Assembly (NCBI RefSeq): GCF_030817835.1 | Contig: NZ_JAUSZR010000001.1 | Location: 496,001-560,000, forward strand | Source: Pseudarthrobacter sp. W1I19 | GTDB taxonomy: Bacteria > Actinomycetota > Actinomycetes > Actinomycetales > Micrococcaceae | Length of the DNA stretch: 64,000 nucleotides | Direction: 5' to 3' | Part shown: positions 1-64,000 of the stretch, piece after piece | Layout: every line of letters begins with the position of its first letter | How positions within the stretch are numbered: the stretch's first letter is position 1 | Made by a program: the position numbers and the translations under genes | Notes under the pieces: model-generated | What the model was told of the DNA's origin: nothing | Database searches by the model: none | What the model saw: only the letters and a program-made list of their open reading frames with translations

Positions 1-1288
1 CAAGGCTCCCCAAAGGTTCGCCGGTTAATGGTTCGTAGTACTCCCCGAACTGCAGATCGGCCAGCTGTTCAAGCGAAGCCGACCTGAGCTGGCTGTAAAG
101 CCCGGCTTCGCCGTCCCTGGCAGCGGCCCAGCCCAGCAGGAGGTTGAGGAAAGGCCACACCGGCCCCCTCCAGTACGTCCGGGGCCTGAAAGCGTCGCTT
201 GCAGGCGAGGTCGACGGCGGCAGCGGGAACCGGAGGTCCGGGAAGCCCATCCATCGCGGTCCTTGCAGCAGCTTGCGCTGGGCGGCCAGGAGGTCCGGGT
301 CTCCGCCGGAAACGAGCGGGGCAAAACCGGAGATGGTTTCGGTGCCGATCCACTCTCCGGCCAGCACGTCGTAGTCCCGGGCCAGGCCGGTCGAGGGATC
401 CACAGTTGATGCCACTCCGGCCTGGAAGCGGGCAGCCATCAGCCTCAGTTCTTCAGCTTCCCCGCCCTTCCCGATTTCATCGGCAAGGTCGGCCAGAACT
501 GCACTGGAGGCGGCCATGATGGCGGAGAAGAACACGTCCCGCACCCGGAAGTGGACCACTTGCTGTACCGCGTCGTCGTCGAAGGCTGCATCCGACATCT
601 GCTGGACCAGCCAGAGGTACTTTGTGTACTCGGCATCGTCCGGCCGTTCGCTGACGTCCGCCACGTGCAGGGTGTCCCGCCGTGTGAAGGGGGCGACGTC
701 GCCGGGAACCACGCGAGCGTAAGGTCCATCCCAGCGGGGGGAATTGTCGAAGCCGGATTCCCAGCCGTGGTGGATCTCGATGAGGCCAACACCGTCGGGG
801 TCCCGGACCGTGGCGAGCCAGCGGTGCCACGCGAGCCAGCCGTCAAAGGACTCGGCAAGAAACTCTTCGGCTGCTGCCTGGTCCGCGCCGCCATTTTCCC
901 GGCCGCGGTCAACGATATGGCGAAGCGCGATGGCGTGCACCGGGGGCTGGCAGATTCCGCTGCTCTTCACACCTGGGGGCAGGGCTGCCGCGTTCGCCGT
1001 TCCCCAGCGGTCAAAGCCGGGAAAATAGCCGGTGTCATTGTCGCTGAACACAATATGCGGGATCATTCCGGTTGCCCACTGGGCCTTGAGCAGGGTACGC
1101 AGCTCGGTAACGGCGCGCGGGACGCTGGTACGGGCCAGTCCTATGGCTACGAACGCCGCATCCCAGCTCCACATGTGCGGGTAGAGGTTCGGCGCGGCGC
1201 TGGTCATGGTGCCGAGGTCATTGAGGCGCAGGACCTCAATGGCGGCGCTGCGGAGCTGTTCCTTGGAAACGGAAGTGACGGGGTTCAA
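1..1288 (-). CDS. Glucosylglycerate hydrolase-like glycosidase (partial, C-terminus off the window)
   Basis: The frame reads from a TTG at 1288 to the window edge (about 429 residues) without a stop. Motifs in order: WSWDAAF near residue 39, SGICQPPVHA, HHGWESGFDNSPRWD in the middle, RTYWRGPVWPFLN, and EYYEPLTGEPLG just before the edge. This pattern is that of the (alpha/alpha)6-barrel MGH1/GH63-like glucosylglycerate hydrolases, which split glucosylglycerate or mannosylglycerate. In that family the catalytic Asp lies in the WESG..DNSPRWD motif and the catalytic Glu near EYYEP (known, not tested here). The TTG overlaps the TGA of the ABC ATPase gene as TTGA, with GGAGG a few bases upstream, so translation is probably coupled. 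An ATG 25 codons later is an alternative start. As last gene of a sugar-importer operon it should act in the cytoplasm on the imported solute. The exact substrate is inferred. Confidence 0.8.
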   Translation of the reverse strand, partial: MNPVTSVSKEQLRSAAIEVLRLNDLGTMTSAAPNLYPHMWSWDAAFVAIGLARTSVPRAVTELRTLLKAQWATGMIPHIVFSDNDTGYFPGFDRWGTANAAALPPGVKSSGICQPPVHAIALRHIVDRGRENGGADQAAAEEFLAESFDGWLAWHRWLATVRDPDGVGLIEIHHGWESGFDNSPRWDGPYARVVPGDVAPFTRRDTLHVADVSERPDDAEYTKYLWLVQQMSDAAFDDDAVQQVVHFRVRDVFFSAIMAASSAVLADLADEIGKGGEAEELRLMAARFQAGVASTVDPSTGLARDYDVLAGEWIGTETISGFAPLVSGGDPDLLAAQRKLLQGPRWMGFPDLRFPLPPSTSPASDAFRPRTYWRGPVWPFLNLLLGWAAARDGEAGLYSQLRSASLEQLADLQFGEYYEPLTGEPLGSL

Positions 1289-2367
1289 TTGGCCTCCAGA
1301 GCCATCGAGGTTTCGCGGTCATAGACGCGCATGGTGTTGGGGGCAAAGCCGAGCCAGATCGTCTTGTGGGGTGCCGTGCGGAACGTCGGCGGCGCCTGGA
1401 CTTTCAGGGTGTGGCCGTCCACTTCTACCGTGAGGAGAATGGTTGAGCCCATTGGTTCAACCACCAGGACCGTGGCCGCGACGTCTCCCGAGGAACGCTC
1501 GTTGCTCACCGTCACGTTTTCGGCCCGGACGCCCAGCAGGACGTTCCTTCCGGCGAAGGACCGCAGGATGGACGGCGCCATAAGCTGCTGTTCGCCCAGG
1601 ACAAGGGTCCCGCCGTCGTGACTCACTGCGGCATCCATGAAGTTCATGGGCGGAGAGCCGATGAAGCCGCCCACGAAGCGGTCCGCCGGTGCATCGTAGA
1701 CGTCCAGCGGGTCGCCGAGCTGGGCGATCCGGCCTTTGCGCATCACGGCCACCTGGTCACCGAGGGACAACGCCTCGCTTTGGTCGTGAGTGACGTACAC
1801 GGTGGTGGTGCCCAGGTCCTGGACGATCTTTTTCAGTTCCGACCGGAAGGTCAGCCGCAGCAGGGCGTCCAGGTTGGAGAGCGGCTCATCCATGAGCAGG
1901 ACGTCGGCATCCATGACAATGGCCCGGGCGACGGCGACGCGCTGGCGCTGGCCGCCAGACAGGTTGGCGGGAAGCCGGTCCAGGTACGGGCCCAGCTGCA
2001 GCAGGTCCGCCGCCCACTGCACCTTGCGTTCGATTTCCTCCGCGGGCACTTTTGCCATGCGCAGCCCGAAACCGATGTTGTAACGGACTTTGCGGTGGGG
2101 GAACACTGCGTAGGACTGGAACACCATGGACAGGTTGCGCTTGTTGGGCGGCAGGTAGGTCACGTCCCGGCCGCCGATGGAGATGGAGCCCGAATCGGGA
2201 AGTTCGAGCCCGGCGATCATGCGCAGCAGGGTTGTCTTGCCGCAGCCGGAGGGGCCCAGGAGGACAGTAAATTCGCCGTCCTGGATCTGCAGGGACACGT
2301 CATCGGTGGCCCGTTCGGATCCGCCCGGATAGGTCTTAACGAGGTTGGAGATCTGGATATCAGCCAC
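1285..2367 (-). CDS. Sugar ABC transporter ATP-binding protein (MsmK/UgpC/MalK family)
   Basis: This is a 360-residue cytoplasmic ATPase that energises the two permeases encoded just upstream. Walker A is GPSGCGKTT (about residues 38-46), the Q-loop lies in SMVFQSYAVFPH, the signature is LSGGQRQRVAVARA, Walker B is VLLMDEPLSNLDA, and the H-loop is YVTHDQSEA. The last 120 residues form a MalK-type regulatory (TOBE) domain. The length is normal for carbohydrate importers. The stop overlaps the start of the hydrolase gene by 4 bases, and 40 bases separate the start from the upstream permease, so it belongs to the same operon. MalK-type ATPases sometimes serve several importers; here the operon position suggests a dedicated one. 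Confidence 0.95.
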   Translation of the reverse strand: MADIQISNLVKTYPGGSERATDDVSLQIQDGEFTVLLGPSGCGKTTLLRMIAGLELPDSGSISIGGRDVTYLPPNKRNLSMVFQSYAVFPHRKVRYNIGFGLRMAKVPAEEIERKVQWAADLLQLGPYLDRLPANLSGGQRQRVAVARAIVMDADVLLMDEPLSNLDALLRLTFRSELKKIVQDLGTTTVYVTHDQSEALSLGDQVAVMRKGRIAQLGDPLDVYDAPADRFVGGFIGSPPMNFMDAAVSHDGGTLVLGEQQLMAPSILRSFAGRNVLLGVRAENVTVSNERSSGDVAATVLVVEPMGSTILLTVEVDGHTLKVQAPPTFRTAPHKTIWLGFAPNTMRVYDRETSMALEAN

Positions 2368-2407
2368 GATCGGCTCCTTCTGAAGTGCGGTGGTAGGTCG
2401 GGCGGAC

Positions 2408-3247
2408 CTAACGGATGGTTGAGCCCCACATGTTGGTGAGGTAACGGCGCATCAGCGCAATGAAGATGATGGACGGGATCACCAGTGCAAAGCCGCCGGC
2501 AAACCGGTATGCCAGTGGCGAGTCGGACAATGAGCTGAGCACCTGGGCAGGCAATGTGCGGTGGTCCAGGGTCAGGATGGAGGCGCCCAGGACCTCATTC
2601 CAGGACATAACGAACGTAAAGATGGACGCCGCCGCCAGGCCCGGCAGCGCCATGGGCAGGACCACCCTGGCGAAGGCTCCAAGCGGTGTGCAGCCGAAGA
2701 GCCTCGCCGCCTCCTCCACGTCGATGGGCACGCTGAGGAAAACGCTGGCCGAGATGAGGATTGTGGTCGGCAAGGCAAGCGCGGTGTGCAGCAGGATCAC
2801 GGCGTACGTCGTGTCGTAGATATCCACCGTCAGGAAGAGCCTGGCCAAGGGAACGGAGAGGACCACGATGGGAAGGGCGCGGGTGAAGAGCAGGAACAGC
2901 TGGTAGGGGTCTTTGCCTTTGAAGGTGTAGCGGGCAAGCGCATATCCGGCGGGAACACCGATAACAGCGGCGAGGAGCAGTGTTCCCAGCCCAACGATCA
3001 GCGAGTTGCCCAGGGCTCCGAAGATCCCGGTGGACCCAAGGAACGCGTTGAGCGTCTCAACGGACAGGTTGGTGGGCAGCAGCGACAACGGAAACTGGTT
3101 GAGGGAGTCCCTCGTGGACAACGCCGCGAGCGAGATCAGGTAGATGGGGACCAGCATAAAAAGTGAGACGGCGATGCAGGCGGCCTGGAGCAGGAAGCGG
3201 TTGCGTTTCTGCCGCGCGATGGGGGTTGTGTCCACTGGTGTGCTCAT
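2408..3247 (-). CDS. Carbohydrate ABC transporter permease (MalG-like)
   Basis: This 279-residue inner-membrane protein has about six hydrophobic helices. The cytoplasmic EAA loop reads EEAARLFGCTPLGAFARVVLP (split: EEAARLFGC, then LGAFARVVLP) near residues 180-200, as in CUT1 permeases. The chosen ATG at 3247 overlaps the TGA of the other permease as ATGA. Longer upstream extensions of the same frame run inside the neighbouring gene and are not credible. It pairs with the 3244-4137 permease to form the channel of the importer. Confidence 0.93.
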   Translation of the reverse strand: MSTPVDTTPIARQKRNRFLLQAACIAVSLFMLVPIYLISLAALSTRDSLNQFPLSLLPTNLSVETLNAFLGSTGIFGALGNSLIVGLGTLLLAAVIGVPAGYALARYTFKGKDPYQLFLLFTRALPIVVLSVPLARLFLTVDIYDTTYAVILLHTALALPTTILISASVFLSVPIDVEEAARLFGCTPLGAFARVVLPMALPGLAAASIFTFVMSWNEVLGASILTLDHRTLPAQVLSSLSDSPLAYRFAGGFALVIPSIIFIALMRRYLTNMWGSTIR

Positions 3248-4137
3248 CGGAGCCCTCCCTGGTTTTTGTCGCGGAGTGCCCGCAGGTAGAAGATCGACGT
3301 CAGCATCGAGACGACGAGGATGACCAGTGCCAGCGCAGCGGCGACGTTGGGGTTCTGCAGGCCGGTGTACCAACGGTAGGTCTCGCCCACCACAAGGGGG
3401 AAGTTTTGTCCGGTGAGGGCCTGGGCCACGGCAAACGTCTGGAAGGCGAGGATTGTCCGGAGAATGAGGGCGACCTGAAGGCTCGGCTTCAACAGTGGCA
3501 GGGTCACGTGCCGCAGCCGCTGCCAGAACGTGGCGCCGAAAACCTGGGCGGCTTCGTCGTAGTCCTTGGGAATGCCCTGCAGGCCTGCCACCACGATGAT
3601 CAGCACCAGCGAGGTTGCCCGCCAGAGTTCAGCGATCAGGACGCACATGAACATGCTCGCCTGGTTGTCGTAGGCCAGCCAGGAGCCGCCTTCGATGCCG
3701 AACCATGACAGGATCGAGTTCAGGTAGCCACGATCGTTGAAGATTGCGAGCCAGACGAGTCCCGCTGCAAGGTCGCTGAGTGCCAGGGGTATGGCCCAGA
3801 CAAAGAAGTGGACCTTGTGTAACCGGGGATTGGTCCGCAGCATTAGCGCCATGCCGATCGCCAACGCGAACTGCAGCGGAATCATCACCACGATGAGCAA
3901 CAGGGTGTTGCGCACGGCAGGCCAGAAGTAGGGGTCCTGGACCATCCGGGCGACGAAGTCCAGCGTGAAGCCGTTTTCATCACGGAAAGCCTGGAGTATC
4001 CCCTGGATAACGGGCCAGCCAAGAAGAAGCGCCATAAAGACCACCGAAGGGGCAATCAGCAGGATCGCGGGCGGTATTTTGCGCCGGCGGGGCGGGGCCA
4101 GGGTTTCGGCGTGAGTGGGTGGTGCCTCGACGGCCAT
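3244..4137 (-). CDS. Carbohydrate ABC transporter permease (MalF-like)
   Basis: This 297-residue integral membrane protein begins with a short cytoplasmic tail rich in Pro and Arg, followed by a hydrophobic segment starting IPPAILLIAPSVVFM. The EAA-type loop is DEAAQVFGATFWQRLRHVTLP about 90 residues from the end. The ATG at 4137 overlaps the stop of the solute-binding protein gene (TAATG), so the two are translationally coupled. It forms a heterodimer with the downstream MalG-like permease. Sugar specificity cannot be read from the sequence. Confidence 0.93.
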   Translation of the reverse strand: MAVEAPPTHAETLAPPRRRKIPPAILLIAPSVVFMALLLGWPVIQGILQAFRDENGFTLDFVARMVQDPYFWPAVRNTLLLIVVMIPLQFALAIGMALMLRTNPRLHKVHFFVWAIPLALSDLAAGLVWLAIFNDRGYLNSILSWFGIEGGSWLAYDNQASMFMCVLIAELWRATSLVLIIVVAGLQGIPKDYDEAAQVFGATFWQRLRHVTLPLLKPSLQVALILRTILAFQTFAVAQALTGQNFPLVVGETYRWYTGLQNPNVAAALALVILVVSMLTSIFYLRALRDKNQGGLR

Positions 4138-5480
4138 TACGCTACCTCGCACTTCGTTGAGATGGGATCTGGTGCCCAGCACGGAACATTCAAACCCTGC
4201 AGGATGGTGTTGAGCTGTGTCGCCTGGGCATCAAGGACCTGCCGGATGGGGCGGTTTTCCAGGCAAATCTGCTGGAAGCAGTTCTTGAAGATTTGGGATA
4301 CTTCGCCTTCCTTCGCTCCCAGCCCCACCGGGGGAAGGGCAAGGAGTGCGCCTTCAGATCGTTGCTGCCGCCGGACGGCGGCGGCTTCCAGCGCAATGGC
4401 TCCCGTCAAGTCCGAGGGGAGTTCCGTCTGGACAACGGGGAAGAAGGCGTTGCTGCGCAGTGTCTCGATCTGGGACAAGGGTTCGGACAGGGCACGGATG
4501 GCCTTTTCTGCCAGGTCCCTGTCCTTGCCGTTCCTGGGCAGTGCGAGGCCGGCGATGATCAGCATGTATCCGCGGCCTTTGGGGCCTCGCGGTGCGGGGA
4601 CCATCAACCACTCTTCCGGGTTGTTGGCTGGTGCATTGACCAGCCGCGCAACGTGGTCCCATCCCACCAGCACCTCGCCACGCGCCAGGGGTTCCTGCAT
4701 GTTGTCGTAGTTGGTGGATGCAGGGGTCAGGGCGGACCACAACTCCTGCATGTAGGTCCAGGCTGTGACGGCGTCCTCGTTCCGGAATGTGGTGATTTGG
4801 CCACCCGTGAAGCTGGGCAGCAGGAAGCCCTGGTAGAAGCGGTGATGCAGGCCCTTGGGGCCAGCGGGCATGCCAAAAACAGGGCGGCCGGCGCCTTGTT
4901 GTGCTGCCTTCGCCCACGCAAGGTAACCCTCATAGGTCAGATCATTGACGTCCACTCCGGGCGGCAGCCACTCAAGGGCCTTCTTGTTCACGGCCACCAC
5001 GTATGTGGCCTGCATCCAGGGGACGTAGCGGGATGTAGAGCCGCCCACTTTCGTCAGCTCGAGCATCTCCTTGGTGAAACCACGGCCGGAAAGATCGCGG
5101 AGCAGGTTGTCCACATCCTCAAGGGACTCGGCGAGTGGGGCGAGCTCACCGTGCAGCCCGCCAAGCAGGGAGGTTTTGATGTTGCCGGCGGAAGCCTGGG
5201 TGCTGACAGTGGAGGAGAAGACGCCCGGATCCACGGAGTTGTATGCGACCGGTGCCTTCGCGAATTTCTTCAGCACCGCCTCATACCGCTGTTTCTCCTC
5301 AACGGGCGTGAACTGTGTGGAAAGGAAGCCGACAGTCCCTTCCCCGGCGGCCGCGCCACTTGTATCAAAACCAGCGCAGGAAGCCAGGAAGGGGACTGAC
5401 ATGGCCGTTCCCAGTCCGGCCAAAAGGAGGCTTCTGCGGGACATCGAGGTGTGCTTGGGCTGGAAATACATGTCTTTCAT
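4137..5480 (-). CDS. ABC transporter extracellular solute-binding lipoprotein
   Basis: This 447-residue substrate-binding protein is the first gene of the importer operon. The N-terminus carries a twin arginine (SRRSLLLAGLG) followed by a hydrophobic stretch and a lipobox ending LASC, so it is probably exported as a lipoprotein, possibly by Tat. The chosen ATG at 5480 has GGAGC about 7 bases upstream; a longer frame beginning at 5507 lacks a good ribosome site. The body has the features of family-1 sugar-binding proteins. The downstream glucosylglycerate-hydrolase-like gene suggests a glycosylated compatible solute as ligand. That is an inference from context. Confidence 0.92.
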   Translation of the reverse strand: MKDMYFQPKHTSMSRRSLLLAGLGTAMSVPFLASCAGFDTSGAAAGEGTVGFLSTQFTPVEEKQRYEAVLKKFAKAPVAYNSVDPGVFSSTVSTQASAGNIKTSLLGGLHGELAPLAESLEDVDNLLRDLSGRGFTKEMLELTKVGGSTSRYVPWMQATYVVAVNKKALEWLPPGVDVNDLTYEGYLAWAKAAQQGAGRPVFGMPAGPKGLHHRFYQGFLLPSFTGGQITTFRNEDAVTAWTYMQELWSALTPASTNYDNMQEPLARGEVLVGWDHVARLVNAPANNPEEWLMVPAPRGPKGRGYMLIIAGLALPRNGKDRDLAEKAIRALSEPLSQIETLRSNAFFPVVQTELPSDLTGAIALEAAAVRRQQRSEGALLALPPVGLGAKEGEVSQIFKNCFQQICLENRPIRQVLDAQATQLNTILQGLNVPCWAPDPISTKCEVA

Positions 5481-5756
5481 TGACTGCTCCAATCGAGTGT
5501 GCGCCACTGCACAAACTTTCGTTTAAGCATTAGACATAAGATCCAGCCTGTCAACCCCCGTCGAGGGCGGGGTCTCTTGCTGCATGCAAAGAAGTCAGGT
5601 CTCCACCTGGGATCCGGGGAGCCTCTCGTGGTGTCGAGGGTGCAGCCGGCAGCAGCAATGCGGCGGCAACAACGCCATCCACGTCGCGCGGGATTTCCCG
5701 CGCATCTCACCTCAGGCCTTCGCCTGCATCCGCGAAAGCCTCGTTAGCGGCAGGGG

Positions 5757-6035
5757 CTATTCGCTGCCCGATTCCTCTTCGAGTTCTGCCAGCACGTCGG
5801 CTGCGTCCGAGTTGCCTGCGGCGGCCAGGCGCCGGAGCTCATCAAGGTCGCCCTGTTCGCCGGCGGTTTCCACCAGTTGGTCCGCCGCGTCCCTGCTGCC
5901 GGACTCCGCCAGCCGCCGCAGTTCGGCCAGGTCCCCGCGTTCGGCGGCGCGTTCAACCAGTTCATCCACGGCGTCGGAATCACCGTTCGCCGCACGCTGC
6001 CGCAGGGCCTGAAGTTCAGGGTCGGGTGTCTGCAC
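5757..6035 (-). CDS. Small protein of three tandem 28-residue helical repeats
   Basis: The 92-residue protein consists almost wholly of three repeats of exactly 28 residues, starting at ELQALRQRAANGDSDAV, DLAELRRLAESGSRDAA and DLDELRRLAAAGNSDAA. Each has a pattern of leucines, a G-D/S turn and a second amphipathic helix, like TPR, Sel1 or HEAT-type units. It is acidic at the C-terminus and has no signal peptide or membrane segment. It looks like a small cytoplasmic protein-interaction module. I do not recognise a named family. It stands alone, 48 bases after the end of the next upstream minus-strand gene. Confidence 0.75.
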   Translation of the reverse strand: MQTPDPELQALRQRAANGDSDAVDELVERAAERGDLAELRRLAESGSRDAADQLVETAGEQGDLDELRRLAAAGNSDAADVLAELEEESGSE

Positions 6036-6082
6036 GCTTCAACTATGGGCGCCGCATCAGTGCCCGTCGAGAGCAAAAGATG

Positions 6083-6925
6083 TCAGTACAGGAAGATGTC
6101 GATCCATTCCCGGTTGTGTGCGTGGATCAGCACCAGGAACAGCACGAAATCGAACAGCAGATGCACGCTCACAATGTAGGACAGCGACCTGGTGATGGTG
6201 AACAGCCGCGCCTGCAGCAGCGCAAACGGGAAGATGAAGAACGGCGCCCAGGCGTGGAATCCCAGCTCCCACAGGAAGGATGTGAAGAGCACGGCCTGGA
6301 GCAGGTTGGCCTGCCAGTCCAGGAGGTGCCGGCGCAGGAGCGTGAATGCCGTGCAAATGAAGAACAGCTCATCCCAGATGCCCAGCACGTTGGTCCCCAG
6401 GAAAAGCCTGGCAATGCCCTCCGGGTCGCTGACGGCAGGCCAGTTGTTGTAGACGCCGGTCCGGATCATATAGACCGGCATCAGCGCGTACCCGATCACC
6501 AGGACCGCGGGCAAATACCACTTCTCGGCGCGGGTCCACGGCTCCCCGGTCCGGACAGGGAACCGGATGGCATGCTCCTTGTTGATGAACCGCGAAACGA
6601 CGTACGGAATACCAACGGCCAGAATCATCGCCGTGCCCATCACGGCCATATGTCCGGTGCTGATGTCCGTGGTGATGGGCACCAGGCTCATCGCGGTCAA
6701 CCCAACGGCGATCAGTGCCAGGTCGATGAGCAACCGGCGGTTGATCATTGCGGCCAGTACAAGGGCGGCGGCCAGGAGCAGGAAGCCGGAAAGGCGGTCC
6801 TCGCGGACAAACAGCAGAAAGCCTGACGCCGAGACCAGCACCGCCGGGATCACATTAAGCGAGGCACGGCTCAGCCCAGTGGGCCGCGCCTGGTGCAGGC
6901 GGGCTTGGGCAGAAGGCTGCGTCAT
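6083..6925 (-). CDS. CPBP-like integral membrane protein (possible intramembrane protease)
   Basis: The 280-residue protein has about eight hydrophobic segments. The second half contains [18 protein letters not shown], then LWELGFHAW, then [10 protein letters not shown]. These match in order the E-rich, F/H and H...D motifs of the CPBP (CAAX protease/bacteriocin-processing) family, although the canonical EExxxR is degenerate (DE rather than EE). The ATG at 6925 is preceded by GGAAG. It is divergent from trxB with about 210 bases between, so the two may share a promoter region. Protease activity is uncertain because the first motif is altered. Confidence 0.7.
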
Positions 6926-7133
6926 GGACTCTTCCTTCCCACTGGTGTTCCGACGTGATGCCACACTTTTCCTTGCCGTCCGCGTAGATTCTGTAGGAGC
7001 CGCGCGCACATTAACGCACACAATTAAAACCGTATCCCGCCGGCCGCTGACCCACGAGTCCCTCGATAAACGGGTCAGCACCCGGACACCCGGAAGCCTG
7101 TTCCCGAACGCCCGAAAGCAAAGGAAGCCCGCC

Positions 7134-8135
7134 GTGACCATTGATGCGAACCACCAACCCGCAACCGAACAGCTGATCATCATCGGTTCCGGCCCCGCCG
7201 GCTACACCGCCGCCATCTACGCCGCCCGTGCGGGCCTGGAACCCTTGGTGCTGGCCGGATCCGTCACGGCGGGCGGCGCGCTGATGAACACCACGGAGGT
7301 GGAAAACTTTCCCGGCTTCCCGGGCGGCATCCAGGGCCCCGAGCTCATGGACGGGCTGCAGGAACAGGCTGAGAAGTTCGGCGCCAAGGTGGTGTTCGAC
7401 GACGTCACGAAAGTTTCGCTGAAGGGTCACGTCAAGACTGTGGTCACCGGCGGCGGTGAGACCCACCGGGCCCCGGCAGTCATCCTCGCAACCGGCTCGG
7501 CGTACAAGGAACTCGGCCTGCCGGAGGAGAAGAAGTTCAGCGGCCACGGGGTGTCCTGGTGCGCCACCTGCGACGGGTTCTTCTTCCGTGAACAGGACAT
7601 CATCGTCGTCGGCGGCGGTGACTCGGCCATGGAGGAAGCGATGTTCCTGACGCGGTTCGGAAAGTCCGTCACCGTCGTCGTCCGCCGCGAGGAGCTGCGT
7701 GCGTCCCGGATCATGGCGCAGCGCGCAAAGGACAACCCCAAGATCACGTTCGCCTGGAACTCCGCAGTTACGGCGATCCACGGTGATGGGAAGGTCTCCG
7801 GGGTGACGCTGAGGGACACGCGTTCGGGGGAGACGCGGCATCAGGCCGCTACGGGGATTTTCGTCGCCATCGGTCACGTCCCGCGCACCGAACTGCTGAC
7901 CGGGCAGGTGGACCTGGACGAGGACGGCTACATCAAGGTGGATGCACCCACCACTGTCACCAACCTGTCCGGCGTTTTCGCCTGCGGTGACGCCGTGGAC
8001 CACCGCTACCGGCAGGCCATTACAGCCGCCGGCACCGGTTGCGCCGCCGCCCTCGATGCCGAACGCTACCTGGCCGCCCTGAATGACGCAGACAGCATCG
8101 CCACAGCCCTGGTGGAGGAACCCACCCACAGCTGA
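7134..8135 (+). CDS. trxB: Thioredoxin-disulfide reductase
   Basis: The 333-residue FAD enzyme transfers electrons from NADPH to thioredoxin in the cytoplasm. The FAD-binding motif is [17 protein letters not shown] near residues 18-34. The redox-active CATC lies at residues 143-146 ([10 protein letters not shown]), and the NADPH Rossmann motif is [12 protein letters not shown]. The C-terminal FAD motif is [19 protein letters not shown] chose the GTG at 7134, which has AAGGAAG upstream and gives the normal family N-terminus; the same frame is open far upstream but that part has no family similarity. No thioredoxin gene follows; a convergent-gene terminator comes next. Confidence 0.95.
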
Positions 8136-8162
8136 GGGACTTCCGGGAGGGCAGTCAACTGA

Positions 8163-8199
8163 AGCGGACGACGGCGGTTACCTCCCGCCGTCGTCCGCT
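8163..8199. terminator. Bidirectional hairpin terminator between trxB and a convergent small gene
   Basis: A perfect 15-bp stem (8163-8177 with 8185-8199) with a 7-base loop is followed by GCAGTTTTGTTT on the plus strand. The stem core CGACGGCGG recurs in other intergenic hairpins of this window. Confidence 0.85.
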
Positions 8200-8217
8200 G
8201 CAGTTTTGTTTCGCGAG

Positions 8218-8415
8218 TTAGACGGAGGCCAGTGCCCGGTCCTCGCCGCGGACGCTCAACGTGAACGTGTTGGGCCCGCTGCAGGTGACAGCAATGCGGC
8301 ACGTGGTGGTGTTGTGGCGGGCCGAGAGGTCACTCACCGCGGCGTCAAGCGTGTGGTGGAGGGCTGACCGGTCCCAGATCTTGAGGGTCACGGAGTCATT
8401 GGCATCGAACGTCAT
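8218..8415 (-). CDS. Small conserved hypothetical protein
   Basis: This 65-residue protein starts MTFDANDSVTLKIWDRSALH and ends with a beta-rich segment FTLSVRGEDRAL. It has GGAAG seven bases before the ATG and normal codon use. There is no signal peptide or membrane segment. It lies convergent to trxB behind the shared terminator. Similar short proteins seem familiar from Arthrobacter genomes, but I know no function. Confidence 0.6.
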   Translation of the reverse strand: MTFDANDSVTLKIWDRSALHHTLDAAVSDLSARHNTTTCRIAVTCSGPNTFTLSVRGEDRALASV

Positions 8416-8721
8416 TATTCAACTTCCATTTCATGCGGTGGGCGGCCCGGAATCTTCTTTGCCCGGACCGTGTCCTCGTCGATGAGGACGGACTGCAGGT
8501 GGGAAAGCGCATTCCCTTGCTTCCATGGTGCAGGCTGCTTTGAGTATTAGCAACCGGTGCAGGGGTGATGTGACCAAGCACACCGAACCGTCGCGAGCGT
8601 GAGCCCGTCGCTGGCGGCCCTGCTTTTCCATAGTGCCCAGAGTCGGCGAAGTGCCTCAACCGAAACGGCAATTATTGCAAGTGATTCTCATCACGGCAGT
8701 AGGGGCGGCGTAGCCGTACGC
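8416..8721. other. Intergenic region, no supported gene
   Basis: About 300 bases lie between the end of the GAF-ANTAR operon and the start of the small gene at 8415. Open frames here have no ribosome site and unlikely composition. The stretch should hold the terminator of the operon and the promoter of the 65-residue gene, but I see no strong hairpin. An AT-rich patch (GGCAATTATTGCAAGTG) lies near 8669. Confidence 0.5.
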
Positions 8722-9504
8722 CTATTCGTCGAAGTAGGTATCGATCTGCTTCTCGCCCGAAATGGAAGCGATGACGGCCGCTGCCACGTCCCGCAGCTTG
8801 ATATTGCGTGTGCTGGAGGCCTTGGTGAGGATTTTGAAGGCCGCGTCCCGGCTGCACCTGTTTTCGGCCATGATGGCGCCGATGGCCATGTCAATCACCG
8901 TGCGGGACTGCATGGCGACTGCGAGGTCATTCCGGGCTTCGTTGAGTTGGGCGATGCGAAGAACCAGGCGCAGCGAAGTCGCCGCCTGGTTGGCGAACGC
9001 TTCCGCCGTGGAAATGTCCTCGTCCGTGAATCCGTTGCTGCAGCCGGAATACAAGTTCATCACGGCCTCGGCCTCACCGGCCAGGTCCAGCGGCACGGCA
9101 AGGATGGATGAGACACCGTTCTCCTGGGCGGCCTTGGTGTAGTGGGCCCAGCGGCGCTCTGCGGCCAGATCAGGAACCAGGAGCGTGGTTCGGTTCCGGA
9201 GGGCGGTCAGGCAGGGGCCGTCCCTGTACCCGTTTTGCAATTCGTCCAAGGCACGGGCTGCCGCGTCGCTGCTGGCCACAACTTGGGGCCTCTTGCGCCG
9301 CATGACCGTCACGCCGCTGTGGATCCGGTTGCCCGGGGAGGACAGCCGGGCAGCGGCAATCAGCGCCAGATCGGTAAGGAAGCCGGCCACATCCTTGCTG
9401 TTCAGGACCAGTTCCTTCAGCCGCGTCTCCACGTCCGGGACGGGAACCGGGGCCGCCTGCGGCACGATGCTGAAGTTTCCGGCGCCGGACTCCTGGTTGG
9501 TCAT
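8722..9504 (-). CDS. GAF-ANTAR domain regulator (last gene of the GAF-ANTAR operon)
   Basis: The 260-residue cytoplasmic regulator has a GAF sensory domain at about residues 25-170, with the typical DGPCLTALRN segment and GVSSILAVPLDL. An ANTAR domain follows at about 195-250 (SRTVIDMAIGAIMAENRCSRDAAFKIL, shown in parts: SRTVIDMAIGAIMAEN and NRCSRDAAF). ANTAR domains bind paired RNA hairpins and prevent transcription termination (known from AmiR, NasR and EutV). The C-terminus ends DTYFDE, a tail shared with three other GAF-ANTAR proteins in the window. The ATG overlaps the stop of the 83-residue gene (TATGA), so translation is coupled. The ligand and target RNAs are unknown. Confidence 0.9.
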   Translation of the reverse strand: MTNQESGAGNFSIVPQAAPVPVPDVETRLKELVLNSKDVAGFLTDLALIAAARLSSPGNRIHSGVTVMRRKRPQVVASSDAAARALDELQNGYRDGPCLTALRNRTTLLVPDLAAERRWAHYTKAAQENGVSSILAVPLDLAGEAEAVMNLYSGCSNGFTDEDISTAEAFANQAATSLRLVLRIAQLNEARNDLAVAMQSRTVIDMAIGAIMAENRCSRDAAFKILTKASSTRNIKLRDVAAAVIASISGEKQIDTYFDE

Positions 9505-9752
9505 AGCGATTCGCCTTCCAACAGTTCCGTCATGGCCATGGCGATCAAGGCAACCTGACCCGACGGGATGTCAAGTGCCTCATGAAGATAGGCGTCCAGT
9601 GACATCTCGTCGATTCCGCCGCCCAGCCCGTAGTAATAGGTCCACAATTTGGCCAGCGGAAGGTCGGTCTTCCGGAAACGCTCCGCTGTGCCCCGCCGTA
9701 CTTCGGCGGCAAAATCCGATCCTTCGGGACCATCGGCTCCGTAGGGATACAT
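9501..9752 (-). CDS. Small unrecognised protein paired with GAF-ANTAR genes (divergent member)
   Basis: This 83-residue protein is the most diverged of three related small proteins in the operon. Shared features are LWTYYYGLGG near residue 36, DAYLHEALDIPSGQ and a helical end AMAMTELLEG. The family pattern is LW..Y(F/Y)...G......(D/E)AY(L/I)......(L/I)P..Q..L.A...EL. There is no signal or membrane segment; it is probably an all-helical cytoplasmic protein. It begins 2 bases after the upstream GAF-ANTAR stop and overlaps the downstream GAF-ANTAR start by 4 bases. Such tight coupling suggests roughly stoichiometric production with the regulators. I know no function; a partner or ligand-relay role is a guess. 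Confidence 0.8.
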   Translation of the reverse strand: MYPYGADGPEGSDFAAEVRRGTAERFRKTDLPLAKLWTYYYGLGGGIDEMSLDAYLHEALDIPSGQVALIAMAMTELLEGESL

Positions 9753-9754
9753 TT

Positions 9755-10495
9755 CTATTCTCCGTCCCCCTCTGTTCCGGGAAGTCCGGCTCCGTGCACG
9801 ATGTCAGTGGCGATGTCGTGCATTCGGCGGTTGGTTGACTTGGCGGCCAGTTGCAGGATCTGCAGGGCATCTTCACGGCCGCCATGCTGCTGGAGCATGA
9901 TCAGGGAGACGGCCGCGTCCACCACTGCCCGCGACCTCAGGGCGGCGCGAAGGTGCTCTGGATGCGCGTCAGTTCCGTGCAGCCGCAGGGCGATTCTCAG
10001 GACACGCGACATGGCGGCGGCGTGCTCTTCGAGAAGCCCCACTGTCTCCTCATTGAAGGTGCCCGCCGTGCCTGCATAGCAGTTCAATCCGGCATGCGAG
10101 AAGGGGTCAGTGGGGATGGGTACGGCCAGCACGGAGCGAACGCCCTCCTGGAGGGCAGCCTCCAAGTAATCGCTCCAGCGTTCGTCGTTTTCCAGGTCCG
10201 CAATCAACACCAGGCGCTGCTGCCGTGCGGCAGTCAGGCATGGTCCGTCGCCGAACGAGTACTGCGTTTCATCCAGCCGGCGGCCCTCATCGCTGCTGCT
10301 GGCAACCGTTGCAGCTCCTCCGCCGCGTTCCACTGTGATGGTGCAGGTGACAGTGCCATCGGATCCCAGAAGCGAGGCGGAGATCGTGGCCAGGCCAAGG
10401 AGGAACTCGGGGAACCCGGGGCTTTCGAGGAGCAGATCCTGCATCCGGTCCAAAGTGGTAAATCTGCTGTCCTGGGCCATGGGCCCTCGATCCAT
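9755..10495 (-). CDS. GAF-ANTAR domain regulator
   Basis: The 246-residue regulator has a GAF domain around residues 25-165 (FGDGPCLTAARQQRLVL and GVRSVLAVPIPTDPF) and an ANTAR domain around 185-235 (SRAVVDAAVSLIMLQQHGGRED). The ANTAR sequence differs from its neighbours: the usual AxGxIM is AVSLIM. The start is uncertain. The ATG at 10495 has AGGGCG 6 bases upstream, an ATG at 10480 has GAGGG, and the frame also extends to a TTG at 10564. It is the third regulator of the minus-strand operon and lacks the FDE-type tail. Its partner small gene starts 2 bases downstream. Confidence 0.87.
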   Translation of the reverse strand: MDRGPMAQDSRFTTLDRMQDLLLESPGFPEFLLGLATISASLLGSDGTVTCTITVERGGGAATVASSSDEGRRLDETQYSFGDGPCLTAARQQRLVLIADLENDERWSDYLEAALQEGVRSVLAVPIPTDPFSHAGLNCYAGTAGTFNEETVGLLEEHAAAMSRVLRIALRLHGTDAHPEHLRAALRSRAVVDAAVSLIMLQQHGGREDALQILQLAAKSTNRRMHDIATDIVHGAGLPGTEGDGE

Positions 10496-10648
10496 AGGTG
10501 CGCCCTGGGCAGTTGCCCCTGGCTGGCGGCCTCCGCTCTCTACGCGGCGGACCTGTGCATTCAACCCCTGGATCTGATGGGTATCCCGAAATCTCCTAGT
10601 ACCGACACTACGCCGGTACCGGACCTATTGATATGCCCGGTCCTTGAT

Positions 10649-10981
10649 CTACTCGTCCGGTTCCGCCTGCCGGCCGATGCCATCTTCCCGGATCTCCGAT
10701 GCGGCAGGGGCAGGACCCGGACCGCCGTCGAAATCGTCAGAATACGGCGCGCGGGGCCGGGGGAGATCGTCAATCAGCTCATTGGCCGCCAGCGCCAGCA
10801 GGTCGCGCTGCACGGGCGGCAGCGACAGCAGCCCCTGCAGGTAGGCCTCCACCTCGTACTCGCCGGCGTCTCCGGACATCCCAAAATACTTCAGCCACAG
10901 CTCGGATATGGAGATGCCGGCGGCCCTCATGGCCGAACGGAGCCTGCGCCGTTGTTCCGGTTCATTAGGATCGAAACCCAT
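10649..10981 (-). CDS. Small unrecognised protein paired with GAF-ANTAR genes
   Basis: The 110-residue protein starts MGFDPNEPEQRRRLR. Its conserved core is SELWLKYFGMSGDAGEYEVE, followed by AYLQGLLSLPP.QRDLLALAANELIDDLPRPRAPY in the same order as its 96-residue paralog. The C-terminal 30 residues are acidic and Pro/Gly-rich and probably unstructured. It begins 9 bases after the stop of a GAF-ANTAR gene. The near identity of its core to the 96-residue protein, together with the similarity of the two adjoining GAF-ANTAR genes, points to duplication of a two-gene module. Function unknown. Confidence 0.82.
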   Translation of the reverse strand: MGFDPNEPEQRRRLRSAMRAAGISISELWLKYFGMSGDAGEYEVEAYLQGLLSLPPVQRDLLALAANELIDDLPRPRAPYSDDFDGGPGPAPAASEIREDGIGRQAEPDE

Positions 10982-10990
10982 GGGTACGGC

Positions 10991-11710
10991 CTACGATCCG
11001 GATGCCGGCGTCCCGGCCAGGACTCGTGCGCTGATGTCCTGCAGTGCTGTGTTTTCGTCGCGGGCATGCCTGATCAGCCACTGCAGCGCTGCTTCATGGG
11101 TCAGGCCCATACGCTCCATCAGCACGCCGCAGGCCCGGTTCACAAGGTCGCGGGTGTACAGGGAGGCCTGCAGGCCCTCGGTCATTTTGTGGGGTGCCTC
11201 GCTGGCCTGGATGTGCGAAAGCAGCGTGGCGGCCGGCGCTGCAAAAAGTTGCAGCAGGGTGGTGCTGGACTCGTTATAGGTGTTGGGCTCCGCGGCATAC
11301 AACTTCAGTGCGCCGATGGTCTCTTTGCCCGCGATGAGGGGAGCGCTGACAACCGAACGCACGGGCAGCCCTGCCACCGCCCTGCGCCAGTCCGGCCAGC
11401 GGGTTTCAGCCCGGATATCCTCGAGCAGCACGGGCTTTTCCGTGGCCCAGGCGGTCAGGCACGGACCCTCCCCGCGCTCGTATTGTGTAGCGTCGGCCTC
11501 GGCCACAATCCTGTCGGTGTACCCGCTGCTGGTCCGGCGTCCACGGGCATCCATGAGGGACACTCCCGCTCCGATGGTGCCCGGAACCGACTCTTTGGCC
11601 GCTTGGGCAAGGAGCCGGACTGCCGTGTTCACCTTTTCCTCGGTGAGCAGCAGCCCCTGGATGCGAGCGATCACCGTGCTGAGCTCGTCAAGGGGAAGTT
11701 GCTGCGCCAT
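10991..11710 (-). CDS. GAF-ANTAR domain regulator (QQLPLDEL type)
   Basis: The 239-residue protein opens MAQQLPLDELSTVIARIQGL, nearly the same as its upstream paralog. The GAF domain contains YERGEGPCLTAWATEKPVL and LPVRSVVSAPLIAG. The ANTAR domain contains TRDLVNRACGVLMERMGLT and ends LQDISARVLAG. I chose the ATG at 11710; a longer frame to 11755 adds an unlikely basic stretch. It sits between two small-protein genes, with about 160 bases upstream to the previous gene, where a copy of a dispersed 14-mer occurs. It therefore may have its own promoter as well as read-through. Confidence 0.9.
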   Translation of the reverse strand: MAQQLPLDELSTVIARIQGLLLTEEKVNTAVRLLAQAAKESVPGTIGAGVSLMDARGRRTSSGYTDRIVAEADATQYERGEGPCLTAWATEKPVLLEDIRAETRWPDWRRAVAGLPVRSVVSAPLIAGKETIGALKLYAAEPNTYNESSTTLLQLFAAPAATLLSHIQASEAPHKMTEGLQASLYTRDLVNRACGVLMERMGLTHEAALQWLIRHARDENTALQDISARVLAGTPASGS

Positions 11711-11782
11711 AGTTCCAGCATAGGGCCAAGGCCTTCCTGCCGTCCCTCGGCTCACAGGGAGGCTGCTTCGGTTCAGAAGGAT

Positions 11783-11796
11783 GTACGACGGCGGGA
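11783..11796 (+). repeat. Copy of dispersed 14-mer GTACGACGGCGGGA
   Basis: The 14-mer is identical to one arm of the hairpin at 17275-17304 and to the reverse complement at 25433-25446. Here only one arm is present, so it is not itself a hairpin. It lies in the gap between a small-protein gene and a GAF-ANTAR start. Confidence 0.7.
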
Positions 11797-11870
11797 GGGC
11801 GCCGCGGTGCGCTCGTTCAGGCGATCAGCCTGGGCTGGCATTCGGCGGGCTCCCAGCGATGCGGCTCCTT

Positions 11871-12161
11871 TTATTGGATGAGGTCCTGCAGGTACGGTGC
11901 CCGGGGCAGTGGCGGCAGCTCGTCGATCAATTCATTTGCAGCATGCGCCAGCAGGTCGCGCTGGCCCGGCGGCAGGGAAAACAGCGACTGGATGTAGGCG
12001 TCTACTTCGTATTCACCCACAGTTCCTCCAATGCTGAAGTAGCGGAGCCACAGATCTCCATGCCTGAGGCCGGAGCCCTGCAGGGCTTTGCGCAGGAGCC
12101 GGCTTTGCTCCTGTTCAAGACCCGCCGAGGAGTCGGGGCCGCTCATTTCATGGTCCGTCAT
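11871..12161 (-). CDS. Small unrecognised protein paired with GAF-ANTAR genes
   Basis: The 96-residue protein has the conserved core GDLWLRYFSIGGTVGEYEVD, then AYIQSLFSLPPGQRDLLAHA and ANELIDELPPLPRAPY. It aligns without gaps through the core with the 110-residue paralog and more weakly with the 83-residue one. Predicted all-helical, acidic, cytoplasmic. The ATG overlaps the end of the upstream GAF-ANTAR gene by 14 bases, so the two are translationally coupled. This is the first small gene of the operon. Function unknown. Confidence 0.82.
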   Translation of the reverse strand: MTDHEMSGPDSSAGLEQEQSRLLRKALQGSGLRHGDLWLRYFSIGGTVGEYEVDAYIQSLFSLPPGQRDLLAHAANELIDELPPLPRAPYLQDLIQ

Positions 12162-12876
12162 CAGGGGTTCTCTTGGTTCCGGTGAGGATCTCGGTGCTGA
12201 TGTTCAAGAGTGACTGCCTGCTGGCCTTGGAGAGCTCCACGAGCTGCTGAAGGGCCGTGGCCTGGTCAAGGCCGTGCAGGTGCATCAGGAAGCCTTGGGC
12301 GCGGTTGATGGTATCCCGGCTGTTCAGGGCAGAGGCCAGGACCTGGGTGAAGCGTTGCGGAGCATCAGCGCTCTGGATGTTGTCCAGCAGCGTCGCTGCG
12401 GGGACCACGAGTTTTTCCAGTGGCCGGGCAGTGGCAGCGTCGTACGCGCCGGGCTGGGTTGAATAGATTTTCAGAGCCCCGAGGCAACGCGTGCCAGCCA
12501 CTAACGGTGCGCTGATGACTGACCGGATGGCGAGGTCCTTTACCGCTTGGGACCACAACGGCCAGCGGTCTTCGGAGCGGACATCGTGGATCACCACTGT
12601 GCGTTCGGTGGCCCAGGCAGTGATACATGGACCTTCGCCGAGCTCGTATTGGGCCGCGTCTGCCTCCAGGACAAGGCCATCTGTGGCGCCGGTACTGGTT
12701 CTGTTTCCCTGTTCGTCCATGAGCGAGACTCCCGTACCCGAACTGCTGGGAAAGGCATCCCGGATACCTTCGGCCAGCAGTTGGACAGCGCGATCCACCT
12801 TCTCCTCGGTCAGGAGCAGGCCGTTGATGCGGGACATTGCGAGAGTGAGTTCATCCAGGGGGAGCTGCTGTGGCAT
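12148..12876 (-). CDS. GAF-ANTAR domain regulator (first gene of the alternating operon)
   Basis: The 242-residue protein opens MPQQLPLDELTLAMSRINGL. GAF motifs are YELGEGPCITAWATERTVV and LAIRSVISAPLVAG. The ANTAR domain includes SRDTINRAQGFLMHLHGLD and LLNISTEILTG. It closely resembles the 10991-11710 protein over its full length. The ATG at 12876 has GAAGG about 9 bases upstream. It is divergent from the plus-strand GAF-ANTAR gene at 13126, with about 250 bases between, so promoters for both directions should lie there. Confidence 0.9.
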   Translation of the reverse strand: MPQQLPLDELTLAMSRINGLLLTEEKVDRAVQLLAEGIRDAFPSSSGTGVSLMDEQGNRTSTGATDGLVLEADAAQYELGEGPCITAWATERTVVIHDVRSEDRWPLWSQAVKDLAIRSVISAPLVAGTRCLGALKIYSTQPGAYDAATARPLEKLVVPAATLLDNIQSADAPQRFTQVLASALNSRDTINRAQGFLMHLHGLDQATALQQLVELSKASRQSLLNISTEILTGTKRTPDDGP

Positions 12877-13125
12877 GGTAGCCGACCTTCTGTGCAGGAC
12901 GAGGCTGTTCTTGGAAATGCCCCCTGCTGGGCCGGGAGCGGAAAGATTTTTCCCACTCCATAACCAGCATAACCCTCCGAGTCGTCCTCGGCGCCGGGTC
13001 AGACAACCCGGCTTGCCCCTTTACCGGTTGAATTCAATGTAGGCTGGGGAAACGTTTGGAAGTGGGCGTCTTAAGCCGCACGGGAAAAACTGGATGTGGC
13101 TGAAAGCTCGACTTCAGGAAGTGCC
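12877..13125. promoter_or_regulatory. Divergent promoter region between two GAF-ANTAR units
   Basis: About 250 non-coding bases separate the divergent starts at 12876 and 13126. No clear paired hairpins or terminator could be picked out by eye. The region is the natural place to look for autoregulation of the array. Confidence 0.45.
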
Positions 13126-13917
13126 ATGGACGCTTTGCCCCACACCGCCGACGCTTTGCCGAGGGCTGCAGACGGTTACACCGCTCTCGCCGTCATGCAG
13201 GACGGCATCATTTCCCGCCTCCAGGACCTCGTCCTGCAGGCCGACGACGCCCAGGACTTTTTCCAGGAACTCGCCGTTTTCTCGGCTTCCCTCCTGGCCC
13301 CCGCCGGGGGAGAGGTGCATTGCAACGTGACGGTGGCGCGCCGGAAGCGGCCCGTCTCTATCGCCTCCAGTACACCCAGGGCGCGTGTCATGGACGACCT
13401 GCAGTACGCATTCGGCGACGGACCATGCCTTACTGCCATGCGCACAGGAAAGACCACGTACGTTGCGGATGTGGCAGAGGAACAGCGCTGGCCGGAATAT
13501 GTGCAGGCAGTCTCGGCCCACGGCGTCGGTTCAATTCTGGGCGTGCCCCTGCACCTTGAGGGAGATTCCTCGGCCGCTTTGAACATCTACTCAACGGCAG
13601 TGCATGGATTCTCCCCGGAGGACATCGCACGTGCGGAGTTGTTCGGCGAGCAGTCCGCCAAGACGCTGCGGCTTGAACTGCGCCTCGCCCAGTTGAGGGA
13701 TGCCAAGGAGGATCTGGAGGCCGCGATGAAATCGCGGACGGCCATCGATATTGCTGTCGGCGTGATCATGGCACAGAACCGTTGCAGCCAGGAATCAGCG
13801 ATGGCCATCCTCAGGAAGGCGTCCAACAGCCGCAACATCAAGCTGCGGGACGTAGCGGCAGGCATCATCGAATCAGTTTCGCCGGATTCCGCCCTGCGTA
13901 CGCATTTCGACGAGTGA
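13126..13917 (+). CDS. GAF-ANTAR domain regulator (NRCSQ type)
   Basis: The 263-residue protein has a GAF domain (FGDGPCLTAMRTGKTTYV, GVGSILGVPLHLEGD) and an ANTAR domain (SRTAIDIAVGVIMAQNRCSQ, then RNIKLRDVAAGIIESV). It ends LRTHFDE, the tail shared with the 8722, 15114 and 35080 proteins. The ATG at 13126 has AGGAAG five bases upstream; a GTG ten codons earlier is possible but weaker. It stands at the head of a plus-strand group with the small genes that follow. Cytoplasmic; ligand and RNA target unknown. Confidence 0.9.
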   Translation: MDALPHTADALPRAADGYTALAVMQDGIISRLQDLVLQADDAQDFFQELAVFSASLLAPAGGEVHCNVTVARRKRPVSIASSTPRARVMDDLQYAFGDGPCLTAMRTGKTTYVADVAEEQRWPEYVQAVSAHGVGSILGVPLHLEGDSSAALNIYSTAVHGFSPEDIARAELFGEQSAKTLRLELRLAQLRDAKEDLEAAMKSRTAIDIAVGVIMAQNRCSQESAMAILRKASNSRNIKLRDVAAGIIESVSPDSALRTHFDE

Positions 13918-14002
13918 CTTGCGCGAGTGTCGACGAATAAGCCCTGGCGTTAACCGGCGGCAGGGGACCATGACAGGACCATTCGAAGGAGCGAGGACGT
14001 CG

Positions 14003-14398
14003 ATGCAGCCTTCCAAAACAGCAAAACTGCAAGGAACCTTCTACATCATCAACGGCTTGTGGCCGCTCGTCCATATGCGCAGCTTCGAGGCCGTGAGCGG
14101 ACCTAAGGCAGATAAATGGCTAGTGCGCACGGTATCGGGCCTGCTCATCGCCATCGGCCTTGAACAAGTGCGTGCCACCCCCGACAGGGAAAGCGCGGCC
14201 GTTGCAAGGCGACTCGGCATCGGTGCTGCCGTAACGCTCGCTGCAATTGACTTGTATTACGCCTTGAGTGGGCGCATCAGCAGGGTCTACCTGTTTGATG
14301 CCACAGTCGAGCTTTTCTGGATCCGGGCTTGGCTGGGCAAGGACTTGGCTGCCGGCAGGGGAAAAGTCCCATTGGACAGAAGCACGCAGAGTGCGTAA
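14003..14398 (+). CDS. Small membrane protein of unknown function
   Basis: The 131-residue protein reads MQPSKTAKLQGTFYIINGLW and has three or four hydrophobic stretches (WLVRTVSGLLIAIGLEQV, GIGAAVTLAAIDLYYAL, VELFWIRAWLG). It looks like a small four-helix membrane protein. The ATG at 14003 has GAGG six bases upstream; an ATG at 13970 is an alternative. It follows the GAF-ANTAR gene by 85 bases and may be co-transcribed. I cannot name the family. Confidence 0.7.
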   Translation: MQPSKTAKLQGTFYIINGLWPLVHMRSFEAVSGPKADKWLVRTVSGLLIAIGLEQVRATPDRESAAVARRLGIGAAVTLAAIDLYYALSGRISRVYLFDATVELFWIRAWLGKDLAAGRGKVPLDRSTQSA

Positions 14399-14520
14399 AT
14401 TTTTCAGTGGTAGGCGTCACATTTGTGGCGACCTGCCCTTCCGGACCTAGTGCAGGGCCTTCGGGAGTGACCGCTGTAGCACCACGGCGGATGGATGCAC
14501 ACCAGCGAAAGAGAGCCATC

Positions 14521-14778
14521 ATGGCTGCCTCGCATTTCTCACAGTTCCTTGCTGAAGCCACCGTTCCGGAATTCGATACCGACTGCCCCATGTCTGCCGA
14601 TTGCCTCTATGGGCTTTACGTCAGTTGGTGCCTGATCAACGGTCTGGAAGCCAAACCGGATGTCACCTTCCGGGCCGCGATGCACCGCGCCGGCATCGAC
14701 CTCACCGACACCAGGCTTCGGATGGTGGGCCCGGCAGCGGCCGATTACATCCTGTCCAGCTACCCTGCCGCGGCCTGA
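14521..14778 (+). CDS. Small protein of unknown function
   Basis: The 85-residue protein starts MAASHFSQFLAEATVPEFDT and contains SADCLYGLYVSWCLINGLEA and RLRMVGPAAADYILSSYP. The pattern C/E-LY..Y..W.....L.P...F..A is reminiscent of the winged-helix segment found in phage-type primases and related small regulators, but the resemblance is weak. It starts after AAAGAGAG and is followed two bases later by the next small gene. Probably a small nucleic-acid- or protein-binding protein; not identified. Confidence 0.65.
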   Translation: MAASHFSQFLAEATVPEFDTDCPMSADCLYGLYVSWCLINGLEAKPDVTFRAAMHRAGIDLTDTRLRMVGPAAADYILSSYPAAA

Positions 14779-14780
14779 CG

Positions 14781-15005
14781 ATGTCCATAAATCCGGAGGG
14801 TCCCAAGAACCGCATTGACGGCGTCCTGGCCTTTGGCGGGCAGTTTGTCCACTGTGGCCAGCCAATGCAAAAGACGGGCTCCGAGCTGCGCAGGCTCATT
14901 GCGCCGGCCTTCACTGACAAGCCATTCGAGGACGCCTTGGACGTCTACCTGACAACGCAGGTACTGCACTGCCAGTGCGGTTTCCAGATGGAGGTGCCCG
15001 AATAG
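14781..15005 (+). CDS. Small cysteine-containing protein of unknown function
   Basis: The 74-residue protein begins MSINPEGPKNRIDGVLAFGG. It has the segments FVHCGQPMQ and VLHCQCGFQMEVPE, i.e. three cysteines in HCG and HCxC contexts at the two ends, which could bind a metal or form a small zinc ribbon. It starts two bases after the previous stop, so it is in the same transcription unit. The codon use fits the neighbours. Not recognised. Confidence 0.62.
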   Translation: MSINPEGPKNRIDGVLAFGGQFVHCGQPMQKTGSELRRLIAPAFTDKPFEDALDVYLTTQVLHCQCGFQMEVPE

Positions 15006-15113
15006 GCGCCTTGCGGGGGGTGGGCCGGCTGCAGAGCGGGGTGGCAGCCGGTCCGCCTGTTTCTTTCAGAGCAACACCGCCCGCGTTCTATGGGCGGGAC
15101 ATAGGATAGGCGC

Positions 15114-15848
15114 ATGTCGAATTCACCGGACAACGAATCGGTCGCACAGCTACAAGACATCCTGGTGCGCGCCGAAGACGGAGTGGAGTTCCTGTCGGGA
15201 CTCTCGGGACTGGCAGCAGCAGCGGTTTCCGAGGCAGCAGGCGATGCCATCGAATGCGCAGTCACCGTCAAGCTGAGGCGCAGGCCCACTACCGTTGCAG
15301 GCAGCAGTGATCGTGCCATTGGGCTCGACCACATTGAGCAGGCCATCGGTGATGGCCCCTGCATGAGGGCCCTGAGGGAAATGTCACCGGTGATTATCGA
15401 CGACGTCGCCTCGGACTCCCGATGGCCCGAGCTCAACAAAAGGTTCGCGGAGGCAGGCATCTACAGTTCACTGGGCGTGCCTTTGGAAATCAGCAGCGAA
15501 GCCAGCGCCGCACTGAACTTTTTTGCCTCCAGGCCGGGCGTCTTCACCCCGAATGTCTACGACAAGGCCGTGGGCTTTGGTGCCGCTGCGCACAGCACCC
15601 TTCATCTCTCCGTCCGCATCAAAACCGCTGAGAACCGGGCGGAGGACCTTGAGGCGGCCATGGAACACAGGACGGCCATCAACCTGGCCTGCGGCGTCAT
15701 TATGGCGCAGAACAGGTGCTCGCAATCAGAAGCGATGGAGATCCTGACCAAGGTCTCCAGTAACCGCAACCGCAAGTTGCGGGACGTGGCCACGGAACTG
15801 GTTGAACAGCTGCAGGGCACCAGGGTCCAGACGCACTTCGACGCTTAG
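15114..15848 (+). CDS. GAF-ANTAR domain regulator (NRCSQ type)
   Basis: The 244-residue protein has a GAF domain (IGDGPCMRALREMSPVI and SLGVPLEISSEASAALNFF) and an ANTAR domain (HRTAINLACGVIMAQNRCSQ and NRKLRDVATELVEQL). It ends VQTHFDA, the conserved tail. It starts about 110 bases after the small-gene pair. It is the sixth GAF-ANTAR gene of the cluster and the closest relative of the 13126 protein by eye. Confidence 0.9.
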   Translation: MSNSPDNESVAQLQDILVRAEDGVEFLSGLSGLAAAAVSEAAGDAIECAVTVKLRRRPTTVAGSSDRAIGLDHIEQAIGDGPCMRALREMSPVIIDDVASDSRWPELNKRFAEAGIYSSLGVPLEISSEASAALNFFASRPGVFTPNVYDKAVGFGAAAHSTLHLSVRIKTAENRAEDLEAAMEHRTAINLACGVIMAQNRCSQSEAMEILTKVSSNRNRKLRDVATELVEQLQGTRVQTHFDA

Positions 15849-15854
15849 CTCCCG

Positions 15855-16301
15855 TCAGGTGCCGGCGGGCCGGACAGCCACGCTGCAGCCTTCGCCTGCC
15901 CTGCGGATATCACAGCAGTTGCCGCCGCCTATCACTTGAAAGTGTTCGGCCCCGGCGCCGGACAGGAGAACCGCCGTGTCTTCGTCCACCGCCACGGCCT
16001 GGTCCGCCGGAGTCAGCCCGCCGCCCACCACGATGCCGTCGGCCATTGTGAAAATTCCCGGACCGGCCGGATTTCCGTCGCCCAGCAGGACCGGCACCAC
16101 GTCACAGGAGGCCAGTGCCCTGAGCGGCTGGACGTACGCCCGGAGGGCATCCTGCGGGTTCCCGTCACGGGAGTGGACGGCCACGGCAATCCGGGCCGGA
16201 CTATCTTTTCCCTGCCTTGGAGGCAGGGCCTGGACAAAATGCTTGAACACTTCCGGAAACGCGTCATAGTCCGGACCGGCCCCGGCGAGGAAGATGCCCA
16301 T
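15855..16301 (-). pseudogene. Peptidase S51 / glutamine-amidotransferase-like protein, probably internally deleted
   Basis: The frame encodes about 148 residues from an ATG at 16301 (an upstream start at 16361 would add 20). The N-terminus MGIFLAGAGPDYDAF, the middle VVPVLLGDGN and IVVGGGLTPADQ resemble the first half of S51-type (dipeptidase E/cyanophycinase-like) proteins, which are normally 220 residues or more. The following residues AVAVDEDTAVLLSG resemble the C-terminal region. The stretch between, which should carry the catalytic serine in a GxSAG motif, is missing. This looks like an in-frame deletion, so the product is probably inactive. The comparison is from memory of the family. 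It is divergent from the ArsR gene. Confidence 0.6.
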
Positions 16302-16397
16302 GGGCTTCAAGATACCGCCGCAGGCTGCGCGCCGCCGTGAATCAAGGCTGGCAAAAATCATTGACAGGGGCAGTATCCGCGATTATCGTACAACCAA

Positions 16398-16730
16398 ATG
16401 GTTGTAGATCAGCTCAGCGAAACCGAACTGGACCGCCTCTTCCAGGCGTTCGCCGACTCCACCCGCCGGGACATTGTTCGCCGGGTGACGGCCGGCGAAT
16501 ACTCGGTCTCCGGGCTCGCGGGCCTCTATACCATGAGCTTCGCCGCCGTCCAGAAGCATGTGGCGGTGTTGGAGCGCGCCTCCCTGGTAACGAAGGAGAG
16601 GCGCGGAAGGGAGCAGATCGTGCGGGGAAACCATGAAGGGTTGCAGAAGGCCCGCCGGCTGCTCGATGACTATGAGACGATCTGGCGGCAGCGCGTAAGC
16701 CGGATCGCCGACATTCTGGCTGAAGGATAG
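16398..16730 (+). CDS. ArsR-family winged-helix repressor
   Basis: The 110-residue cytoplasmic regulator has the helix-turn-helix SVSGLAGLYTMSFAAVQKHV (about residues 36-55), followed by the wing VTKERRGREQIVRG. It lacks the cysteines of metal-sensing ArsR members. It is followed 15 bases later by an AHSA1-type SRPBCC gene, the common actinobacterial arrangement in which the regulator controls the pair. AACCAAATGGTTG directly at the start codon is an almost perfect palindrome and may be the operator. Confidence 0.88.
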   Translation: MVVDQLSETELDRLFQAFADSTRRDIVRRVTAGEYSVSGLAGLYTMSFAAVQKHVAVLERASLVTKERRGREQIVRGNHEGLQKARRLLDDYETIWRQRVSRIADILAEG

Positions 16731-16745
16731 GGAAAGGGTTCTGCA

Positions 16746-17243
16746 ATGTCGGTTATCAGTTCCACCAAGAATCTTGAGGCGCTCAGCTTCATTCTGGTCG
16801 CCGAGTTCGACGCCGGAGTCGAACGCGTCTGGCAGCTCTGGGAAGACCCGCGCCAGCTGGAGCGCTGGTGGGGTCCGCCCACCTGGCCGGCCACTTTTGA
16901 GCAGTTCGATTTCGAGTCCGGCGGCAAAGCCGGCTACTACATGACCGGGCCGGAAGGTGAAAAGGCCGGCGGCTGGTGGCGGTTCACTGCCATCGAGGCT
17001 CCCCGCAAGCTGGAGTTCGACGACGGTTTCGCGGACGAAAACGGCGCTCCGGTCGAGTCCCTGGGCACCACCCACGCCACCGTCACGCTCGAGGACACAG
17101 GCGGACGCACCAGGATGACCATCGTCTCCACCTTCGAATCGGAAGAGCAGATGGAACAGATGGTCCAGATGGGCATGGAGGAAGGCATGCGGGAGGCCGT
17201 CGGCCAGATCGACGCCATCCTCGCCGAACATGCGAACGCCTGA
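16746..17243 (+). CDS. SRPBCC (AHSA1-like) domain protein
   Basis: The 165-residue protein has the START/SRPBCC fold of the activator-of-Hsp90-ATPase-1-like family. VWQLWEDPRQLERWWGPPTW marks the first helix, GGWWRFTAIEAPRKLEF the central strands, and a Met/Glu-rich terminal helix EEQMEQMVQMGMEEGM closes the hydrophobic cavity. Members bind hydrophobic ligands; function is not established. It is co-transcribed with the ArsR gene. A hairpin follows 31 bases after the stop. Confidence 0.88.
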   Translation: MSVISSTKNLEALSFILVAEFDAGVERVWQLWEDPRQLERWWGPPTWPATFEQFDFESGGKAGYYMTGPEGEKAGGWWRFTAIEAPRKLEFDDGFADENGAPVESLGTTHATVTLEDTGGRTRMTIVSTFESEEQMEQMVQMGMEEGMREAVGQIDAILAEHANA

Positions 17244-17274
17244 CCGGCTAAGCCTCCCGGCACCCAAGTAGAAA

Positions 17275-17304
17275 GTACGACGGCGGGACCTCCCGCCGTC
17301 GTAC
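17275..17304. terminator. Bidirectional hairpin terminator made of the dispersed 14-mer
   Basis: GTACGACGGCGGGA (17275-17288) pairs perfectly with 17291-17304 around a 2-base centre (effective loop larger). It lies between convergent genes and abuts the stop of the thioesterase gene at 17307. Confidence 0.8.
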
Positions 17305-17306
17305 GC

Positions 17307-17828
17307 TTACTTGGCCTCGTGGGGACCAGCGGCGAAAACCAGCAGGGAACTGGTTGCGGTGGCCAGGAGCTCCCCGTCCGGCCCGGCAATTCGGCCCTCC
17401 GCAAAGACGACGCGCTGCCCCTGCTTCACCACGGCGCCCTCCGCCCTCAGAAGTGTGTGCTTGAGCGTGATGGGGCGGAGATAGCTGACCGAAAGATCAA
17501 TGGAGGTATAGCCGAAACCCAGTGGCAACGTGCTGTGGGCGGCGCACCCCACCACGGTGTCGAGGAGCGTGCATGCGAGGCCGCCATGCACCACCCCGAG
17601 TGGGTTATAGTGAGCCTCGCCCGGCCGGCATTCAAACTCCACCCGGCCCGGTTCCACCCCGATGAGGGCCAGGTTCATCAGCGACGCCATGGGCGGCCGG
17701 GGTATGCTCCCGTCCCGCATCCTGCAGAGGTAGTCGAACCCGGAGAGGCGAGGCAGCTGTTCAAGCCCCACGCGGGGATCCACCCAACTGAACGTTTCCG
17801 TCCGCTCCGCGGATTCCTTGGCATCCAT
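17307..17828 (-). CDS. PaaI-family hotdog thioesterase
   Basis: The 173-residue hotdog protein probably hydrolyses acyl- or aryl-CoA thioesters in the cytoplasm. The signature VVHGGLACTLLDTVVG lies near residues 84-100 and SYLRPI in the following strand, as in PaaI/YbgC-like proteins. The ATG at 17828 has GGAGGAG seven bases upstream, better than the TTG two codons earlier. It is monocistronic. Substrate unknown. Confidence 0.88.
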   Translation of the reverse strand: MDAKESAERTETFSWVDPRVGLEQLPRLSGFDYLCRMRDGSIPRPPMASLMNLALIGVEPGRVEFECRPGEAHYNPLGVVHGGLACTLLDTVVGCAAHSTLPLGFGYTSIDLSVSYLRPITLKHTLLRAEGAVVKQGQRVVFAEGRIAGPDGELLATATSSLLVFAAGPHEAK

Positions 17829-17969
17829 AGGCAACTCCTCCTCGACTGGCCCCGCCTGAACAGCTTAAGCCTGCCCCATGCTTTGGGTTACGGCGTCCTG
17901 CATTGAAGCGGGCGGGAACCTTCTGAATACTGGAAGGAAGCATCATTTCGACGTGAGGCGGTGGCAGCA

Positions 17970-18566
17970 ATGAGCGGCGGGGCGGGAGATTTCCGGAAGC
18001 GCCTGGAGCGCGCCGCCGAGGTCCGGTCCTACCGCGGAGCAGGCATCAGCGCCGAGGAGGAAGCCGCACTCGACGCCCTCGACGCGCAGGAGCGGGAGAA
18101 GCGCAAGAAGGTCAGCGACGCCGCCCGGGCTGAGTATCTGGTGCGGGACGCGATGGCGCAGGGCAAGTTCGACAACCTCAAGTATGCGGGCAAGCCGATC
18201 CCGGGTCTGGGGGAGTCCTACGACCCCGACTGGTGGGTCAAGGGCCTCATCCAGCGGGAAAACATCAGCGGCCTTGGCCCGGCCGCCATCCTGCTCCGCA
18301 CTGAGGACGCCGAACTGGACGCCAAGCTCGACGCGCAGTACACCGAGCAACAGGTGCGGGACCTCCTGGCGGACTTCAACCGCCGCGTCATCGATGCCCG
18401 GCGCCAGCTCCAGGGCGGCCCGCCGGTGGTCACCAGGACCCGGGATGTGGAGGAGGAGGTTTCCCGGTGGCGGGAGCGCCGTGCCGCCCGGAATGCTGAT
18501 GCCCCGCCGCCGGAACCGGAACCTTCGCGTTCGTGGTGGCAGCGGCTCTGGAAGGGCGCGGGCTAG
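17970..18566 (+). CDS. DUF1992 (DnaJ homolog subfamily C member 28-type) protein
   Basis: The 198-residue protein contains YLVRDAMAQGKFDNLKYAGK and PIPGLGESYDPDWWVKGLIQ, the DUF1992 signature also found in eukaryotic DNAJC28. No J-domain is present. The N- and C-terminal parts are charged and helical (EEEAALDALDAQEREKRKK). The start is the ATG at 17970; a GTG at 17961 is also possible. The end overlaps the convergent GNAT gene by 4 bases. Function is unknown beyond a suspected chaperone link. Confidence 0.88.
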   Translation: MSGGAGDFRKRLERAAEVRSYRGAGISAEEEAALDALDAQEREKRKKVSDAARAEYLVRDAMAQGKFDNLKYAGKPIPGLGESYDPDWWVKGLIQRENISGLGPAAILLRTEDAELDAKLDAQYTEQQVRDLLADFNRRVIDARRQLQGGPPVVTRTRDVEEEVSRWRERRAARNADAPPPEPEPSRSWWQRLWKGAG

Positions 18567-19129
18567 TCCGGCTGGGGCTGGGGCGCCCTGGCTTCGAAGA
18601 GCTCGCAGAGTGCGTTGTAGTACCTGTTGGTCTGTCCCAGGCGGGTCATCCCGATGCGTTGGCAGACCCTCTGCGATGCCGTGTTGGCGGGGGCCGTCAC
18701 CGCCACCACCCTGTCCAGCCCGCCATGCAGCGCGGTGGCAAGGACTGCGGCAGCAGCTTCCGTCGCGTAACCATGACCCCAGTGGTCGGGGTGGAAGTGC
18801 CAGCCGATCTCCGTATCACCGGAGGGCTGAAGCGGGAGTGTTTCGCCCGACGCCGGGATGGACTTCAGGAGCAGGGTGCCGGCCAGGGGTGTTCTGGTCT
18901 TGGGCTGGAGTGGCTCTTTCAACTGAACAGCCCAGGCGCCGTGGAGCGGGTGGTCCATGGTCCGCCATACGCGGATCCGTTCCTCGGCCTCGGCGAATTC
19001 CCTCATCACCTGTGGATGGTTGCCGATGAAGCGCTGCACCTCCCAACGGGAGTAGAGGTTCAGCACGAACCCGGCGTCCTCCGGCTCCCACGGGCGCAGA
19101 ATCAGCCGCTCTGTTTCGAGGCTTATCAC
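18563..19129 (-). CDS. GNAT-family N-acetyltransferase (RimJ/RimL-like)
   Basis: The 188-residue protein starts METERL-like (MISLETERLILRPWEPED), the typical beginning of the RimJ/RimL group. The acetyl-CoA-binding stretch is HPDHWGHGYATEAAAAVL, and ANTASQRVCQRIGM is the usual C-terminal helix. The target could be a protein N-terminus or a small amine. It ends 4 bases inside the convergent DUF1992 gene. Confidence 0.9.
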   Translation of the reverse strand: MISLETERLILRPWEPEDAGFVLNLYSRWEVQRFIGNHPQVMREFAEAEERIRVWRTMDHPLHGAWAVQLKEPLQPKTRTPLAGTLLLKSIPASGETLPLQPSGDTEIGWHFHPDHWGHGYATEAAAAVLATALHGGLDRVVAVTAPANTASQRVCQRIGMTRLGQTNRYYNALCELFEARAPQPQPD

Positions 19130-19170
19130 CCGCCAATCCTGCCACTTGATGTGCCGCCGTTGGAGGATCT

Positions 19171-20735
19171 TTGGTTATCCACATAGGACTTGTGGGTCCG
19201 TGCCGTTGGCGGGGCCCTCTGGAAGATTTTGGTTATGGAAGCGGTGACGACGGCGGGGCAGCAGGGGGCGGCAACCTTCCGGTGCCTGTGGTTGCGGATG
19301 TCCTGCGCGCCTTGTCATCGGTGCGTCCCGCTGCTGACAGGCAAAGAATGATTGATCAGATGCGGGAGTTGGAGGACGTGAAGTCCGCTGCCGCGGCGAA
19401 GCAGGCACGGATCGCCGTGGCCTACGATCTTGCTGCCCGGCGGGAACAGGCCGCCGCGGGTGTTCCGGCGGATGAACTCGGTGCCGGGGTGGGAGCGGAA
19501 ATCGCTCTGGCGCGTCGGGAGTCGCCGTCCCGTGGCGCCCGGTTGCTGGGTTTGGGAAAAGCCCTGGTTGAGATGCCCCATACGTTCGCCGCCCTTGAGT
19601 CGGGGCAGTTGAATGAGTGGCGGGCCACCCTGGTGGGGAAGGAAACAGCCTGCCTGTCGGTTGAGGACCGGGCCGCTGTGGATGAAGAGATCGCAGCTGA
19701 CACCGTGTCCCTGGCCGGCTGCGGGGACCGGGCCGTCATCGCCGCCGTCCGGGCTGCGGCGTACCGGAGGGACCCACACTCGGTCGCCAAACGGGCCAGC
19801 CACGCTGTTAATGAGCGGACCGTGACGCTGCGTCCGGCACCGGACACCATGACCCGCCTGACCGCCCTCCTGCCGGTGGCCGAGGGCGTGGCCGCGTACG
19901 CGGCACTGACCCGCCACGCCGAAACTCTGAAGTCCTCCGGGGATGAGCGTTCCAAGGGAAACATCATGGCCGATCAGCTCGTCGAATGCGTCACCGGCAC
20001 CCCGGGCGGCTACACCGGCATCGATCTCCAGCTCGTCATGACCGACCGCACCCTCTTCCAAGGGGACAGCGAACCCGCCCGCCTCACCGGCTACGGCCTC
20101 GTCCCCGGCGAATGGGCTCGAAAGGCTATCCGGAGTGAGCTGATGGCAGGTGCGGAGCCCGTGCCCTCTGCGGATGATGGCGGGCTTCAGGTCTCGCTTC
20201 GCCGGCTCTACACCGCCTCTGCAAGTGGCGAACTGGTCGCGATGGACTCCAAAGCCAGGCTCTTCCCGCCAGGCCTCCGCCGGTTCATCCAAGTACGCGA
20301 TGACACCTGCCGCACCCCCTACTGCGACGCGCCCATCCGCCACTCGACCACATCATCCCCTGGCACAACAACGGGCCAACCACCGGCACCAACGGCCAAG
20401 GCCTCTGCGAAGCCTGCAACCACACCAAAGAAACACCAGGCTGGTCCGCCAGGACAGTTATCCGCCCAGGTCAAAGGCATTCAGTCGAAACACGAACACC
20501 CACAGGCCACACCTACCGCTCGACCGCGCCGCCGCTCCCCGGTAGTGCCTTGGCGATGGCAGTGAAGGCTTCCGTTCCAGTGAAGCCCATCGTTCGGGAA
20601 GAGCCCCTCCCGTCGGTGAAGCCCCTCGTTCAGGTGAAGCCCCCCGGGTCGGCGAAGCCCTCTGGCCAGGTGCTTGAACGAGCCATGGACAGGCGCGCCA
20701 CTCCTGAAAAGCGGGTCGCAGCCCACAGCCCTTGA
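19171..20735 (+). pseudogene. DUF222 / HNH endonuclease gene with a frameshift in the HNH domain
   Basis: The first frame gives the DUF222 domain (for example MIDQMRELEDVKSAAAAKQA and MTDRTLFQGDSEPARLTGYG) and runs into the HNH start CRTPYCDAPIRH. At 20343/20344 the frame changes. The family motif H(I/L)DHIIPWHNNG is encoded only in the next frame, which continues through NGQGLCEACNHTKE to a stop at 20735. Losing one base there explains both frames; one inserted base would restore a protein of about 520 residues. The uncorrected frame ends at 20565 with an unrelated Pro/Thr-rich tail lacking the HNH residues. The N-terminal start is also unclear: a better-looking ATG (MEAVTT) at 19235 is in another frame, hinting at a second shift. 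The restored C-terminus has short VKP repeats. Confidence 0.8.
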
Positions 20736-20778
20736 TCGACGGGCTTCGCCTTGCCTGTCCCTTGCCTGCGGGCGGTCG

Positions 20779-22959
20779 TCAGCGGCCCGGCGTGGGCGGC
20801 GGAGGATTTGGTCCCATCATGCCCGGAGGAGGCGGCGGGAACTGCGCAGCCGGGTAGAGGGGCGCCACGTTCACCATGTAGTTGGCCCATTGCGGCCCTG
20901 CGATCATGAAGCCGTCAAGCCGGGGGTAGAAGGTCCCGTTGATGGTGACGTTCTGCCCGGACCGTTTTTGTCCTTCCAGTGCGTCCCCGAAGAAGGAAGC
21001 GGTTGCGAGCCCCGAAGTGTACCCAACCACCCAGGTGGCCCCGTTGTTGTTCGACGTTCCGGTCTTCGCAGCCGTAGGAACCTTGTCGTGCACCTTGGGG
21101 TTGATCCAGACGCCCGAGCCCTTCTTCAGCACGTCCTGCAGGACGTTGTTGACGCCGCGTGCCACCTCCGGCTTTACCGCGTTCCGGCACTCCGAGGACT
21201 GCGCCGGCAACTTGCCGCCGTTGGCGTCGGTAATCTCCAGCAGGGCGATGGGGTTGCAGTAGCGGCCGTCGTTGGCAAAGGTGGCAAAGCCGTTGGCCAT
21301 ATGCAGGGGAGCAACTCCGGTGGCGCCCAGCAGGTTGCCAAGCTGATGCATGTTGATGGGAGAGCCGTCCAGTCCGCTGTGGAGGCCTGTTGCGTCCACC
21401 ATCTTCTGGATCCCGCAGAAGTCCAGCTGCGTAGCCGAGGCAAAAGTAGCCGTGTTGATGGAGTTGTACAGGCCGTAGTTGACGGGCATCTTCCGGTAGA
21501 AGCCTTCTTCCGCATTTTGCAGGTCGTCGGCGGCGCCAAGTTCAGGATTGTTCTGCGCAGTACTGTAGGCACCCAACACCTTTCCGCAGGTGGACCGCCA
21601 GGGGAATCCCAGGGGATAGACCCGGCGGGAGGCGTCCACCTCGGCAGTGATGGTCTTGCCCTCGTTCAGCCATTCAGCGAACGTGAACGGCTTCATGGTG
21701 GACCCGGTCTGGAACCCTCCGGCGCCGTTCAGGTCGTTGCCCTGGGGGTCCTTTGCATCGACATTGAAATTCAACTGGGTGTCGAACTTGCCCGGTTCGG
21801 GCAGGAAAACCGTGTTTTGTGCCATCGCCAGGATCTTGCCGGTCCCGGGCTGGACGGTTACCAGAGCTGCGCCCCAGCGGTCGGGGTTGGGTCCGGCTGT
21901 TCCGTCCACCTGCGCCTGGGCAGCGGCCTGCAGCCTGCTGTCCAAGGTAGTGGTAATGGTCAGGCCGCCCCGATAGAGCTTCCGCTCACGTTCAATCTGG
22001 TTGGGCCCGAACGCCGGGTTGTTCAGGATCAGGTGCGAGATGTAGTCGCAGAAATACGGCGCCATGGCTGCGTTGGCACAACCCTGCCGTTGAGGGCTGA
22101 CTTTGAGCTCGATGGGTGCGGCAACAGCCTCATCATGCTCTTGCTGATTGATCTTCCCGAGCCGGAGCATTTCGCCGAGCACCTGGTTGCGGCGGGTCAA
22201 CGAGTTCTCGGGGTTGATGGTTGGGTTGTAGAACGTGGGGCTGTTCACGAGCCCGGCCAGGAGCGCAGACTGCGCAAGGTTCAGGTCCTTTGCCGTGGCG
22301 CTGAAGAAGTACCGGGCTGCAGCTTCCACACCGTAGGCGTCACTGTTGAAAAACACGATGTTCAGGTAGCCCTCAAGGATCTGGTCCTTGGTGTACTTCT
22401 TCTCCAGCGCTATGGCCAGTTTCATCTCCCGCAGTTTGTCGCCGATGTCCTTCTGGCCGCTGAGGATCACCTCGTCGGGCCTGTCCTGGGACAGCCGCGC
22501 TTCATTGACCACGTTGGTGACGTACTGCTGAGTGATGGTGGACGCACCCTGTTGGTCGCCCTTGGTCAGATTGGCCACCACCGCCCGAAGGACCCCTTGC
22601 GGGTCAATGCCGGCGTGGTCATAGAAACGGCTGTCCTCAATGGCAATGACGGCGTCCTTGACGTACGGCGACATCTGGTCCAGCGGGATCCGGACGCGGT
22701 TCTCAGCATAGAAGGTCGCAATGGGCTGGCCATCGGATGTGAGGACCCTCGTGGATTGCGACGGCGGCTGGACCGCGAGTTCCTCGGGCAGGCTGTCGAA
22801 AAACCCGATAGAGGTGCTCACTCCGAAGCCGGCCGCTGCTACTGCGGGGACCACCAGGCTGGCCACCAGCACGCCGCACATGATACTCGCCGCGAAAAAT
22901 CCCAGGATCCTTCCCAGGGTAGAACCGCTACGACGCCTGCGCTTCTTTTTCTTCGCCAT
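20779..22959 (-). CDS. Class A penicillin-binding protein (transglycosylase/transpeptidase)
   Basis: The 726-residue bifunctional peptidoglycan synthase is anchored by one N-terminal helix after a basic KKKKRRRR tail. GT51 motifs are EDSRFYDHAGID (about residues 97-108), GASTITQQYVTN, and EGYLNIVFF. The transpeptidase motifs are GSTMKPF (SxxK), YNSINTATF (SxN) and KTGTSNNNG (KTG). The C-terminus is Pro-rich (PPPPPGMMGPNPPPP). The ATG at 22959 has GAGGG upstream; a GTG at 22989 is a weaker alternative. It is divergent from the PadR gene, and the PadR operator lies between them. All catalytic motifs are intact. Confidence 0.95.
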   Translation of the reverse strand: MAKKKKRRRRSGSTLGRILGFFAASIMCGVLVASLVVPAVAAAGFGVSTSIGFFDSLPEELAVQPPSQSTRVLTSDGQPIATFYAENRVRIPLDQMSPYVKDAVIAIEDSRFYDHAGIDPQGVLRAVVANLTKGDQQGASTITQQYVTNVVNEARLSQDRPDEVILSGQKDIGDKLREMKLAIALEKKYTKDQILEGYLNIVFFNSDAYGVEAAARYFFSATAKDLNLAQSALLAGLVNSPTFYNPTINPENSLTRRNQVLGEMLRLGKINQQEHDEAVAAPIELKVSPQRQGCANAAMAPYFCDYISHLILNNPAFGPNQIERERKLYRGGLTITTTLDSRLQAAAQAQVDGTAGPNPDRWGAALVTVQPGTGKILAMAQNTVFLPEPGKFDTQLNFNVDAKDPQGNDLNGAGGFQTGSTMKPFTFAEWLNEGKTITAEVDASRRVYPLGFPWRSTCGKVLGAYSTAQNNPELGAADDLQNAEEGFYRKMPVNYGLYNSINTATFASATQLDFCGIQKMVDATGLHSGLDGSPINMHQLGNLLGATGVAPLHMANGFATFANDGRYCNPIALLEITDANGGKLPAQSSECRNAVKPEVARGVNNVLQDVLKKGSGVWINPKVHDKVPTAAKTGTSNNNGATWVVGYTSGLATASFFGDALEGQKRSGQNVTINGTFYPRLDGFMIAGPQWANYMVNVAPLYPAAQFPPPPPGMMGPNPPPPTPGR

Positions 22960-23061
22960 TTTCCAGCCCTCGAGCTTGAAGAGTGCCACAAGACTACGTC
23001 GCCTCCAGCAGGCAAGCCAGAGGTTGGCAGGTCATGATTTGGTGAATTCTTCTATTGACTG

Positions 23062-23095
23062 GGCGATAGTTAACGACATATCGTTAACTATCGCC
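23062..23095. promoter_or_regulatory. Perfect 15+15 bp dyad, probable PadR operator
   Basis: GGCGATAGTTAACGA (23062-23076) and its exact complement at 23081-23095 flank CATA. A TTGACT at 23055-23060 fits a -35 box, with the -10 then lying inside the dyad, so a bound repressor would block the promoter of the PadR gene. Confidence 0.8.
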
Positions 23096-23150
23096 GAAGG
23101 GCTGGCGATACTAAGAATGAGACAACATGACATGAAAGGAAGATGCCACC

Positions 23151-23789
23151 ATGAAAGGCACTTCAGAAGAGAATTTTCCCGGCCAGCAGCACGGCAGGGG
23201 CAGGTATGAACGTGGCCGTGGAAGGCGCGGACCGCACGGGCACAGGGGCGGTGGTTTCGGCCCCGGCTTCGGTCCGGGTTTCGGTCCCGGTTTTGGCGGG
23301 GGCCCCGGGCCAGGTTTTGGTCCCGGGTTCGGGCCCGGTTTTGGCCGCGGCCCGCGCAGGGCAAGCAGGGGCGATGTCCGTTCGGCCATCCTCTCGCTCC
23401 TGGCCGAAGCGCCCTCAAATGGTTACGGGTTGATCAAGGCCATTGCGGAGAAGACGGACGGCGCCTGGCGGCCAAGTCCCGGATCGATCTACCCCACCTT
23501 GCAGCAACTGGTGGATGAGGAGCTCATCAAGCCCCTCAGTGAAGGCCGCGGGACTGAGTTCTCACTCACGGATGCTGGCCGGGCCTGGGTGGAGGAGCAC
23601 GCCGAGGAGTTAGCGAACGCGTGGAACGCCGGACCTGAGAGTCCCGATCGGGACTTCCACCAGAGCATCGGGAAGCTGATGGCAGCTATCCACCAGTTCC
23701 GCAGCGGTGTCACCCAGGAACAGCGGACGGCTGCGATCGAGAAGTTGGACGAGACCCGCCGCGCGCTCTACAAGATCCTGGCGGACTAG
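23151..23789 (+). CDS. PadR-family transcriptional regulator with Gly-Pro-Phe-rich N-terminus
   Basis: The 212-residue protein begins with about 70 residues rich in His, Arg and Gly. These include seven short GPGF-type units, also visible as repeats in the DNA at 23255-23345. The winged helix follows (RSAILSLLAEAPSNGYGLIK, GSIYPTLQQLVDEELIKPLS, then FSLTDAGRAWVEEH), and a C-terminal dimerisation helix ends the protein. PadR proteins are usually autoregulating repressors; the perfect dyad at 23062-23095 supports that. No target transporter gene follows; the next gene is convergent amt. The Gly-rich extension is disordered and of unknown role. Confidence 0.9.
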   Translation: MKGTSEENFPGQQHGRGRYERGRGRRGPHGHRGGGFGPGFGPGFGPGFGGGPGPGFGPGFGPGFGRGPRRASRGDVRSAILSLLAEAPSNGYGLIKAIAEKTDGAWRPSPGSIYPTLQQLVDEELIKPLSEGRGTEFSLTDAGRAWVEEHAEELANAWNAGPESPDRDFHQSIGKLMAAIHQFRSGVTQEQRTAAIEKLDETRRALYKILAD

Positions 23790-23811
23790 CAGGCCGAAGA
23801 GATGGGAGGGC

Positions 23812-25167
23812 TCAGGCGAAAGAATCTTCCTTCGCCCGCCGTGGTGGCCGGCTTTCGCTGGGAACAGAAGCAAATTCCGCCGGAGAGTGCGTTGCGGCAG
23901 CGGCGTTCGGAACAGCGTGATTCAGCGGACGGAAACCGCCGCCGATTTCCCCGAAGGCATACGCGCTCTCAGCGTGCTCGGCCAGGTCCACACCTGCGGT
24001 CTCTGCCTCACGGCTGACCCTGAACCCGATGGTCTTGTTGATGGCGCGGCCAATAACCAAGGTGCCGATGCCTGAGAGCAGCAGCGTGATCACCACGGCC
24101 ACGGTCTGGGCAATGAGTTGCTGGACGCCGCCGCCGTAGAAGAGCCCGCCGCCCTGGCCGTCGACCGGGAGGGCGATGAAGCCAAGTGCCAGGGTGCCGA
24201 TGAGGCCGGCGCCCAGGTGGACGCCCACCACATCGAGGGAGTCGTCCAGGCCAAACCGGTACTTGAGGTCCACGAAGACTGCGCAGGCAGCTCCCGCTAC
24301 CAGGCCCAGGCCGATAGCGGCCACCGGGCTGATGTTGGCGCAGGAAGGGGTAATGGCAACCAAGCCGGCCACCACACCGGACGCTGCACCCAGCGAGGTG
24401 GGGTGTCCGTGACGGATCTTTTCGGTGACCAGCCAGCTGAGCATGGCCGCAGCGGGCGTCACCAGGGTGTTGATCCAGATCAGGCCGGCCTGTTGCGCTG
24501 AGGTTGCCGCGCCGCCGTTGAAGCCGAACCAGCCGAACCAGAGGATGGCGGCTCCGAGCATGATGAACGGGATGTTGTGCGGGCGGTGGTTGGGGTCTTT
24601 CGCAAAACCGTGGCGCTGGCCAACGATCACGGCAAGGACCAGGGCTGCGGTGCCCGAGCTGATTTCCACCACTGCGCCGCCGGCGAAGTCGATGACCTGG
24701 CCAAAAACAGCGGTGACTGCTCCGCCGGCGCTCATCAGGCCGCCGCCCCAGATCATATAAGCGAGGGGGCAGTACACCACCGTGATCCAGATGGGTACAA
24801 ACAGGGCCCAGGCGCCGAATTTGGCGCGGTCTGCAATGGCCCCGCTGATCAAAGCGACGGTGATGATCGCGAAGGTGGCGCTGTAACCGGCCTTGATCAG
24901 GTCTGGGGAACCCATCAGGTTCTGGAGTCCGAAGTTGGCGAAGGGATTGCCAAAGATGCCGAGCACGCCGTCGCCTGTGGTCATGGAATAGCCCCACAGA
25001 ACCCAAATCACACCGACGATCCCGGCGGAGATGAAACTCATCATGATCATGTTCAAGGCTGCTTTTGCCCGCGTCATGCCGCCGTAGAAGAGGCCAAGTC
25101 CGGGCGTCATCAGCAGTACCATCGCGGCCGAAATCATCAGCCAGACATGTTGGGCAGAAATCTCCAC
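23812..25167 (-). CDS. amt: Ammonium transporter
   Basis: The 451-residue membrane channel for NH4+/NH3 has about eleven helices. Recognisable Amt segments are TPGLGLFYGGMTRAKAALNM, GAIADRAKF, FAGGAVVEISSGTAALV, RPHNIPFIMLGAAILWFGWF, and DDSLDVVGVHLGAGLIG, the last two carrying the conserved pore histidines. A hydrophilic tail of about 60 residues follows. The GTG at 25167 gives the usual start MEISAQHVWLM with AAGGGA upstream; the open frame further upstream is not family-like. GlnR-like boxes lie 110-180 bases upstream. No glnK or glnD follows, unlike many actinobacteria. Confidence 0.93.
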   Translation of the reverse strand: MEISAQHVWLMISAAMVLLMTPGLGLFYGGMTRAKAALNMIMMSFISAGIVGVIWVLWGYSMTTGDGVLGIFGNPFANFGLQNLMGSPDLIKAGYSATFAIITVALISGAIADRAKFGAWALFVPIWITVVYCPLAYMIWGGGLMSAGGAVTAVFGQVIDFAGGAVVEISSGTAALVLAVIVGQRHGFAKDPNHRPHNIPFIMLGAAILWFGWFGFNGGAATSAQQAGLIWINTLVTPAAAMLSWLVTEKIRHGHPTSLGAASGVVAGLVAITPSCANISPVAAIGLGLVAGAACAVFVDLKYRFGLDDSLDVVGVHLGAGLIGTLALGFIALPVDGQGGGLFYGGGVQQLIAQTVAVVITLLLSGIGTLVIGRAINKTIGFRVSREAETAGVDLAEHAESAYAFGEIGGGFRPLNHAVPNAAAATHSPAEFASVPSESRPPRRAKEDSFA

Positions 25168-25276
25168 CTGAAGGTCCCTTCGCGTTTGCGCCTTGAAACG
25201 GGGCGCTCTTGCAGGCCCTCGCGTTTCCCCCGCAGTCCATCTTTCGCGTTTCGTGTTTCGGGAAATGCGCTTGAAA

Positions 25277-25345
25277 GTTGCGCTCACGTTACAGAAATGG
25301 CTCCCATGTGAAGTCCCCGTGTCGGCAATGTTTCGGCCATGTAAA
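25277..25345 (-). promoter_or_regulatory. GlnR-like binding boxes upstream of amt
   Basis: Read on the minus strand, TTTAC-n6-GAAAC-n6-GACAC occupies 25345-25319 and GTAAC-n6-GCAAC occupies 25292-25277. The actinobacterial GlnR consensus is GTnAC-n6-GAAAC-n6 repeats, so spacing is exact and bases differ at a few positions. Position ahead of amt fits nitrogen control. Confidence 0.55.
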
Positions 25346-25432
25346 CAGAGGCCATCAGCCAGCCCGTACGGTGGCCTCTCACCCACCAGAGCTCCGTGCG
25401 GCGCCATGGTGGGCCGGGGGCAGAAGGTGAGA

Positions 25433-25446
25433 TCCCGCCGTCGTAC
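25433..25446 (-). repeat. Copy of dispersed 14-mer (TCCCGCCGTCGTAC on plus)
   Basis: It is identical to the right arm of the 17275-17304 hairpin. It lies in the 444-base gap between amt and the nitrilase-family gene. The opposite arm is absent here. Confidence 0.65.
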
Positions 25447-25517
25447 GTAAAATTCCGCAAGATTACGCGGCCATGAACGGAACTTCACCGCTAAAACGCG
25501 GCAATTCCCATCCTTAA

Positions 25518-25567
25518 GCACGACGACGGCGCGCCGCAGCGGGAACTGCGGCGCGCCGTCGTCGTGC
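25518..25567. terminator. Large perfect hairpin downstream of the nitrilase-family gene
   Basis: A perfect 22-bp stem (25518-25539 with 25546-25567) with a 6-base loop is the strongest hairpin in the window. It lies 45 bases after the nitrilase-family stop (minus strand). Only TTAAGG follows on that strand, so it may work without a long U-run. Confidence 0.75.
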
Positions 25568-25611
25568 AGCCTCAGCCGTGGAGACTCAGCCGGGCGGCTG
25601 CGCTAAAGGGA

Positions 25612-26406
25612 TCAGAACTGGCGGGCGTTCGCCAGCACCGGAAGCTTGGTGCGTACGTCGTCCACGATCGAGGGGTCGATATCGACGACGGCGAGCTCCG
25701 GCTTCCCGCCCAGCGCAACTACCGCCGAGCCGAGGGGAGTGATGACGGCACTGTGGCCAATGCCGGTGGGAGCTGCGCCAGCGGGGCCGGCTCCAATGGT
25801 TTCGGGGTCACCTTGGCCGCAGGCCACCACGAAAGTGGTGCTGTCCAAGGCTCGTGCCCGCACCAGGAGGTCCCATTGTTCGGCCTTGCCTTCGCCGGCT
25901 CCCCAGGAGGCGCAGACGATGTTCACCTGTGCTCCCGCACGGGCATTGGCCGTGAACAGTGCAGGGAACCGGACGTCGTAACAGGTTGCCAGCCCAAACA
26001 CCGTGCCGCTGACCTCAAAGGTCACCGGGTCCGTTCCCGCGTCGACAGTCTTTGACTCGGTGAAGCCGAAGGCGTCGAAGAGGTGCACTTTGTCGTAGGA
26101 GGTGTCCAGGCCGGGGCCGGTGACGAGCAGGGTGTTGCGGACGCGGCCGTCCTTACCGGGAGTGAACATTCCCGCGACAATCGCAATACCCAGTTCGTTG
26201 GCCAGGGCCCGGACCTTCTCCGCCCAGGGCCCATCAAGCGGTTCCGCGACGTCCCTCAAGGAATGACCAAATGCCCGCATGGCGGCCTCGGGGAACACCA
26301 CCAGCTCCGCCCCGGCGGCCTTGGCCTGCGTGGCATACTCGCGGATCAGCTGCAGGTTGGCCTCAAGGTCCGCACTGCTGATGATCTGCGCGACTGCTAG
26401 ACGCAT
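25612..26406 (-). CDS. Carbon-nitrogen hydrolase (nitrilase superfamily amidase)
   Basis: The 264-residue enzyme hydrolyses C-N bonds of an amide in the cytoplasm. The Glu-Lys-Cys triad is visible as E in ELVVFPEAAM (about residue 44), K in SYDKVHLFDAFG (about 110) and C in GLATCYDVRFP (about 143). The group resembles NIT-type amidases such as deaminated-glutathione amidase; which amide is used is not known. The length is normal. It is followed by the strong 22-bp hairpin and is upstream of amt on the same strand, but probably separate from it. Confidence 0.9.
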   Translation of the reverse strand: MRLAVAQIISSADLEANLQLIREYATQAKAAGAELVVFPEAAMRAFGHSLRDVAEPLDGPWAEKVRALANELGIAIVAGMFTPGKDGRVRNTLLVTGPGLDTSYDKVHLFDAFGFTESKTVDAGTDPVTFEVSGTVFGLATCYDVRFPALFTANARAGAQVNIVCASWGAGEGKAEQWDLLVRARALDSTTFVVACGQGDPETIGAGPAGAAPTGIGHSAVITPLGSAVVALGGKPELAVVDIDPSIVDDVRTKLPVLANARQF

Positions 26407-26488
26407 GGATGGCTCCGTTCTTCAGTTCGCATGGCTGCACCTCTGGCGAAACGATACCGCCAGAGGTGCATTGGAACAGATCCGGCCT

Positions 26489-26725
26489 TTACTGCTTGTA
26501 GCCCTCGACTTCGCTGACGGGCCGCGCTTCGGCGTCGTTGGGGTTTTCTCCGGACTCGGCCTTGGCCCGGCGCTGGCGGAGGAGGTCCCAGCACTGGTCC
26601 AGCCGTTCCTCAACCTGCCTGAGCCTCGCCTGGTCCGGTGCATGGCCGTCGCCGGATCCCTCGCGGAGTGTGTGTTCCTCCGCCACAAGGGCCTGGATGC
26701 GGGCCAAAAGATCCTCGTCGTTCAT
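26489..26725 (-). CDS. DUF2630 family small protein
   Basis: The 78-residue protein starts MNDEDLLARIQALVAEEHTL, continues RLRQVEERLDQCWDLLRQRR and ends in a charged tail. This is the DUF2630 pattern, a small actinobacterial coiled-coil protein. The ATG at 26725 is preceded by GGGGTAGAC; the longer frame to 26827 crosses the divergent gene and is rejected. Function unknown. Confidence 0.85.
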   Translation of the reverse strand: MNDEDLLARIQALVAEEHTLREGSGDGHAPDQARLRQVEERLDQCWDLLRQRRAKAESGENPNDAEARPVSEVEGYKQ

Positions 26726-26780
26726 GTCTACCCCTTCCGCAGGAACGTTTCCCCCAGCGTACGCCTGTACCATCAAATCC

Positions 26781-27179
26781 ATGCCCACTGTGCTTGATAT
26801 GGCAGGTCCGATCCTGGAAATGCTCACCTGGTTGTGCCTGCCCGTCGGGCTGGGTCTTCTCTTCTACACCGGCTTCCTGCGCCGCTTCGTGCACCCCTGG
26901 GATGTGGCCGAAGCCGTGGTCTATTCGGACAACACCGGCGTGGGCTTCCGCTGGTTCGACCGCAAATACCAGGTGCACCACGCGCCGATGTCGCCGCATG
27001 ACATCAGGGACATGGCGGTGGGGGACACGCTCCCCATCTACTACCACCCCAAACGGCCCACCCAGTGGCAGACCACGGAGCCGGAAGAGGCCGGCAAAAC
27101 AGCCTCAGTGCTGGGCCGTTGCCTGACCGCTATCGGCGCCGTGGCCTTGCTCGCCGGTTTCGTCCTGCCCATGTTTTAG
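26781..27179 (+). CDS. Small membrane protein (DUF3592-like)
   Basis: The 132-residue protein has a hydrophobic N-terminal segment (ILEMLTWLCLPVGLGLLFYT) and a C-terminal one (LTAIGAVALLAGFVLPMF). Between them lies a soluble domain with VHHAPMSPHDIRDMAVGDTL and IYYHPKRPTQWQT. Two helices with a beta-rich middle fit DUF3592-type proteins. The start at 26781 avoids an antisense overlap with the divergent DUF2630 gene. Role unknown. Confidence 0.75.
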   Translation: MPTVLDMAGPILEMLTWLCLPVGLGLLFYTGFLRRFVHPWDVAEAVVYSDNTGVGFRWFDRKYQVHHAPMSPHDIRDMAVGDTLPIYYHPKRPTQWQTTEPEEAGKTASVLGRCLTAIGAVALLAGFVLPMF

Positions 27180-27193
27180 GGTCCCGCCCGGTG

Positions 27194-27529
27194 CTATCCG
27201 GCGAGGACAACAGCGATGCCCAGGCCGCCCAGGGCAACCCCGGCAAAAGCGGTCCACAGCACGGCGGTGATGTCGGCGTCGAGCTTTTCCCTCGAGAGGC
27301 CGCGGGACCTGGCGGTGTACCGGCGCCGCTGCGTCACGTAGATGGCCAGCGCGGCGGCTGCCGAGACGGCGAACAGCAGAAGGATGGGCAGGCCGTGCCG
27401 GGGGAGCCAGCGCAGGAAGATGGCGCTGACCGTCACCAGTGCCAGTACTGTCCTGCCCCACGCCAGTGTGGTCCGCTCCGGTTGCAGGCCGGGGTCGCCG
27501 TGGCTGCCGGCAGGGGGGAAGGCGGCCAA
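27194..27529 (-). CDS. DUF202 membrane protein
   Basis: The 111-residue protein has the DUF202 signature DPGLQPERTTLAWGRTVLAL followed by three hydrophobic helices ending VALGGLGIAVVLAG. The start is a TTG at 27529, four bases after the stop of the neighbouring DUF202 gene, so the pair is one unit. Function unknown; some DUF202 (YidH) proteins are small inner-membrane proteins linked to stress. Confidence 0.85.
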   Translation of the reverse strand: MAAFPPAGSHGDPGLQPERTTLAWGRTVLALVTVSAIFLRWLPRHGLPILLLFAVSAAAALAIYVTQRRRYTARSRGLSREKLDADITAVLWTAFAGVALGGLGIAVVLAG

Positions 27530-27533
27530 GGGG

Positions 27534-27938
27534 TCAGCGCCAGAGGATAAAGATCAGTACGACGGCGGCTGCCACCGCCCCCGCCCCGGCCAGCAGCGGC
27601 ACAATGAGTGGCAGCGGAAGCGGGGCCTTGTTGCGCATGCTGCGCTCCACGCGCAGCCAGCGCACGGCAGAGCCCGCGCTGAGCAGCATCCCCAGCAGGA
27701 GCAGCACCACCGCAAGGCCCTTCCGGACGGGCTCCAGGAAAAGGTCGGCCGTGAATGCCTCGATGGCGATGCCGCCAGCCAGCAGCGCCAACGAGGTCCG
27801 GATCCACGCCAGGAACGTCCGCTCGTTGGCAAGGGTGAACCGCGGGTCTGGTTCCTCACCGCCGGGAAGCAGCCGCTCAGCGATTTTCCCGCGCGACGGC
27901 GGGTTGCCGGCATCGTCGCGCTGCTCGCTGTTGGTCAC
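27534..27938 (-). CDS. YidH-like DUF202 membrane protein
   Basis: The 134-residue protein has a charged N-terminus, then DPRFTLANERTFLAWIRTSL, the classical YidH/DUF202 motif, and three transmembrane helices. It is the first gene of a two-gene DUF202 operon with 27194-27529. Pairing of two different DUF202 proteins is common in actinobacteria and suggests a hetero-oligomer. Function unknown. Confidence 0.87.
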   Translation of the reverse strand: MTNSEQRDDAGNPPSRGKIAERLLPGGEEPDPRFTLANERTFLAWIRTSLALLAGGIAIEAFTADLFLEPVRKGLAVVLLLLGMLLSAGSAVRWLRVERSMRNKAPLPLPLIVPLLAGAGAVAAAVVLIFILWR

Positions 27939-27966
27939 GGTGCCAGTCTAGCCACGGGCCTGCCAG

Positions 27967-29205
27967 TTACGCGGTGCGCAGCCGCACCGCCTTCGAAGCC
28001 AGATGGTCGCCGATGGGCAGCGCCGCCGTGGCTGCAGGCGATGGTGCATTCAGGACGTGGATCATCCGGGCTGTCTCGGACAGGAGGAAGTCGTGGATAA
28101 GCGTGCCGTCGCGGCGGACCGCCTGCGCCCGGATCCCTGCCTCGTACGGCAGCAGGTCAGCCTTGGTGAGGCCGGGCGCATATTTCCGGCATTCCTGCAG
28201 ATAGCTGCCCTTCAGCAAGGAGTTCCGGACCTCGCGGACTGCTGTACCGGTATTGGCGCGGGCCACGTGCCAGAGGCCGGGAAACTGCAGGTACCGGCCC
28301 ACGTCCTTGAGGTTTACAGAAAATTTGGGGTATCCCTCCCGGGACAGACCCAGCACCGCGTTCGGTCCCACGGTGATGGTGCCGGCCACTGTGGGCGTGA
28401 GGTGGACGCCGAGGAAAGGCAGGGCGGGATCCGGGACCGGATAGATCAGGTGCCGGACGTGGTTGGATTTGTCTGCCGCAAGCTCAAAGTACTCGCCCCG
28501 GAAGGGGATTATCTGAACGTCGATGTCCATGCCGGCGAGTTCTGCCAGCCGGTCCGATTGCAGCCCGGCGCACACCACAAGTTTGCCGCAGCTGTAGCGG
28601 TTTGCCCGGGTGGCCACCTCAACCCTGTCCGCATGCTCGGTGATGGCGGTGACCCTGGCGCCGGTGATGACCTGTCCGCCTCCGGCGGTGATGAGTCCGG
28701 CCAGCTTCCGGGCTACCTCTGTGTAGTTAACGATCCCCGTGCTGGGAATGAACACCGCGGCAAGCCCGGATATGTTCGGCTCCCGCCGGTGCAGCTCCGC
28801 CTGGTCCAGGCGCTCGCAATCCAGCCCGTGGACGCCGGCCCGCCCTTCCAGCTGGTCCAGCCGTTCCTTTTCCAGTTCAGTGGTGGCGACGAGCAGCTTG
28901 CCCGGCTCCTGGAACGGAATGCCGTTCTCCCGGCAGAATTCCTTTGTCTGCTGCGCACCGGCCTTGCTGAAGCGGGCTTTGAGGCTGTCCGGGGCGTAGT
29001 AGATGCCTGAATGGATGACCCCGCTGTTGTGGCCGGTCTGGTGTGCCGCGAGCGTGTCCTCCGCTTCCAGCAGGATCAGCGACGCCCCGGGCTCCTTGCG
29101 CAGCAGCTGGTATGCCGTGGCGAGCCCCACAACGCCGCCGCCAATAATGCAGTAGTCCGCATGGTCCACAGGTCCGCCCGTCTGCCAAAGTCCGCCGGCC
29201 GCCAT
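27967..29205 (-). CDS. lhgO: L-2-hydroxyglutarate oxidase / dehydrogenase
   Basis: The 412-residue FAD enzyme oxidises L-2-hydroxyglutarate to 2-oxoglutarate. The N-terminal dinucleotide motif is YCIIGGGVVGLATAYQLL. The family hallmark AHQTGHNSGVIHSGIYYAPD follows at about residues 55-74. Others are STGIVNYTEVARKLAG, RGEYFEL and the end NAPSPAATAALPIGDHLA. The chosen ATG at 29205 gives a short lead before the FAD motif; the frame extends to 29247 without similarity. It stands alone between the DUF202 pair and a divergent LLM gene. Confidence 0.9.
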   Translation of the reverse strand: MAAGGLWQTGGPVDHADYCIIGGGVVGLATAYQLLRKEPGASLILLEAEDTLAAHQTGHNSGVIHSGIYYAPDSLKARFSKAGAQQTKEFCRENGIPFQEPGKLLVATTELEKERLDQLEGRAGVHGLDCERLDQAELHRREPNISGLAAVFIPSTGIVNYTEVARKLAGLITAGGGQVITGARVTAITEHADRVEVATRANRYSCGKLVVCAGLQSDRLAELAGMDIDVQIIPFRGEYFELAADKSNHVRHLIYPVPDPALPFLGVHLTPTVAGTITVGPNAVLGLSREGYPKFSVNLKDVGRYLQFPGLWHVARANTGTAVREVRNSLLKGSYLQECRKYAPGLTKADLLPYEAGIRAQAVRRDGTLIHDFLLSETARMIHVLNAPSPAATAALPIGDHLASKAVRLRTA

Positions 29206-29366
29206 GGGGCCGCTTGTTCCTGCGATTGTGCAGCACCACGGGCGCACCGGCCAGTGTAAGGAGTACTCAATTAATGTCTGCTCCCCATAAGAGCCTGGCC
29301 CGGACGCGGACCTGCGGCAGGAGGCCGGCCGGGAATTCCCCGCGTGCCACGGTAGTTAGGGCAGGT

Positions 29367-30401
29367 ATGGAGCGCATCGGATTCCTTTCTTTCGGCCATT
29401 GGGGCCCCGGCCAGGGTTCACAGACACGGACCGCCGGGGAAGCACTTCTCCAGGCCATCGACCTTGCCGTCGCCGCTGAGGAGTTGGGGGTTGACGGGGC
29501 ATTCTTCCGGGTCCACCATTTCGCCCGGCAGCAGGCTTCGCCGTTCCCGCTCCTGTCCGCCATCGGCGCCCGGACCAGCCGGATTGAGATCGGCACCGGT
29601 GTGATCGACATGCGGTACGAAAATCCGCTGTATATGGCCGAGGAAGCTGCGGCCGCGGACCTTATCAGCGGCGGCAGGCTGCAACTGGGCATCAGCCGTG
29701 GTTCACCCGAACCGGCACGGCGGGGCGCAGCGGCATTCGGGTACCGGCCTGAGCCGGGGGAGACCGACGCGGACATGGCCCGCCGGCACACTGCACTTTT
29801 CCGGAAGGCCATCACCGGCGCCGGGGTGGCCGAAGCCGACCCCCGTTACGCCGGCGGTGCCACGGGGCTGCTGCCCGTCCAGCCGCAGTCGCCGGGACTT
29901 GCCGAACGGATCTGGTGGGGAGCCGGCAGCCGCAAGACCGCGGTCTGGGCGGCGGAGATGGGGATGAACCTCATGAGTTCCACCCTGCTGACCGAGGACA
30001 CCGGTGTTCCCTTCCACGAACTCCAGGCCGAACAGATCCAGCTTTTCCGGGACGCCTGGGCGGCAGCAGGCCACCGCCACACACCCAGGGTTTCCGTCAG
30101 CCGCAGCGTCCTACCCATCGTTGACGCTGAAGACAGCCGTTACTTCGCCGGCAGTGCACTGCGGGACAGCCATGACCAGGTGGGCATCATCGACGGACTG
30201 ACGGCCAGATTCGGGAAGAGTTATGTGGGAGCGCCCGACGTCCTGGCCGAAGAGCTTGCCGCCGATACGGCAGTCCAGGTCGCCGACACCCTCCTGCTCA
30301 CCGTCCCGAACCAGCTCGGCGCCGCGTTCAACGCCAAGCTCCTTGGAACTGTGGCCCGTTACATCGCCCCCGCCCTGGGCTGGAAGGCGGCCCGATCCTG
30401 A
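29367..30401 (+). CDS. LLM-class flavin-dependent oxidoreductase
   Basis: The 344-residue luciferase-like monooxygenase-fold protein starts MERIGFLSFGHWGPGQGS. Core pieces are LGVDGAFFRVHHF, RTSRIEIGTGVIDMRYENPL, AADLISGGRLQLGISRGSPE and IWWGAGSRKTAVWAAEMGMN. It uses reduced flavin or F420. The ATG at 29367 follows AGGGCAGGT. The substrate is unknown. It is divergent from lhgO and not clearly linked to the next operon. Confidence 0.87.
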   Translation: MERIGFLSFGHWGPGQGSQTRTAGEALLQAIDLAVAAEELGVDGAFFRVHHFARQQASPFPLLSAIGARTSRIEIGTGVIDMRYENPLYMAEEAAAADLISGGRLQLGISRGSPEPARRGAAAFGYRPEPGETDADMARRHTALFRKAITGAGVAEADPRYAGGATGLLPVQPQSPGLAERIWWGAGSRKTAVWAAEMGMNLMSSTLLTEDTGVPFHELQAEQIQLFRDAWAAAGHRHTPRVSVSRSVLPIVDAEDSRYFAGSALRDSHDQVGIIDGLTARFGKSYVGAPDVLAEELAADTAVQVADTLLLTVPNQLGAAFNAKLLGTVARYIAPALGWKAARS

Positions 30402-30476
30402 TCCGGTCAGCGCCGGCCGCGCCACCGCCGTCCACCCCTTGAGAAAGCAGCCTGCCCACCCGGATTCCGGGTATGA

Positions 30477-30488
30477 TAAGCATGCTTA
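30477..30488. promoter_or_regulatory. Palindrome TAAGCATGCTTA ahead of the desaturase operon
   Basis: A perfect 12-bp palindrome in GATAAGCATGCTTAGTG lies about 100 bases before the ferredoxin-reductase start. A near-identical design, TAAGTATACTTA, occurs at 50487-50498 ahead of another operon. Possibly an operator or a promoter element. Confidence 0.45.
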
Positions 30489-30586
30489 GTGAAGTGGGGA
30501 ACCTTCCGCATACCGCAGCCGTTACGCTTATAGTGCGGCTTTGGGGGCTTAGCGCCCTCATTACAGCGTGACTGCGGAACGGTCAT

Positions 30587-31732
30587 ATGACGGAAAGAGA
30601 GAAATATGGCCCGCGCCGTTTTAGGCTTTATCGCATGATCCGGCTACGTCAGCTGGCCCAGGCGGCCTCCGTGCTTACCACCCCTTTGGCGCCGGAAGAC
30701 ATCCTCGCGCTGTTCAACCCGGTCTACTCCGCGAGGCAGCTTCGTGGCGTAGTCACCCGGGTGGTCCAGGAGACCGCGCAGTCAGCCACCATTTTCTTCC
30801 GGCCCGGCCGCGGCTGGCACTCGCACCTTGCCGGCCAATGGGCGCGCATCGGCGTCGAGCTCGACGGCGTCCGCCACTGGCGGTCCTACTCGCTCAGTGC
30901 CCCTGCAGGCAAGGACCCCGCCATCACGGTCACCGACGTCGGCGCTGTGTCCGGCACGCTGGTCCGAACCACAAAGCCCGGTGATGTCCTTTTCCTCGCA
31001 CCCCCGCAGGGCGATTTTGTGCTCCCTGAGCACCCCAGGCCCCTGCTGATGGTCACGGCCGGCAGCGGCATTACTCCGGTGATGTCCATGATCCGTACGC
31101 TTGTTCCGCGGCGTCCGGATGCCGACGTCGTCCTGGTCCACTCGGCGCGCACCCCCGGTGACAGCCTCTTCCGCGAGGAACTCGCGGAGCTCGCCGACCA
31201 GTTCCCCAACTTCCGCCTGGCCCACTGGTACACCGGCGAACAGGGCCGCATGGACCTGAGCAACACCGACCAGCTGGACGAGATCTGCCCGGACTGGAAG
31301 GAACGGGCGGCGTATGCCTGCGGTCCGGACAGCTTCCTGGATGACGCCGAAGCCCTCTGGAAGCGGGCCGCGCTGACCACAGCAGGGCCCGGCTCGGACG
31401 TGGCAGTGGCCGGTAGCGCCGGCAACCTGATGATCGAACGTTTCAACACCACCTTCGCCGGCGGTGTTGGGTACGACGGCGGCCTGGTCACCTTTGAAGC
31501 CTCGGACCGGGAAGTGCAGGCCGACGGCGACACCCCCATCCTGGACATCGGCGAGGACGCAGGGGTGCTGATGCCCAGCGGCTGCCGCATGGGTATCTGC
31601 CACAGCTGCCTCACCCCGCTCCTGTCCGGGCAGGTGCGGGACCTCCGCACCGGGGAAGTCCACGGCGAACCCGGCCAACTGATCCAAACGTGTGTCTCGG
31701 CAGCCGCCGGACCCGTCAACCTCGAAATCTGA
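30587..31732 (+). CDS. Ferredoxin-reductase-type electron carrier for fatty-acid desaturase
   Basis: The 381-residue flavoprotein has an FAD domain (RHWRSYSLSAPAGKDP), an NAD(P)-binding domain (LLMVTAGSGITPVMSMI, AYACGPDSFLDDAE) and a C-terminal plant-type 2Fe-2S domain with PSGCRMGICHSCLTPL and LIQTCVSAA, giving the four cysteines. It moves electrons from NAD(P)H to the desaturase encoded 13 bases downstream, as in the mycobacterial Rv3230c/DesA3 pair. The ATG at 30587 is accepted; M at residue 17 is an alternative. The domain order is normal and no cysteine is missing. Confidence 0.9.
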   Translation: MTEREKYGPRRFRLYRMIRLRQLAQAASVLTTPLAPEDILALFNPVYSARQLRGVVTRVVQETAQSATIFFRPGRGWHSHLAGQWARIGVELDGVRHWRSYSLSAPAGKDPAITVTDVGAVSGTLVRTTKPGDVLFLAPPQGDFVLPEHPRPLLMVTAGSGITPVMSMIRTLVPRRPDADVVLVHSARTPGDSLFREELAELADQFPNFRLAHWYTGEQGRMDLSNTDQLDEICPDWKERAAYACGPDSFLDDAEALWKRAALTTAGPGSDVAVAGSAGNLMIERFNTTFAGGVGYDGGLVTFEASDREVQADGDTPILDIGEDAGVLMPSGCRMGICHSCLTPLLSGQVRDLRTGEVHGEPGQLIQTCVSAAAGPVNLEI

Positions 31733-31745
31733 GGAGCATAACGGT

Positions 31746-32930
31746 ATGTCTGTAATTTCACCCAGCAAGGCCACACCCACCGGCGGCAGCTCCGCCGGGA
31801 GTCCACGGACGCGCCCGGGGAAGCTTGCCGAATCCGGCAGCCCCACGGTGCGCCCGCCTGCCGCCGCCCATCTCAGTGACGAGCAGGTGGCCGAACTCGG
31901 GCGCGAACTGGATGCGATCCGTGACGAAATCCTCGCCAAGCGCGGCGCGGAAGACGCCGCCTACATCCGCCGCGTGATCAAGATCCAGCGCGGCCTGGAA
32001 ATCTCCGGCCGGGCCGCCCTGCTGGTCAGCAAGAACAAGGCTGCGTGGGTCACCGGTACCACCTTGCTGAGCCTGGCCAAGATCCTCGAAAACATGGAGA
32101 TCGGGCACAACGTCCTTCACGGCCAGTGGGACTGGATGCGGGACCCGGACATCCACTCCACCACCTGGGAGTGGGACTTCGTCACGCCGTCGCGGTCCTG
32201 GCAGCACACCCACAACGACCTCCACCACCGCTGGACCAATGTGGTGGGCAAGGACAACGACGTCGGATACAACCTCCTGCGTATGGACGAGAACCAGCCG
32301 TGGAAGCCAATGAACCTCGGCAACCCGGTGTACAACGCCATTCTCGCTCCCCTCTTCGAGTGGGGAATCGCCATCTATGACCTCGAGCTCACCGAGTTCA
32401 AGGAAGGCACAAAGTCCAAGGAAGCGCTGCTGAAGGACCTCAAGGCCCTCGGCAAGAAAGTTGTCACCCAGTTCACCAAGGACTACGCCGCAACCCCGGC
32501 AGTGGCCATGCTGACCGGCTCCGGCAAGCAGGCGCTCTACGGAACCTTGACCGCCAACGCAGTACGCAACGTCTGGGCCCACGCAGTCATCTTCTGCGGC
32601 CACTTCCCTGAAGGCACCGACACCTTCACCGAGGAAATGGCGGAAGGCGAAACCCGGGGCGACTGGTACATCCGCCAGATGATCGGCTCAGCCAACATCT
32701 CCGGGTCAAAGTTCATGCACATCATGACGGGCAACCTGTCCCACCAGATTGAACACCACCTGTTCCCGGACCTGCCCTCCAACCGGTACGCAGAGGTGGC
32801 GCCCAAGGTCCGGGAAATCTGCCAGCGCTACGGCTTGAAGTACACCACCGGGCCGCTGCTGAAGCAGGTCGGGTCCACGTGGGGCAAAATCTTCAAGCTG
32901 GCCCTCCCGGGCAAAGCTGCGCGGGCTTAG
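31746..32930 (+). CDS. Membrane fatty-acid desaturase (acyl-CoA/acyl-lipid delta-9 type)
   Basis: The 394-residue di-iron desaturase has the three His boxes GHNVLHGQWDW (HxxxxH), QHTHNDLHHRWTN (HxxHH) and LSHQIEHHLFPDLP (HxxHH). Its hydrophobic segments flank the boxes less strongly than in plant enzymes. It is co-transcribed with its reductase, and GAGGAG lies before the ATG at 31746. It probably introduces a cis double bond into acyl chains and so adjusts membrane fluidity. A strong terminator follows. Confidence 0.92.
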   Translation: MSVISPSKATPTGGSSAGSPRTRPGKLAESGSPTVRPPAAAHLSDEQVAELGRELDAIRDEILAKRGAEDAAYIRRVIKIQRGLEISGRAALLVSKNKAAWVTGTTLLSLAKILENMEIGHNVLHGQWDWMRDPDIHSTTWEWDFVTPSRSWQHTHNDLHHRWTNVVGKDNDVGYNLLRMDENQPWKPMNLGNPVYNAILAPLFEWGIAIYDLELTEFKEGTKSKEALLKDLKALGKKVVTQFTKDYAATPAVAMLTGSGKQALYGTLTANAVRNVWAHAVIFCGHFPEGTDTFTEEMAEGETRGDWYIRQMIGSANISGSKFMHIMTGNLSHQIEHHLFPDLPSNRYAEVAPKVREICQRYGLKYTTGPLLKQVGSTWGKIFKLALPGKAARA

Positions 32931-32970
32931 GCACTCATCCACCCGGGCTCAGCCCCTACGTAAAAGTACT

Positions 32971-33017
32971 GACTGCACCTCCGGTCCCGGGAACCACCCG
33001 GGGCCGGAGGTGCAGTC
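32971..33017 (+). terminator. Rho-independent terminator after the desaturase operon
   Basis: A 20-bp stem (32971-32990 with 32998-33017, one G-U pair) with a 7-base loop is followed by TTTTCTGTC. Confidence 0.92.
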
Positions 33018-33137
33018 TTTTCTGTCCCGGATCAGACGCCCTATCACTTACGGCACGTTTTCCACGAACGCTCTCTCACTTTCCGCAGTTCACCGCGCAT
33101 AATTGATCCCACAGCCGCCGCGGCCTTTGGAGGAATC

Positions 33138-33335
33138 ATGCGGATTCTCGGAGCACTCATCGTCATCTGGCTGATCATCGGCGGCGTTGCTGCCTGGCAG
33201 AGAGGCTACTTCGGGGCAGCACCGGGGAACTGCGCCCAGGCCGGCACCATTGCCATCACCATTGTGGCGGGCCCGCTGAACTACATGGGTGCCAACCCCC
33301 AGATTTCCTGCGAGCTGCCCCAGCCCTCCCAGTAG
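33138..33335 (+). CDS. Small single-pass membrane protein
   Basis: The 65-residue protein starts MRILGALIVIWLIIGGVAAW, a clear signal-anchor helix, followed by an exposed part with two cysteines (GNCAQAG and ISCELPQ). GGAGGAATC precedes the ATG. Its two cysteines might form a disulfide outside the membrane. Not a named family to my knowledge. Confidence 0.75.
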   Translation: MRILGALIVIWLIIGGVAAWQRGYFGAAPGNCAQAGTIAITIVAGPLNYMGANPQISCELPQPSQ

Positions 33336-33362
33336 CGCCCGGCGCGGCGGAGCACTCGGTAG

Positions 33363-34322
<960 letters not shown>

Positions 34323-34339
34323 CACCGCTGAACGCCGGA

Positions 34340-34376
34340 ACTTCCGGCGACGGCAGGAGCCGCCGTCGCCGGAAGT
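34340..34376. terminator. Hairpin terminator between convergent genes
   Basis: A perfect 15-bp stem (34340-34354 with 34362-34376) has a 7-base loop and again contains GGCGACGGC. No U-run follows on either strand. Confidence 0.7.
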
Positions 34377-34555
34377 GAGCTGGCGTTGGGCAGATCGTTG
34401 CGGAAAGTGATGGCGCCTTAGGTCAAACGTGGCGTTAAGTGATGGCGCGTTGGTGGTTACCAGCGCAGACCGCAGCCACAGGCGGAGATAGCGAGGCAAG
34501 GGGCAGCCCCTGCAACGACGGCCCGCCGGAAGCGCATCATTTCCAGGCAGGCAAA

Positions 34556-34978
34556 CTAGCAGAGGGATTTGCCGGGTATGTGCGGAACCTGTGAAAGGGG
34601 AGTGGCTATGACAGGGGCAGGGCAAAGCTGTTCGGCCAGGTCCTTCAGTTCTTTCGGGTGAAAGGGCTTGGTGAGGTACGCGGCAGCGCCTGAAGCCATG
34701 CCTGCCAGAATGTCGTCGTTCTCAGACCGGGCCGTAAGGAACAGCAGGGGAGCCTTGCTCAGGGCGCGGACGGCACGGGCCACAACGTGCCCGTCCGTGT
34801 CCGGCAGGCCCAGGTCCAGGGTGACCAGCGAGACGGCGGGATCAGCAGCAGCGGCAATGCCCTCGGCGCCGGTGGCCACAGCCCTGACCTCGAATCCGGC
34901 GCGCCTCAGGACGACAGTAATCAGTCCGCGGATATCATCGTTATCTTCAACGACCAGGCAGACGCGTTTATTTTCCAT
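34556..34978 (-). CDS. Stand-alone response-regulator receiver domain
   Basis: The 140-residue protein is a single REC domain. Acidic residues lie in CLVVEDNDDIRG, the phospho-acceptor Asp in LVTLDLGLPDTDGHV (about residue 55), Thr in LLFLTARSEND and Lys in YLTKPFHPKEL. No output domain follows. It lies 101 bases downstream of a GAF-ANTAR gene on the same strand. Classical ANTAR regulators carry REC and ANTAR on one chain, so this could be the detached REC part acting with it. That link is an inference. Confidence 0.9.
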   Translation of the reverse strand: MENKRVCLVVEDNDDIRGLITVVLRRAGFEVRAVATGAEGIAAAADPAVSLVTLDLGLPDTDGHVVARAVRALSKAPLLFLTARSENDDILAGMASGAAAYLTKPFHPKELKDLAEQLCPAPVIATPLSQVPHIPGKSLC

Positions 34979-35079
34979 TGGAGCCCCCCGGCAAACGTTG
35001 GCTTCAGTCTACCGCCGCGGGCCGGCGTCCTGCTGTAAGCGCAGGTGGGTGGCAGGTAACAAATGCGGGAAGGCAGCTG

Positions 35080-35823
35080 CTATCCGTCGTAGTGAGTGCG
35101 GGCGGGGCCCTGGCCAAGGGAGTTGACCACTGAGGCTGCCACATCATGCAGCTTGGAATTGCGCGTGCTGGAGGCTGTCTTCAGGATCTCGAAGGCGTCG
35201 TGCTGGCTGCACCTGTTCTGGGCCATGATGATGCCCACCGCCATGTCGATGACGGTCCGGGATTCCAGCGTGGCCCGCAGGTTGGCGGCGGTCTCGCTGT
35301 AGTGCGCAAAGCGCACGGCAAGCCGCAGCGCGAGGGACGTCTGGCTGACGAAGTCCTCTGCAAACTCAAGAACCTGGGCCTCGAAGCGGTTTGGGCGGCT
35401 CGAATACAGCAGCAGCGCCGCTTTCGTCCCGCCCTCCAGTTGGAACGGCACGGCAAGGACGGAGCGAACGCCCTGATCCAGCAGGGAGGCCGAGTACTCG
35501 GGCCAGCGGCCGTCCTCCCGGACGTCCGGCACCGGGACGGTTGCCTGGGTGGTGGACGCTTCCATGCTGGGCGTCTGGTTGAACTCGTACTCGAGCCTGG
35601 CCACGGCCTCGGCGGCCGGACTGCTGCTGGCTACTGTGGCAGCTTTCCGTTCGCGCAGCAGGGTGATGGCGCACAGCATCTCGTCGCCGGGCTCGGAGAG
35701 CTTACGGGCGGACACCTGCGCCAGTTCGTTAAGGAAGTCCTCAACGTCAGAGCTGTTGAGGACGAGTTCATGCAGGTGCTCGGTTATGGAGTTATCGGTT
35801 TTTGCTGTTGACTCGCTGGCCAC
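35080..35823 (-). CDS. GAF-ANTAR domain regulator (NRCSQ type, outside the main cluster)
   Basis: The 247-residue protein has a GAF domain (EYEFNQTPSMEASTTQATV in place of the usual GDGPCLTA, and GVRSVLAVPFQLEGG) and an ANTAR domain (SRTVIDMAVGIIMAQNRCSQ, TRNSKLHDVAASVVNSL). It ends ARTHYDG. The replacement of the conserved DGPCL segment by TPSME suggests a changed ligand site. The start taken is the GTG at 35823; the frame runs on to 36387 over the adk gene, which is not real coding. Followed by the receiver gene. Confidence 0.88.
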   Translation of the reverse strand: MASESTAKTDNSITEHLHELVLNSSDVEDFLNELAQVSARKLSEPGDEMLCAITLLRERKAATVASSSPAAEAVARLEYEFNQTPSMEASTTQATVPVPDVREDGRWPEYSASLLDQGVRSVLAVPFQLEGGTKAALLLYSSRPNRFEAQVLEFAEDFVSQTSLALRLAVRFAHYSETAANLRATLESRTVIDMAVGIIMAQNRCSQHDAFEILKTASSTRNSKLHDVAASVVNSLGQGPARTHYDG

Positions 35824-36118
35824 GGTTTCTTGGTGCCATTCGCTCAGGTCTAAACGAGCCGGCGACACGCACCATCCACCCGAAGGGGCGGCCGGCGGCT
35901 GAAGTCGCTGGATTCGACGAACTTTCCAACGGCCTGCTGCTAAACCGATATGCAGAAGTATATACATCCCCTGCACGGAGCAAACGTCATTTGGCTTCGC
36001 TGCGAACCCGCGTGTGCTGGCGCATGAGCATGTATTGTGCGCAGAATAGGGCAGCGCCGGCGCTGCCGGCGGCCGACCCGGAAACCAGCGGTTGCTGCGC
36101 CGCGGAGGGACGTGGAAC
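35824..36118. promoter_or_regulatory. Divergent promoter region between GAF-ANTAR and adenylate kinase genes
   Basis: About 295 bases with no credible gene. An AT-rich patch around 35940-35985 (CAGAAGTATATACATCCC) is the likeliest promoter area. No strong dyad seen. Confidence 0.4.
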
Positions 36119-36712
36119 ATGACCAGATTGCTCATTATCGGCCCGCCAGGTTCCGGCAAGGGAACCCAGGCTGAACACCTGGCCCGCCACTTCGGGATCC
36201 CTGCCGTGTCCACGGGTGAAATCTTCCGCAGCAATGTCAGCAAGCAAACCGAACTGGGCAACGAAGCTGCCAAGTATCTCGACGGCGGGGATTTTGTCCC
36301 GGACCACCTCACCAACGCCCTGGTCAAGGACCGTCTCCGGGACGACGACGTCCGGGCGGGCTTCCTGTTGGACGGGTACCCGCGCACCGCGCCTCAAGTT
36401 GTGGAACTGGACAACTTCCTGGCCTCCCAGGGCGGCTCCCTCGACGCCGTCATCGAACTGCGCGCCCCGGACTCGGAACTGGAACAGCGGATGCTGCAGC
36501 GCGCCCGGAAGGAAGGCCGCCGGGACGATACCGTGGATGTGTTCCGGCGCAGGCTTGACCTCTATCACCGGGAGACCCACGAAGTGGTGTCCGTCTATGC
36601 GGGCCGGGGACTCCTGGTATCAGTCAACGGCAGCGGCGACCCGGGCGAGATCACCACACTGGCGATTGCCGCCGTCGAACGCTTCATTAACGGAAAGGAA
36701 GAACGCGCATGA
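36119..36712 (+). CDS. Adenylate kinase-like nucleoside monophosphate kinase
   Basis: The 197-residue protein has the P-loop GPPGSGKGTQAEHLA (residues 8-22), the AMP-binding STGEIFRSN and LLDGYPRTAPQV, and the LID-region RARKEGRRDDT. It is the short-LID form without zinc cysteines. The gene is not in the ribosomal-protein/secY operon where the essential adk normally lies, so it is probably a second copy or a paralog with another nucleotide preference. The stop overlaps the start of the epimerase gene (ATGA). Confidence 0.88.
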   Translation: MTRLLIIGPPGSGKGTQAEHLARHFGIPAVSTGEIFRSNVSKQTELGNEAAKYLDGGDFVPDHLTNALVKDRLRDDDVRAGFLLDGYPRTAPQVVELDNFLASQGGSLDAVIELRAPDSELEQRMLQRARKEGRRDDTVDVFRRRLDLYHRETHEVVSVYAGRGLLVSVNGSGDPGEITTLAIAAVERFINGKEERA

Positions 36713-37581
36713 GGGTGGCAGTGACCGGGGGAAGCGGAAAGCTGGGGCGGCACGTGGTCCGGCGGCTGGTGGATGACGGACACCAGGTGCTGAACCTGGA
36801 CCGGGCAGGGGAGCGGAATCCCGGGCTGGTAGTGGTGGACCTGCGCAACTACGGCCAGGTCCTGGATGTCCTGCTGGGCGTGGATGACCGGCATAACGGA
36901 TTCGACGCCGTAGTCCACCTCGGTGCCATACCAGCGCCGGGCATCATCCCGGACGCGGCCACCTTCGAAAACAACATGCTCTCCACCTATAACGTGTTCC
37001 AGGCGGCACGCCGGGCCGGGATCAAGAAGGTGGTGTACGCCTCCAGCGAGACGGTGCTGGGACTGCCGTTCGACGTCGACCCGCCCTACATCCCGGTGGA
37101 CGAGGAGTACCCGGCGCGGCCGGAGAGCACCTACTCCCTGGTGAAGCACCTCGAGGAGCAGATGGCAGTGGAGCTGACGCGCTGGGACCCGGAGCTGAGC
37201 ATCTCCGGCCTCCGTTTCTCCAACGTCATGGACCCCGGGGACTATGCGAAGTTTCCGAGCTTCGAAGCCGACGCAACCCTGCGGAAGTGGAACCTCTGGG
37301 GCTACATCGACGGCCGCGATGGCGCCCAGGCCGTGGTCCGCGCCCTGGAGAACGGCCGGCCCGGCTTCGAGGCATACATCATCGCCAATTCGGATACTGT
37401 AATGAGCCGGTCAAGTGCCAGCCTCGCTGCGGAAGTATTCCCTGCCGTCAAGGTCGCCAAGGAGTTGGGTGAGCACGAGACCATGCTGTCCATCGACAAG
37501 GCCCGGCGGATGCTCGGCTTCGAGCCCGAATACTCCTGGCGGAACCACGTGCCGGGTACCCTTGGAGGCACGGAAAACTAA
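36709..37581 (+). CDS. NAD-dependent epimerase/dehydratase (SDR extended family)
   Basis: The 290-residue protein has the Rossmann motif VAVTGGSGKLGRHVV, the Ser/Tyr/Lys site in VVYASSETVLG and YSLVKHLEEQM (YxxxK), and RFSNVMDPGDY. It resembles uronate dehydrogenases and sugar-nucleotide epimerases. Coupling with the adenylate kinase gene by a 4-base overlap is unusual and may point to a nucleotide-sugar or nucleotide-linked substrate. Substrate not known. Confidence 0.87.
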   Translation: MRVAVTGGSGKLGRHVVRRLVDDGHQVLNLDRAGERNPGLVVVDLRNYGQVLDVLLGVDDRHNGFDAVVHLGAIPAPGIIPDAATFENNMLSTYNVFQAARRAGIKKVVYASSETVLGLPFDVDPPYIPVDEEYPARPESTYSLVKHLEEQMAVELTRWDPELSISGLRFSNVMDPGDYAKFPSFEADATLRKWNLWGYIDGRDGAQAVVRALENGRPGFEAYIIANSDTVMSRSSASLAAEVFPAVKVAKELGEHETMLSIDKARRMLGFEPEYSWRNHVPGTLGGTEN

Positions 37582-37686
37582 GGAATTCCGGTCCGGCGCA
37601 GGAATCGCCAAGGGTTGCCACAGGATCCTGCGAGGACCCGGAATCCCGCCGCTTCGGGGTCCTAATCTTTTGGTAAGGGCGGATGG

Positions 37687-39594
37687 TTGGTCTGCCCGCG
37701 CAGCCCGCAACGCCAAAACAAGGACCCCAAAATTCGTACTCCCGCCTTTGTTCTGCCCGCCGCAGCAGTGCTGGTTTCCGCCGCCGCACTTTCCGCCACT
37801 GCCGTGCCTGCCGTGGCAGCTCCACCTGCCGATACCGGTGCCGGCCGCTACATCGTCCAGTACGCGGCCACTGCGGACGTGGCAACTGAGGCCGCCGGAC
37901 TGCGCGCCCAGGGCCTCGCCGTCGGCCGTACGTTTTCGCACGCCGTCCGCGCCGCAGTAGTGACCGCCAATCCCGCCCAGGCGGCCGCACTGGCACGTTC
38001 CGGCCGCGTGGTTTCGGTGGAGCCGGACGCTCCCGTCAGTGTTTCCGCAACAGAGCAGCCGGCACCATGGGGCCTGGACCGCATCGACCAGAAGACCTTG
38101 CCTTTGTCCGGGTCCTACTCCTGGACCTCCTCCGGCGCCGGCGTGACTGCGTACGTCGTGGACACCGGCGTCCTGGCCTCACACACCGATTTCACCGGCC
38201 GCGTGGCCGCAGGCTGGTCGGCTGTTGCCGACGGCCTGGGCTCGGGTGACTGCAACGGACACGGCACGCATGTGGCCGGCTCGGTAGCGGGTTCCACCTA
38301 TGGCGTGGCAAAGAGCGCCACGGTGGTGCCCGTCCGCGTGCTCGACTGCAACGGATCCGGCTACAACTCCGACGTGGTGGCCGGGCTCGACTGGGTAGCC
38401 GCGAACCACGCCGCCGGGACGCCAGCGGTGGTCAACCTAAGTCTGGGCGGAGGCGTGAGCACCACCGTGGACGCGGCCATCCAGGCAGTGATCAACGACG
38501 GCGTCACCGCGGTGGTTGCCGCCGGCAACTCTGCCGTGGACGCCTGCAACAGTTCTCCCGCCCGCGTACCGGCCGCCGTCACAGTAGCAGCCAGTGACTC
38601 TGCAGACCGGCAGGCGTCCTTCTCCAACGTCGGCCCGTGCGTGGACCTCTACGCGCCCGGCGTTGGCATCACCTCCACCTACTACACGTCGGCCACTGCC
38701 ACAGCTTCCATGTCCGGGACCTCAATGGCCTCGCCACACGTGGCTGGGGCGGCGGCACTGCTGTTGTCCCAGAACCCGGCCCTCACACCGGCGCAGGTGG
38801 CTGCTGCACTCACATCCAACGCCACCGCCGGGGTGGTCACCGGCACCACCAGCGGCACGCCCAACCGCCTGCTGTTCGCCGACGCCGTTGCTGCTGCCCC
38901 GGCACCGGCACCCGCGCCTGCTCCGGCCCCTGCTCCTGCTCCTGCTCCTGCTCCGGCGCCGACCGTCACGGCGATGACGCCGGGAGCCGATGCCACGGCA
39001 GTAGCGGCCGGATCCAACGTCACAGCCACCTTCAGCGCGGCGATCCAGGGCGTCACCAGCGGGACGTTTGTGCTCAAGAACTCGACAGGCGGCACCGTTC
39101 CCGCCACCGTGACCTATAACGCCACCACCCGCACGGCCACCCTTGATCCGGCCGCCGGCCTGGCCGCCGACACACGCTACACGGCAACACTGGTGGGCGG
39201 AACCTCGGCCATCCGCGGTACCACAGGCACGCCGCTGGCCTCCGCCAGCTGGAGCTTCCTGACCGGACCCGCGCCCGTCGTCACCAGCACCACGCCCGCC
39301 AGCAACGCGCTGTTGGTGCGCCGGGCCAACAGCATCAGCGTCACCTTCAACGAGGCTGTCCAGGCGGTCAACGGAACCACCTTCACGGTGAAGAACGCCG
39401 CCACCGGAGCTGTGGTGCCGGCCTCCGTGTACCGGAACGGGACCACCAACCAGTGGATCCTGGACCCCCAGCAGCCGCTGGCCGCCAAGACCAAATACAC
39501 CGTGACGGTGACCGGCGGAAGTGCTGCGGTAAGGGACCTGGCGGGAAACGCCTTCGGTGGCCGGACCTGGCAGTTCACCACCGGTTCCTTCTAG
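37687..39594 (+). CDS. Secreted subtilisin-like serine protease (S8) with two Ig-like C-terminal domains
   Basis: About 635 residues. A basic N-region and a hydrophobic core (FVLPAAAVLVSAAALSATAV) end with a likely cleavage at AVAA near 45. An I9 propeptide spans about 52-120. The catalytic triad is Asp159 (YVVDTGVL), His192 (CNGHGTHVAGS) and Ser346 (SGTSMASPHVAG). A linker of about ten Pro-Ala repeats (38905-38960) leads to two Big_5-like domains at about 435-530 and 540-635. The start is uncertain: the TTG at 37687 has AAGGGCGG upstream, and no ATG in this frame lies before the signal sequence. It probably degrades extracellular protein. Confidence 0.88.
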   Translation: MVCPRSPQRQNKDPKIRTPAFVLPAAAVLVSAAALSATAVPAVAAPPADTGAGRYIVQYAATADVATEAAGLRAQGLAVGRTFSHAVRAAVVTANPAQAAALARSGRVVSVEPDAPVSVSATEQPAPWGLDRIDQKTLPLSGSYSWTSSGAGVTAYVVDTGVLASHTDFTGRVAAGWSAVADGLGSGDCNGHGTHVAGSVAGSTYGVAKSATVVPVRVLDCNGSGYNSDVVAGLDWVAANHAAGTPAVVNLSLGGGVSTTVDAAIQAVINDGVTAVVAAGNSAVDACNSSPARVPAAVTVAASDSADRQASFSNVGPCVDLYAPGVGITSTYYTSATATASMSGTSMASPHVAGAAALLLSQNPALTPAQVAAALTSNATAGVVTGTTSGTPNRLLFADAVAAAPAPAPAPAPAPAPAPAPAPAPTVTAMTPGADATAVAAGSNVTATFSAAIQGVTSGTFVLKNSTGGTVPATVTYNATTRTATLDPAAGLAADTRYTATLVGGTSAIRGTTGTPLASASWSFLTGPAPVVTSTTPASNALLVRRANSISVTFNEAVQAVNGTTFTVKNAATGAVVPASVYRNGTTNQWILDPQQPLAAKTKYTVTVTGGSAAVRDLAGNAFGGRTWQFTTGSF

Positions 39595-39601
39595 GTATTG
39601 C

Positions 39602-40747
39602 TTAGACCGTCTCCAGCAGGAACTCGGCGCGCCCGTGCGCGGCCCCGTTAATCTGCAGCTCCAGCGCATGCAATCCCGGATGGTGCACCCTGGTTGTCAT
39701 CTGCCGGAACGCGTGGCGCTTCGACAGGCTCCGGCGCTCGCCCGGTGCGAGGGTCAGGGTTGAGATCTTGAAAACCTTGGCAGACTGGCGGCCATTGGCC
39801 TTTTGGTAGTGCACCTTGTAGTCCACAGCGAGCTTCACCTCTTCGGCGCCGGAATTTGAAATCTCAAAAGCGAACGTCAGCTCACCCGGTACGGTAAGGG
39901 TTTCCCGATCCAGGCGCGGGCCGTTCACCATCACGGACGCAGGGGTGAAGCCGAGCAGTGCCAGCGCCCCGGGATGCCCTTTTTTGATCAGCGTGCGGAG
40001 CCCATGGCGGACCACCCACGCCGTGTTTTTGTCCACCGTGTTGCTGTCCGCCGTGTTGCTGTCCGCCGCGGCGAGCCAGCGCCCGGCGGTGGCAACCACG
40101 GCGCCCGGGGCGTGCCGGGCAAGGTCGTTGAGATGGTTTGCCACCGAGCGCTGCACATACTCAGAGGAGTCACGGTACAGGGCATCCAGGATGGGGAGCG
40201 TGGCTTCCGGGCGCTGGACGAGGGCGGGTACGCGCACCGCCCAGGGCAGGTAGGGCCGGGTGCCCTCGCTTGCCAGCCGGCGCACATGCTCGTCCGGGCT
40301 GGCTATCCACTCCTGGATTGCTGCCAGGGCGCGGTCCGGGTCACGCGCAAGGAGTCGCCGGATCGCGAATTCACCGGTGAGCCGCGGCGTGAGTTCGGCC
40401 AGCAGCCCCAGGCAGTCGTCAAAGTCCTCCAAGGCACCCGAATCCAGGGCGAGGCTGACGGCCGCTTCGGACACCGGCCACAGGACCCAGCCGGTAAATT
40501 CGGGAAACTGAAGCGCCGCGCGGAAGCTGCGGGCCGCCGTCGTATACCCCGCGCCGCGGGTGGCATCACTGATGTCAGCCACCAGTGCCCGGGCCACCAG
40601 ATCGGTGCGGGCACGCAAATTGAGCTCCCCCAGCTCCGCGCCGGTGGCTGCGGTCCGCTCCCATGGGACTCCCGGCGCGCTCTCTTTGAGGACGCCGACG
40701 AGGGTGGCTATGGCCGGCGGGTCAATCAGTTCGTTCATCACGCCCAT
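39602..40747 (-). CDS. DNA alkylation repair protein, AlkC-like, with Ig-like C-terminus
   Basis: The 381-residue HEAT-repeat protein has helical repeats over the first 240 residues (WVLWPVSEAAVSLAL, FAIRRLLARDPDRAL, VQRSVANHLNDLARHAP). A beta-rich Ig-like domain occupies about 275-381 (ELTFAFEISNSGAEEVKLAV). AlkC/AlkD-type glycosylases remove alkylated bases without base flipping. A run of three 15-base units in the middle of the gene encodes (A/V)D(S/K)NT repeats. The start may be ATG 40747 or ATG 40738. It is convergent with the subtilase. Confidence 0.8.
   Translation of the reverse strand: MGVMNELIDPPAIATLVGVLKESAPGVPWERTAATGAELGELNLRARTDLVARALVADISDATRGAGYTTAARSFRAALQFPEFTGWVLWPVSEAAVSLALDSGALEDFDDCLGLLAELTPRLTGEFAIRRLLARDPDRALAAIQEWIASPDEHVRRLASEGTRPYLPWAVRVPALVQRPEATLPILDALYRDSSEYVQRSVANHLNDLARHAPGAVVATAGRWLAAADSNTADSNTVDKNTAWVVRHGLRTLIKKGHPGALALLGFTPASVMVNGPRLDRETLTVPGELTFAFEISNSGAEEVKLAVDYKVHYQKANGRQSAKVFKISTLTLAPGERRSLSKRHAFRQMTTRVHHPGLHALELQINGAAHGRAEFLLETV
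40021..40065 (-). repeat. Three tandem 15-bp units inside the AlkC-like gene
   Basis: CCGTGTTGCTGTCCG at 40036-40050 and 40051-40065 are identical, and 40021-40035 is a variant. They keep the frame and add five residues each, so copy number may vary without breaking the gene. Confidence 0.9.
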
Positions 40748-40889
40748 GCAGTCAGGCTACCGCCGGGATGCGACAATGACGGCCCCTCCGAACGTCAGCG
40801 GGATACCGCGCTGCTCATTCCCGCCGCGCCAAGGCCGCGCAACAGGGATAATCTTCACCCTAGGCAAACTTCACTACCGAGGGACGGAT

Positions 40890-41696
40890 GTGCCGGTGGG
40901 ACAGCAGGGATCAGCAGGCTCCGGAACCAGCCGGAAGAGTACCGGCAAGTGGCGGGCCTTTCACGACAAGTTCGTGGTGGAGGAGCGCTATGTTGACCCG
41001 GCGGACAGGCGCAGCCTGTACCGGGCCGCCGTCATCCTGGCGGCGGTGGGGCTGGCACTCTTCCTGGCGACCCTGGTCAGCGTGGTCCAGGCAGATGGAC
41101 TGTCCGCGGCCGACGTGCCCGTCCGGGACTGGCTGCTGGGGCTGAGGTCCCAGACCCTGACGGTGGTGATGATCTTCCTCGCCGTGCTCTTCGGTCCCAT
41201 TGCCCTCCCCATCATCGTGCTGGTGGTGGTGGTCGTGTGGGGCTTCGCCGCGAAACACGCCTGGCGCCCCGTGGTACTGGCGTCCGCGATGCTCAGCGGG
41301 GTCATCATTTCGCAGATCATCCTCCAGATAGTGCGCCGGTCGCGTCCGCCGGTGGAACAGATGCTCTTCGGGATAGACCACACCTTCTCGTTTCCCTCCG
41401 GACACGTCCTGGGGGCGTGCGACTTCCTGCTGGTGGGCACGTTCTTGATCTATTCCCGGCGAAAGAACAGGAAGGCCGCGGTGTTTGGGTTCATCGGAGC
41501 GGGAGTCGGGATTGTTCTGGCCTCGGTCAGCCGGCTGTACCTGGGATACCACTGGCTCAGCGACGCCCTGGCATCGGTCTCGCTGTCACTGCTGATCCTC
41601 GGGGGTGTCATCGCCCTGGATACATGGCGGACGGCAAGGATTCCAGGCGAGCGGATCACGGGCGAACTGTCCAAGGCGGAAACCCAGCGGGACTAA
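40890..41696 (+). CDS. PAP2-family membrane phosphatase
   Basis: The 268-residue protein has about five or six helices and the three PAP2 phosphatase motifs: VRRSRPPVEQML (K/RxxxxxxRP), FSFPSGHVLGACDF (PSGH) and SRLYLGYHWLSDAL (SRxxxxxHxxxD). It should dephosphorylate a lipid phosphate such as undecaprenyl pyrophosphate or phosphatidate at the outer membrane face. The GTG at 40890 with GAGGGA upstream gives the start. It is convergent with the MerR gene at a 3-base distance. Confidence 0.88.
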   Translation: MPVGQQGSAGSGTSRKSTGKWRAFHDKFVVEERYVDPADRRSLYRAAVILAAVGLALFLATLVSVVQADGLSAADVPVRDWLLGLRSQTLTVVMIFLAVLFGPIALPIIVLVVVVVWGFAAKHAWRPVVLASAMLSGVIISQIILQIVRRSRPPVEQMLFGIDHTFSFPSGHVLGACDFLLVGTFLIYSRRKNRKAAVFGFIGAGVGIVLASVSRLYLGYHWLSDALASVSLSLLILGGVIALDTWRTARIPGERITGELSKAETQRD

Positions 41697-41699
41697 ACG

Positions 41700-42020
41700 T
41701 CACCCAGGCGGCCGCGCCCGGGCCCGCTTCAGGGCGCGGTGGAGTTTGAGGTTGGCTTCCTCCAGTTCAAGCACCTTGGCGACTCCGGCGAGGTTCAGGC
41801 CCTGGTCAAGGAGTTCGCCGATCCTGAGCAGCACGGCAATGTCCGCATCGCTGTACTGCCGCGTGCCGCCCGAGGTGCGGGACGGCGTCAGCAGGCCTCG
41901 GGTTTCGTAAAGGCGGATGTTCTGCTGGCCGGTGCCCGCCAGTTTCGCCGCCACCGAAATGGCATAGAGTGCGCGCCCCTTCGCGGGCGCGGCCGCCCGG
42001 CCTGATTCCTGCTCTGCCAT
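41700..42020 (-). CDS. MerR-family regulator (HspR-like)
   Basis: The 106-residue protein has the MerR helix-turn-helix LYAISVAAKLAGTGQQNIRL, YETRGLLTPSRTSGGTRQYS and DADIAVLLRIGELLDQGLNL, followed by a short dimer helix. It closely resembles HspR repressors in layout and has no effector domain. It is divergent from hsp20, with a 9-bp dyad between. It probably represses the heat-shock genes to the right. Confidence 0.87.
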   Translation of the reverse strand: MAEQESGRAAAPAKGRALYAISVAAKLAGTGQQNIRLYETRGLLTPSRTSGGTRQYSDADIAVLLRIGELLDQGLNLAGVAKVLELEEANLKLHRALKRARARPPG

Positions 42021-42083
42021 CGGCTCTCCAGAATTTTTGGCGGTGATCTTGCTTCAGTTTCCCACGGGTGCTATAAAAAATCT

Positions 42084-42117
42084 ATATCCACCACCATAGA
42101 TCATGAGCGGTGGATAT
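42084..42117. promoter_or_regulatory. Inverted repeat between merR and hsp20, possible operator
   Basis: ATATCCACC (42084-42092) and GGTGGATAT (42109-42117) are separated by 16 bases and follow the AT-rich TATAAAAAATCTATA. The position fits a MerR-type operator. It is not the classical HAIR sequence CTTGAGT-n7-ACTCAAG. Confidence 0.5.
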
Positions 42118-42156
42118 GGCATAGAACCAACATCTAACGAGCTGAAGGAGTGGGAA

Positions 42157-42585
42157 ATGATGTTGATGCGCACGGACCCGTTCCGTGAGCTGGACCGGCT
42201 CACGCAGCAGGTCTTTGGAACTGCCGCCCGCCCGGCTGCCATGCCCATGGATGCCTGGCAGGAGGATGGCGAGTTTGTTGTGGCCTTTGATCTTCCGGGC
42301 GTCAAGCTCGATTCGCTGGACCTGAACGTTGAGCGCAACGTCCTCACGGTGCGCGCCGAACGCAAGGATCCCACCCAGCCCAATGTCGAGTTGGTGGCCT
42401 CCGAGCGTCCCCGCGGCGTTTTCAGCCGCCAGCTGATCCTGGGCGACACCCTGAACACGGACAACATCAAGGCCAGCTACGACCAGGGCGTCCTGACGCT
42501 GCGGATCCCCGTGGCGGAACAGGCCAAGCCCCGCAAGATCGAAATCCAGACCCAGCAGGGCGAGATGCACCAAATCAGAAGCTAG
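42157..42585 (+). CDS. Hsp20/alpha-crystallin small heat-shock protein
   Basis: The 142-residue ATP-independent chaperone starts [20 protein letters not shown], the usual amphipathic N-terminus. The alpha-crystallin domain spans about 40-130 ([44 protein letters not shown]). AAGGAGTGGGAA precedes the ATG at 42157. It is the first gene of a plus-strand stress group with the J-domain gene. Confidence 0.95.
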
Positions 42586-42668
42586 GACGGCCCCACGGTG
42601 CAGGGCAGCCATGGCGGTTGCCCTGCGCCGCACCCGTATCCGGACGCATCTGGAACCGGAAGGCCCAC

Positions 42669-43067
42669 ATGAGTAACATCCCGGACTACTACGCAACGCT
42701 GCGCGTCCCGCGTGACGCCACCCAGCAGCAGATTTCGCGCGCCTACCGGGCCCTCATGCGCAGCCACCACCCGGACCTCGATGCGGGCAGGGCCAACCCG
42801 GGCAGCCAACAGGGCAGCCCGGTGAAGATTCCGCAACAGCCGGAGGGGGAACTGCTGCGGATCATGCAGGCCTTCGCTGTCCTGCGTGATCCTTCGCGGC
42901 GGGCGGACTATGACCGCGAGGTGAAGGCGGTACCTGCAGCCCGGGCAACACCGGCGTCGGGAACCGCGCGGGACATTCCGGTCCGCAAAGTCCAGCCCCG
43001 GAGCCGTCCTTCGGGGAACACCATCAGGATCAGCCCGGTGCACTGGGAGAGCGGCCCCTGGGCCTAG
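42669..43067 (+). CDS. J-domain (DnaJ-like) co-chaperone
   Basis: The 132-residue protein has a J-domain over residues 4-82 (YYATLRVPRDATQQQISRAY, RSHHPDLD with the essential HPD). A Gly/Gln-rich insert lies between helices II and III, followed by the helix LRIMQAFAVLRDPSRRADYD. The basic tail is short and there is no zinc or substrate-binding domain. It should stimulate a DnaK. The start at 42669 has GGAAGG upstream. It lies 83 bases behind hsp20. Confidence 0.9.
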   Translation: MSNIPDYYATLRVPRDATQQQISRAYRALMRSHHPDLDAGRANPGSQQGSPVKIPQQPEGELLRIMQAFAVLRDPSRRADYDREVKAVPAARATPASGTARDIPVRKVQPRSRPSGNTIRISPVHWESGPWA

Positions 43068-43149
43068 CTGCCAAAACCATGCGGCGCATCGGCTACCTTC
43101 AGCCGCCGGGGACCCACCGGGGCGGCTCTACCCTAAGGAGGCAAACTGT

Positions 43150-43527
43150 ATGAGCGATTGGCGCCGTTACGACTCACACCTTATGCCGGCGTTCCATGAG
43201 CGTTTCGAACAGCGCTGGGGCAAAGGCACCGCCCCTTTCCTGGACCCCGAGGCGCATGAGGAGCCCTTACCCCGTGCACAGTGGATCAACCCGGCAACGG
43301 GCGCTGCCCTGGCCGTAGTGCCGGTCTGGACGAACGATGAAAAGCAGCAACGCTCTTTCGGCGTCTTTTATCTTCCGCCGGCCGGGGATATCTGGGTCCT
43401 GCGCCCGGGCTACACGGGGTACCTTGAACCGGCCGACGGCGAAACAGAGCACCTCGTGACGCTCCGCAACGATGCCTTCCGCAAGGCCGTGGCGCATGCG
43501 AAGGATTTCCTGTTCGGCGATCAGTAG
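43150..43527 (+). CDS. Hypothetical protein
   Basis: The 125-residue protein starts MSDWRRYDSHLMPAFHERFE after a strong TAAGGAGG. It is rich in aromatic and acidic residues (GVFYLPPAGDIWVLRPGYTG) and has no signal peptide or membrane helix. Probably a soluble single domain. Family not recognised. Its end overlaps the convergent AAA+ gene by 7 bases. Confidence 0.75.
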   Translation: MSDWRRYDSHLMPAFHERFEQRWGKGTAPFLDPEAHEEPLPRAQWINPATGAALAVVPVWTNDEKQQRSFGVFYLPPAGDIWVLRPGYTGYLEPADGETEHLVTLRNDAFRKAVAHAKDFLFGDQ

Positions 43528-44915
43528 TCAGGCGCTGCCGGCGTACCACTGCCCAGCAGGCTCCGGGTGAGGGTCTCGGCGTCATCCATGAGCTCCTCCG
43601 CGGCCGCTGCCAGGTGCGCATCCGACACCGGTGCATCTTCGAGGGCTGCAGCCACCACTGCACGGCGCACCAGTTCGCGGGCGAAGGACGCCGTGGTGCC
43701 GGCAGTACGCGCGGCGGCGGCGGCCACAGCCTCGTCACTGAAGTTGGCCTGCCGGCCGTAGAGCCGAAGAAGCGCAGTCCGCTCACTCAGCGCGGGCAGC
43801 GGGATCTCCACGGCCAGGTCCACCCGGCCCGGGCGCTGTGCCAGCGCACGCTCGAGCATGTCCGGCCGGTTGGTGGTGAGCACAAACGCGACGTCGGCGT
43901 CGTTGTCCAGGCCGTCCATGGCATCAAGGACCTCAAAGAGCAGCGGCTGCGGCCCGTGGCCGAAACTCCGGTCCTCAGCGATGAGATCGCAATCCTCCAA
44001 CACCACGATCGAGGGCTGCAAAGCCCTGGCCATCCGGGCCGCTTCCGAAATCCGGGCCAGCGAACCACCGCTGAGGAGAATGGCGGTGGCACCCCCGCTC
44101 TGCCCCAGCAGGTAGCGGACGGTGTGTGTTTTGCCGGTTCCCGGCGGCCCGTACAGCAGCACACCCCGCTTGAGATGCTGGCCATGGCGCTTCAGGGACT
44201 CGCGGTGTGCGGCAATGCCCACGGCGTGGTCCGCCACCTTCTGCAGCAACCCCGGCGGGAGGATCACCTCCTGCCCCTCTAGCCGTGGCCGGGAATGGAA
44301 GGTCACCCCGCCGCTGCTCGGTCCGAACTCACCCATGGTCAGGGAAACCACCTGGCCCTTCAACACGCTCTGGCTGTCCATCCGCCGCCGGTACTCGGCC
44401 AGGAACGCCGTCCCGGTGCCAATGTTTTCGGCCACCACCTCAAGCGAAGCCGACTGCCGTCCGGAGCGCGGATCCGCCGCACGCTGCAGCACACCCAGCC
44501 GGCCGCCGTCGTAGGTCAACAGCCTTAGCCCGAACCCCACCGCCTGGCGCTGCGCCTCCGGTCCCACCGGGAGGTTCACGTAGTCCGGCTGGGCCAGGGG
44601 AAACTGCGGGAACACCTGCGACTGCTGGACCATGTCGCTGAGCGACTGGTGGTGCCGCTGCCCGCCCCCGCCGATCCCCACCAGCCGGCTTTCCGGGTCG
44701 AGGGCAGCGAGGTCCGCCATGACAATGTCCGCATCAACGAACCTATGAGGCGGAATTTCTTCCTCCACCACCGCAAGGTTTTCGGCCGCCACGCCCAGGT
44801 GCCCGGTCAAAGCTTCCAGCAGCTGGGTTCCGGTTTGGCGGCGGTGGCTGCCCGCCTGGGCCAACTGCACCAGATGCGCAAAATCGTCGATGAACTTCCC
44901 CAGTTTTTCATCCAT
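43521..44915 (-). CDS. AAA+ ATPase (single AAA domain with unknown N-terminal domain)
   Basis: 464 residues. The N-terminal 215 residues match no domain I recognise (DIVMADLAALDPESRLVGIG, SLTMGEFGPSSGGVTFHSRP). The AAA domain has Walker A LLYGPPGTGKTHTVRYLL (about 256-273), Walker B SIVVLEDCDLIAED, sensor 1 VLTTNRP and the arginine finger in ALAQRPGRVDLAVEIPLP. It is of the classical AAA (FtsH/Cdc48-like) clade but lacks a protease. Probably a remodelling ATPase. It is divergent from the GH1 gene. Confidence 0.87.
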   Translation of the reverse strand: MDEKLGKFIDDFAHLVQLAQAGSHRRQTGTQLLEALTGHLGVAAENLAVVEEEIPPHRFVDADIVMADLAALDPESRLVGIGGGGQRHHQSLSDMVQQSQVFPQFPLAQPDYVNLPVGPEAQRQAVGFGLRLLTYDGGRLGVLQRAADPRSGRQSASLEVVAENIGTGTAFLAEYRRRMDSQSVLKGQVVSLTMGEFGPSSGGVTFHSRPRLEGQEVILPPGLLQKVADHAVGIAAHRESLKRHGQHLKRGVLLYGPPGTGKTHTVRYLLGQSGGATAILLSGGSLARISEAARMARALQPSIVVLEDCDLIAEDRSFGHGPQPLLFEVLDAMDGLDNDADVAFVLTTNRPDMLERALAQRPGRVDLAVEIPLPALSERTALLRLYGRQANFSDEAVAAAAARTAGTTASFARELVRRAVVAAALEDAPVSDAHLAAAAEELMDDAETLTRSLLGSGTPAAPDY

Positions 44916-45037
44916 TCCCAGACCCTAGCAGGGCGCCCACCAGGAGCCCCGGAATCGTGCGAGGATATGGTCCTGACCTCGCGCGGGTCCAACGACTGGC
45001 GCGGGTACCGTCCTGTCCGTAGTAAAGGGTTGATTCG

Positions 45038-46600
45038 ATGCACATATCCGCCAAGGACCTCGCCGCACTCATCCCAGCGGGGTTCACGCTTGGAGTGGCC
45101 ACCGCAGCCTTCCAGATCGAAGGTGCGCTGGACGAGGACGGCCGCGGACCCGCCGGCTGGGATGTATTTGCCGGAAAGCCAGGCGCGATCGTGGAGGACC
45201 ACAGCCCGAAGGTCGCCTGCGACCACTACCACCGGATGCCGCAGGACGTGGCACTCATGAAGCAGCTGGGCGTGGACTCGTACCGGTTCTCGTTCGCCTG
45301 GCCGCGCATCCAGCCCACGGGCAGGGGGCCGGCCAACCGGGCGGGCCTGGCCTTTTACGACCGGCTCCTGGACGAACTCCTGGCCAACGGAATCTCGCCT
45401 ATGGCCACCATCTACCACTGGGACACGCCGCTGGCGCTGGACGAGGACGGTGGATGGATGAACCGGGACACCGCCTACCGGCTGGGGGAGTACGCCGGCA
45501 TCCTGGCTGAGGCTTTCGGCGACCGGGTGGCCCGCTGGGTCACCATCAACGAACCCGCCACCGTGAGCACCAACGGCTACACCCTTGGCCTGCATTCGCC
45601 AGGCAAGGAGCTCCTCCTGGGCGCCTTCCCCACCGTCCACCACCAGCTGCTGGGGCACGGCCTGGCCGTGCAGGCGCTGCGCGCCGCCAAGGTGCCGGGC
45701 GAAATCGGCATGACCAACGTCTACTCGCCCATGGTCCCGAATTCAATCAACCCGCTGGACTACGTCAGCGCGGGGCTGATGGACCTGGCGCAGAACCGGC
45801 TCTACGCCGATCCCGTACTGACCGGAAAATATCCGGACCTGATCCGGGCCGCCAAGTTCTTCAGCTCGTTCGAGCATCCGGAGGAGGACATGGACCTCAT
45901 CTCGCAGCCGCTGGATTTCTACGGGCTCAACTACTACATGCCCACCAAGGTTGCTGTTGGGCCCGGCGGCGGGGCGGTGCCGGCGAGCATGGCGGAGGCC
46001 ATGGGCAGCGACCTCAGCGCAGCGGGCAGCGGCGGCACCCCCTTCCACGTGGAAACCTGGCCGGAAGCGGACATCACGTCCTACGGCTGGCCGGTGAAAC
46101 CGGAATACATGCGCGTCGCCCTGAAGGAGATGGCCGAACGGTACCCCAACCTGCCGCCCGTCATCCTTACCGAGGGCGGGGCCAGCTTCGAGGACATCAT
46201 CGTCCGGGACAAGTCCACCAACACCCGGTTCATCCCCGACGAGCGCCGCCTGAAGTACCTGTCCGATCACCTGGAGGCTGCGCTGCGGGCCACGGCTCCC
46301 GGTGGTGAGGCTGAGTCCATCGACCTGCGCGGCTACTACGTCTGGTCCCTGCTGGACAACTTCGAGTGGTCCGCCGGCTACAACCAGCCGTTCGGGCTGC
46401 TCCATGTGGACTACGAGACCCTGGAGCGGACCCCCAAGGCCTCCTACTTCTGGTACCAGGAGCTCATTGAGGAGCGGGATGTGGCTGCTGCTGCAGACAT
46501 GGCCATCGCGGCGGCCGCGGCGCCCGAAGGGCTGGAGCCGGAGGTCCTGGATGCAGAATCGCCCGACGACGGCGTGACCCCGTTGGGTGCCAGCGCTTAG
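45038..46600 (+). CDS. GH1 beta-glucosidase
   Basis: The 520-residue TIM-barrel glycosidase has FTLGVATAAFQIEGAL at the start, the acid/base in WVTINEPATVSTNGY (about residue 170), and the nucleophile in PPVILTEGGASFED (TEGG in place of the more common TENG). YYVWSLLDNFEWSAGYNQPF is also present. A tail of about 45 Ala/Glu-rich residues follows the catalytic domain. No signal peptide, so it is cytoplasmic. It is monocistronic and no sugar transporter is adjacent. Confidence 0.93.
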   Translation: MHISAKDLAALIPAGFTLGVATAAFQIEGALDEDGRGPAGWDVFAGKPGAIVEDHSPKVACDHYHRMPQDVALMKQLGVDSYRFSFAWPRIQPTGRGPANRAGLAFYDRLLDELLANGISPMATIYHWDTPLALDEDGGWMNRDTAYRLGEYAGILAEAFGDRVARWVTINEPATVSTNGYTLGLHSPGKELLLGAFPTVHHQLLGHGLAVQALRAAKVPGEIGMTNVYSPMVPNSINPLDYVSAGLMDLAQNRLYADPVLTGKYPDLIRAAKFFSSFEHPEEDMDLISQPLDFYGLNYYMPTKVAVGPGGGAVPASMAEAMGSDLSAAGSGGTPFHVETWPEADITSYGWPVKPEYMRVALKEMAERYPNLPPVILTEGGASFEDIIVRDKSTNTRFIPDERRLKYLSDHLEAALRATAPGGEAESIDLRGYYVWSLLDNFEWSAGYNQPFGLLHVDYETLERTPKASYFWYQELIEERDVAAAADMAIAAAAAPEGLEPEVLDAESPDDGVTPLGASA

Positions 46601-46656
46601 GCCGCTTCGGCTTAGGGCAGCCGCTGCCGGATTCAGGCTGCGGCTTAGGCACCGGC

Positions 46657-47748
46657 CTAGAGGACGCCCAGCATGCCCAGCTGTTTGGCGATGCCCGCGC
46701 CATCGGGGGAGTAAATCCACGGCACCTTGGACGTGGTGTGGTCGCCGTCTTCCGAATGGCCGCCTGCAAAGACGGATTCGCTGATGGACAGCTGGCGGAT
46801 GGCGATGGCGGCAACCTTGTCCGGCTTGTCCTGGGCGAAGCTGGAGTAGATGGCCTCATCGTGCTGGCCGTTGTCGCCGATCAGGAGCCAGCGCATGTCC
46901 GGGAATTCCTTGGCGAGCCGCTCGAGGTTGCGCCTCTTGTGGTCCTGGCCGCTGCGGAACCAGCGGTCCTGCGTCAGGCCCCAGTCCGTCAGCAGCAGGG
47001 CTCCTGTGGGATACATGTTGCGGCTCAGGAAACGGGCCAGGGTGGGCGCGGCATTCCACGGCCCGGTGGACAGGTAGATCACCGGTGCGTCCGGATGCTC
47101 CACTGTGAGCCGGTCCAGCAGCACCGCCATCCCGGGCGTGGCCATGCGGGCCCGTTCGCTGAGCACAAAAGTGTTCCAGAGGGCCAGGAAAGGCCTGGGC
47201 AGCGCCGTCACCATCACGGTGTCATCAATGTCGGAGACGATGCCGAACTTCACATCCGGCGCAATAACGCGGATCTGCGCCTCTACGGGCTCTGTGCCTT
47301 CCGCCCGCAGGACGGCTGTGTGCCAGCCAGGCGTGAGCTGGACTTCCACCTCGGTGTCAATCAGCCCGCCGCGGTCAGCCCGGACATGGGTGACAACATC
47401 GCCGATGGTGATTTCGACGTCGGTAAACTGCAGCGGAACACTCGTAAAAGCACGCCAGCCCCGGATGTTTTGGTTTCCGTTGCGCGCCGCATGGTCAGCT
47501 TTGCTCCCCGGCAGCGGCTTCTGCGTCAGCAGCACCCGGCCCAGCACCCGCACCAGGCTGGTGGAGCCGTAACCCTGGTAGGCCACAGTCTGGGGAACAA
47601 AGTTCCAGCGCCTGGCCAGCCGGATCCGGACCGTGTTAACGGCGTCGGAGAGCCGGTGCGCCAGCCGGAACACCTGGTTCCCGGAGAGCGCGTCCAGAGC
47701 CGCGGCAGGCATTGTGTTGTGTGCGGAATTCTTCGGAGCCGAGTCCAT
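46657..47748 (-). CDS. App1-family (DUF2183) phosphatidate phosphatase-like protein
   Basis: The 363-residue protein has the HAD-like site GIVSDIDDTVMVTALPRP (DxDxT) in the second half, followed by VIYLSTGPWNAAPTLARFL and RWLLIGDNGQHDEAIY, the App1 hallmarks. The first 160 residues are beta-rich (TDVEITIGDVVTHVRADRGG) as in other bacterial App1 proteins. Such proteins dephosphorylate phosphatidate in yeast; the bacterial role is unknown. The start at 47748 has GGAGG just upstream. Confidence 0.88.
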   Translation of the reverse strand: MDSAPKNSAHNTMPAAALDALSGNQVFRLAHRLSDAVNTVRIRLARRWNFVPQTVAYQGYGSTSLVRVLGRVLLTQKPLPGSKADHAARNGNQNIRGWRAFTSVPLQFTDVEITIGDVVTHVRADRGGLIDTEVEVQLTPGWHTAVLRAEGTEPVEAQIRVIAPDVKFGIVSDIDDTVMVTALPRPFLALWNTFVLSERARMATPGMAVLLDRLTVEHPDAPVIYLSTGPWNAAPTLARFLSRNMYPTGALLLTDWGLTQDRWFRSGQDHKRRNLERLAKEFPDMRWLLIGDNGQHDEAIYSSFAQDKPDKVAAIAIRQLSISESVFAGGHSEDGDHTTSKVPWIYSPDGAGIAKQLGMLGVL

Positions 47749-47815
47749 GCCTCCACTCTGCCACAGGGCGGGGCGGCCCGAGGAGAAGCCAGGCGTCTGC
47801 TGAGGCTTCGTGACG

Positions 47816-48547
47816 TTACCCTTCGCCCAGGATTCCGCGCAGGGTCTCGGCGTTCCGCACGGCGTTCCCGCCGCCGTCGTTATTGAAATAGGCGTAGACA
47901 TCCTGGCCGTTGCCCGCCCACTCGCGGATGCGGTCCGCCCACCAGTGAAGGTCCGCATCCGAATAGGAGCCGGCGTAGAGATGCTGATGGTCCGGACCGT
48001 GCAGCCGCACGTAGGCGAAGGGTGCAGTAATTTGAAGAATGCAGGGGAGGTTGGCGCCGCTCATGATGCAGTAGGCGGCCTGATGGCGCTCCAGGAGGGC
48101 GAACACCTCCGGGCATTCCCAGCTCGGGTGCCGGAACTCCACCGTGACGCGGATCCAGTCCGGCACCGCGGCGAGGAAGTAGTCCAGCCGGGCATCGTCA
48201 CGTTCCATGCCGGGCGGCAGCTGGACCAAAAGGACTGCGCGCTTATCCCCCAACTCGTGCCAGCACCGGCTGATGCGCTCCAGCCACACCTCCGGTTCGT
48301 ACAGCTTCCTGGCGTGGGTCAGGCCACGGGGAGCCTTGACTGACATGCTGAACCCGGCGGGCAGCCGCTGGTTCCAGCCGGCAAAGGTGGTGTCGCGGGG
48401 CCAGCGGTAGAAGCTGGCGTTGAGCTCAACGGTATGGAACCGGGCCACGTAATGCTGCAGCCTGTCCTTCGCGGGCAGCCTGGGCGGATAGAGGACGTTT
48501 TCCCAGTGGTCGTAGCTCCATCCGGAGGTACCGATGTGGATTGCCAT
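47816..48547 (-). CDS. DUF72 (YecE-like) protein
   Basis: The 243-residue TIM-barrel-like protein starts MAIHIGTSGWSYDHWENVLY and has VELNASFYRWPRDTTFAGWN, FSMSVKAPRGLTHARKL and FAYVRLHGPD, followed by VYAYFNNDGGGNAV. All DUF72 landmarks are intact. The biochemical role is unknown. It is divergent from the GH15 gene. Confidence 0.92.
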   Translation of the reverse strand: MAIHIGTSGWSYDHWENVLYPPRLPAKDRLQHYVARFHTVELNASFYRWPRDTTFAGWNQRLPAGFSMSVKAPRGLTHARKLYEPEVWLERISRCWHELGDKRAVLLVQLPPGMERDDARLDYFLAAVPDWIRVTVEFRHPSWECPEVFALLERHQAAYCIMSGANLPCILQITAPFAYVRLHGPDHQHLYAGSYSDADLHWWADRIREWAGNGQDVYAYFNNDGGGNAVRNAETLRGILGEG

Positions 48548-48634
48548 GCCTGCCTCCGGTCACCGCTGCCGTTCTTCGAGGCTAGCATCCCTCCGGCTGG
48601 TCCACTCCGGCACTGGCTGTGGCAGGGTATGGTC

Positions 48635-50443
48635 ATGGCGCGAATTGAAGATTATGCCGTTGTCGGTGACCTCCATACCGGGGCGCTGGTGAACAAGGAA
48701 GGCTCCATCGACTGGCTCTGCCTTCCCAGGTTCGATTCCCCGGCCTGCTTCAACGCACTGCTGGACACACCCGAAGCGGGGCGGTGGCTTTTGGCGCCGG
48801 CAAGCGGCGGGCCCTGCACACGCCGCGGCTACCGGGACGGCAGCCTGATCCTGGAGACGGAGTGGGACACCGATGACGGGACGGTGCGGGTCATCGACTT
48901 TATGCCGCCGCGTGACTCGGTGGCCGACATCGTCCGGATCGTCGAAGGCGTCACGGGAAGAGTGAAGATGCACGGCGAGTTGACCCTCCGCTTCGATTAC
49001 GGCCACATCATCCCCTGGGTGCGCAAGGACGACTATGGCCTGCACGCCATCGCCGGGCCGGACGCCGTGTATTTTGTGACTCCTGCCCCACTGCACGGCG
49101 AGAACATGCACAGCGTCAGCGACTTCACGGTCAATGCCGGCGAACGGGTTCCGTTTGTCCTCACCTGGGCCCCGAGCCACGTGGGGCGGCCGCACACTGT
49201 GGACGCCGAGGAAGTACTGGGCACCACCTACGCCTTCTGGCGGGGCTGGGCGTCTCAATGCACCGTGGAGGGCAAGTACAAAGAAGCCGTGACGCGCTCG
49301 CTGGTGACGCTGAAAGCCCTGACCTATGCTCCCACCGGCGGGATCGTGGCTGCGGTGACCACCTCGCTGCCCGAACAACCCGGCGGCCCCCGCAACTGGG
49401 ACTACCGCTACTGCTGGCTCCGCGACGCCACAATGACGCTCCAGGCGCTGCTGGCCGCCGGCTATACCGCCGAGGCGGCCGCCTGGCGGGACTGGCTGCT
49501 CCGGGCCGTCGCCGGCGACCCGTCAGATCTCCAGATCATGTACGGAATCCACGGTGAACGCCGCCTGCCGGAAATGGAGCTGCCCTGGCTGAAGGGTTAC
49601 GAAAACTCCTCCCCGGTCCGGATCGGCAACGGCGCTGCCGAGCAGCTGCAGCTGGACGTGTGGGGCGAAGTGCTGGACTGCCTGGCGCTCACCCGCAACT
49701 CGCTGTTGACCCATACCGATGAGGCCTGGGATGTGCAGGTAGCGCTGATGGAGCACCTGGAGACCATCTGGGACCAGCCGGATAACGGGCTCTGGGAAAT
49801 GCGCGGCCCCCGCCGGCACTTCACGCACTCCAAAGTGATGGCCTGGGTGGCGGCGGACCGCATGGTCAAGGGCGTCCGCGTCTCAGGGCTTCCCGGGCCG
49901 GTGGAACGCTGGGAAAAGCTGCGCGACACCATCCGCCGGGACATTATGGCCAACGGCTTCGACGCCAAACGCAACACGTTTGTGCAGTCCTACGGGCGGC
50001 CGGAACTGGACGCCAGCCTGCTCCTGATTCCCCGCGTGGGTTTCCTGCCGCCCGATGATCCGCGGGTACTCGGGACCATCGAGGCCATCCAGCGGGAACT
50101 GACCGAGGACGGGTTTGTGCTCCGTTACCGGCCCGCCGAGAGCGATGACGGCCTGCCGGGCGATGAGGGCGTCTTCCTGGCATGTTCGTTCTGGCTGGTG
50201 GAAGCGCTGTTGGGCGCGGGCCGCCACGAGGAATCCCGGGAATTGTTCGAACGGCTCCTGGAATTGCGTAACGATGTTGGGCTCCTGAGCGAGGAATGGG
50301 GGGTCAGGCTCGGCCGGCAGCTCGGGAATACGCCACAGGCCTTCAGCCACTTCGCGCTTGTGACTAGCGCTTTGGAGCTGCATCAGGATACCGTTCGGCG
50401 AAGTGACACCCCCATTCCGCCGGAAACGGCGGAAACGCGCTGA
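48635..50443 (+). CDS. GH15-family glycoside hydrolase (trehalase/glucoamylase-like)
   Basis: The 602-residue protein has the N-terminal domain DYAVVGDLHTGALVNKEGSI plus DWLCLPRFDSPACF. The (alpha/alpha)6 barrel follows with GGPRNWDYRYCWLRDATMTL, KVMAWVAADRMVKG and GLLSEEWGVRLGRQLGNTPQ. This bacterial GH15 group includes the trehalases of actinobacteria. The ATG at 48635 is preferred because AGGG lies 7 bases upstream; an ATG at 48629 lacks space. Cytoplasmic. The catalytic Glu pair appears intact. Confidence 0.9.
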   Translation: MARIEDYAVVGDLHTGALVNKEGSIDWLCLPRFDSPACFNALLDTPEAGRWLLAPASGGPCTRRGYRDGSLILETEWDTDDGTVRVIDFMPPRDSVADIVRIVEGVTGRVKMHGELTLRFDYGHIIPWVRKDDYGLHAIAGPDAVYFVTPAPLHGENMHSVSDFTVNAGERVPFVLTWAPSHVGRPHTVDAEEVLGTTYAFWRGWASQCTVEGKYKEAVTRSLVTLKALTYAPTGGIVAAVTTSLPEQPGGPRNWDYRYCWLRDATMTLQALLAAGYTAEAAAWRDWLLRAVAGDPSDLQIMYGIHGERRLPEMELPWLKGYENSSPVRIGNGAAEQLQLDVWGEVLDCLALTRNSLLTHTDEAWDVQVALMEHLETIWDQPDNGLWEMRGPRRHFTHSKVMAWVAADRMVKGVRVSGLPGPVERWEKLRDTIRRDIMANGFDAKRNTFVQSYGRPELDASLLLIPRVGFLPPDDPRVLGTIEAIQRELTEDGFVLRYRPAESDDGLPGDEGVFLACSFWLVEALLGAGRHEESRELFERLLELRNDVGLLSEEWGVRLGRQLGNTPQAFSHFALVTSALELHQDTVRRSDTPIPPETAETR

Positions 50444-50486
50444 GGCGGCGCGTTCGGGATGTCCGGCTTCTCCTTCGCGAAATAGA

Positions 50487-50498
50487 TAAGTATACTTA
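50487..50498. promoter_or_regulatory. Palindrome TAAGTATACTTA ahead of the DUF1508 operon
   Basis: A perfect 12-bp palindrome lies within GATAAGTATACTTACTA, about 60 bases before the DUF1508 start. It has the same layout as TAAGCATGCTTA at 30477-30488. Confidence 0.45.
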
Positions 50499-50560
50499 CT
50501 AACACTTCATGGAGTGCTCCCAAAGAGCACAGCGCCATGACTGATGGAGGAGTGATTGCA

Positions 50561-50851
50561 ATGGCCGGGTATTTTGAGCTCGTGGACGCGCCCGACGGCG
50601 GCTATAGGGTCCGGATGATGGATGGCACGGGGAATCTGATGGCCATCTCGGTCACCTTTCCCACCAAGCGGGCAGCCGTTGCCGGCGTGGCGATGGCGCG
50701 TGAAATCGCCGGCACAGGACTGATCAGGGATAAGAGCCACGACGGCGCCGGCACGGTCATCAGGGAACGCGTGCGCCCTGTGAGCAGCCCCAAGGAGGAG
50801 GCTTCCCGGGCCAGGAAAACTGCGGAAGCCAAACGGGCTGCGGTCAGCTGA
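50561..50851 (+). CDS. DUF1508 (YegP/UPF0339-type) small protein
   Basis: The 96-residue protein reads MAGYFELVDAPDGGYRVRMM and later FPTKRAAVAGVAMAREI, a DUF1508 unit, followed by a lysine/alanine-rich tail (ARKTAEAKRAAV). Only one repeat is present, whereas several family members have two. GGAGGAG lies 10 bases upstream. Its TGA overlaps the ATG of the HAD gene, so they form an operon. Function unknown. Confidence 0.85.
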   Translation: MAGYFELVDAPDGGYRVRMMDGTGNLMAISVTFPTKRAAVAGVAMAREIAGTGLIRDKSHDGAGTVIRERVRPVSSPKEEASRARKTAEAKRAAVS

Positions 50852-51555
50852 TGGTGCCGCTGGAACCGGAATCCCCTGACGGCGGACGCCGCCGGGGGAT
50901 TCTCTTTGACGTTGACGGCACGCTGATCGATTCCTCCTACATCCACACGATTTCCTGGTGGGGTGCCTTTCGCCAGCAGGGGTATGACATCCCGATGGCG
51001 TCGATCCACCATTTTGTGGGCATGGGCGGTGACCGGTTGGTGGACAGCCTCCTGCCGGATGACCGGGACAAGTCCCTTGATTCTGAGGTCATGGCCAGCC
51101 ATGCCGCGCTCTATGCCTCCCACTGGCCGGCATTGCGCAGGTTTGACGGCGCCAGGGAACTGCTGGCTCAATGCCATGCGGCCGGACTCGCCGTCGCGCT
51201 CGCATCCTCTGCGCGGAACCAGGACCTCCAGGTCATGAAGTCAATCCTGGACGCCGACGCTTACATCGATGGTGCCACCAGCGCCAACGACGCCGCGGAA
51301 AGCAAGCCTGCCCCGGACATCCTCGTCGCCGCGCTGGAAGCAATCGGCGTGGATGCGGCCGACGCCGTGTTTGTCGGGGATGCGGTCTGGGACATGGTGG
51401 CAGCCGGCGCGCTGGGGATTCCCGCCATTGGAGTCACCTGCGGCGGGGTCAGTGCGGCTGAGCTCCGGGAGGCGGGCGCGGTGGAAGTCTATGAAGGGCC
51501 GCGCGATTTGCTGGAGAACCTGAAAACAAGCGCTGCAGGCCGCCTGTTGTCCTGA
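50851..51555 (+). CDS. HAD-superfamily phosphatase (phosphoglycolate phosphatase-like)
   Basis: The 234-residue protein has motif I GILFDVDGTLIDSSYIH, motif II LAVALASSARNQD, the Lys of motif III in ESKPAPDILVAALEAIG and motif IV FVGDAVWDMVAAGALG. The helical cap between motifs I and II is C1-type. It should remove phosphate from a small metabolite. The start overlaps the DUF1508 stop (TGATG). Confidence 0.9.
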   Translation: MVPLEPESPDGGRRRGILFDVDGTLIDSSYIHTISWWGAFRQQGYDIPMASIHHFVGMGGDRLVDSLLPDDRDKSLDSEVMASHAALYASHWPALRRFDGARELLAQCHAAGLAVALASSARNQDLQVMKSILDADAYIDGATSANDAAESKPAPDILVAALEAIGVDAADAVFVGDAVWDMVAAGALGIPAIGVTCGGVSAAELREAGAVEVYEGPRDLLENLKTSAAGRLLS

Positions 51556-51562
51556 TACGGCG

Positions 51563-51814
51563 CTAGAGCGTCTGCCCGCCGGCGACCGAGTCCTCGTCAC
51601 CCGCATTGGCCGGCTTGGCCCAGGAAACCGCCACCCGCACGGAGCCGTCGTCGCTCCGGTCAACGTCGGTGACCACGTCGGTGATGCTGGCGCCCATCTC
51701 CACGATCCGCTGCTGGTAGCTGGCCACCAGTGCCTCCAGGCTTTCCTCCGTCCATTCGCCGGGGCGCATGCGCGTGGAAATTTCGACCGGTTCCGGCTGG
51801 TAGAGCGACATCAT
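51563..51814 (-). CDS. Small hypothetical protein
   Basis: The 83-residue protein starts MMSLYQPEPVEISTRMRPGE and has SLEALVASYQQRIVEMGASI followed by a beta hairpin VTDVDRSDDGSVRVAVSWAK. GAGG lies just upstream of the two adjacent ATGs (51814, 51811). No signal or helix. It is convergent with the HAD gene (7 bases apart). Family not recognised. Confidence 0.65.
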   Translation of the reverse strand: MMSLYQPEPVEISTRMRPGEWTEESLEALVASYQQRIVEMGASITDVVTDVDRSDDGSVRVAVSWAKPANAGDEDSVAGGQTL

Positions 51815-51975
51815 GTTCCTCTTTCACTGGGCATCTCGCGTGGGCTGGTCCTTCCTACGCTAGGAGCCGCAGGCCGGGACGACAAGACTTTCATCAGCCT
51901 GCTTACTTTTTTGCCCGTGAGCCGCTAGCGTCGAGGAAAGGGCGGCCCCGCCCGGATCCGAGAGAAAGGGAGACT

Positions 51976-53151
51976 GTGAAAGCACTGACGTGGCAAGGAA
52001 AACGTTCGGTAAGTGTGGAAGAAGTGCCTGATCCAGTCATCCAGGACCCTACCGACGCAATCATCCGGATCACCTCGACGGCGATCTGCGGCTCCGACCT
52101 CCACCTGTACGAGGTCCTCGGCCCGTACATGCACAAGGGTGATGTGATCGGCCACGAACCGATGGGCATCGTGGAGGAGGTGGGCAGCGCCGTCACCAAC
52201 CTTCGCAAAGGCGACCGGGTGGTGGTCCCCTTCAACATTTCCTGCGGACGCTGCTACATGTGTGCCCAGGGCCTGCAGTCGCAGTGCGAGACCACCCAGG
52301 TCAAGGACAAGGGCTCAGGGGCGGCCCTTTTTGGCTATTCGGAGCTGTATGGTTCCGTCCCCGGCGGACAGGCCGAATACCTGCGCGTCCCGCACGCGGA
52401 CTACGGCCCCATCAAGGTGGGCACGGAATTGCCCGACGAACGGTACCTGTTCCTCTCGGATATCCTTCCCACCGCCTGGCAGGCCGTGGAGTATGCGGAC
52501 ACTCCTGCCGGCGGCACCCTGGCCGTGTTCGGCCTGGGGCCGGTCGGCCAGTTCTCCGGACGCATCGGGGTCCAGCGCGGACTGCGGGTAATCGGCATCG
52601 ACCCCGTCCCTGAGCGGCGGGAGATGGCGGCGCGGCACGGCGTAGAGACGCTCGATTACACCAAGGATGTGGCGGACCAGCTGCGGGAGATGACTGCGGG
52701 GAGGGGCCCGGACGCGGTGGTTGACGCCGTCGGCATGGAAGCACATGGTTCCCCCGTGGCAGGGTTCGCCCACCAGGCGCTGGGCCTGCTGCCGGACAAA
52801 CTGGCGCAAAAGGCGATGGAGACCGCCGGGGTGGACAGGCTCGCCGCGCTGCACACGTCCATCCAGGCTGTGCGCAGGGGCGGAACAGTGTCGCTGAGCG
52901 GGGTCTACGGCGGGCAGGCCAGCCCGATGCCGATGCTCACCATGTTCGACAAGCAGATCCAGCTCCGGATGGGGCAGTGCAACGTGCGCCGCTGGACCGA
53001 TGACATCCTTCCCTTGGTGGAGGACGACGCCGATCCGCTGGGTGTGATGGACCTGGTCACCCACCGCTCCGGTTTGGAGGGGGCGCCGGCGCTGTACGAG
53101 AAGTTCCAGAAAAAGCAGGACGGCTGCATCAAGGTGGTCCTGAACCCCTAG
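51976..53151 (+). CDS. Zinc-dependent alcohol dehydrogenase (glutathione-independent formaldehyde dehydrogenase-like)
   Basis: The 391-residue MDR enzyme has a catalytic zinc site in STAICGSDLHLYE and DVIGHEPMGIVEEVG. The structural zinc site is SCGRCYMCAQGLQSQCE, and the Rossmann motif is VFGLGPVGQFSGRIGV. The long insert after DAVGMEAHG (QALGLLPDKLAQKAMETAGV) is typical of the formaldehyde/aldehyde dismutase-like subgroup. The GTG start has AAAGGGAG upstream. It oxidises an alcohol or aldehyde with NAD(P); the substrate is uncertain. The stop overlaps the convergent gene by 4 bases. Confidence 0.9.
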   Translation: MKALTWQGKRSVSVEEVPDPVIQDPTDAIIRITSTAICGSDLHLYEVLGPYMHKGDVIGHEPMGIVEEVGSAVTNLRKGDRVVVPFNISCGRCYMCAQGLQSQCETTQVKDKGSGAALFGYSELYGSVPGGQAEYLRVPHADYGPIKVGTELPDERYLFLSDILPTAWQAVEYADTPAGGTLAVFGLGPVGQFSGRIGVQRGLRVIGIDPVPERREMAARHGVETLDYTKDVADQLREMTAGRGPDAVVDAVGMEAHGSPVAGFAHQALGLLPDKLAQKAMETAGVDRLAALHTSIQAVRRGGTVSLSGVYGGQASPMPMLTMFDKQIQLRMGQCNVRRWTDDILPLVEDDADPLGVMDLVTHRSGLEGAPALYEKFQKKQDGCIKVVLNP

Positions 53152-54305
53152 TTTTCGCCACACAGGCTGTTGAGGGCTTCCTGCGCCACGTCCTGCATCT
53201 CGTAGATCAGTGGATTCAGCTGGAGGGTTGGCGGGGCGGGCGGGTAGGCAACGGACATTGTCAGCTGCCTGCTGCCGTCCTCGCTGGTCATGGCGATCAT
53301 GCCGTAGCCGTCGGCGTCCCCGGGCAAGCCGTAGTAGAAACGGTTGTTGCAGGTGTTGTTCCACCGCCGCAGGGCAAAGCCGTAATACTGCGAGTAGCCG
53401 CCCTTCATGGCCGTCACGCTGTCCGGTTTGACCAGGCTGCCGGTCAGGAGTGCGGCGTAGAACCTGTTCACTTCCTCCACGGTTGAGACGGCTCCGCCGG
53501 AGGGCAGGGCGGCCTGCCAGGCGGGATCCGCCACGTCCAGCCGCTTGCCCTCGACGGTGATGTAGCCGCGGACCACACTGGCCGAAGCCGCTTGGCCCAG
53601 GCTGGTCGCCGTCAGCCCCAGCGGCTGGGCGATATCTGCCGCCAGGACTTGGCCGATGCTGTGGCCGCGAATCCGTTCGAGTATCAGCCCCAAGGCTGCG
53701 TAGTCAGACCGTGAGTAGTTGAAGATTTGCGCCAGCCGCCGTTCCCAGCGAACGGTGGCGGCCAGGGACAACTGCTGCTCAAGGCTGAGCGGCCGGTTCA
53801 TCGTCTCCTCCCATCTTCCGGATGACAGGAGAGGGACGGAGAAGTCGGGGAGTCCGGATTCGTGGGTCAGGAGCTGGCGGACGGTAACCGGGCCGGGTGG
53901 ATGGAGGACGCTGCCGAATTCCGGGAGGTAATCGCTCACCTGGTAGTCGACGTTGAGCTTGCCCTCCTCAGCCAGCTTGAGGACTGAGACAGCAACCATG
54001 GATTCAGTGATGCCGCCGATGCGGACTGAATCTGAGACCGTTGCAGGCTCACCGGATTCGAGGTTCCGCACGCCGGCAGCGTGCGTCCAGGTGGTGCCCC
54101 CGTCCCGTACGGCGATCAATACCGCGGGCGCGCCTTCCTCCAGCATTCGGGCGCTGAAGGATTCCAACAAGGCGAAGGCCGCTGGCTTGTCCGGTTTTGG
54201 CGGAGGCGGAGGTTCCCCGGTGCAGGCGGCTGACGGTGCCGCCAGCAGGACCGTGCACAGGACAGCGGCAACCCGCTTCCACGCGCGGCCCGGGGTTGTG
54301 CCCAT
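53148..54305 (-). CDS. Beta-lactamase-fold lipoprotein lacking the catalytic Ser and Lys (probable pseudoenzyme)
   Basis: The 385-residue protein has a signal peptide with lipobox SAAC (Cys28) followed by a Pro-rich spacer, so it is anchored outside the membrane. The fold is class C beta-lactamase/D,D-peptidase (VRQLLTHESGLPDF, DYAALGLILERIRG, LPSGGAVSTVEEVNRFYAAL). The SxxK motif, normally RIGSxTK, reads RIGGITES, so Ser is Gly98 and Lys is Glu101. The second motif YxN reads YSR (197-199). The third motif region is YYGLPGDADGYGM. It probably binds muropeptides or another ligand without hydrolysis. Convergent with the dehydrogenase. Confidence 0.85.
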   Translation of the reverse strand: MGTTPGRAWKRVAAVLCTVLLAAPSAACTGEPPPPPKPDKPAAFALLESFSARMLEEGAPAVLIAVRDGGTTWTHAAGVRNLESGEPATVSDSVRIGGITESMVAVSVLKLAEEGKLNVDYQVSDYLPEFGSVLHPPGPVTVRQLLTHESGLPDFSVPLLSSGRWEETMNRPLSLEQQLSLAATVRWERRLAQIFNYSRSDYAALGLILERIRGHSIGQVLAADIAQPLGLTATSLGQAASASVVRGYITVEGKRLDVADPAWQAALPSGGAVSTVEEVNRFYAALLTGSLVKPDSVTAMKGGYSQYYGFALRRWNNTCNNRFYYGLPGDADGYGMIAMTSEDGSRQLTMSVAYPPAPPTLQLNPLIYEMQDVAQEALNSLCGEN

Positions 54306-54328
54306 GTGGCCAATTTTCCCCCAACTGG

Positions 54329-54374
54329 CTCGCAGTTAACGTCGTGACCGGGTTTTGGGGACGTTAACTGCGAG
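54329..54374. terminator. Long inverted repeat between allE and the lipoprotein gene
   Basis: CTCGCAGTTAACGTC (54329-54343) pairs perfectly with 54360-54374, and outer CCAAC/GTTGG extend it. The loop is 16 bases. It lies 15 bases past the allE stop and 24 bases before the next start on the same strand. Either terminator or operator. Confidence 0.6.
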
Positions 54375-54389
54375 TTAGTTGGGAGGGGT

Positions 54390-55202
54390 TCAGGTGAGAC
54401 GCACCTGGCGGTTCATGTCCTTGTAGAGCAGGTAGCGGAACTCACCCGGCCCGCCGGCGTAGCACGCCTGCGGGCAGAAGGCGCGCAGCCACATAAAGTC
54501 GCCGGCCTCCACCTCCACCCAGTCGTTGTTCAGCAGGTACATGGCCTTGCCCTCCAAGACGTACAGGCCGTGCTCCATCACGTGGGTTTCCGGGAACGGG
54601 ATGACGCCGCCGGGCTGGAACGTCACGATGTTCACCTGCATGTCGTGGGCCAGGTCGCTGGAGTCCGTGAAGCGGGTGGTTTTCCACGCGCCGTCGGTAT
54701 CCGGCATTGCCGTTGGTTCCACGTCTTTTTCGTTGGTGACGAAGGACTTGGCTTCGAAGCCTTCGAGGCGTTCGTAAGCCTTGCGGATCCAGTGGAAGGA
54801 CACAACGTCGTCCGAAACGTTTTCCAGGCCCCACTCCGAACCGGCGGCCAAGTAGGCGTAGCCGCCTTCCTCCAGCTGGTGCAGTTCGCCGTCGAGGGTG
54901 AGGTTGACCTTGCCGCGGGTCACGAAGATGACGCCTTCCACCCCGGCCTCGAACTCAGCCTTGGGAGCGCCGCCGCCCGGGCCGATCTCCACGATCAGCT
55001 GCGAAAAGGTGGTGGCGAAGCCCGAGATGGGGCGGGCGATGATCCAGGAGCGGGTGTTCGAAAAGCCCGGCAGGTTGGACGTGACAATGTCCGTCATCAC
55101 GCCCTTCGGGATCACCGTGTACGCCTCGGTAACGATGGCCCGCTCGGTGGTCAGGTGGGTCTGCGGCGGCAGCCCGCCGGTGGGGGAGTAGTACTTGCCC
55201 AT
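54390..55202 (-). CDS. allE: (S)-ureidoglycine aminohydrolase
   Basis: The 270-residue bicupin enzyme turns ureidoglycine into ureidoglycolate and ammonia. It begins MGKYYSPTGGLPPQTHLTTE, a typical start. The N-terminal cupin has EGVIFVTRGKVNLTLDGEL. The C-terminal metal cupin has PGGVIPFPETHVMEHGLYVL with Glu and two His, and FMWLRAFCPQACYAGG. AAGGAACC precedes the ATG at 55202. It is last in an operon of glyoxylate-handling genes, 14 bases after DUF6986. Confidence 0.92.
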   Translation of the reverse strand: MGKYYSPTGGLPPQTHLTTERAIVTEAYTVIPKGVMTDIVTSNLPGFSNTRSWIIARPISGFATTFSQLIVEIGPGGGAPKAEFEAGVEGVIFVTRGKVNLTLDGELHQLEEGGYAYLAAGSEWGLENVSDDVVSFHWIRKAYERLEGFEAKSFVTNEKDVEPTAMPDTDGAWKTTRFTDSSDLAHDMQVNIVTFQPGGVIPFPETHVMEHGLYVLEGKAMYLLNNDWVEVEAGDFMWLRAFCPQACYAGGPGEFRYLLYKDMNRQVRLT

Positions 55203-55216
55203 AACTGGTTCCTTAC

Positions 55217-56509
55217 TTATGAGTTGGAAGTGGTGGCGAGCCGCGGGTGGGCCAGTCCGGTCAGTTGCGGAATCCCGATGCCGGCAAGCGCCTGGACTTC
55301 CTCGGCACCCACTGCGCCGCACTGGACGCCGCGCAGGACGAACGCGGCCAGGGCGCGGGCCGTGGCGGGCTCGTCCATGACGCCGCCTTCGGTCTGCTCT
55401 GCGTTGTCCCGTTCCACGTAGGTCCGCAGACGGGCCGCGGCGGCGGGCAGGCCCTGCCGGTAGAAGGCGTAGGTGGCGGCGAAGCGGCTGGGCAGCTGCG
55501 CCGGGTGCAGGTCCCAGCCCTGGTAGTAGCCGCGTTCCAGCGACCGCCGGACCAGCCGGCCGTGCAGCTGCCAGGCGTTCTCCACGTTGTCGCCCAGGGG
55601 GATGATGTTGGTGGATCCGTCGGAGAGCCGGATGCCCGTACTGGCCACGGCCAGCTGCATGACTTCCTTGGCGAAGTCCGCCACCGGGTGCTCCATGGAC
55701 TGGTATTCGGCCGAGATCTGCAGCGACGCCGAGTAGTCGTAGGTGCCGTAGTGCAGGCCGCTGATCCGGCCCGGGACGGCGTGCGGCAGCTGCGCCACCG
55801 GGGACGTTCCTTCCGGCCCCAGGATCAGCTGCGGGGTTTCCACCTGCACCTCGAAGCGGAGGCGCCCGGCCAGCAGTGAATGAACTTCCTCAAGCCGGGA
55901 GACGGCATAGTCCATGGCCTTGACCTGGGCCACCGTGGTCACCTTGGGTAGCGTCAGGACCAGGCCCTCCGGCAGCTCGCCCGCCGCGGCCAGGCCCGAA
56001 ACGAACAGGTCCAGCGTCCGCAGCCCGCGGGACCGCGTGGCCGCCTCGAAGCACTTGAAGCGGATCCCAATGAACGGGGGAGCGGACCCGGCCGCGGCTG
56101 CGGCGGCCACAGCGGACGCCGCGGCAACGGCGGCGGCGTCCTCGGCGTCGTCGCCCCTGTCCCCGAAGCCGTCCTCAAAATCGAGCCGCAGGTCCTCGAT
56201 CGGTTCGCTGGCCAGCTTGGCTTCCACGCGCTGGGCAACGGCCTCCGCCAGCGCGGCGTCCTGGCCCAGCAGGGCACCGAGCTTCTCCAGCCCGCCGTGG
56301 GCGTTGGCCGCGGCCAGTGCCTCGGCGCCCCAGTCGGCAGCGAACGACGGCGTAAACCGGTCCGCCGGCACGTACACCGTGTGGACAGGCTGGCGTGAGC
56401 CGTCGTCGCCCGGGTAGTTCTGCTCCAGCAGGCGGTCCGTGGCGGCCAGTTGCCCGTCGATGGCCGCCAGGTCCCCCGCGGACAGTGACGGTTGGGGTGC
56501 TGCTGCCAT
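55217..56509 (-). CDS. DUF6986 / HpcH-HpaI aldolase-like protein
   Basis: The 430-residue protein is related to the citrate-lyase/malate-synthase TIM barrels. The region DLRLDFEDGFGDRGDDAEDA carries acidic metal-type residues, FEVQVETPQLILGPEG an expected substrate-site Glu, and ISGLHYGTYDYSASLQI the next strand. An Ala-rich insert follows the acidic motif. It is co-transcribed with malate synthase (3 bases apart) and allE. I infer a C2/C4 aldol-type reaction connected with glyoxylate, but the reaction is not established. Confidence 0.8.
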   Translation of the reverse strand: MAAAPQPSLSAGDLAAIDGQLAATDRLLEQNYPGDDGSRQPVHTVYVPADRFTPSFAADWGAEALAAANAHGGLEKLGALLGQDAALAEAVAQRVEAKLASEPIEDLRLDFEDGFGDRGDDAEDAAAVAAASAVAAAAAAGSAPPFIGIRFKCFEAATRSRGLRTLDLFVSGLAAAGELPEGLVLTLPKVTTVAQVKAMDYAVSRLEEVHSLLAGRLRFEVQVETPQLILGPEGTSPVAQLPHAVPGRISGLHYGTYDYSASLQISAEYQSMEHPVADFAKEVMQLAVASTGIRLSDGSTNIIPLGDNVENAWQLHGRLVRRSLERGYYQGWDLHPAQLPSRFAATYAFYRQGLPAAAARLRTYVERDNAEQTEGGVMDEPATARALAAFVLRGVQCGAVGAEEVQALAGIGIPQLTGLAHPRLATTSNS

Positions 56510-56512
56510 GCG

Positions 56513-58111
56513 TCAGCCCACCAGTTCGTAGGCCGGGGTGGTGAGGAAGTCGGTGTAGTCCTCGGACAGGCAGATGTCTGCGATCAGTTCGCTGGCCGGC
56601 TGGTAGTAGCGGCGGAAGGCTTCGTCGCCGAACTCGGTGCGGAGCCGCTCGGTTTCCTCGCCCAGGATCCGCTCCACCAGTTCGCGGGTAACGGTGTTGC
56701 CGGTGTCCGCGAGGACCGACTTGTTGCGGATCTGCTGCCATACCTGGGAGCGGGAGATCTCCGCGGTGGCGGCGTCCTCCATCAGGTTGTGGATGGCCAC
56801 GGCACCATTCCCGGACAGCCACACCGCCGTGTACGCGATGGCTACGTACAGGTTCAGCCGCAGTCCGGCTTCGGTGACCTGGCCTTCGGCGGAGGTGACG
56901 TCCAGCAGCTGCTCTGCCGTGACGTTGACCTCCGGACGCTGCTTGTCCAGCTGGTTGGGCTTGTCGCCGAGCACTGCATCAAACACCTCCCGGCAGGTGG
57001 GCACCAGGTCCGGGTGTGCCACCCAGGAGCCGTCGAAGCCGTCGTTTGCCTCGCGGGTCTTGTCGGCCCGGACCTTGGCGAAGGCCGCCTCGGTAACTTC
57101 CGGGTGGCGGCGGTTGGGGATGACCGCAGCCATGCCGCCCATGGCGAAGGCGCCGCGCTTGTGGCAGGTCTTGACCAGCAGTTCCGTGTAGGCGCGCATG
57201 AACGGCGCGGTCATGGCAACCGAGGCGCGGTCCGGGAGGACAAACTCCTCGCCGGCGTCACGGAAGTACTTGATGATGCTGAACAGGTAGTCCCAGCGGC
57301 CGGCGTTCAGGCCGGAGGCGTGGTCCCGCAGTTCGTACAGGATCTCGTCCATTTCGAACGCGGCCGGGATGGTCTCGATCAGCACGGTGGCGCGGATGGT
57401 GCCCTGGCCCAGTCCCAGGGAGTCCTGCGCGAACACAAAAACGTCGTTCCAGAGCCGGGCCTCGAGGTGGCTCTCCATCTTGGGCAGGTAGTAGTACGGT
57501 CCCTGCCCGTTGAGCACCAACTGCTTGGCGATGTGGAAGAAGTGCAGGCCGAAGTCCACCAGCGCACCAACGGCAGGCTCGCCGTTAAGAAGCAGGTGCT
57601 TTTCCTGCATGTGCCAGCCGCGGGGACGGGCCACCACCACGGCGAGCGGCGCGTCCGTGCGGAGCCTGTACTCCTTGCCCTCCTCCGAGGTGTAGCTGAG
57701 GGTGCCCTGGGCGGCGTCGCGGAGGTTCAGGATGGCGTCGATGACGTTGCCCCAGGTGGGGGTGCTGGCATCCTCGAGGTCCGCGAGCCACACCTTGGCG
57801 CCTGAGTTCAGTGCGTTAATGGCCATCTTTGCCGGTGAGGCGGGTCCGGTCATCTCCACCCGGCGGTCCTGCAAAGCCGCCGGTGCCGGCGCAACTTTCC
57901 AGTCGCCGTCGCGCACGCCCTGCGTCTCCGGCAGGAAGTCCAGCTTGCCGGTCTCGGCAACGCGCTGCCGCTTGACGGCGCGGGCTGCCAGGAGTTCGTT
58001 GCGGGTGCCGGCGAAGCGGGTGTGGAGCTCCTCGATGAAGGCCAGGGCCTTGGGGGTGAGGATTTCCTCCGCGCGCTCGATGGGCCGGGGGTCTGTGACA
58101 GTGATGGCCAT
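56513..58111 (-). CDS. aceB: Malate synthase A
   Basis: The 532-residue enzyme condenses glyoxylate with acetyl-CoA to malate. Motifs are ARPRGWHMQEKHLLLNGEPA, TVLIETIPAAFEMDEILYEL, GGMAAVIPNRR and DGSWVAHPDLVPTCREVFD. The active-site Arg, Glu and Asp environments look intact. The ATG at 58111 follows GGAAAGGACC. The gene sits inside a purine-catabolism unit and not next to isocitrate lyase, so here it likely serves glyoxylate from ureidoglycolate. Confidence 0.95.
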   Translation of the reverse strand: MAITVTDPRPIERAEEILTPKALAFIEELHTRFAGTRNELLAARAVKRQRVAETGKLDFLPETQGVRDGDWKVAPAPAALQDRRVEMTGPASPAKMAINALNSGAKVWLADLEDASTPTWGNVIDAILNLRDAAQGTLSYTSEEGKEYRLRTDAPLAVVVARPRGWHMQEKHLLLNGEPAVGALVDFGLHFFHIAKQLVLNGQGPYYYLPKMESHLEARLWNDVFVFAQDSLGLGQGTIRATVLIETIPAAFEMDEILYELRDHASGLNAGRWDYLFSIIKYFRDAGEEFVLPDRASVAMTAPFMRAYTELLVKTCHKRGAFAMGGMAAVIPNRRHPEVTEAAFAKVRADKTREANDGFDGSWVAHPDLVPTCREVFDAVLGDKPNQLDKQRPEVNVTAEQLLDVTSAEGQVTEAGLRLNLYVAIAYTAVWLSGNGAVAIHNLMEDAATAEISRSQVWQQIRNKSVLADTGNTVTRELVERILGEETERLRTEFGDEAFRRYYQPASELIADICLSEDYTDFLTTPAYELVG

Positions 58112-58148
58112 TTCTGGTCCTTTCCTTGTACTGAAGTCAGGCGGTGAA

Positions 58149-59588
<1,440 letters not shown>

Positions 59589-59822
59589 TGAATGTCCTCC
59601 TGTTGGGCCTTCTGTTCGGCCGTGTCCGGTCTGTGTTCTCGAAACTAGTGTTTTCGTATTATGGATATTATTATCTACAAGATGGAAATACAACCCCTCC
59701 TTGTATGACTGGTGCGAGTGCATCGCGCCGCGTACCGAGGTGCTGTATGTTGGGTGTTCTAAGCGATTCTTTTCACGATGCGGATAAGAGTTGTCAGATT
59801 CCGAGCCGTAGGAGACAACGGA
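59589..59822. promoter_or_regulatory. Divergent promoter region of the malic-enzyme operon and IclR gene
   Basis: About 230 bases with an unusually AT-rich core near 59650-59695 (GTATTATGGATATTATTATC). GTATT...AATAC ends form a weak inverted repeat. A binding site for the IclR protein is expected here, though no copy of the uricase palindrome is present. Confidence 0.45.
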
Positions 59823-60578
59823 ATGGCAGAAAAAGCCTCGGGCGGTGTGCAGTCGGTAGAGCGCGTCTTCGAACTGCTGGAGCTCATCACGGATGCCGGC
59901 GGCGACGTGACGCTCAGCGAGCTGTCCTCGTCCACCGACCTTCCGCTGCCCACCATCCACCGCCTGCTGCGGACACTGGTGTCCCTGGGCTATATCCGCC
60001 AGCTCCCCAACCGGCGCTATGCACTGGGCCCCCGGCTTATCAGGCTGGGTGAAGGCGCGAACAAGCAGCTGGGTGCCGTGGCGCGCCCGCAGCTGAAGAC
60101 GCTGGTGGACCGGCTGGGGGAGACCTCGAACATGGCCGTGCTGGACTCGGACATGGTGATCTACGTGGCACAGGTGCCCTCGCTGCACTCCATGCGCATG
60201 TTCACCGAGGTGGGCCGCCGCGCCCACACCCACGCCACCGGCGTCGGGAAGGCCATCCTCGCGCAGCTGGATGACGAAACCGTCCGCGGCATCGTGACCC
60301 GCGCCGGGATGCCGACGCCCACCGCCAAGAGCATTGGCGACGTCGATGACCTCCTGGCCGACCTGAAGCTCATCCGCGAGCGGGGCTACTCCATCGACGA
60401 GGAGGAGCAGGAGCTCGGCGTGCGCTGCTTCGCCATGGCGGTGCCCAACGCCCCCACCCCCACGGCCATCTCGGTCTCCGGTCCCGTCTCCCGCGTAGAC
60501 GAGCACTTCGCCGACAAGGCCGTGCCCGTCCTCCGCGAGGCGGCCGAGGCCATCTCGCTGGAACTCAACCGCACCTGA
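59823..60578 (+). CDS. IclR-family transcriptional regulator (AllR-like, purine/glyoxylate control)
   Basis: The 251-residue regulator has a winged helix (VERVFELLELITDAGGDVTL, LSSSTDLPLPTIHRLLRTLV) and an IclR effector domain (LGETSNMAVLDSDMVIYVAQ, HTHATGVGKAILAQL, GYSIDEEEQELGVRCFAMAV). AllR-type members bind glyoxylate or allantoin. GGAG lies upstream of ATG 59823. It sits between the malic-enzyme operon and the permease/uricase genes and probably controls both. Confidence 0.9.
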   Translation: MAEKASGGVQSVERVFELLELITDAGGDVTLSELSSSTDLPLPTIHRLLRTLVSLGYIRQLPNRRYALGPRLIRLGEGANKQLGAVARPQLKTLVDRLGETSNMAVLDSDMVIYVAQVPSLHSMRMFTEVGRRAHTHATGVGKAILAQLDDETVRGIVTRAGMPTPTAKSIGDVDDLLADLKLIRERGYSIDEEEQELGVRCFAMAVPNAPTPTAISVSGPVSRVDEHFADKAVPVLREAAEAISLELNRT

Positions 60579-60609
60579 CGCACCCAGGCGGCATCCCGCC
60601 GTCGTTCTT

Positions 60610-60676
60610 AACGCGCGAGATGGCAGTCCGCAGCAATGTTCCTGGGGAACACTGCCGTGAACTGCCATTTCGCGTT
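60610..60676. terminator. Inverted repeat between convergent iclR and permease genes
   Basis: Arms 60610-60627 and 60661-60676 share 16 matched bases with a 2-base bulge (core ATGGCAGT/ACTGCCAT). Inside lies TGTTCCTGGGGAACA (60637-60651), a smaller palindrome. A copy of TCCCGCCGTCGT precedes it at 60594. No U-run. Confidence 0.55.
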
Positions 60677-60682
60677 TGGGAC

Positions 60683-62188
60683 TTAGTGTTCGGTTGCCTT
60701 TTCGGACGACTCGACCCGGACTTCCTTGCCGTCGCAGTCGATGAGCTTGCCGCCTTCGAAGCGGTCGCCGTCGGCCAGGCACTTCAGGTCCTCTTCCCGG
60801 ACCACGCGCCCTGTTCCGGCCACAAACACCGACTGGTTCTCCGAGTTGCCCGCCTTGAGGTGATTGAAGAGCAGGTTCAGCAGGATGGCCATCACCGCGG
60901 CGGAACTGATGCCGGAGTGGAAGATGGTGCCGAACCAGGACGGGAACTTGTCGTAGAAGGCCGGCGCGGCGATGGGGATCATGCCGAACCCGATGGACGC
61001 CGCCACGATGATCAGGTTCATGTTGTTCTTGTACTCCACCTTGGACAGCGTGCGGATGCCGCTGGCGGCCACTGTGCCGAAGAGTACGACGCCGGCGCCT
61101 CCGAGGACGGGCGTAGGCACCGCTGCGACCACGCGGCCAAGGACGGGCAGGAGGCCGAGGATCACCAGGATCAGGCCGCCGGCGCTGACCACGAAGCGGC
61201 TCTTGACGCCCGTAATGGCCACCAGGCCCACGTTCTGGGCGAACGCACTTTGGGTGAAGGAGTTGAACAGCGGTGAGATGGCGGAGGAGAGCATGTCCGC
61301 CCGGAGCCCATCGCCGATCCGCTTGGAATCGACCTTGGTGCCCACGATCTCGCCGACGGCAATGATGTCCGCCGAGGTCTCGGTCAGGGTGACCAGGATG
61401 ACGATGAGCATGGAAATGATGGCGGCAATCTCAAACACGGGCGGGCCGAAGGCGAACGGGGTGGGGAACGCGACGATCTCGCCCTGGCCCACCTTGGAGA
61501 AGTCGGCCATGCCGAAGACGAACGCGATCAGGGTGCCCAGGACCATGGCCAGCAGGATGGAGAGCCGGGAAATCGCGGCGCTGCCCACCTTGCTGAGCAG
61601 CAGGACGATAGCCATGGTGGCGGCGGCCAGACCGATGTTGGCCATGCTGCCGTAGTTCTCAGCCTTGCTGTTGCCGCCCATGGCCCAGTTTGCGGCCACC
61701 GGCATCAGGGTCAGCCCGATGGTGGTGATCACCGTTCCCGTAACCACGGGCGGGAAGAACCGTATGATCTTCGAGAAAAGAGGAGTGATCAGCAGGCCGA
61801 TCAGCGAAGTCGCAATAACGGAGCCAAAGACTGCCTGGATCCCGCCGCCGCCGTGCACGATGGCCACCATGGTGGAGACGCCCGCGAAGGAAACACCCTG
61901 GACCAGCGGCAACTGCGAGCCGAAGAAGCGGATGCCCATTGTTTGCAGGATGGTGGCCAGGCCGCCGACAAAGAGGCAGGCCGCGATCAGCAGGCCGATG
62001 TCCTGCGAGGACATTCCGGCGGCGGCGCCAATGATCAGGGGCGGGGCGATGATGCCGCCGTACATGGTGAGGACGTGCTGGAAGCCGTAGGCGAAGGTGC
62101 TGGCGATGGGCAGCCTTTGGTCCTCCGGCCTTGCCGAACGGGTGCCTTTTCCGGCGGCAGCAGCGGCCGGTTTCTTTCTGATGTTCAT
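60683..62188 (-). CDS. NCS2-family nucleobase permease (urate/xanthine type)
   Basis: The 501-residue symporter has about 14 helices. Family motifs are QTMGIRFFGSQLPLVQGVSFAG, shown in part as GSQLPLVQGVSFAG, then LTETSADIIAVGEIVG, and SAFAQNVGLVAITGVKSRF (the NCS2 signature region). The N-terminus FAYGFQHVLTMYGGIIAPPL is typical. The soluble tail is about 50 residues. Neighbouring uricase and IclR genes argue for urate or xanthine uptake. Three tandem 14-bp repeats lie in its leader. Confidence 0.93.
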   Translation of the reverse strand: MNIRKKPAAAAAGKGTRSARPEDQRLPIASTFAYGFQHVLTMYGGIIAPPLIIGAAAGMSSQDIGLLIAACLFVGGLATILQTMGIRFFGSQLPLVQGVSFAGVSTMVAIVHGGGGIQAVFGSVIATSLIGLLITPLFSKIIRFFPPVVTGTVITTIGLTLMPVAANWAMGGNSKAENYGSMANIGLAAATMAIVLLLSKVGSAAISRLSILLAMVLGTLIAFVFGMADFSKVGQGEIVAFPTPFAFGPPVFEIAAIISMLIVILVTLTETSADIIAVGEIVGTKVDSKRIGDGLRADMLSSAISPLFNSFTQSAFAQNVGLVAITGVKSRFVVSAGGLILVILGLLPVLGRVVAAVPTPVLGGAGVVLFGTVAASGIRTLSKVEYKNNMNLIIVAASIGFGMIPIAAPAFYDKFPSWFGTIFHSGISSAAVMAILLNLLFNHLKAGNSENQSVFVAGTGRVVREEDLKCLADGDRFEGGKLIDCDGKEVRVESSEKATEH

Positions 62189-62220
62189 GGCAGACTTTCT
62201 TGGTTCATCGCAGACGACAT

Positions 62221-62262
62221 TGTCTGGCTAACGGTGTCTGGCTAACGGTGTCTGGCTAACGG
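62221..62262. repeat. Three perfect tandem 14-bp repeats upstream of the permease
   Basis: TGTCTGGCTAACGG occurs three times in direct succession, 33 bases before the permease ATG (minus strand). It may be a tandem operator or a slippage product. Confidence 0.9.
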
Positions 62263-62287
62263 TGGTGAAAGAGTTGGGGTGGGTCTA

Positions 62288-62428
62288 GACAGGCTCAACC
62301 ACCGATGGTTGAGCCTGTCGCCGGTGGTTGAGCCGGGGCCCCGCCTGCCGGGTTCCCTGACCGAGCTTGCGAGGTCAGGGGGCAGACGGGGAGCGAAACC
62401 CCAGGGATTTCGACAGGCTCAATCACCA
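62288..62428. repeat. Intergenic palindromic element with GACAGGCTCAA ends
   Basis: GACAGGCTCAACCA (62288-62301) forms a 14-bp hairpin with 62306-62319. GGTGGTTGAGCC follows at 62323. CCCTGACC/GGTCAGGG (62355-62362 with 62373-62380) make a second hairpin, and GACAGGCTCAATCACCA recurs at 62412-62428. From memory, such GACAGGCTCAACC sequences are common between genes in Arthrobacter. Confidence 0.7.
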
Positions 62429-62438
62429 ATAGGGCCGT

Positions 62439-63347
62439 TTAGCAGAAGCCGGCGATGCCGGACCAGGCGATGTCCGCCGGGGTGGCGTCCTCGCGCTGGA
62501 CGGTGGCCTCGATCAGGCCGTAGGGGCGGTCGGCGGCGAAGAACACCTCGTTGGGGTTGTCGAGGCCGAATGGTGAGAGGTCCACCAGGAAGTGGTGCTT
62601 GTTGGGCATCGAGAACTTGATCTCGTCGATCTCGCTGTGCGCTTCCAGCACCTTGGTGCCCATGTCGAACAATGTCTGCTGGAGGGCGTGCGAGTACTTC
62701 TCAGTAAAGCCTTCGAGCAGGAGGCCCTTGACGTCGTCGTAGCTCTTGTTGAAGTCCAGCGTGCTGAAGTCGGTGCCGGTCTTGAAGCGCCAGCGCGCGG
62801 AGACATCGGTGGCCAGGATGCGGTCCGTGGTCTCGGGCAGGGTGGTGTAGCGGTCCTTCGGGTAGCCGACGAAACCGGACTGGGTGGACTTCAGGACGGT
62901 CAGGTCCTTGAGGCCGGAGATCAGGTGCGTGGTGGCGCCGTCGCGGACCAGGACTGCGGTGTGGACTTCCTGGCCGTTCCGCACGAAGGAGTGGTCGTGC
63001 TCGGTGCCGTGGGCCTGGATCCGGTCCCAGCTGTAAGACTCGGCTTCCCAGCGGCCGCCGGTGACCCAGTCGAAGCTGGAGGTGAAGTGCTCCCCGAGGC
63101 GAAGCAGGAACGCCTCCGGCGAGCCGACGCCCTCACGGGCAAAGGCGTAAATGGTGTTCTTCTGGGTGTCGGTGGCCACCACGTGGGCGTTGTCGCCCTC
63201 AAGGTGCGCAGCCGCGAAGTCGCCCCGCAGCTGCGAGGTGACGTTGAGGTCTTCGATTTCGTGGCGGTCGGTGTCGCGGGTGATCTTGACGACCCGGACC
63301 TCGGCCTTGCCGTACTGGTTCTCGCCGAGGATGATCTTGCTGCTCAT
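62439..63347 (-). CDS. Factor-independent urate oxidase (uricase)
   Basis: The 302-residue cofactor-free enzyme oxidises urate to 5-hydroxyisourate. The two T-fold halves are visible. Catalytic-type residues are Lys in GENQYGKAEVRVVKITR, Thr in HVVATDTQKNTIYAFA and His in SMPNKHHFLVDLSPFG. The length equals that of the A. globiformis enzyme. The ATG at 63347 follows GGGAAAAGACC. It is preceded by a perfect 16-bp palindrome and a minus-strand terminator. Confidence 0.96.
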   Translation of the reverse strand: MSSKIILGENQYGKAEVRVVKITRDTDRHEIEDLNVTSQLRGDFAAAHLEGDNAHVVATDTQKNTIYAFAREGVGSPEAFLLRLGEHFTSSFDWVTGGRWEAESYSWDRIQAHGTEHDHSFVRNGQEVHTAVLVRDGATTHLISGLKDLTVLKSTQSGFVGYPKDRYTTLPETTDRILATDVSARWRFKTGTDFSTLDFNKSYDDVKGLLLEGFTEKYSHALQQTLFDMGTKVLEAHSEIDEIKFSMPNKHHFLVDLSPFGLDNPNEVFFAADRPYGLIEATVQREDATPADIAWSGIAGFC

Positions 63348-63371
63348 GGTCTTTTCCCAACTTCCGGTAAG

Positions 63372-63387
63372 TGGAACCTAGGTTCCA
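63372..63387. promoter_or_regulatory. Perfect palindrome TGGAACCTAGGTTCCA, probable uricase operator
   Basis: The 16-bp palindrome lies 25 bases upstream of the uricase ATG. TGGAA...TTCCA arms resemble operators of IclR-family purine regulators such as AllR. The IclR encoded at 59823 is the obvious candidate. Confidence 0.7.
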
Positions 63388-63446
63388 TCACTGAAATTAA
63401 GCGCGCATTTCAAGCGCGTTTCCGGTGGAGCCGACCCAACAAAAAA

Positions 63447-63472
63447 GAGCCGGCATCCATTGATGCCAGCTC
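63447..63472 (-). terminator. Minus-strand Rho-independent terminator ahead of uricase
   Basis: An 11-bp stem (63462-63472 with 63447-63457, one mismatch) with a 4-base loop is followed on the minus strand by TTTTTTG. It lies 99 bases upstream of the uricase start and reads in the uricase direction, implying a short upstream transcript or a leader with attenuation. Confidence 0.8.
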
Positions 63473-63558
63473 ATTACGACCCTGCCTGCTGCTCCCAGGT
63501 TACGTGACATCGGCCACGAATTGACAACCAGCGTACCTCCGGAACCCGGTGGTGTACA

Positions 63559-63584
63559 TCACAAAATGAAAATTCACTTTGTGA
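63559..63584. promoter_or_regulatory. 26-bp dyad with TCACAAA/TTTGTGA arms
   Basis: Arms of 11 bases (63559-63569 with 63574-63584) match at ten positions around an AT-rich centre. It sits between the uricase leader and the small gene at 63698. The arms face outward compared with the CRP/GlxR consensus TGTGA-n6-TCACA. Confidence 0.5.
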
Positions 63585-63697
63585 CCGGGTGGATGTTGGC
63601 CATTGACGAAGCAGTACGGCCGGCCATAGGCTATTCCACATAGCAAAAGTTCTTTTCCGTTTTCCGGAACTATTCCTAGCTCTCTAAGGAGGATCAG

Positions 63698-63883
63698 ATG
63701 TACCAGCAGGACAGCACGCCGGTTTCACCGGCACCCACGGCGGCAGCTTCAGTCCAGGAGTTCTACCTCCCCCTCGGCGGCGGGACGGATCCGGACTTCT
63801 ACCTCCCGGCTGACCGGGAGCACGTTCCCGGCCGCTTCTCGCGCTGGGTCCAGGCGCTCCCGGGATTCGGCAGGCGTTCGTAG
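63698..63883 (+). CDS. Small hypothetical protein with FYLP repeats
   Basis: The 61-residue protein starts after TAAGGAGGATCAG and reads MYQQDSTPVSPAP, then EFYLPLGGGTDPDFYLPADR and a basic end ALPGFGRRS. FYLP occurs twice. No signal or membrane helix. A terminator follows 70 bases later, which supports a real monocistronic transcript. Not recognised. Confidence 0.65.
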   Translation: MYQQDSTPVSPAPTAAASVQEFYLPLGGGTDPDFYLPADREHVPGRFSRWVQALPGFGRRS

Positions 63884-63952
63884 CCGGGCGCAGCGGGCCA
63901 AGCCGTCAACGGCCCGGCCGGCGACGCGCACCTTCGGTTCCGTTGCAGAAAA

Positions 63953-63987
63953 GGACTGGCGACACCATATCCGGGTCTCGCCAGTCC
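63953..63987 (+). terminator. Rho-independent terminator at the window end
   Basis: GGACTGGCGA (63953-63962) pairs with 63978-63987, followed by CTTTTTTGCG. It ends the transcript of the 61-residue gene. Confidence 0.9.
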
Positions 63988-64000
63988 CTTTTTTGCGTCG

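Follow-up and report, generated by a model that had tools for sequence, protein, structure and literature searches.

A recurrent cassette of a GAF-ANTAR regulator and a small acidic protein, a candidate docking partner, in actinobacteria

In Pseudarthrobacter sp. W1I19, four GAF-ANTAR regulator genes alternate with three genes of a small acidic protein family on the minus strand at 8722-12876 of the window, the whole stretch of 64,000 nucleotides that was analysed (Table 1). The alternating array proposed in an earlier sequence-only reading is real. Our account, to which about an even chance is given, is that a GAF-ANTAR gene and the small gene behind it form one cassette, in which the small protein serves as a lambda-repressor-like docking partner that gates or passes on the GAF signal. 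Such a partner would be new for a known kind of regulator, and a co-evolving, nameless family of more than 1000 members offers a direct handle on the gating of GAF-ANTAR proteins.

Judged by their lengths, 4 of the 6 junctions in the array are tight, including all three from a GAF-ANTAR gene to its small gene, in agreement with the close packing described earlier. GA4/s3 overlap by 14 nucleotides and s1/GA1 by 4, and gaps of 9 and 2 nucleotides separate GA3/s2 and GA2/s1. The wider gaps are s2/GA2 (84) and s3/GA3 (115, or 160 to the ATG at 11710); this in-frame ATG, which matches the GA4 start, is the likelier start of GA3. The gene s2 lies in frame with GA3, separated by one TAG, and the TAGG at this stop may double as a ribosome-binding site. 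The neighbours GA5 and GA6 had escaped the earlier reading. All six array and neighbour proteins (GA1-GA6) exceed the Pfam cut-offs for ANTAR (27.3 bits) and GAF_2 (28.6 bits), the scores of GA1-GA4 ranging over 42.7-60.1 and 42.3-65.5 bits, respectively. GA3 also matches the structure of a putative antiterminator (1s8n, E 4e-4). From the gene positions, the divergent stretch between GA4 and GA5 is likely the control region of the array.

Table 1. Features of the array and its surroundings, in window positions
Feature	Position	Strand	Description	GAF_2 (bits)	ANTAR (bits)
GA1	8722-9504	-	GAF-ANTAR regulator; no small gene behind		60.1
s1	9501-9752	-	type B small protein of 83 aa, acidic (net charge -8); motif LWTYYYGLGG...SLDAYLHEAL
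GA2	9755-10564	-	GAF-ANTAR regulator; partner s1	42.3	42.7
s2	10649-10981	-	type A small protein of 110 aa, acidic (net charge -10)
GA3	10991-11755	-	GAF-ANTAR regulator; partner s2	65.5	51.9
s3	11871-12161	-	type A small protein of 96 aa, acidic (net charge -7); predicted structure m11bbf9f9e0da
GA4	12148-12876	-	GAF-ANTAR regulator that opens the array; partner s3	52.1	43.1
GA4-GA5 divergent intergenic stretch	12877-13095		putative control region (gene positions)
GA5	13096-13917	+	divergent GAF-ANTAR neighbour; no small partner		58.8
GA6	15114-15848	+	further GAF-ANTAR neighbour; no small partner		60.7

Of 79 relatives of the small proteins that served as anchors in named genomes, 72 are encoded directly behind an ANTAR gene, so that a GAF-ANTAR gene followed by a small gene can be regarded as the unit. 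Moreover, the two partners diverge together: the correlation over 118 pairs (a set reduced from 124 to 119 and then to 118) is 0.82, a value unreached in 2000 free and 2000 within-locus permutations. Linkage and co-divergence support the dedication of each small protein to the GAF-ANTAR protein encoded upstream. The pair is also present in further families of this class and in other parts of the phylum (G522, G547). The family scan was positive in 18 of 120 genomes, and the class and phylum scans in at least 10/394, at least 4/396 and at least 4/198, the own genome being counted in all four; the class and phylum figures are lower bounds because 11-25 candidates were scored per genome. Two further scans, with the own genome excluded, were positive in 3/5 and 1/24 genomes. 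Of nine plasmid records, four were examined, and no relative was confirmed among 31 stretches of viral contigs.

The family is large in actinobacteria, with 1080 of 8000 scored candidates being relatives (proteins below 75 aa were dropped from the seed set). As had been read from the sequence, s1-s3 belong to no assigned family: none was found in Pfam at E<=0.1, and NCBIfam gave one sub-threshold adhesin match, to s3 (E 0.086; 11.7 bits where 382 are required). The three proteins can be aligned along the whole core, with 18 invariant columns in 3 rows; s2 and s3 are 57% identical, and s1 is about 30% identical to either.

Outside the free-standing form, the small domain occurs in other actinobacteria as the N-terminal part of SpoIIE-type phosphatases or in small-GAF proteins. 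All four small-SpoIIE fusions have a GAF-ANTAR gene directly upstream. SpoIIE is matched by Pfam in 4/4 of these proteins, and their N-terminal part matches no Pfam family at E<=10. The closest solved chain to one such phosphatase (L105) is Rv1364c (3ke6, E 3.7e-11). RsbU is likewise a SpoIIE-type phosphatase; an RsbU-type N-terminal domain would show as a Pfam match at the start of such proteins. Both phosphatases are comparable to the relatives that carry the small domain as N-terminal part, whereas s1-s3 of the window carry no phosphatase. The fusions hint that ANTAR sensors are connected with phosphatase signalling; searches of open-licence PMC papers brought up no account of such a link.

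In the proposed mechanism, the array comprises three cassettes and one partner-less GAF-ANTAR gene in tandem. Each small protein, probably a helical fold of lambda-repressor type suited to docking on protein through its acidic would-be DNA-reading helix, would be translationally coupled to its GAF-ANTAR protein and produced together with it. It would bind this protein, probably at the coiled-coil or ANTAR part, and relay or gate the GAF signal to an output that is likewise conjectural. In Micrococcaceae the docking domain would usually be a separate small protein acting in trans; in other actinobacteria it lies in cis with a SpoIIE-type phosphatase or a GAF domain, and since it is fused there, the GAF-ANTAR protein would steer the phosphatase or second sensor.

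EutW-EutV and PdtaS-PdtaR are pairs of a kinase and an ANTAR response regulator, similar to the array as two-gene pairs of sensor and ANTAR output. In the array, however, ANTAR and the GAF sensor sit in one protein, and Pfam showed neither a kinase nor a receiver domain in the array proteins. AmiR is an ANTAR regulator gated by the partner AmiC encoded next door, and AmiC and NasS are large ligand-binding inhibitors resembling substrate-binding proteins. The array shares with AmiC-AmiR and NasS-NasT an ANTAR protein with a neighbouring gene, and gating may by analogy extend to it. In contrast to NasS and AmiC, its partner is an acidic protein, predicted to be helical for s3, of 83-110 aa in s1-s3, and no large inhibitor; unlike NasT and AmiR, its ANTAR protein has a GAF sensor of its own, and the cassette occurs in tandem repeats.

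An anti-antiterminator, in which the acidic small protein would mimic nucleic acid, mask the RNA-binding face of ANTAR and be released on a signal, is unlikely but is the foremost rival. The net charge of the relatives (median -9, n=254, only 1 positive) fits it, as do the charges of s1-s3. An adjacent partner gating an ANTAR protein is also known from NasS-NasT, a complex that dissociates on nitrate or nitrite (PMC3795266). A plain inhibitor, however, is not expected to be fused to a phosphatase. The RNA-contact residues of EutV (PMC8934654) were mapped onto the ANTAR proteins (frames below 150 codons or 20 bits, duplicates and 5 unclassifiable cases excluded). The equivalent of R142 is R in 109/110 partnered ANTARs, with K in the remaining one, and in 86/88 unpartnered ones. 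In type A, the commonest cassette (93/110), the equivalent of R177 is basic in only 10/93, compared to 12/13 in type B, 2/4 before SpoIIE fusions and 80/88 unpartnered; the equivalent of K149 is basic in 33/93, 0/13, 4/4 and 10/88, respectively; and the Y164 position is aromatic in 4/93 of type A. The changes at R177 and Y164 in type A also speak against an anti-antiterminator, since they may leave hardly any RNA-binding surface for the small protein to mask.

Loss of RNA binding because of the partner was rejected as an explanation: the raw contrast is strong, but independent pairs on a GAF-only tree (169 proteins, 80% non-redundant, of 227) gave no support. The residue change is therefore kept as a feature of the type-A clade only, and by this sequence comparison is a clade effect. 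The multi-input RNA-level network suggested earlier found no backing either, given these altered contacts, the absence of any Rfam match within the window, and the nature of the sole dual-hexaloop site. This site, at 23052-23110 (+), was the only one in a scan of the window (A1 + G4; mean 0.15 in 20 Markov sequences). It was rejected as an ANTAR target and is taken for an operator, because a perfect palindrome forms its centre immediately in front of a PadR-like gene (assigned by reading of the sequence) and the hairpin of this palindrome dominates the predicted folds. A broader reading, unlikely, is a new actinobacterial signalling module in which the type-A ANTAR has turned from RNA to protein binding and signals to a converted HTH-fold docking domain in trans or in cis, so that ANTAR sensors would be connected with phosphatase or partner-switch signalling. 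If true, the converted domain would be available as a free protein, or at the N-terminus of either a SpoIIE phosphatase or another GAF protein.

That there is no physical partnership, the cassette being carried and duplicated jointly for expression while the small protein acts elsewhere in the cell, is rather improbable. Mirrored trees can arise from co-duplication alone, and unlinked paralogues exist: in the own genome, 5 of the 9 places lack an ANTAR neighbour, and in a broader sample of 84 distinct small domains, 31 have none inside 1.5 kb. Of these 31, a single genus accounts for 23, in three genomes, and W1I19 for 5 (in the tally of 84, locus L203 enters as one 'antar' row). Furthermore, the GA3-TAG-s2 complex, predicted as a single chain, gave no confident interface (pTM 0.54). 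The unlinked copies count in part against the dedicated partnership proposed in the sequence-only reading, which linkage and co-divergence support. Against separate roles are the recurrence of the pair across families and phylum, and the upstream GAF-ANTAR genes of all four SpoIIE fusions, which co-duplication does not predict. The fold input consisted of 16 in-frame TAG pairs (18 of 19 were listed), 29/88 GAF-ANTAR rows and 13/88 small rows. TAG is the stop in 19/27 in-frame pairs versus 33/80 unpartnered genes. Stop-codon read-through was rejected because in 16 of the 19 TAG pairs a G follows directly and the stop overlaps a ribosome-site-like TAGG. Three candidates for natural GAF-ANTAR-small fusions were also discarded: the L203/L155 frame represents a gene in decay, the 569-codon frame of L082 arises from a frame change within the small gene, and in L080 the upstream GAF-ANTAR is truncated.

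The s3 model is a small helical fold resembling the lambda-repressor-like fold, and one relative (P0173) is automatically named DNA-binding. An XRE/Cro-type regulator of the array's own promoter is nevertheless very improbable: helix 3, the would-be DNA-reading helix, has a net charge of -3 to -2 in 71/71 aligned members, and none of the 10 members searched matches a Pfam HTH family at E<=10 (HMMER filters on). The weak Pfam matches among these 10 were PELP1_HEAT, TAF and RHH_1, in one member each, and profile A4 against PDB returned no HTH chain among 3 matches at E<=10. The small proteins thus differ from XRE/Cro and POU-specific domains in the acidic helix 3, in the lack of an HTH sequence match and in their context, which, where linked, is GAF-ANTAR, GAF or SpoIIE; the acidity of the helix leads us to propose docking on protein, not DNA. 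A ligand-binding or ligand-relay protein loading the GAF domain, relay being one option of the sequence-only reading, is the least probable reading, since production together with the GAF protein is set against a compact, helical architecture (about 83-110 aa) with no sign of ligand and no enzyme or ligand-binding family recognised in Pfam or NCBIfam.

Worked-out ANTAR systems include NasR, EutV and NasT. In this soil bacterium, GAF-ANTAR proteins abound. The whole genome holds 19 ANTAR places, 18 of them above the cut-off, and 9 small-family places, and a seventh ANTAR frame of the window is seen at about 35083-36393 (-).

The alternating layout read on the minus strand, with four GAF-ANTAR regulators (GA1-GA4) and three small acidic proteins (s1-s3), was confirmed as GA4-s3-GA3-s2-GA2-s1-GA1. 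The Pfam cut-offs for ANTAR and GAF_2 were exceeded by all four regulators and by the neighbouring GA5 and GA6 (6/6), and ANTAR genes are otherwise scarce, with 19 places in the 4.8-Mb genome. In alignment, s1, s2 and s3 form a single family (s2-s3 identity 57%, s1 about 30%), to which searches of Pfam and NCBIfam gave no family assignment. Tight junctions had been claimed for most of the array; they were found at all three GA-to-small junctions (GA4/s3 overlap of 14 nt, GA3/s2 gap of 9, GA2/s1 gap of 2), but in the small-to-GA direction only one of three is tight, with wider gaps at s3/GA3 (115 nt) and s2/GA2 (84 nt). Therefore, the unit is a GAF-ANTAR gene followed by a small gene, not the reverse. 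Two other frames, one beside the array and one between GA5 and GA6, recur in 12 and 8 loci, the latter for example in L022.

Features of the array and its surroundings in the window
Feature	Position	Strand	Remark
65-aa frame	8218-8415	-	MTFDANDSVTLKIWDRS...
GA4-s3-GA3-s2-GA2-s1-GA1	12876 down to 8722	-	alternating array
GA5	13096-13917	+	neighbour
Small gene	14329-14778	+	...SADCLYGLYVSW...AADYILSSYPAAA
GA6	15114-15848	+	neighbour
Perfect palindrome	23052-23110	+	CGATAGTTAACGA-CATA-TCGTTAACTATCG with flanking repeats
PadR-like regulator gene	23151-23789	+	family named by reading the sequence

Relatives of s3 numbered 220 at E<=1e-3 (best 120 of 220 listed) and those of s1 46; among the matches listed, the named ones are each a 'hypothetical protein', and the organisms, where given, are mostly Arthrobacter, Pseudarthrobacter and Paenarthrobacter. 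Of 8000 candidates scored with a profile widened by distant members, 1080 matched. The best 120 of these come in part from named organisms, such as Acidimicrobiales, Egibacteraceae, Lentzea and Motilibacter; automatic names of other kinds are attached to two, P0173 and P0182.

The adjacency to GAF-ANTAR genes expected from the sequence-only reading held for close relatives of s3, but not throughout the family. In the scan of named genomes, a sample biased to those close relatives, 79 distinct loci were retained, and in 72 of them an ANTAR domain ends at most 400 nt upstream of the matched small gene on the same strand. Three further loci have an ANTAR within 1.5 kb, and four have none nearby, including a contig end (L064) and a locus with a truncated GAF-ANTAR upstream (L080). 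When all small domains found there by the first profile were counted, 96/109 were linked to ANTAR at a median distance of 37.5 nt. The three-cassette array is kept in L021-L023, with about 1-2 kb extra between cassettes 1 and 2 in L021 and L023, and shorter arrays of three GAF-ANTAR and two small genes are present in L045-L047, L050-L052, L082 and L097. Contigs L048 and L079 (WNZI01), titled Vibrio cholerae strain 35D, hold cassettes of GAF-ANTAR plus small gene too; because these are Micrococcaceae-like, the title probably reflects a mislabelled or contaminated assembly. Nine plasmid records matched, and a GAF-ANTAR lies directly upstream of the matched small domain in all four opened; L220 has an additional small domain lacking this neighbour, and the domain in L221 is divided between two frames. 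The plasmid-borne cassettes L221 and L222 (Rhodococcus, Kocuria) have a cold-shock protein gene no more than 1 kb from their small domain.

Searches of the own genome, family, class and phylum gave a broader sample of 84 distinct small domains in genome loci. Here 33 stand directly behind an ANTAR gene and 20 have an ANTAR within 1.5 kb but not directly upstream, one of them as part of a decayed joint frame; the remaining 31 lack an ANTAR within that distance. Therefore, the family is wider than its link to GAF-ANTAR. Most of the 31 (23) come from three genomes of one genus (G297, G825 and G862; L167-L193), 5 from the own genome and 3 from elsewhere. The three genomes hold 12-16 small-family places each, many ANTAR-less and several encoding small-GAF proteins; a fourth genome of the genus, G803, holds one. 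Sequence like the gene between GA5 and GA6 also precedes orphan genes of the small family, in L058 and, read in another frame, in L009 of the own genome.

Fused forms of the small domain were also found. In four loci from other actinobacterial families (L102, L105, L106 and L108) it forms the N-terminus of a protein ending in a SpoIIE-type phosphatase (PF07228, 98-151 bits), with a GAF-ANTAR gene directly upstream in 4/4; a Nocardia record shows the same arrangement in a 499-codon frame. The nearest solved chain to the phosphatase part of L105 is Rv1364c. Small-GAF proteins headed by the small domain occupy 17 of the 84 places: an ANTAR gene directly precedes 3 of them, lies within 1.5 kb of 8 others and is absent from that range for 6. 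In L014 of the own genome, one of the 17, such a gene directly precedes a GAF-ANTAR gene. These fusions to signalling domains speak for a part in docking or signalling.

Across 118 adjacent pairs, distances between GAF-ANTAR proteins correlated with those between their small partners (r 0.82). This value was reached by 0/2000 free permutations (maximum 0.22) and by 0/2000 within-locus permutations (mean 0.26, maximum 0.64), which preserve species history and draw on 22 loci with at least two pairs. For 101/118 pairs, the nearest foreign GAF-ANTAR had a partner that ranked among the five nearest small proteins. Thus, the partners travel and diverge together, which fits dedicated partners, but block duplication would yield equal co-divergence. 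Nor did the complex prediction show the proposed interaction: GA3 and s2, folded as a read-through of the single TAG (58 rows), gave well-folded domains and no visible interface (pTM 0.54). The favoured reading, its chances put at about even, is that the small protein is a dedicated docking partner of the GAF-ANTAR. Under such docking, the two proteins would be produced together through translational coupling, as the overlaps and TAGG junctions suggest; the small protein would bind the GAF-ANTAR, and its docking domain may relay or gate the GAF signal.

The RNA contacts reported for EutV (R142, K143, K147, K149, E160, Y164, R168, M172, N173, R175 and R177; PMC8934654) were mapped onto the ANTARs by alignment to EutV chain 6wsh. 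In ANTARs with type-A partners (the type of s2 and s3), the R177 equivalent is basic in 10/93 versus 80/88 unpartnered ones, position 164 is aromatic in 4/93 versus 49/88, and an acidic residue stands at the K143 equivalent in 78/93 versus 6/88. The R142 equivalent is basic in 93/93, the mean number of basic contact residues does not drop (3.3 in type A versus 2.9), and R177 is kept in 12/13 ANTARs with type-B partners (the type of s1). As judged from these aligned residues, the type-A branch has a rebuilt RNA face. Among independent pairs on a tree of the GAF domain only, partnership and R177 showed no association, so the change cannot be ascribed to the partner.

Control of an ANTAR protein by its neighbour's product is an already known principle, as in AmiC-AmiR, where the neighbouring gene's product gates the ANTAR protein, and in NasS-NasT. 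In the latter, nitrate or nitrite causes dissociation (PMC3795266), and in NasR the RNA-binding residues are concealed in cis (PMC7496416). The main text of an actinobacterial ANTAR RNA survey has no word starting with GAF (PMC8164766), and among the matches listed from open-licence PMC, titles and abstracts described neither the GAF-ANTAR/small pair nor the small family. What is judged new here is a proposed partner family for a known regulator class, together with an unexpected phosphatase link suggested by the fusions. Elsewhere in the window, the perfect palindrome lies just before the PadR-like gene and, from its sequence and position, is probably the operator of that gene.
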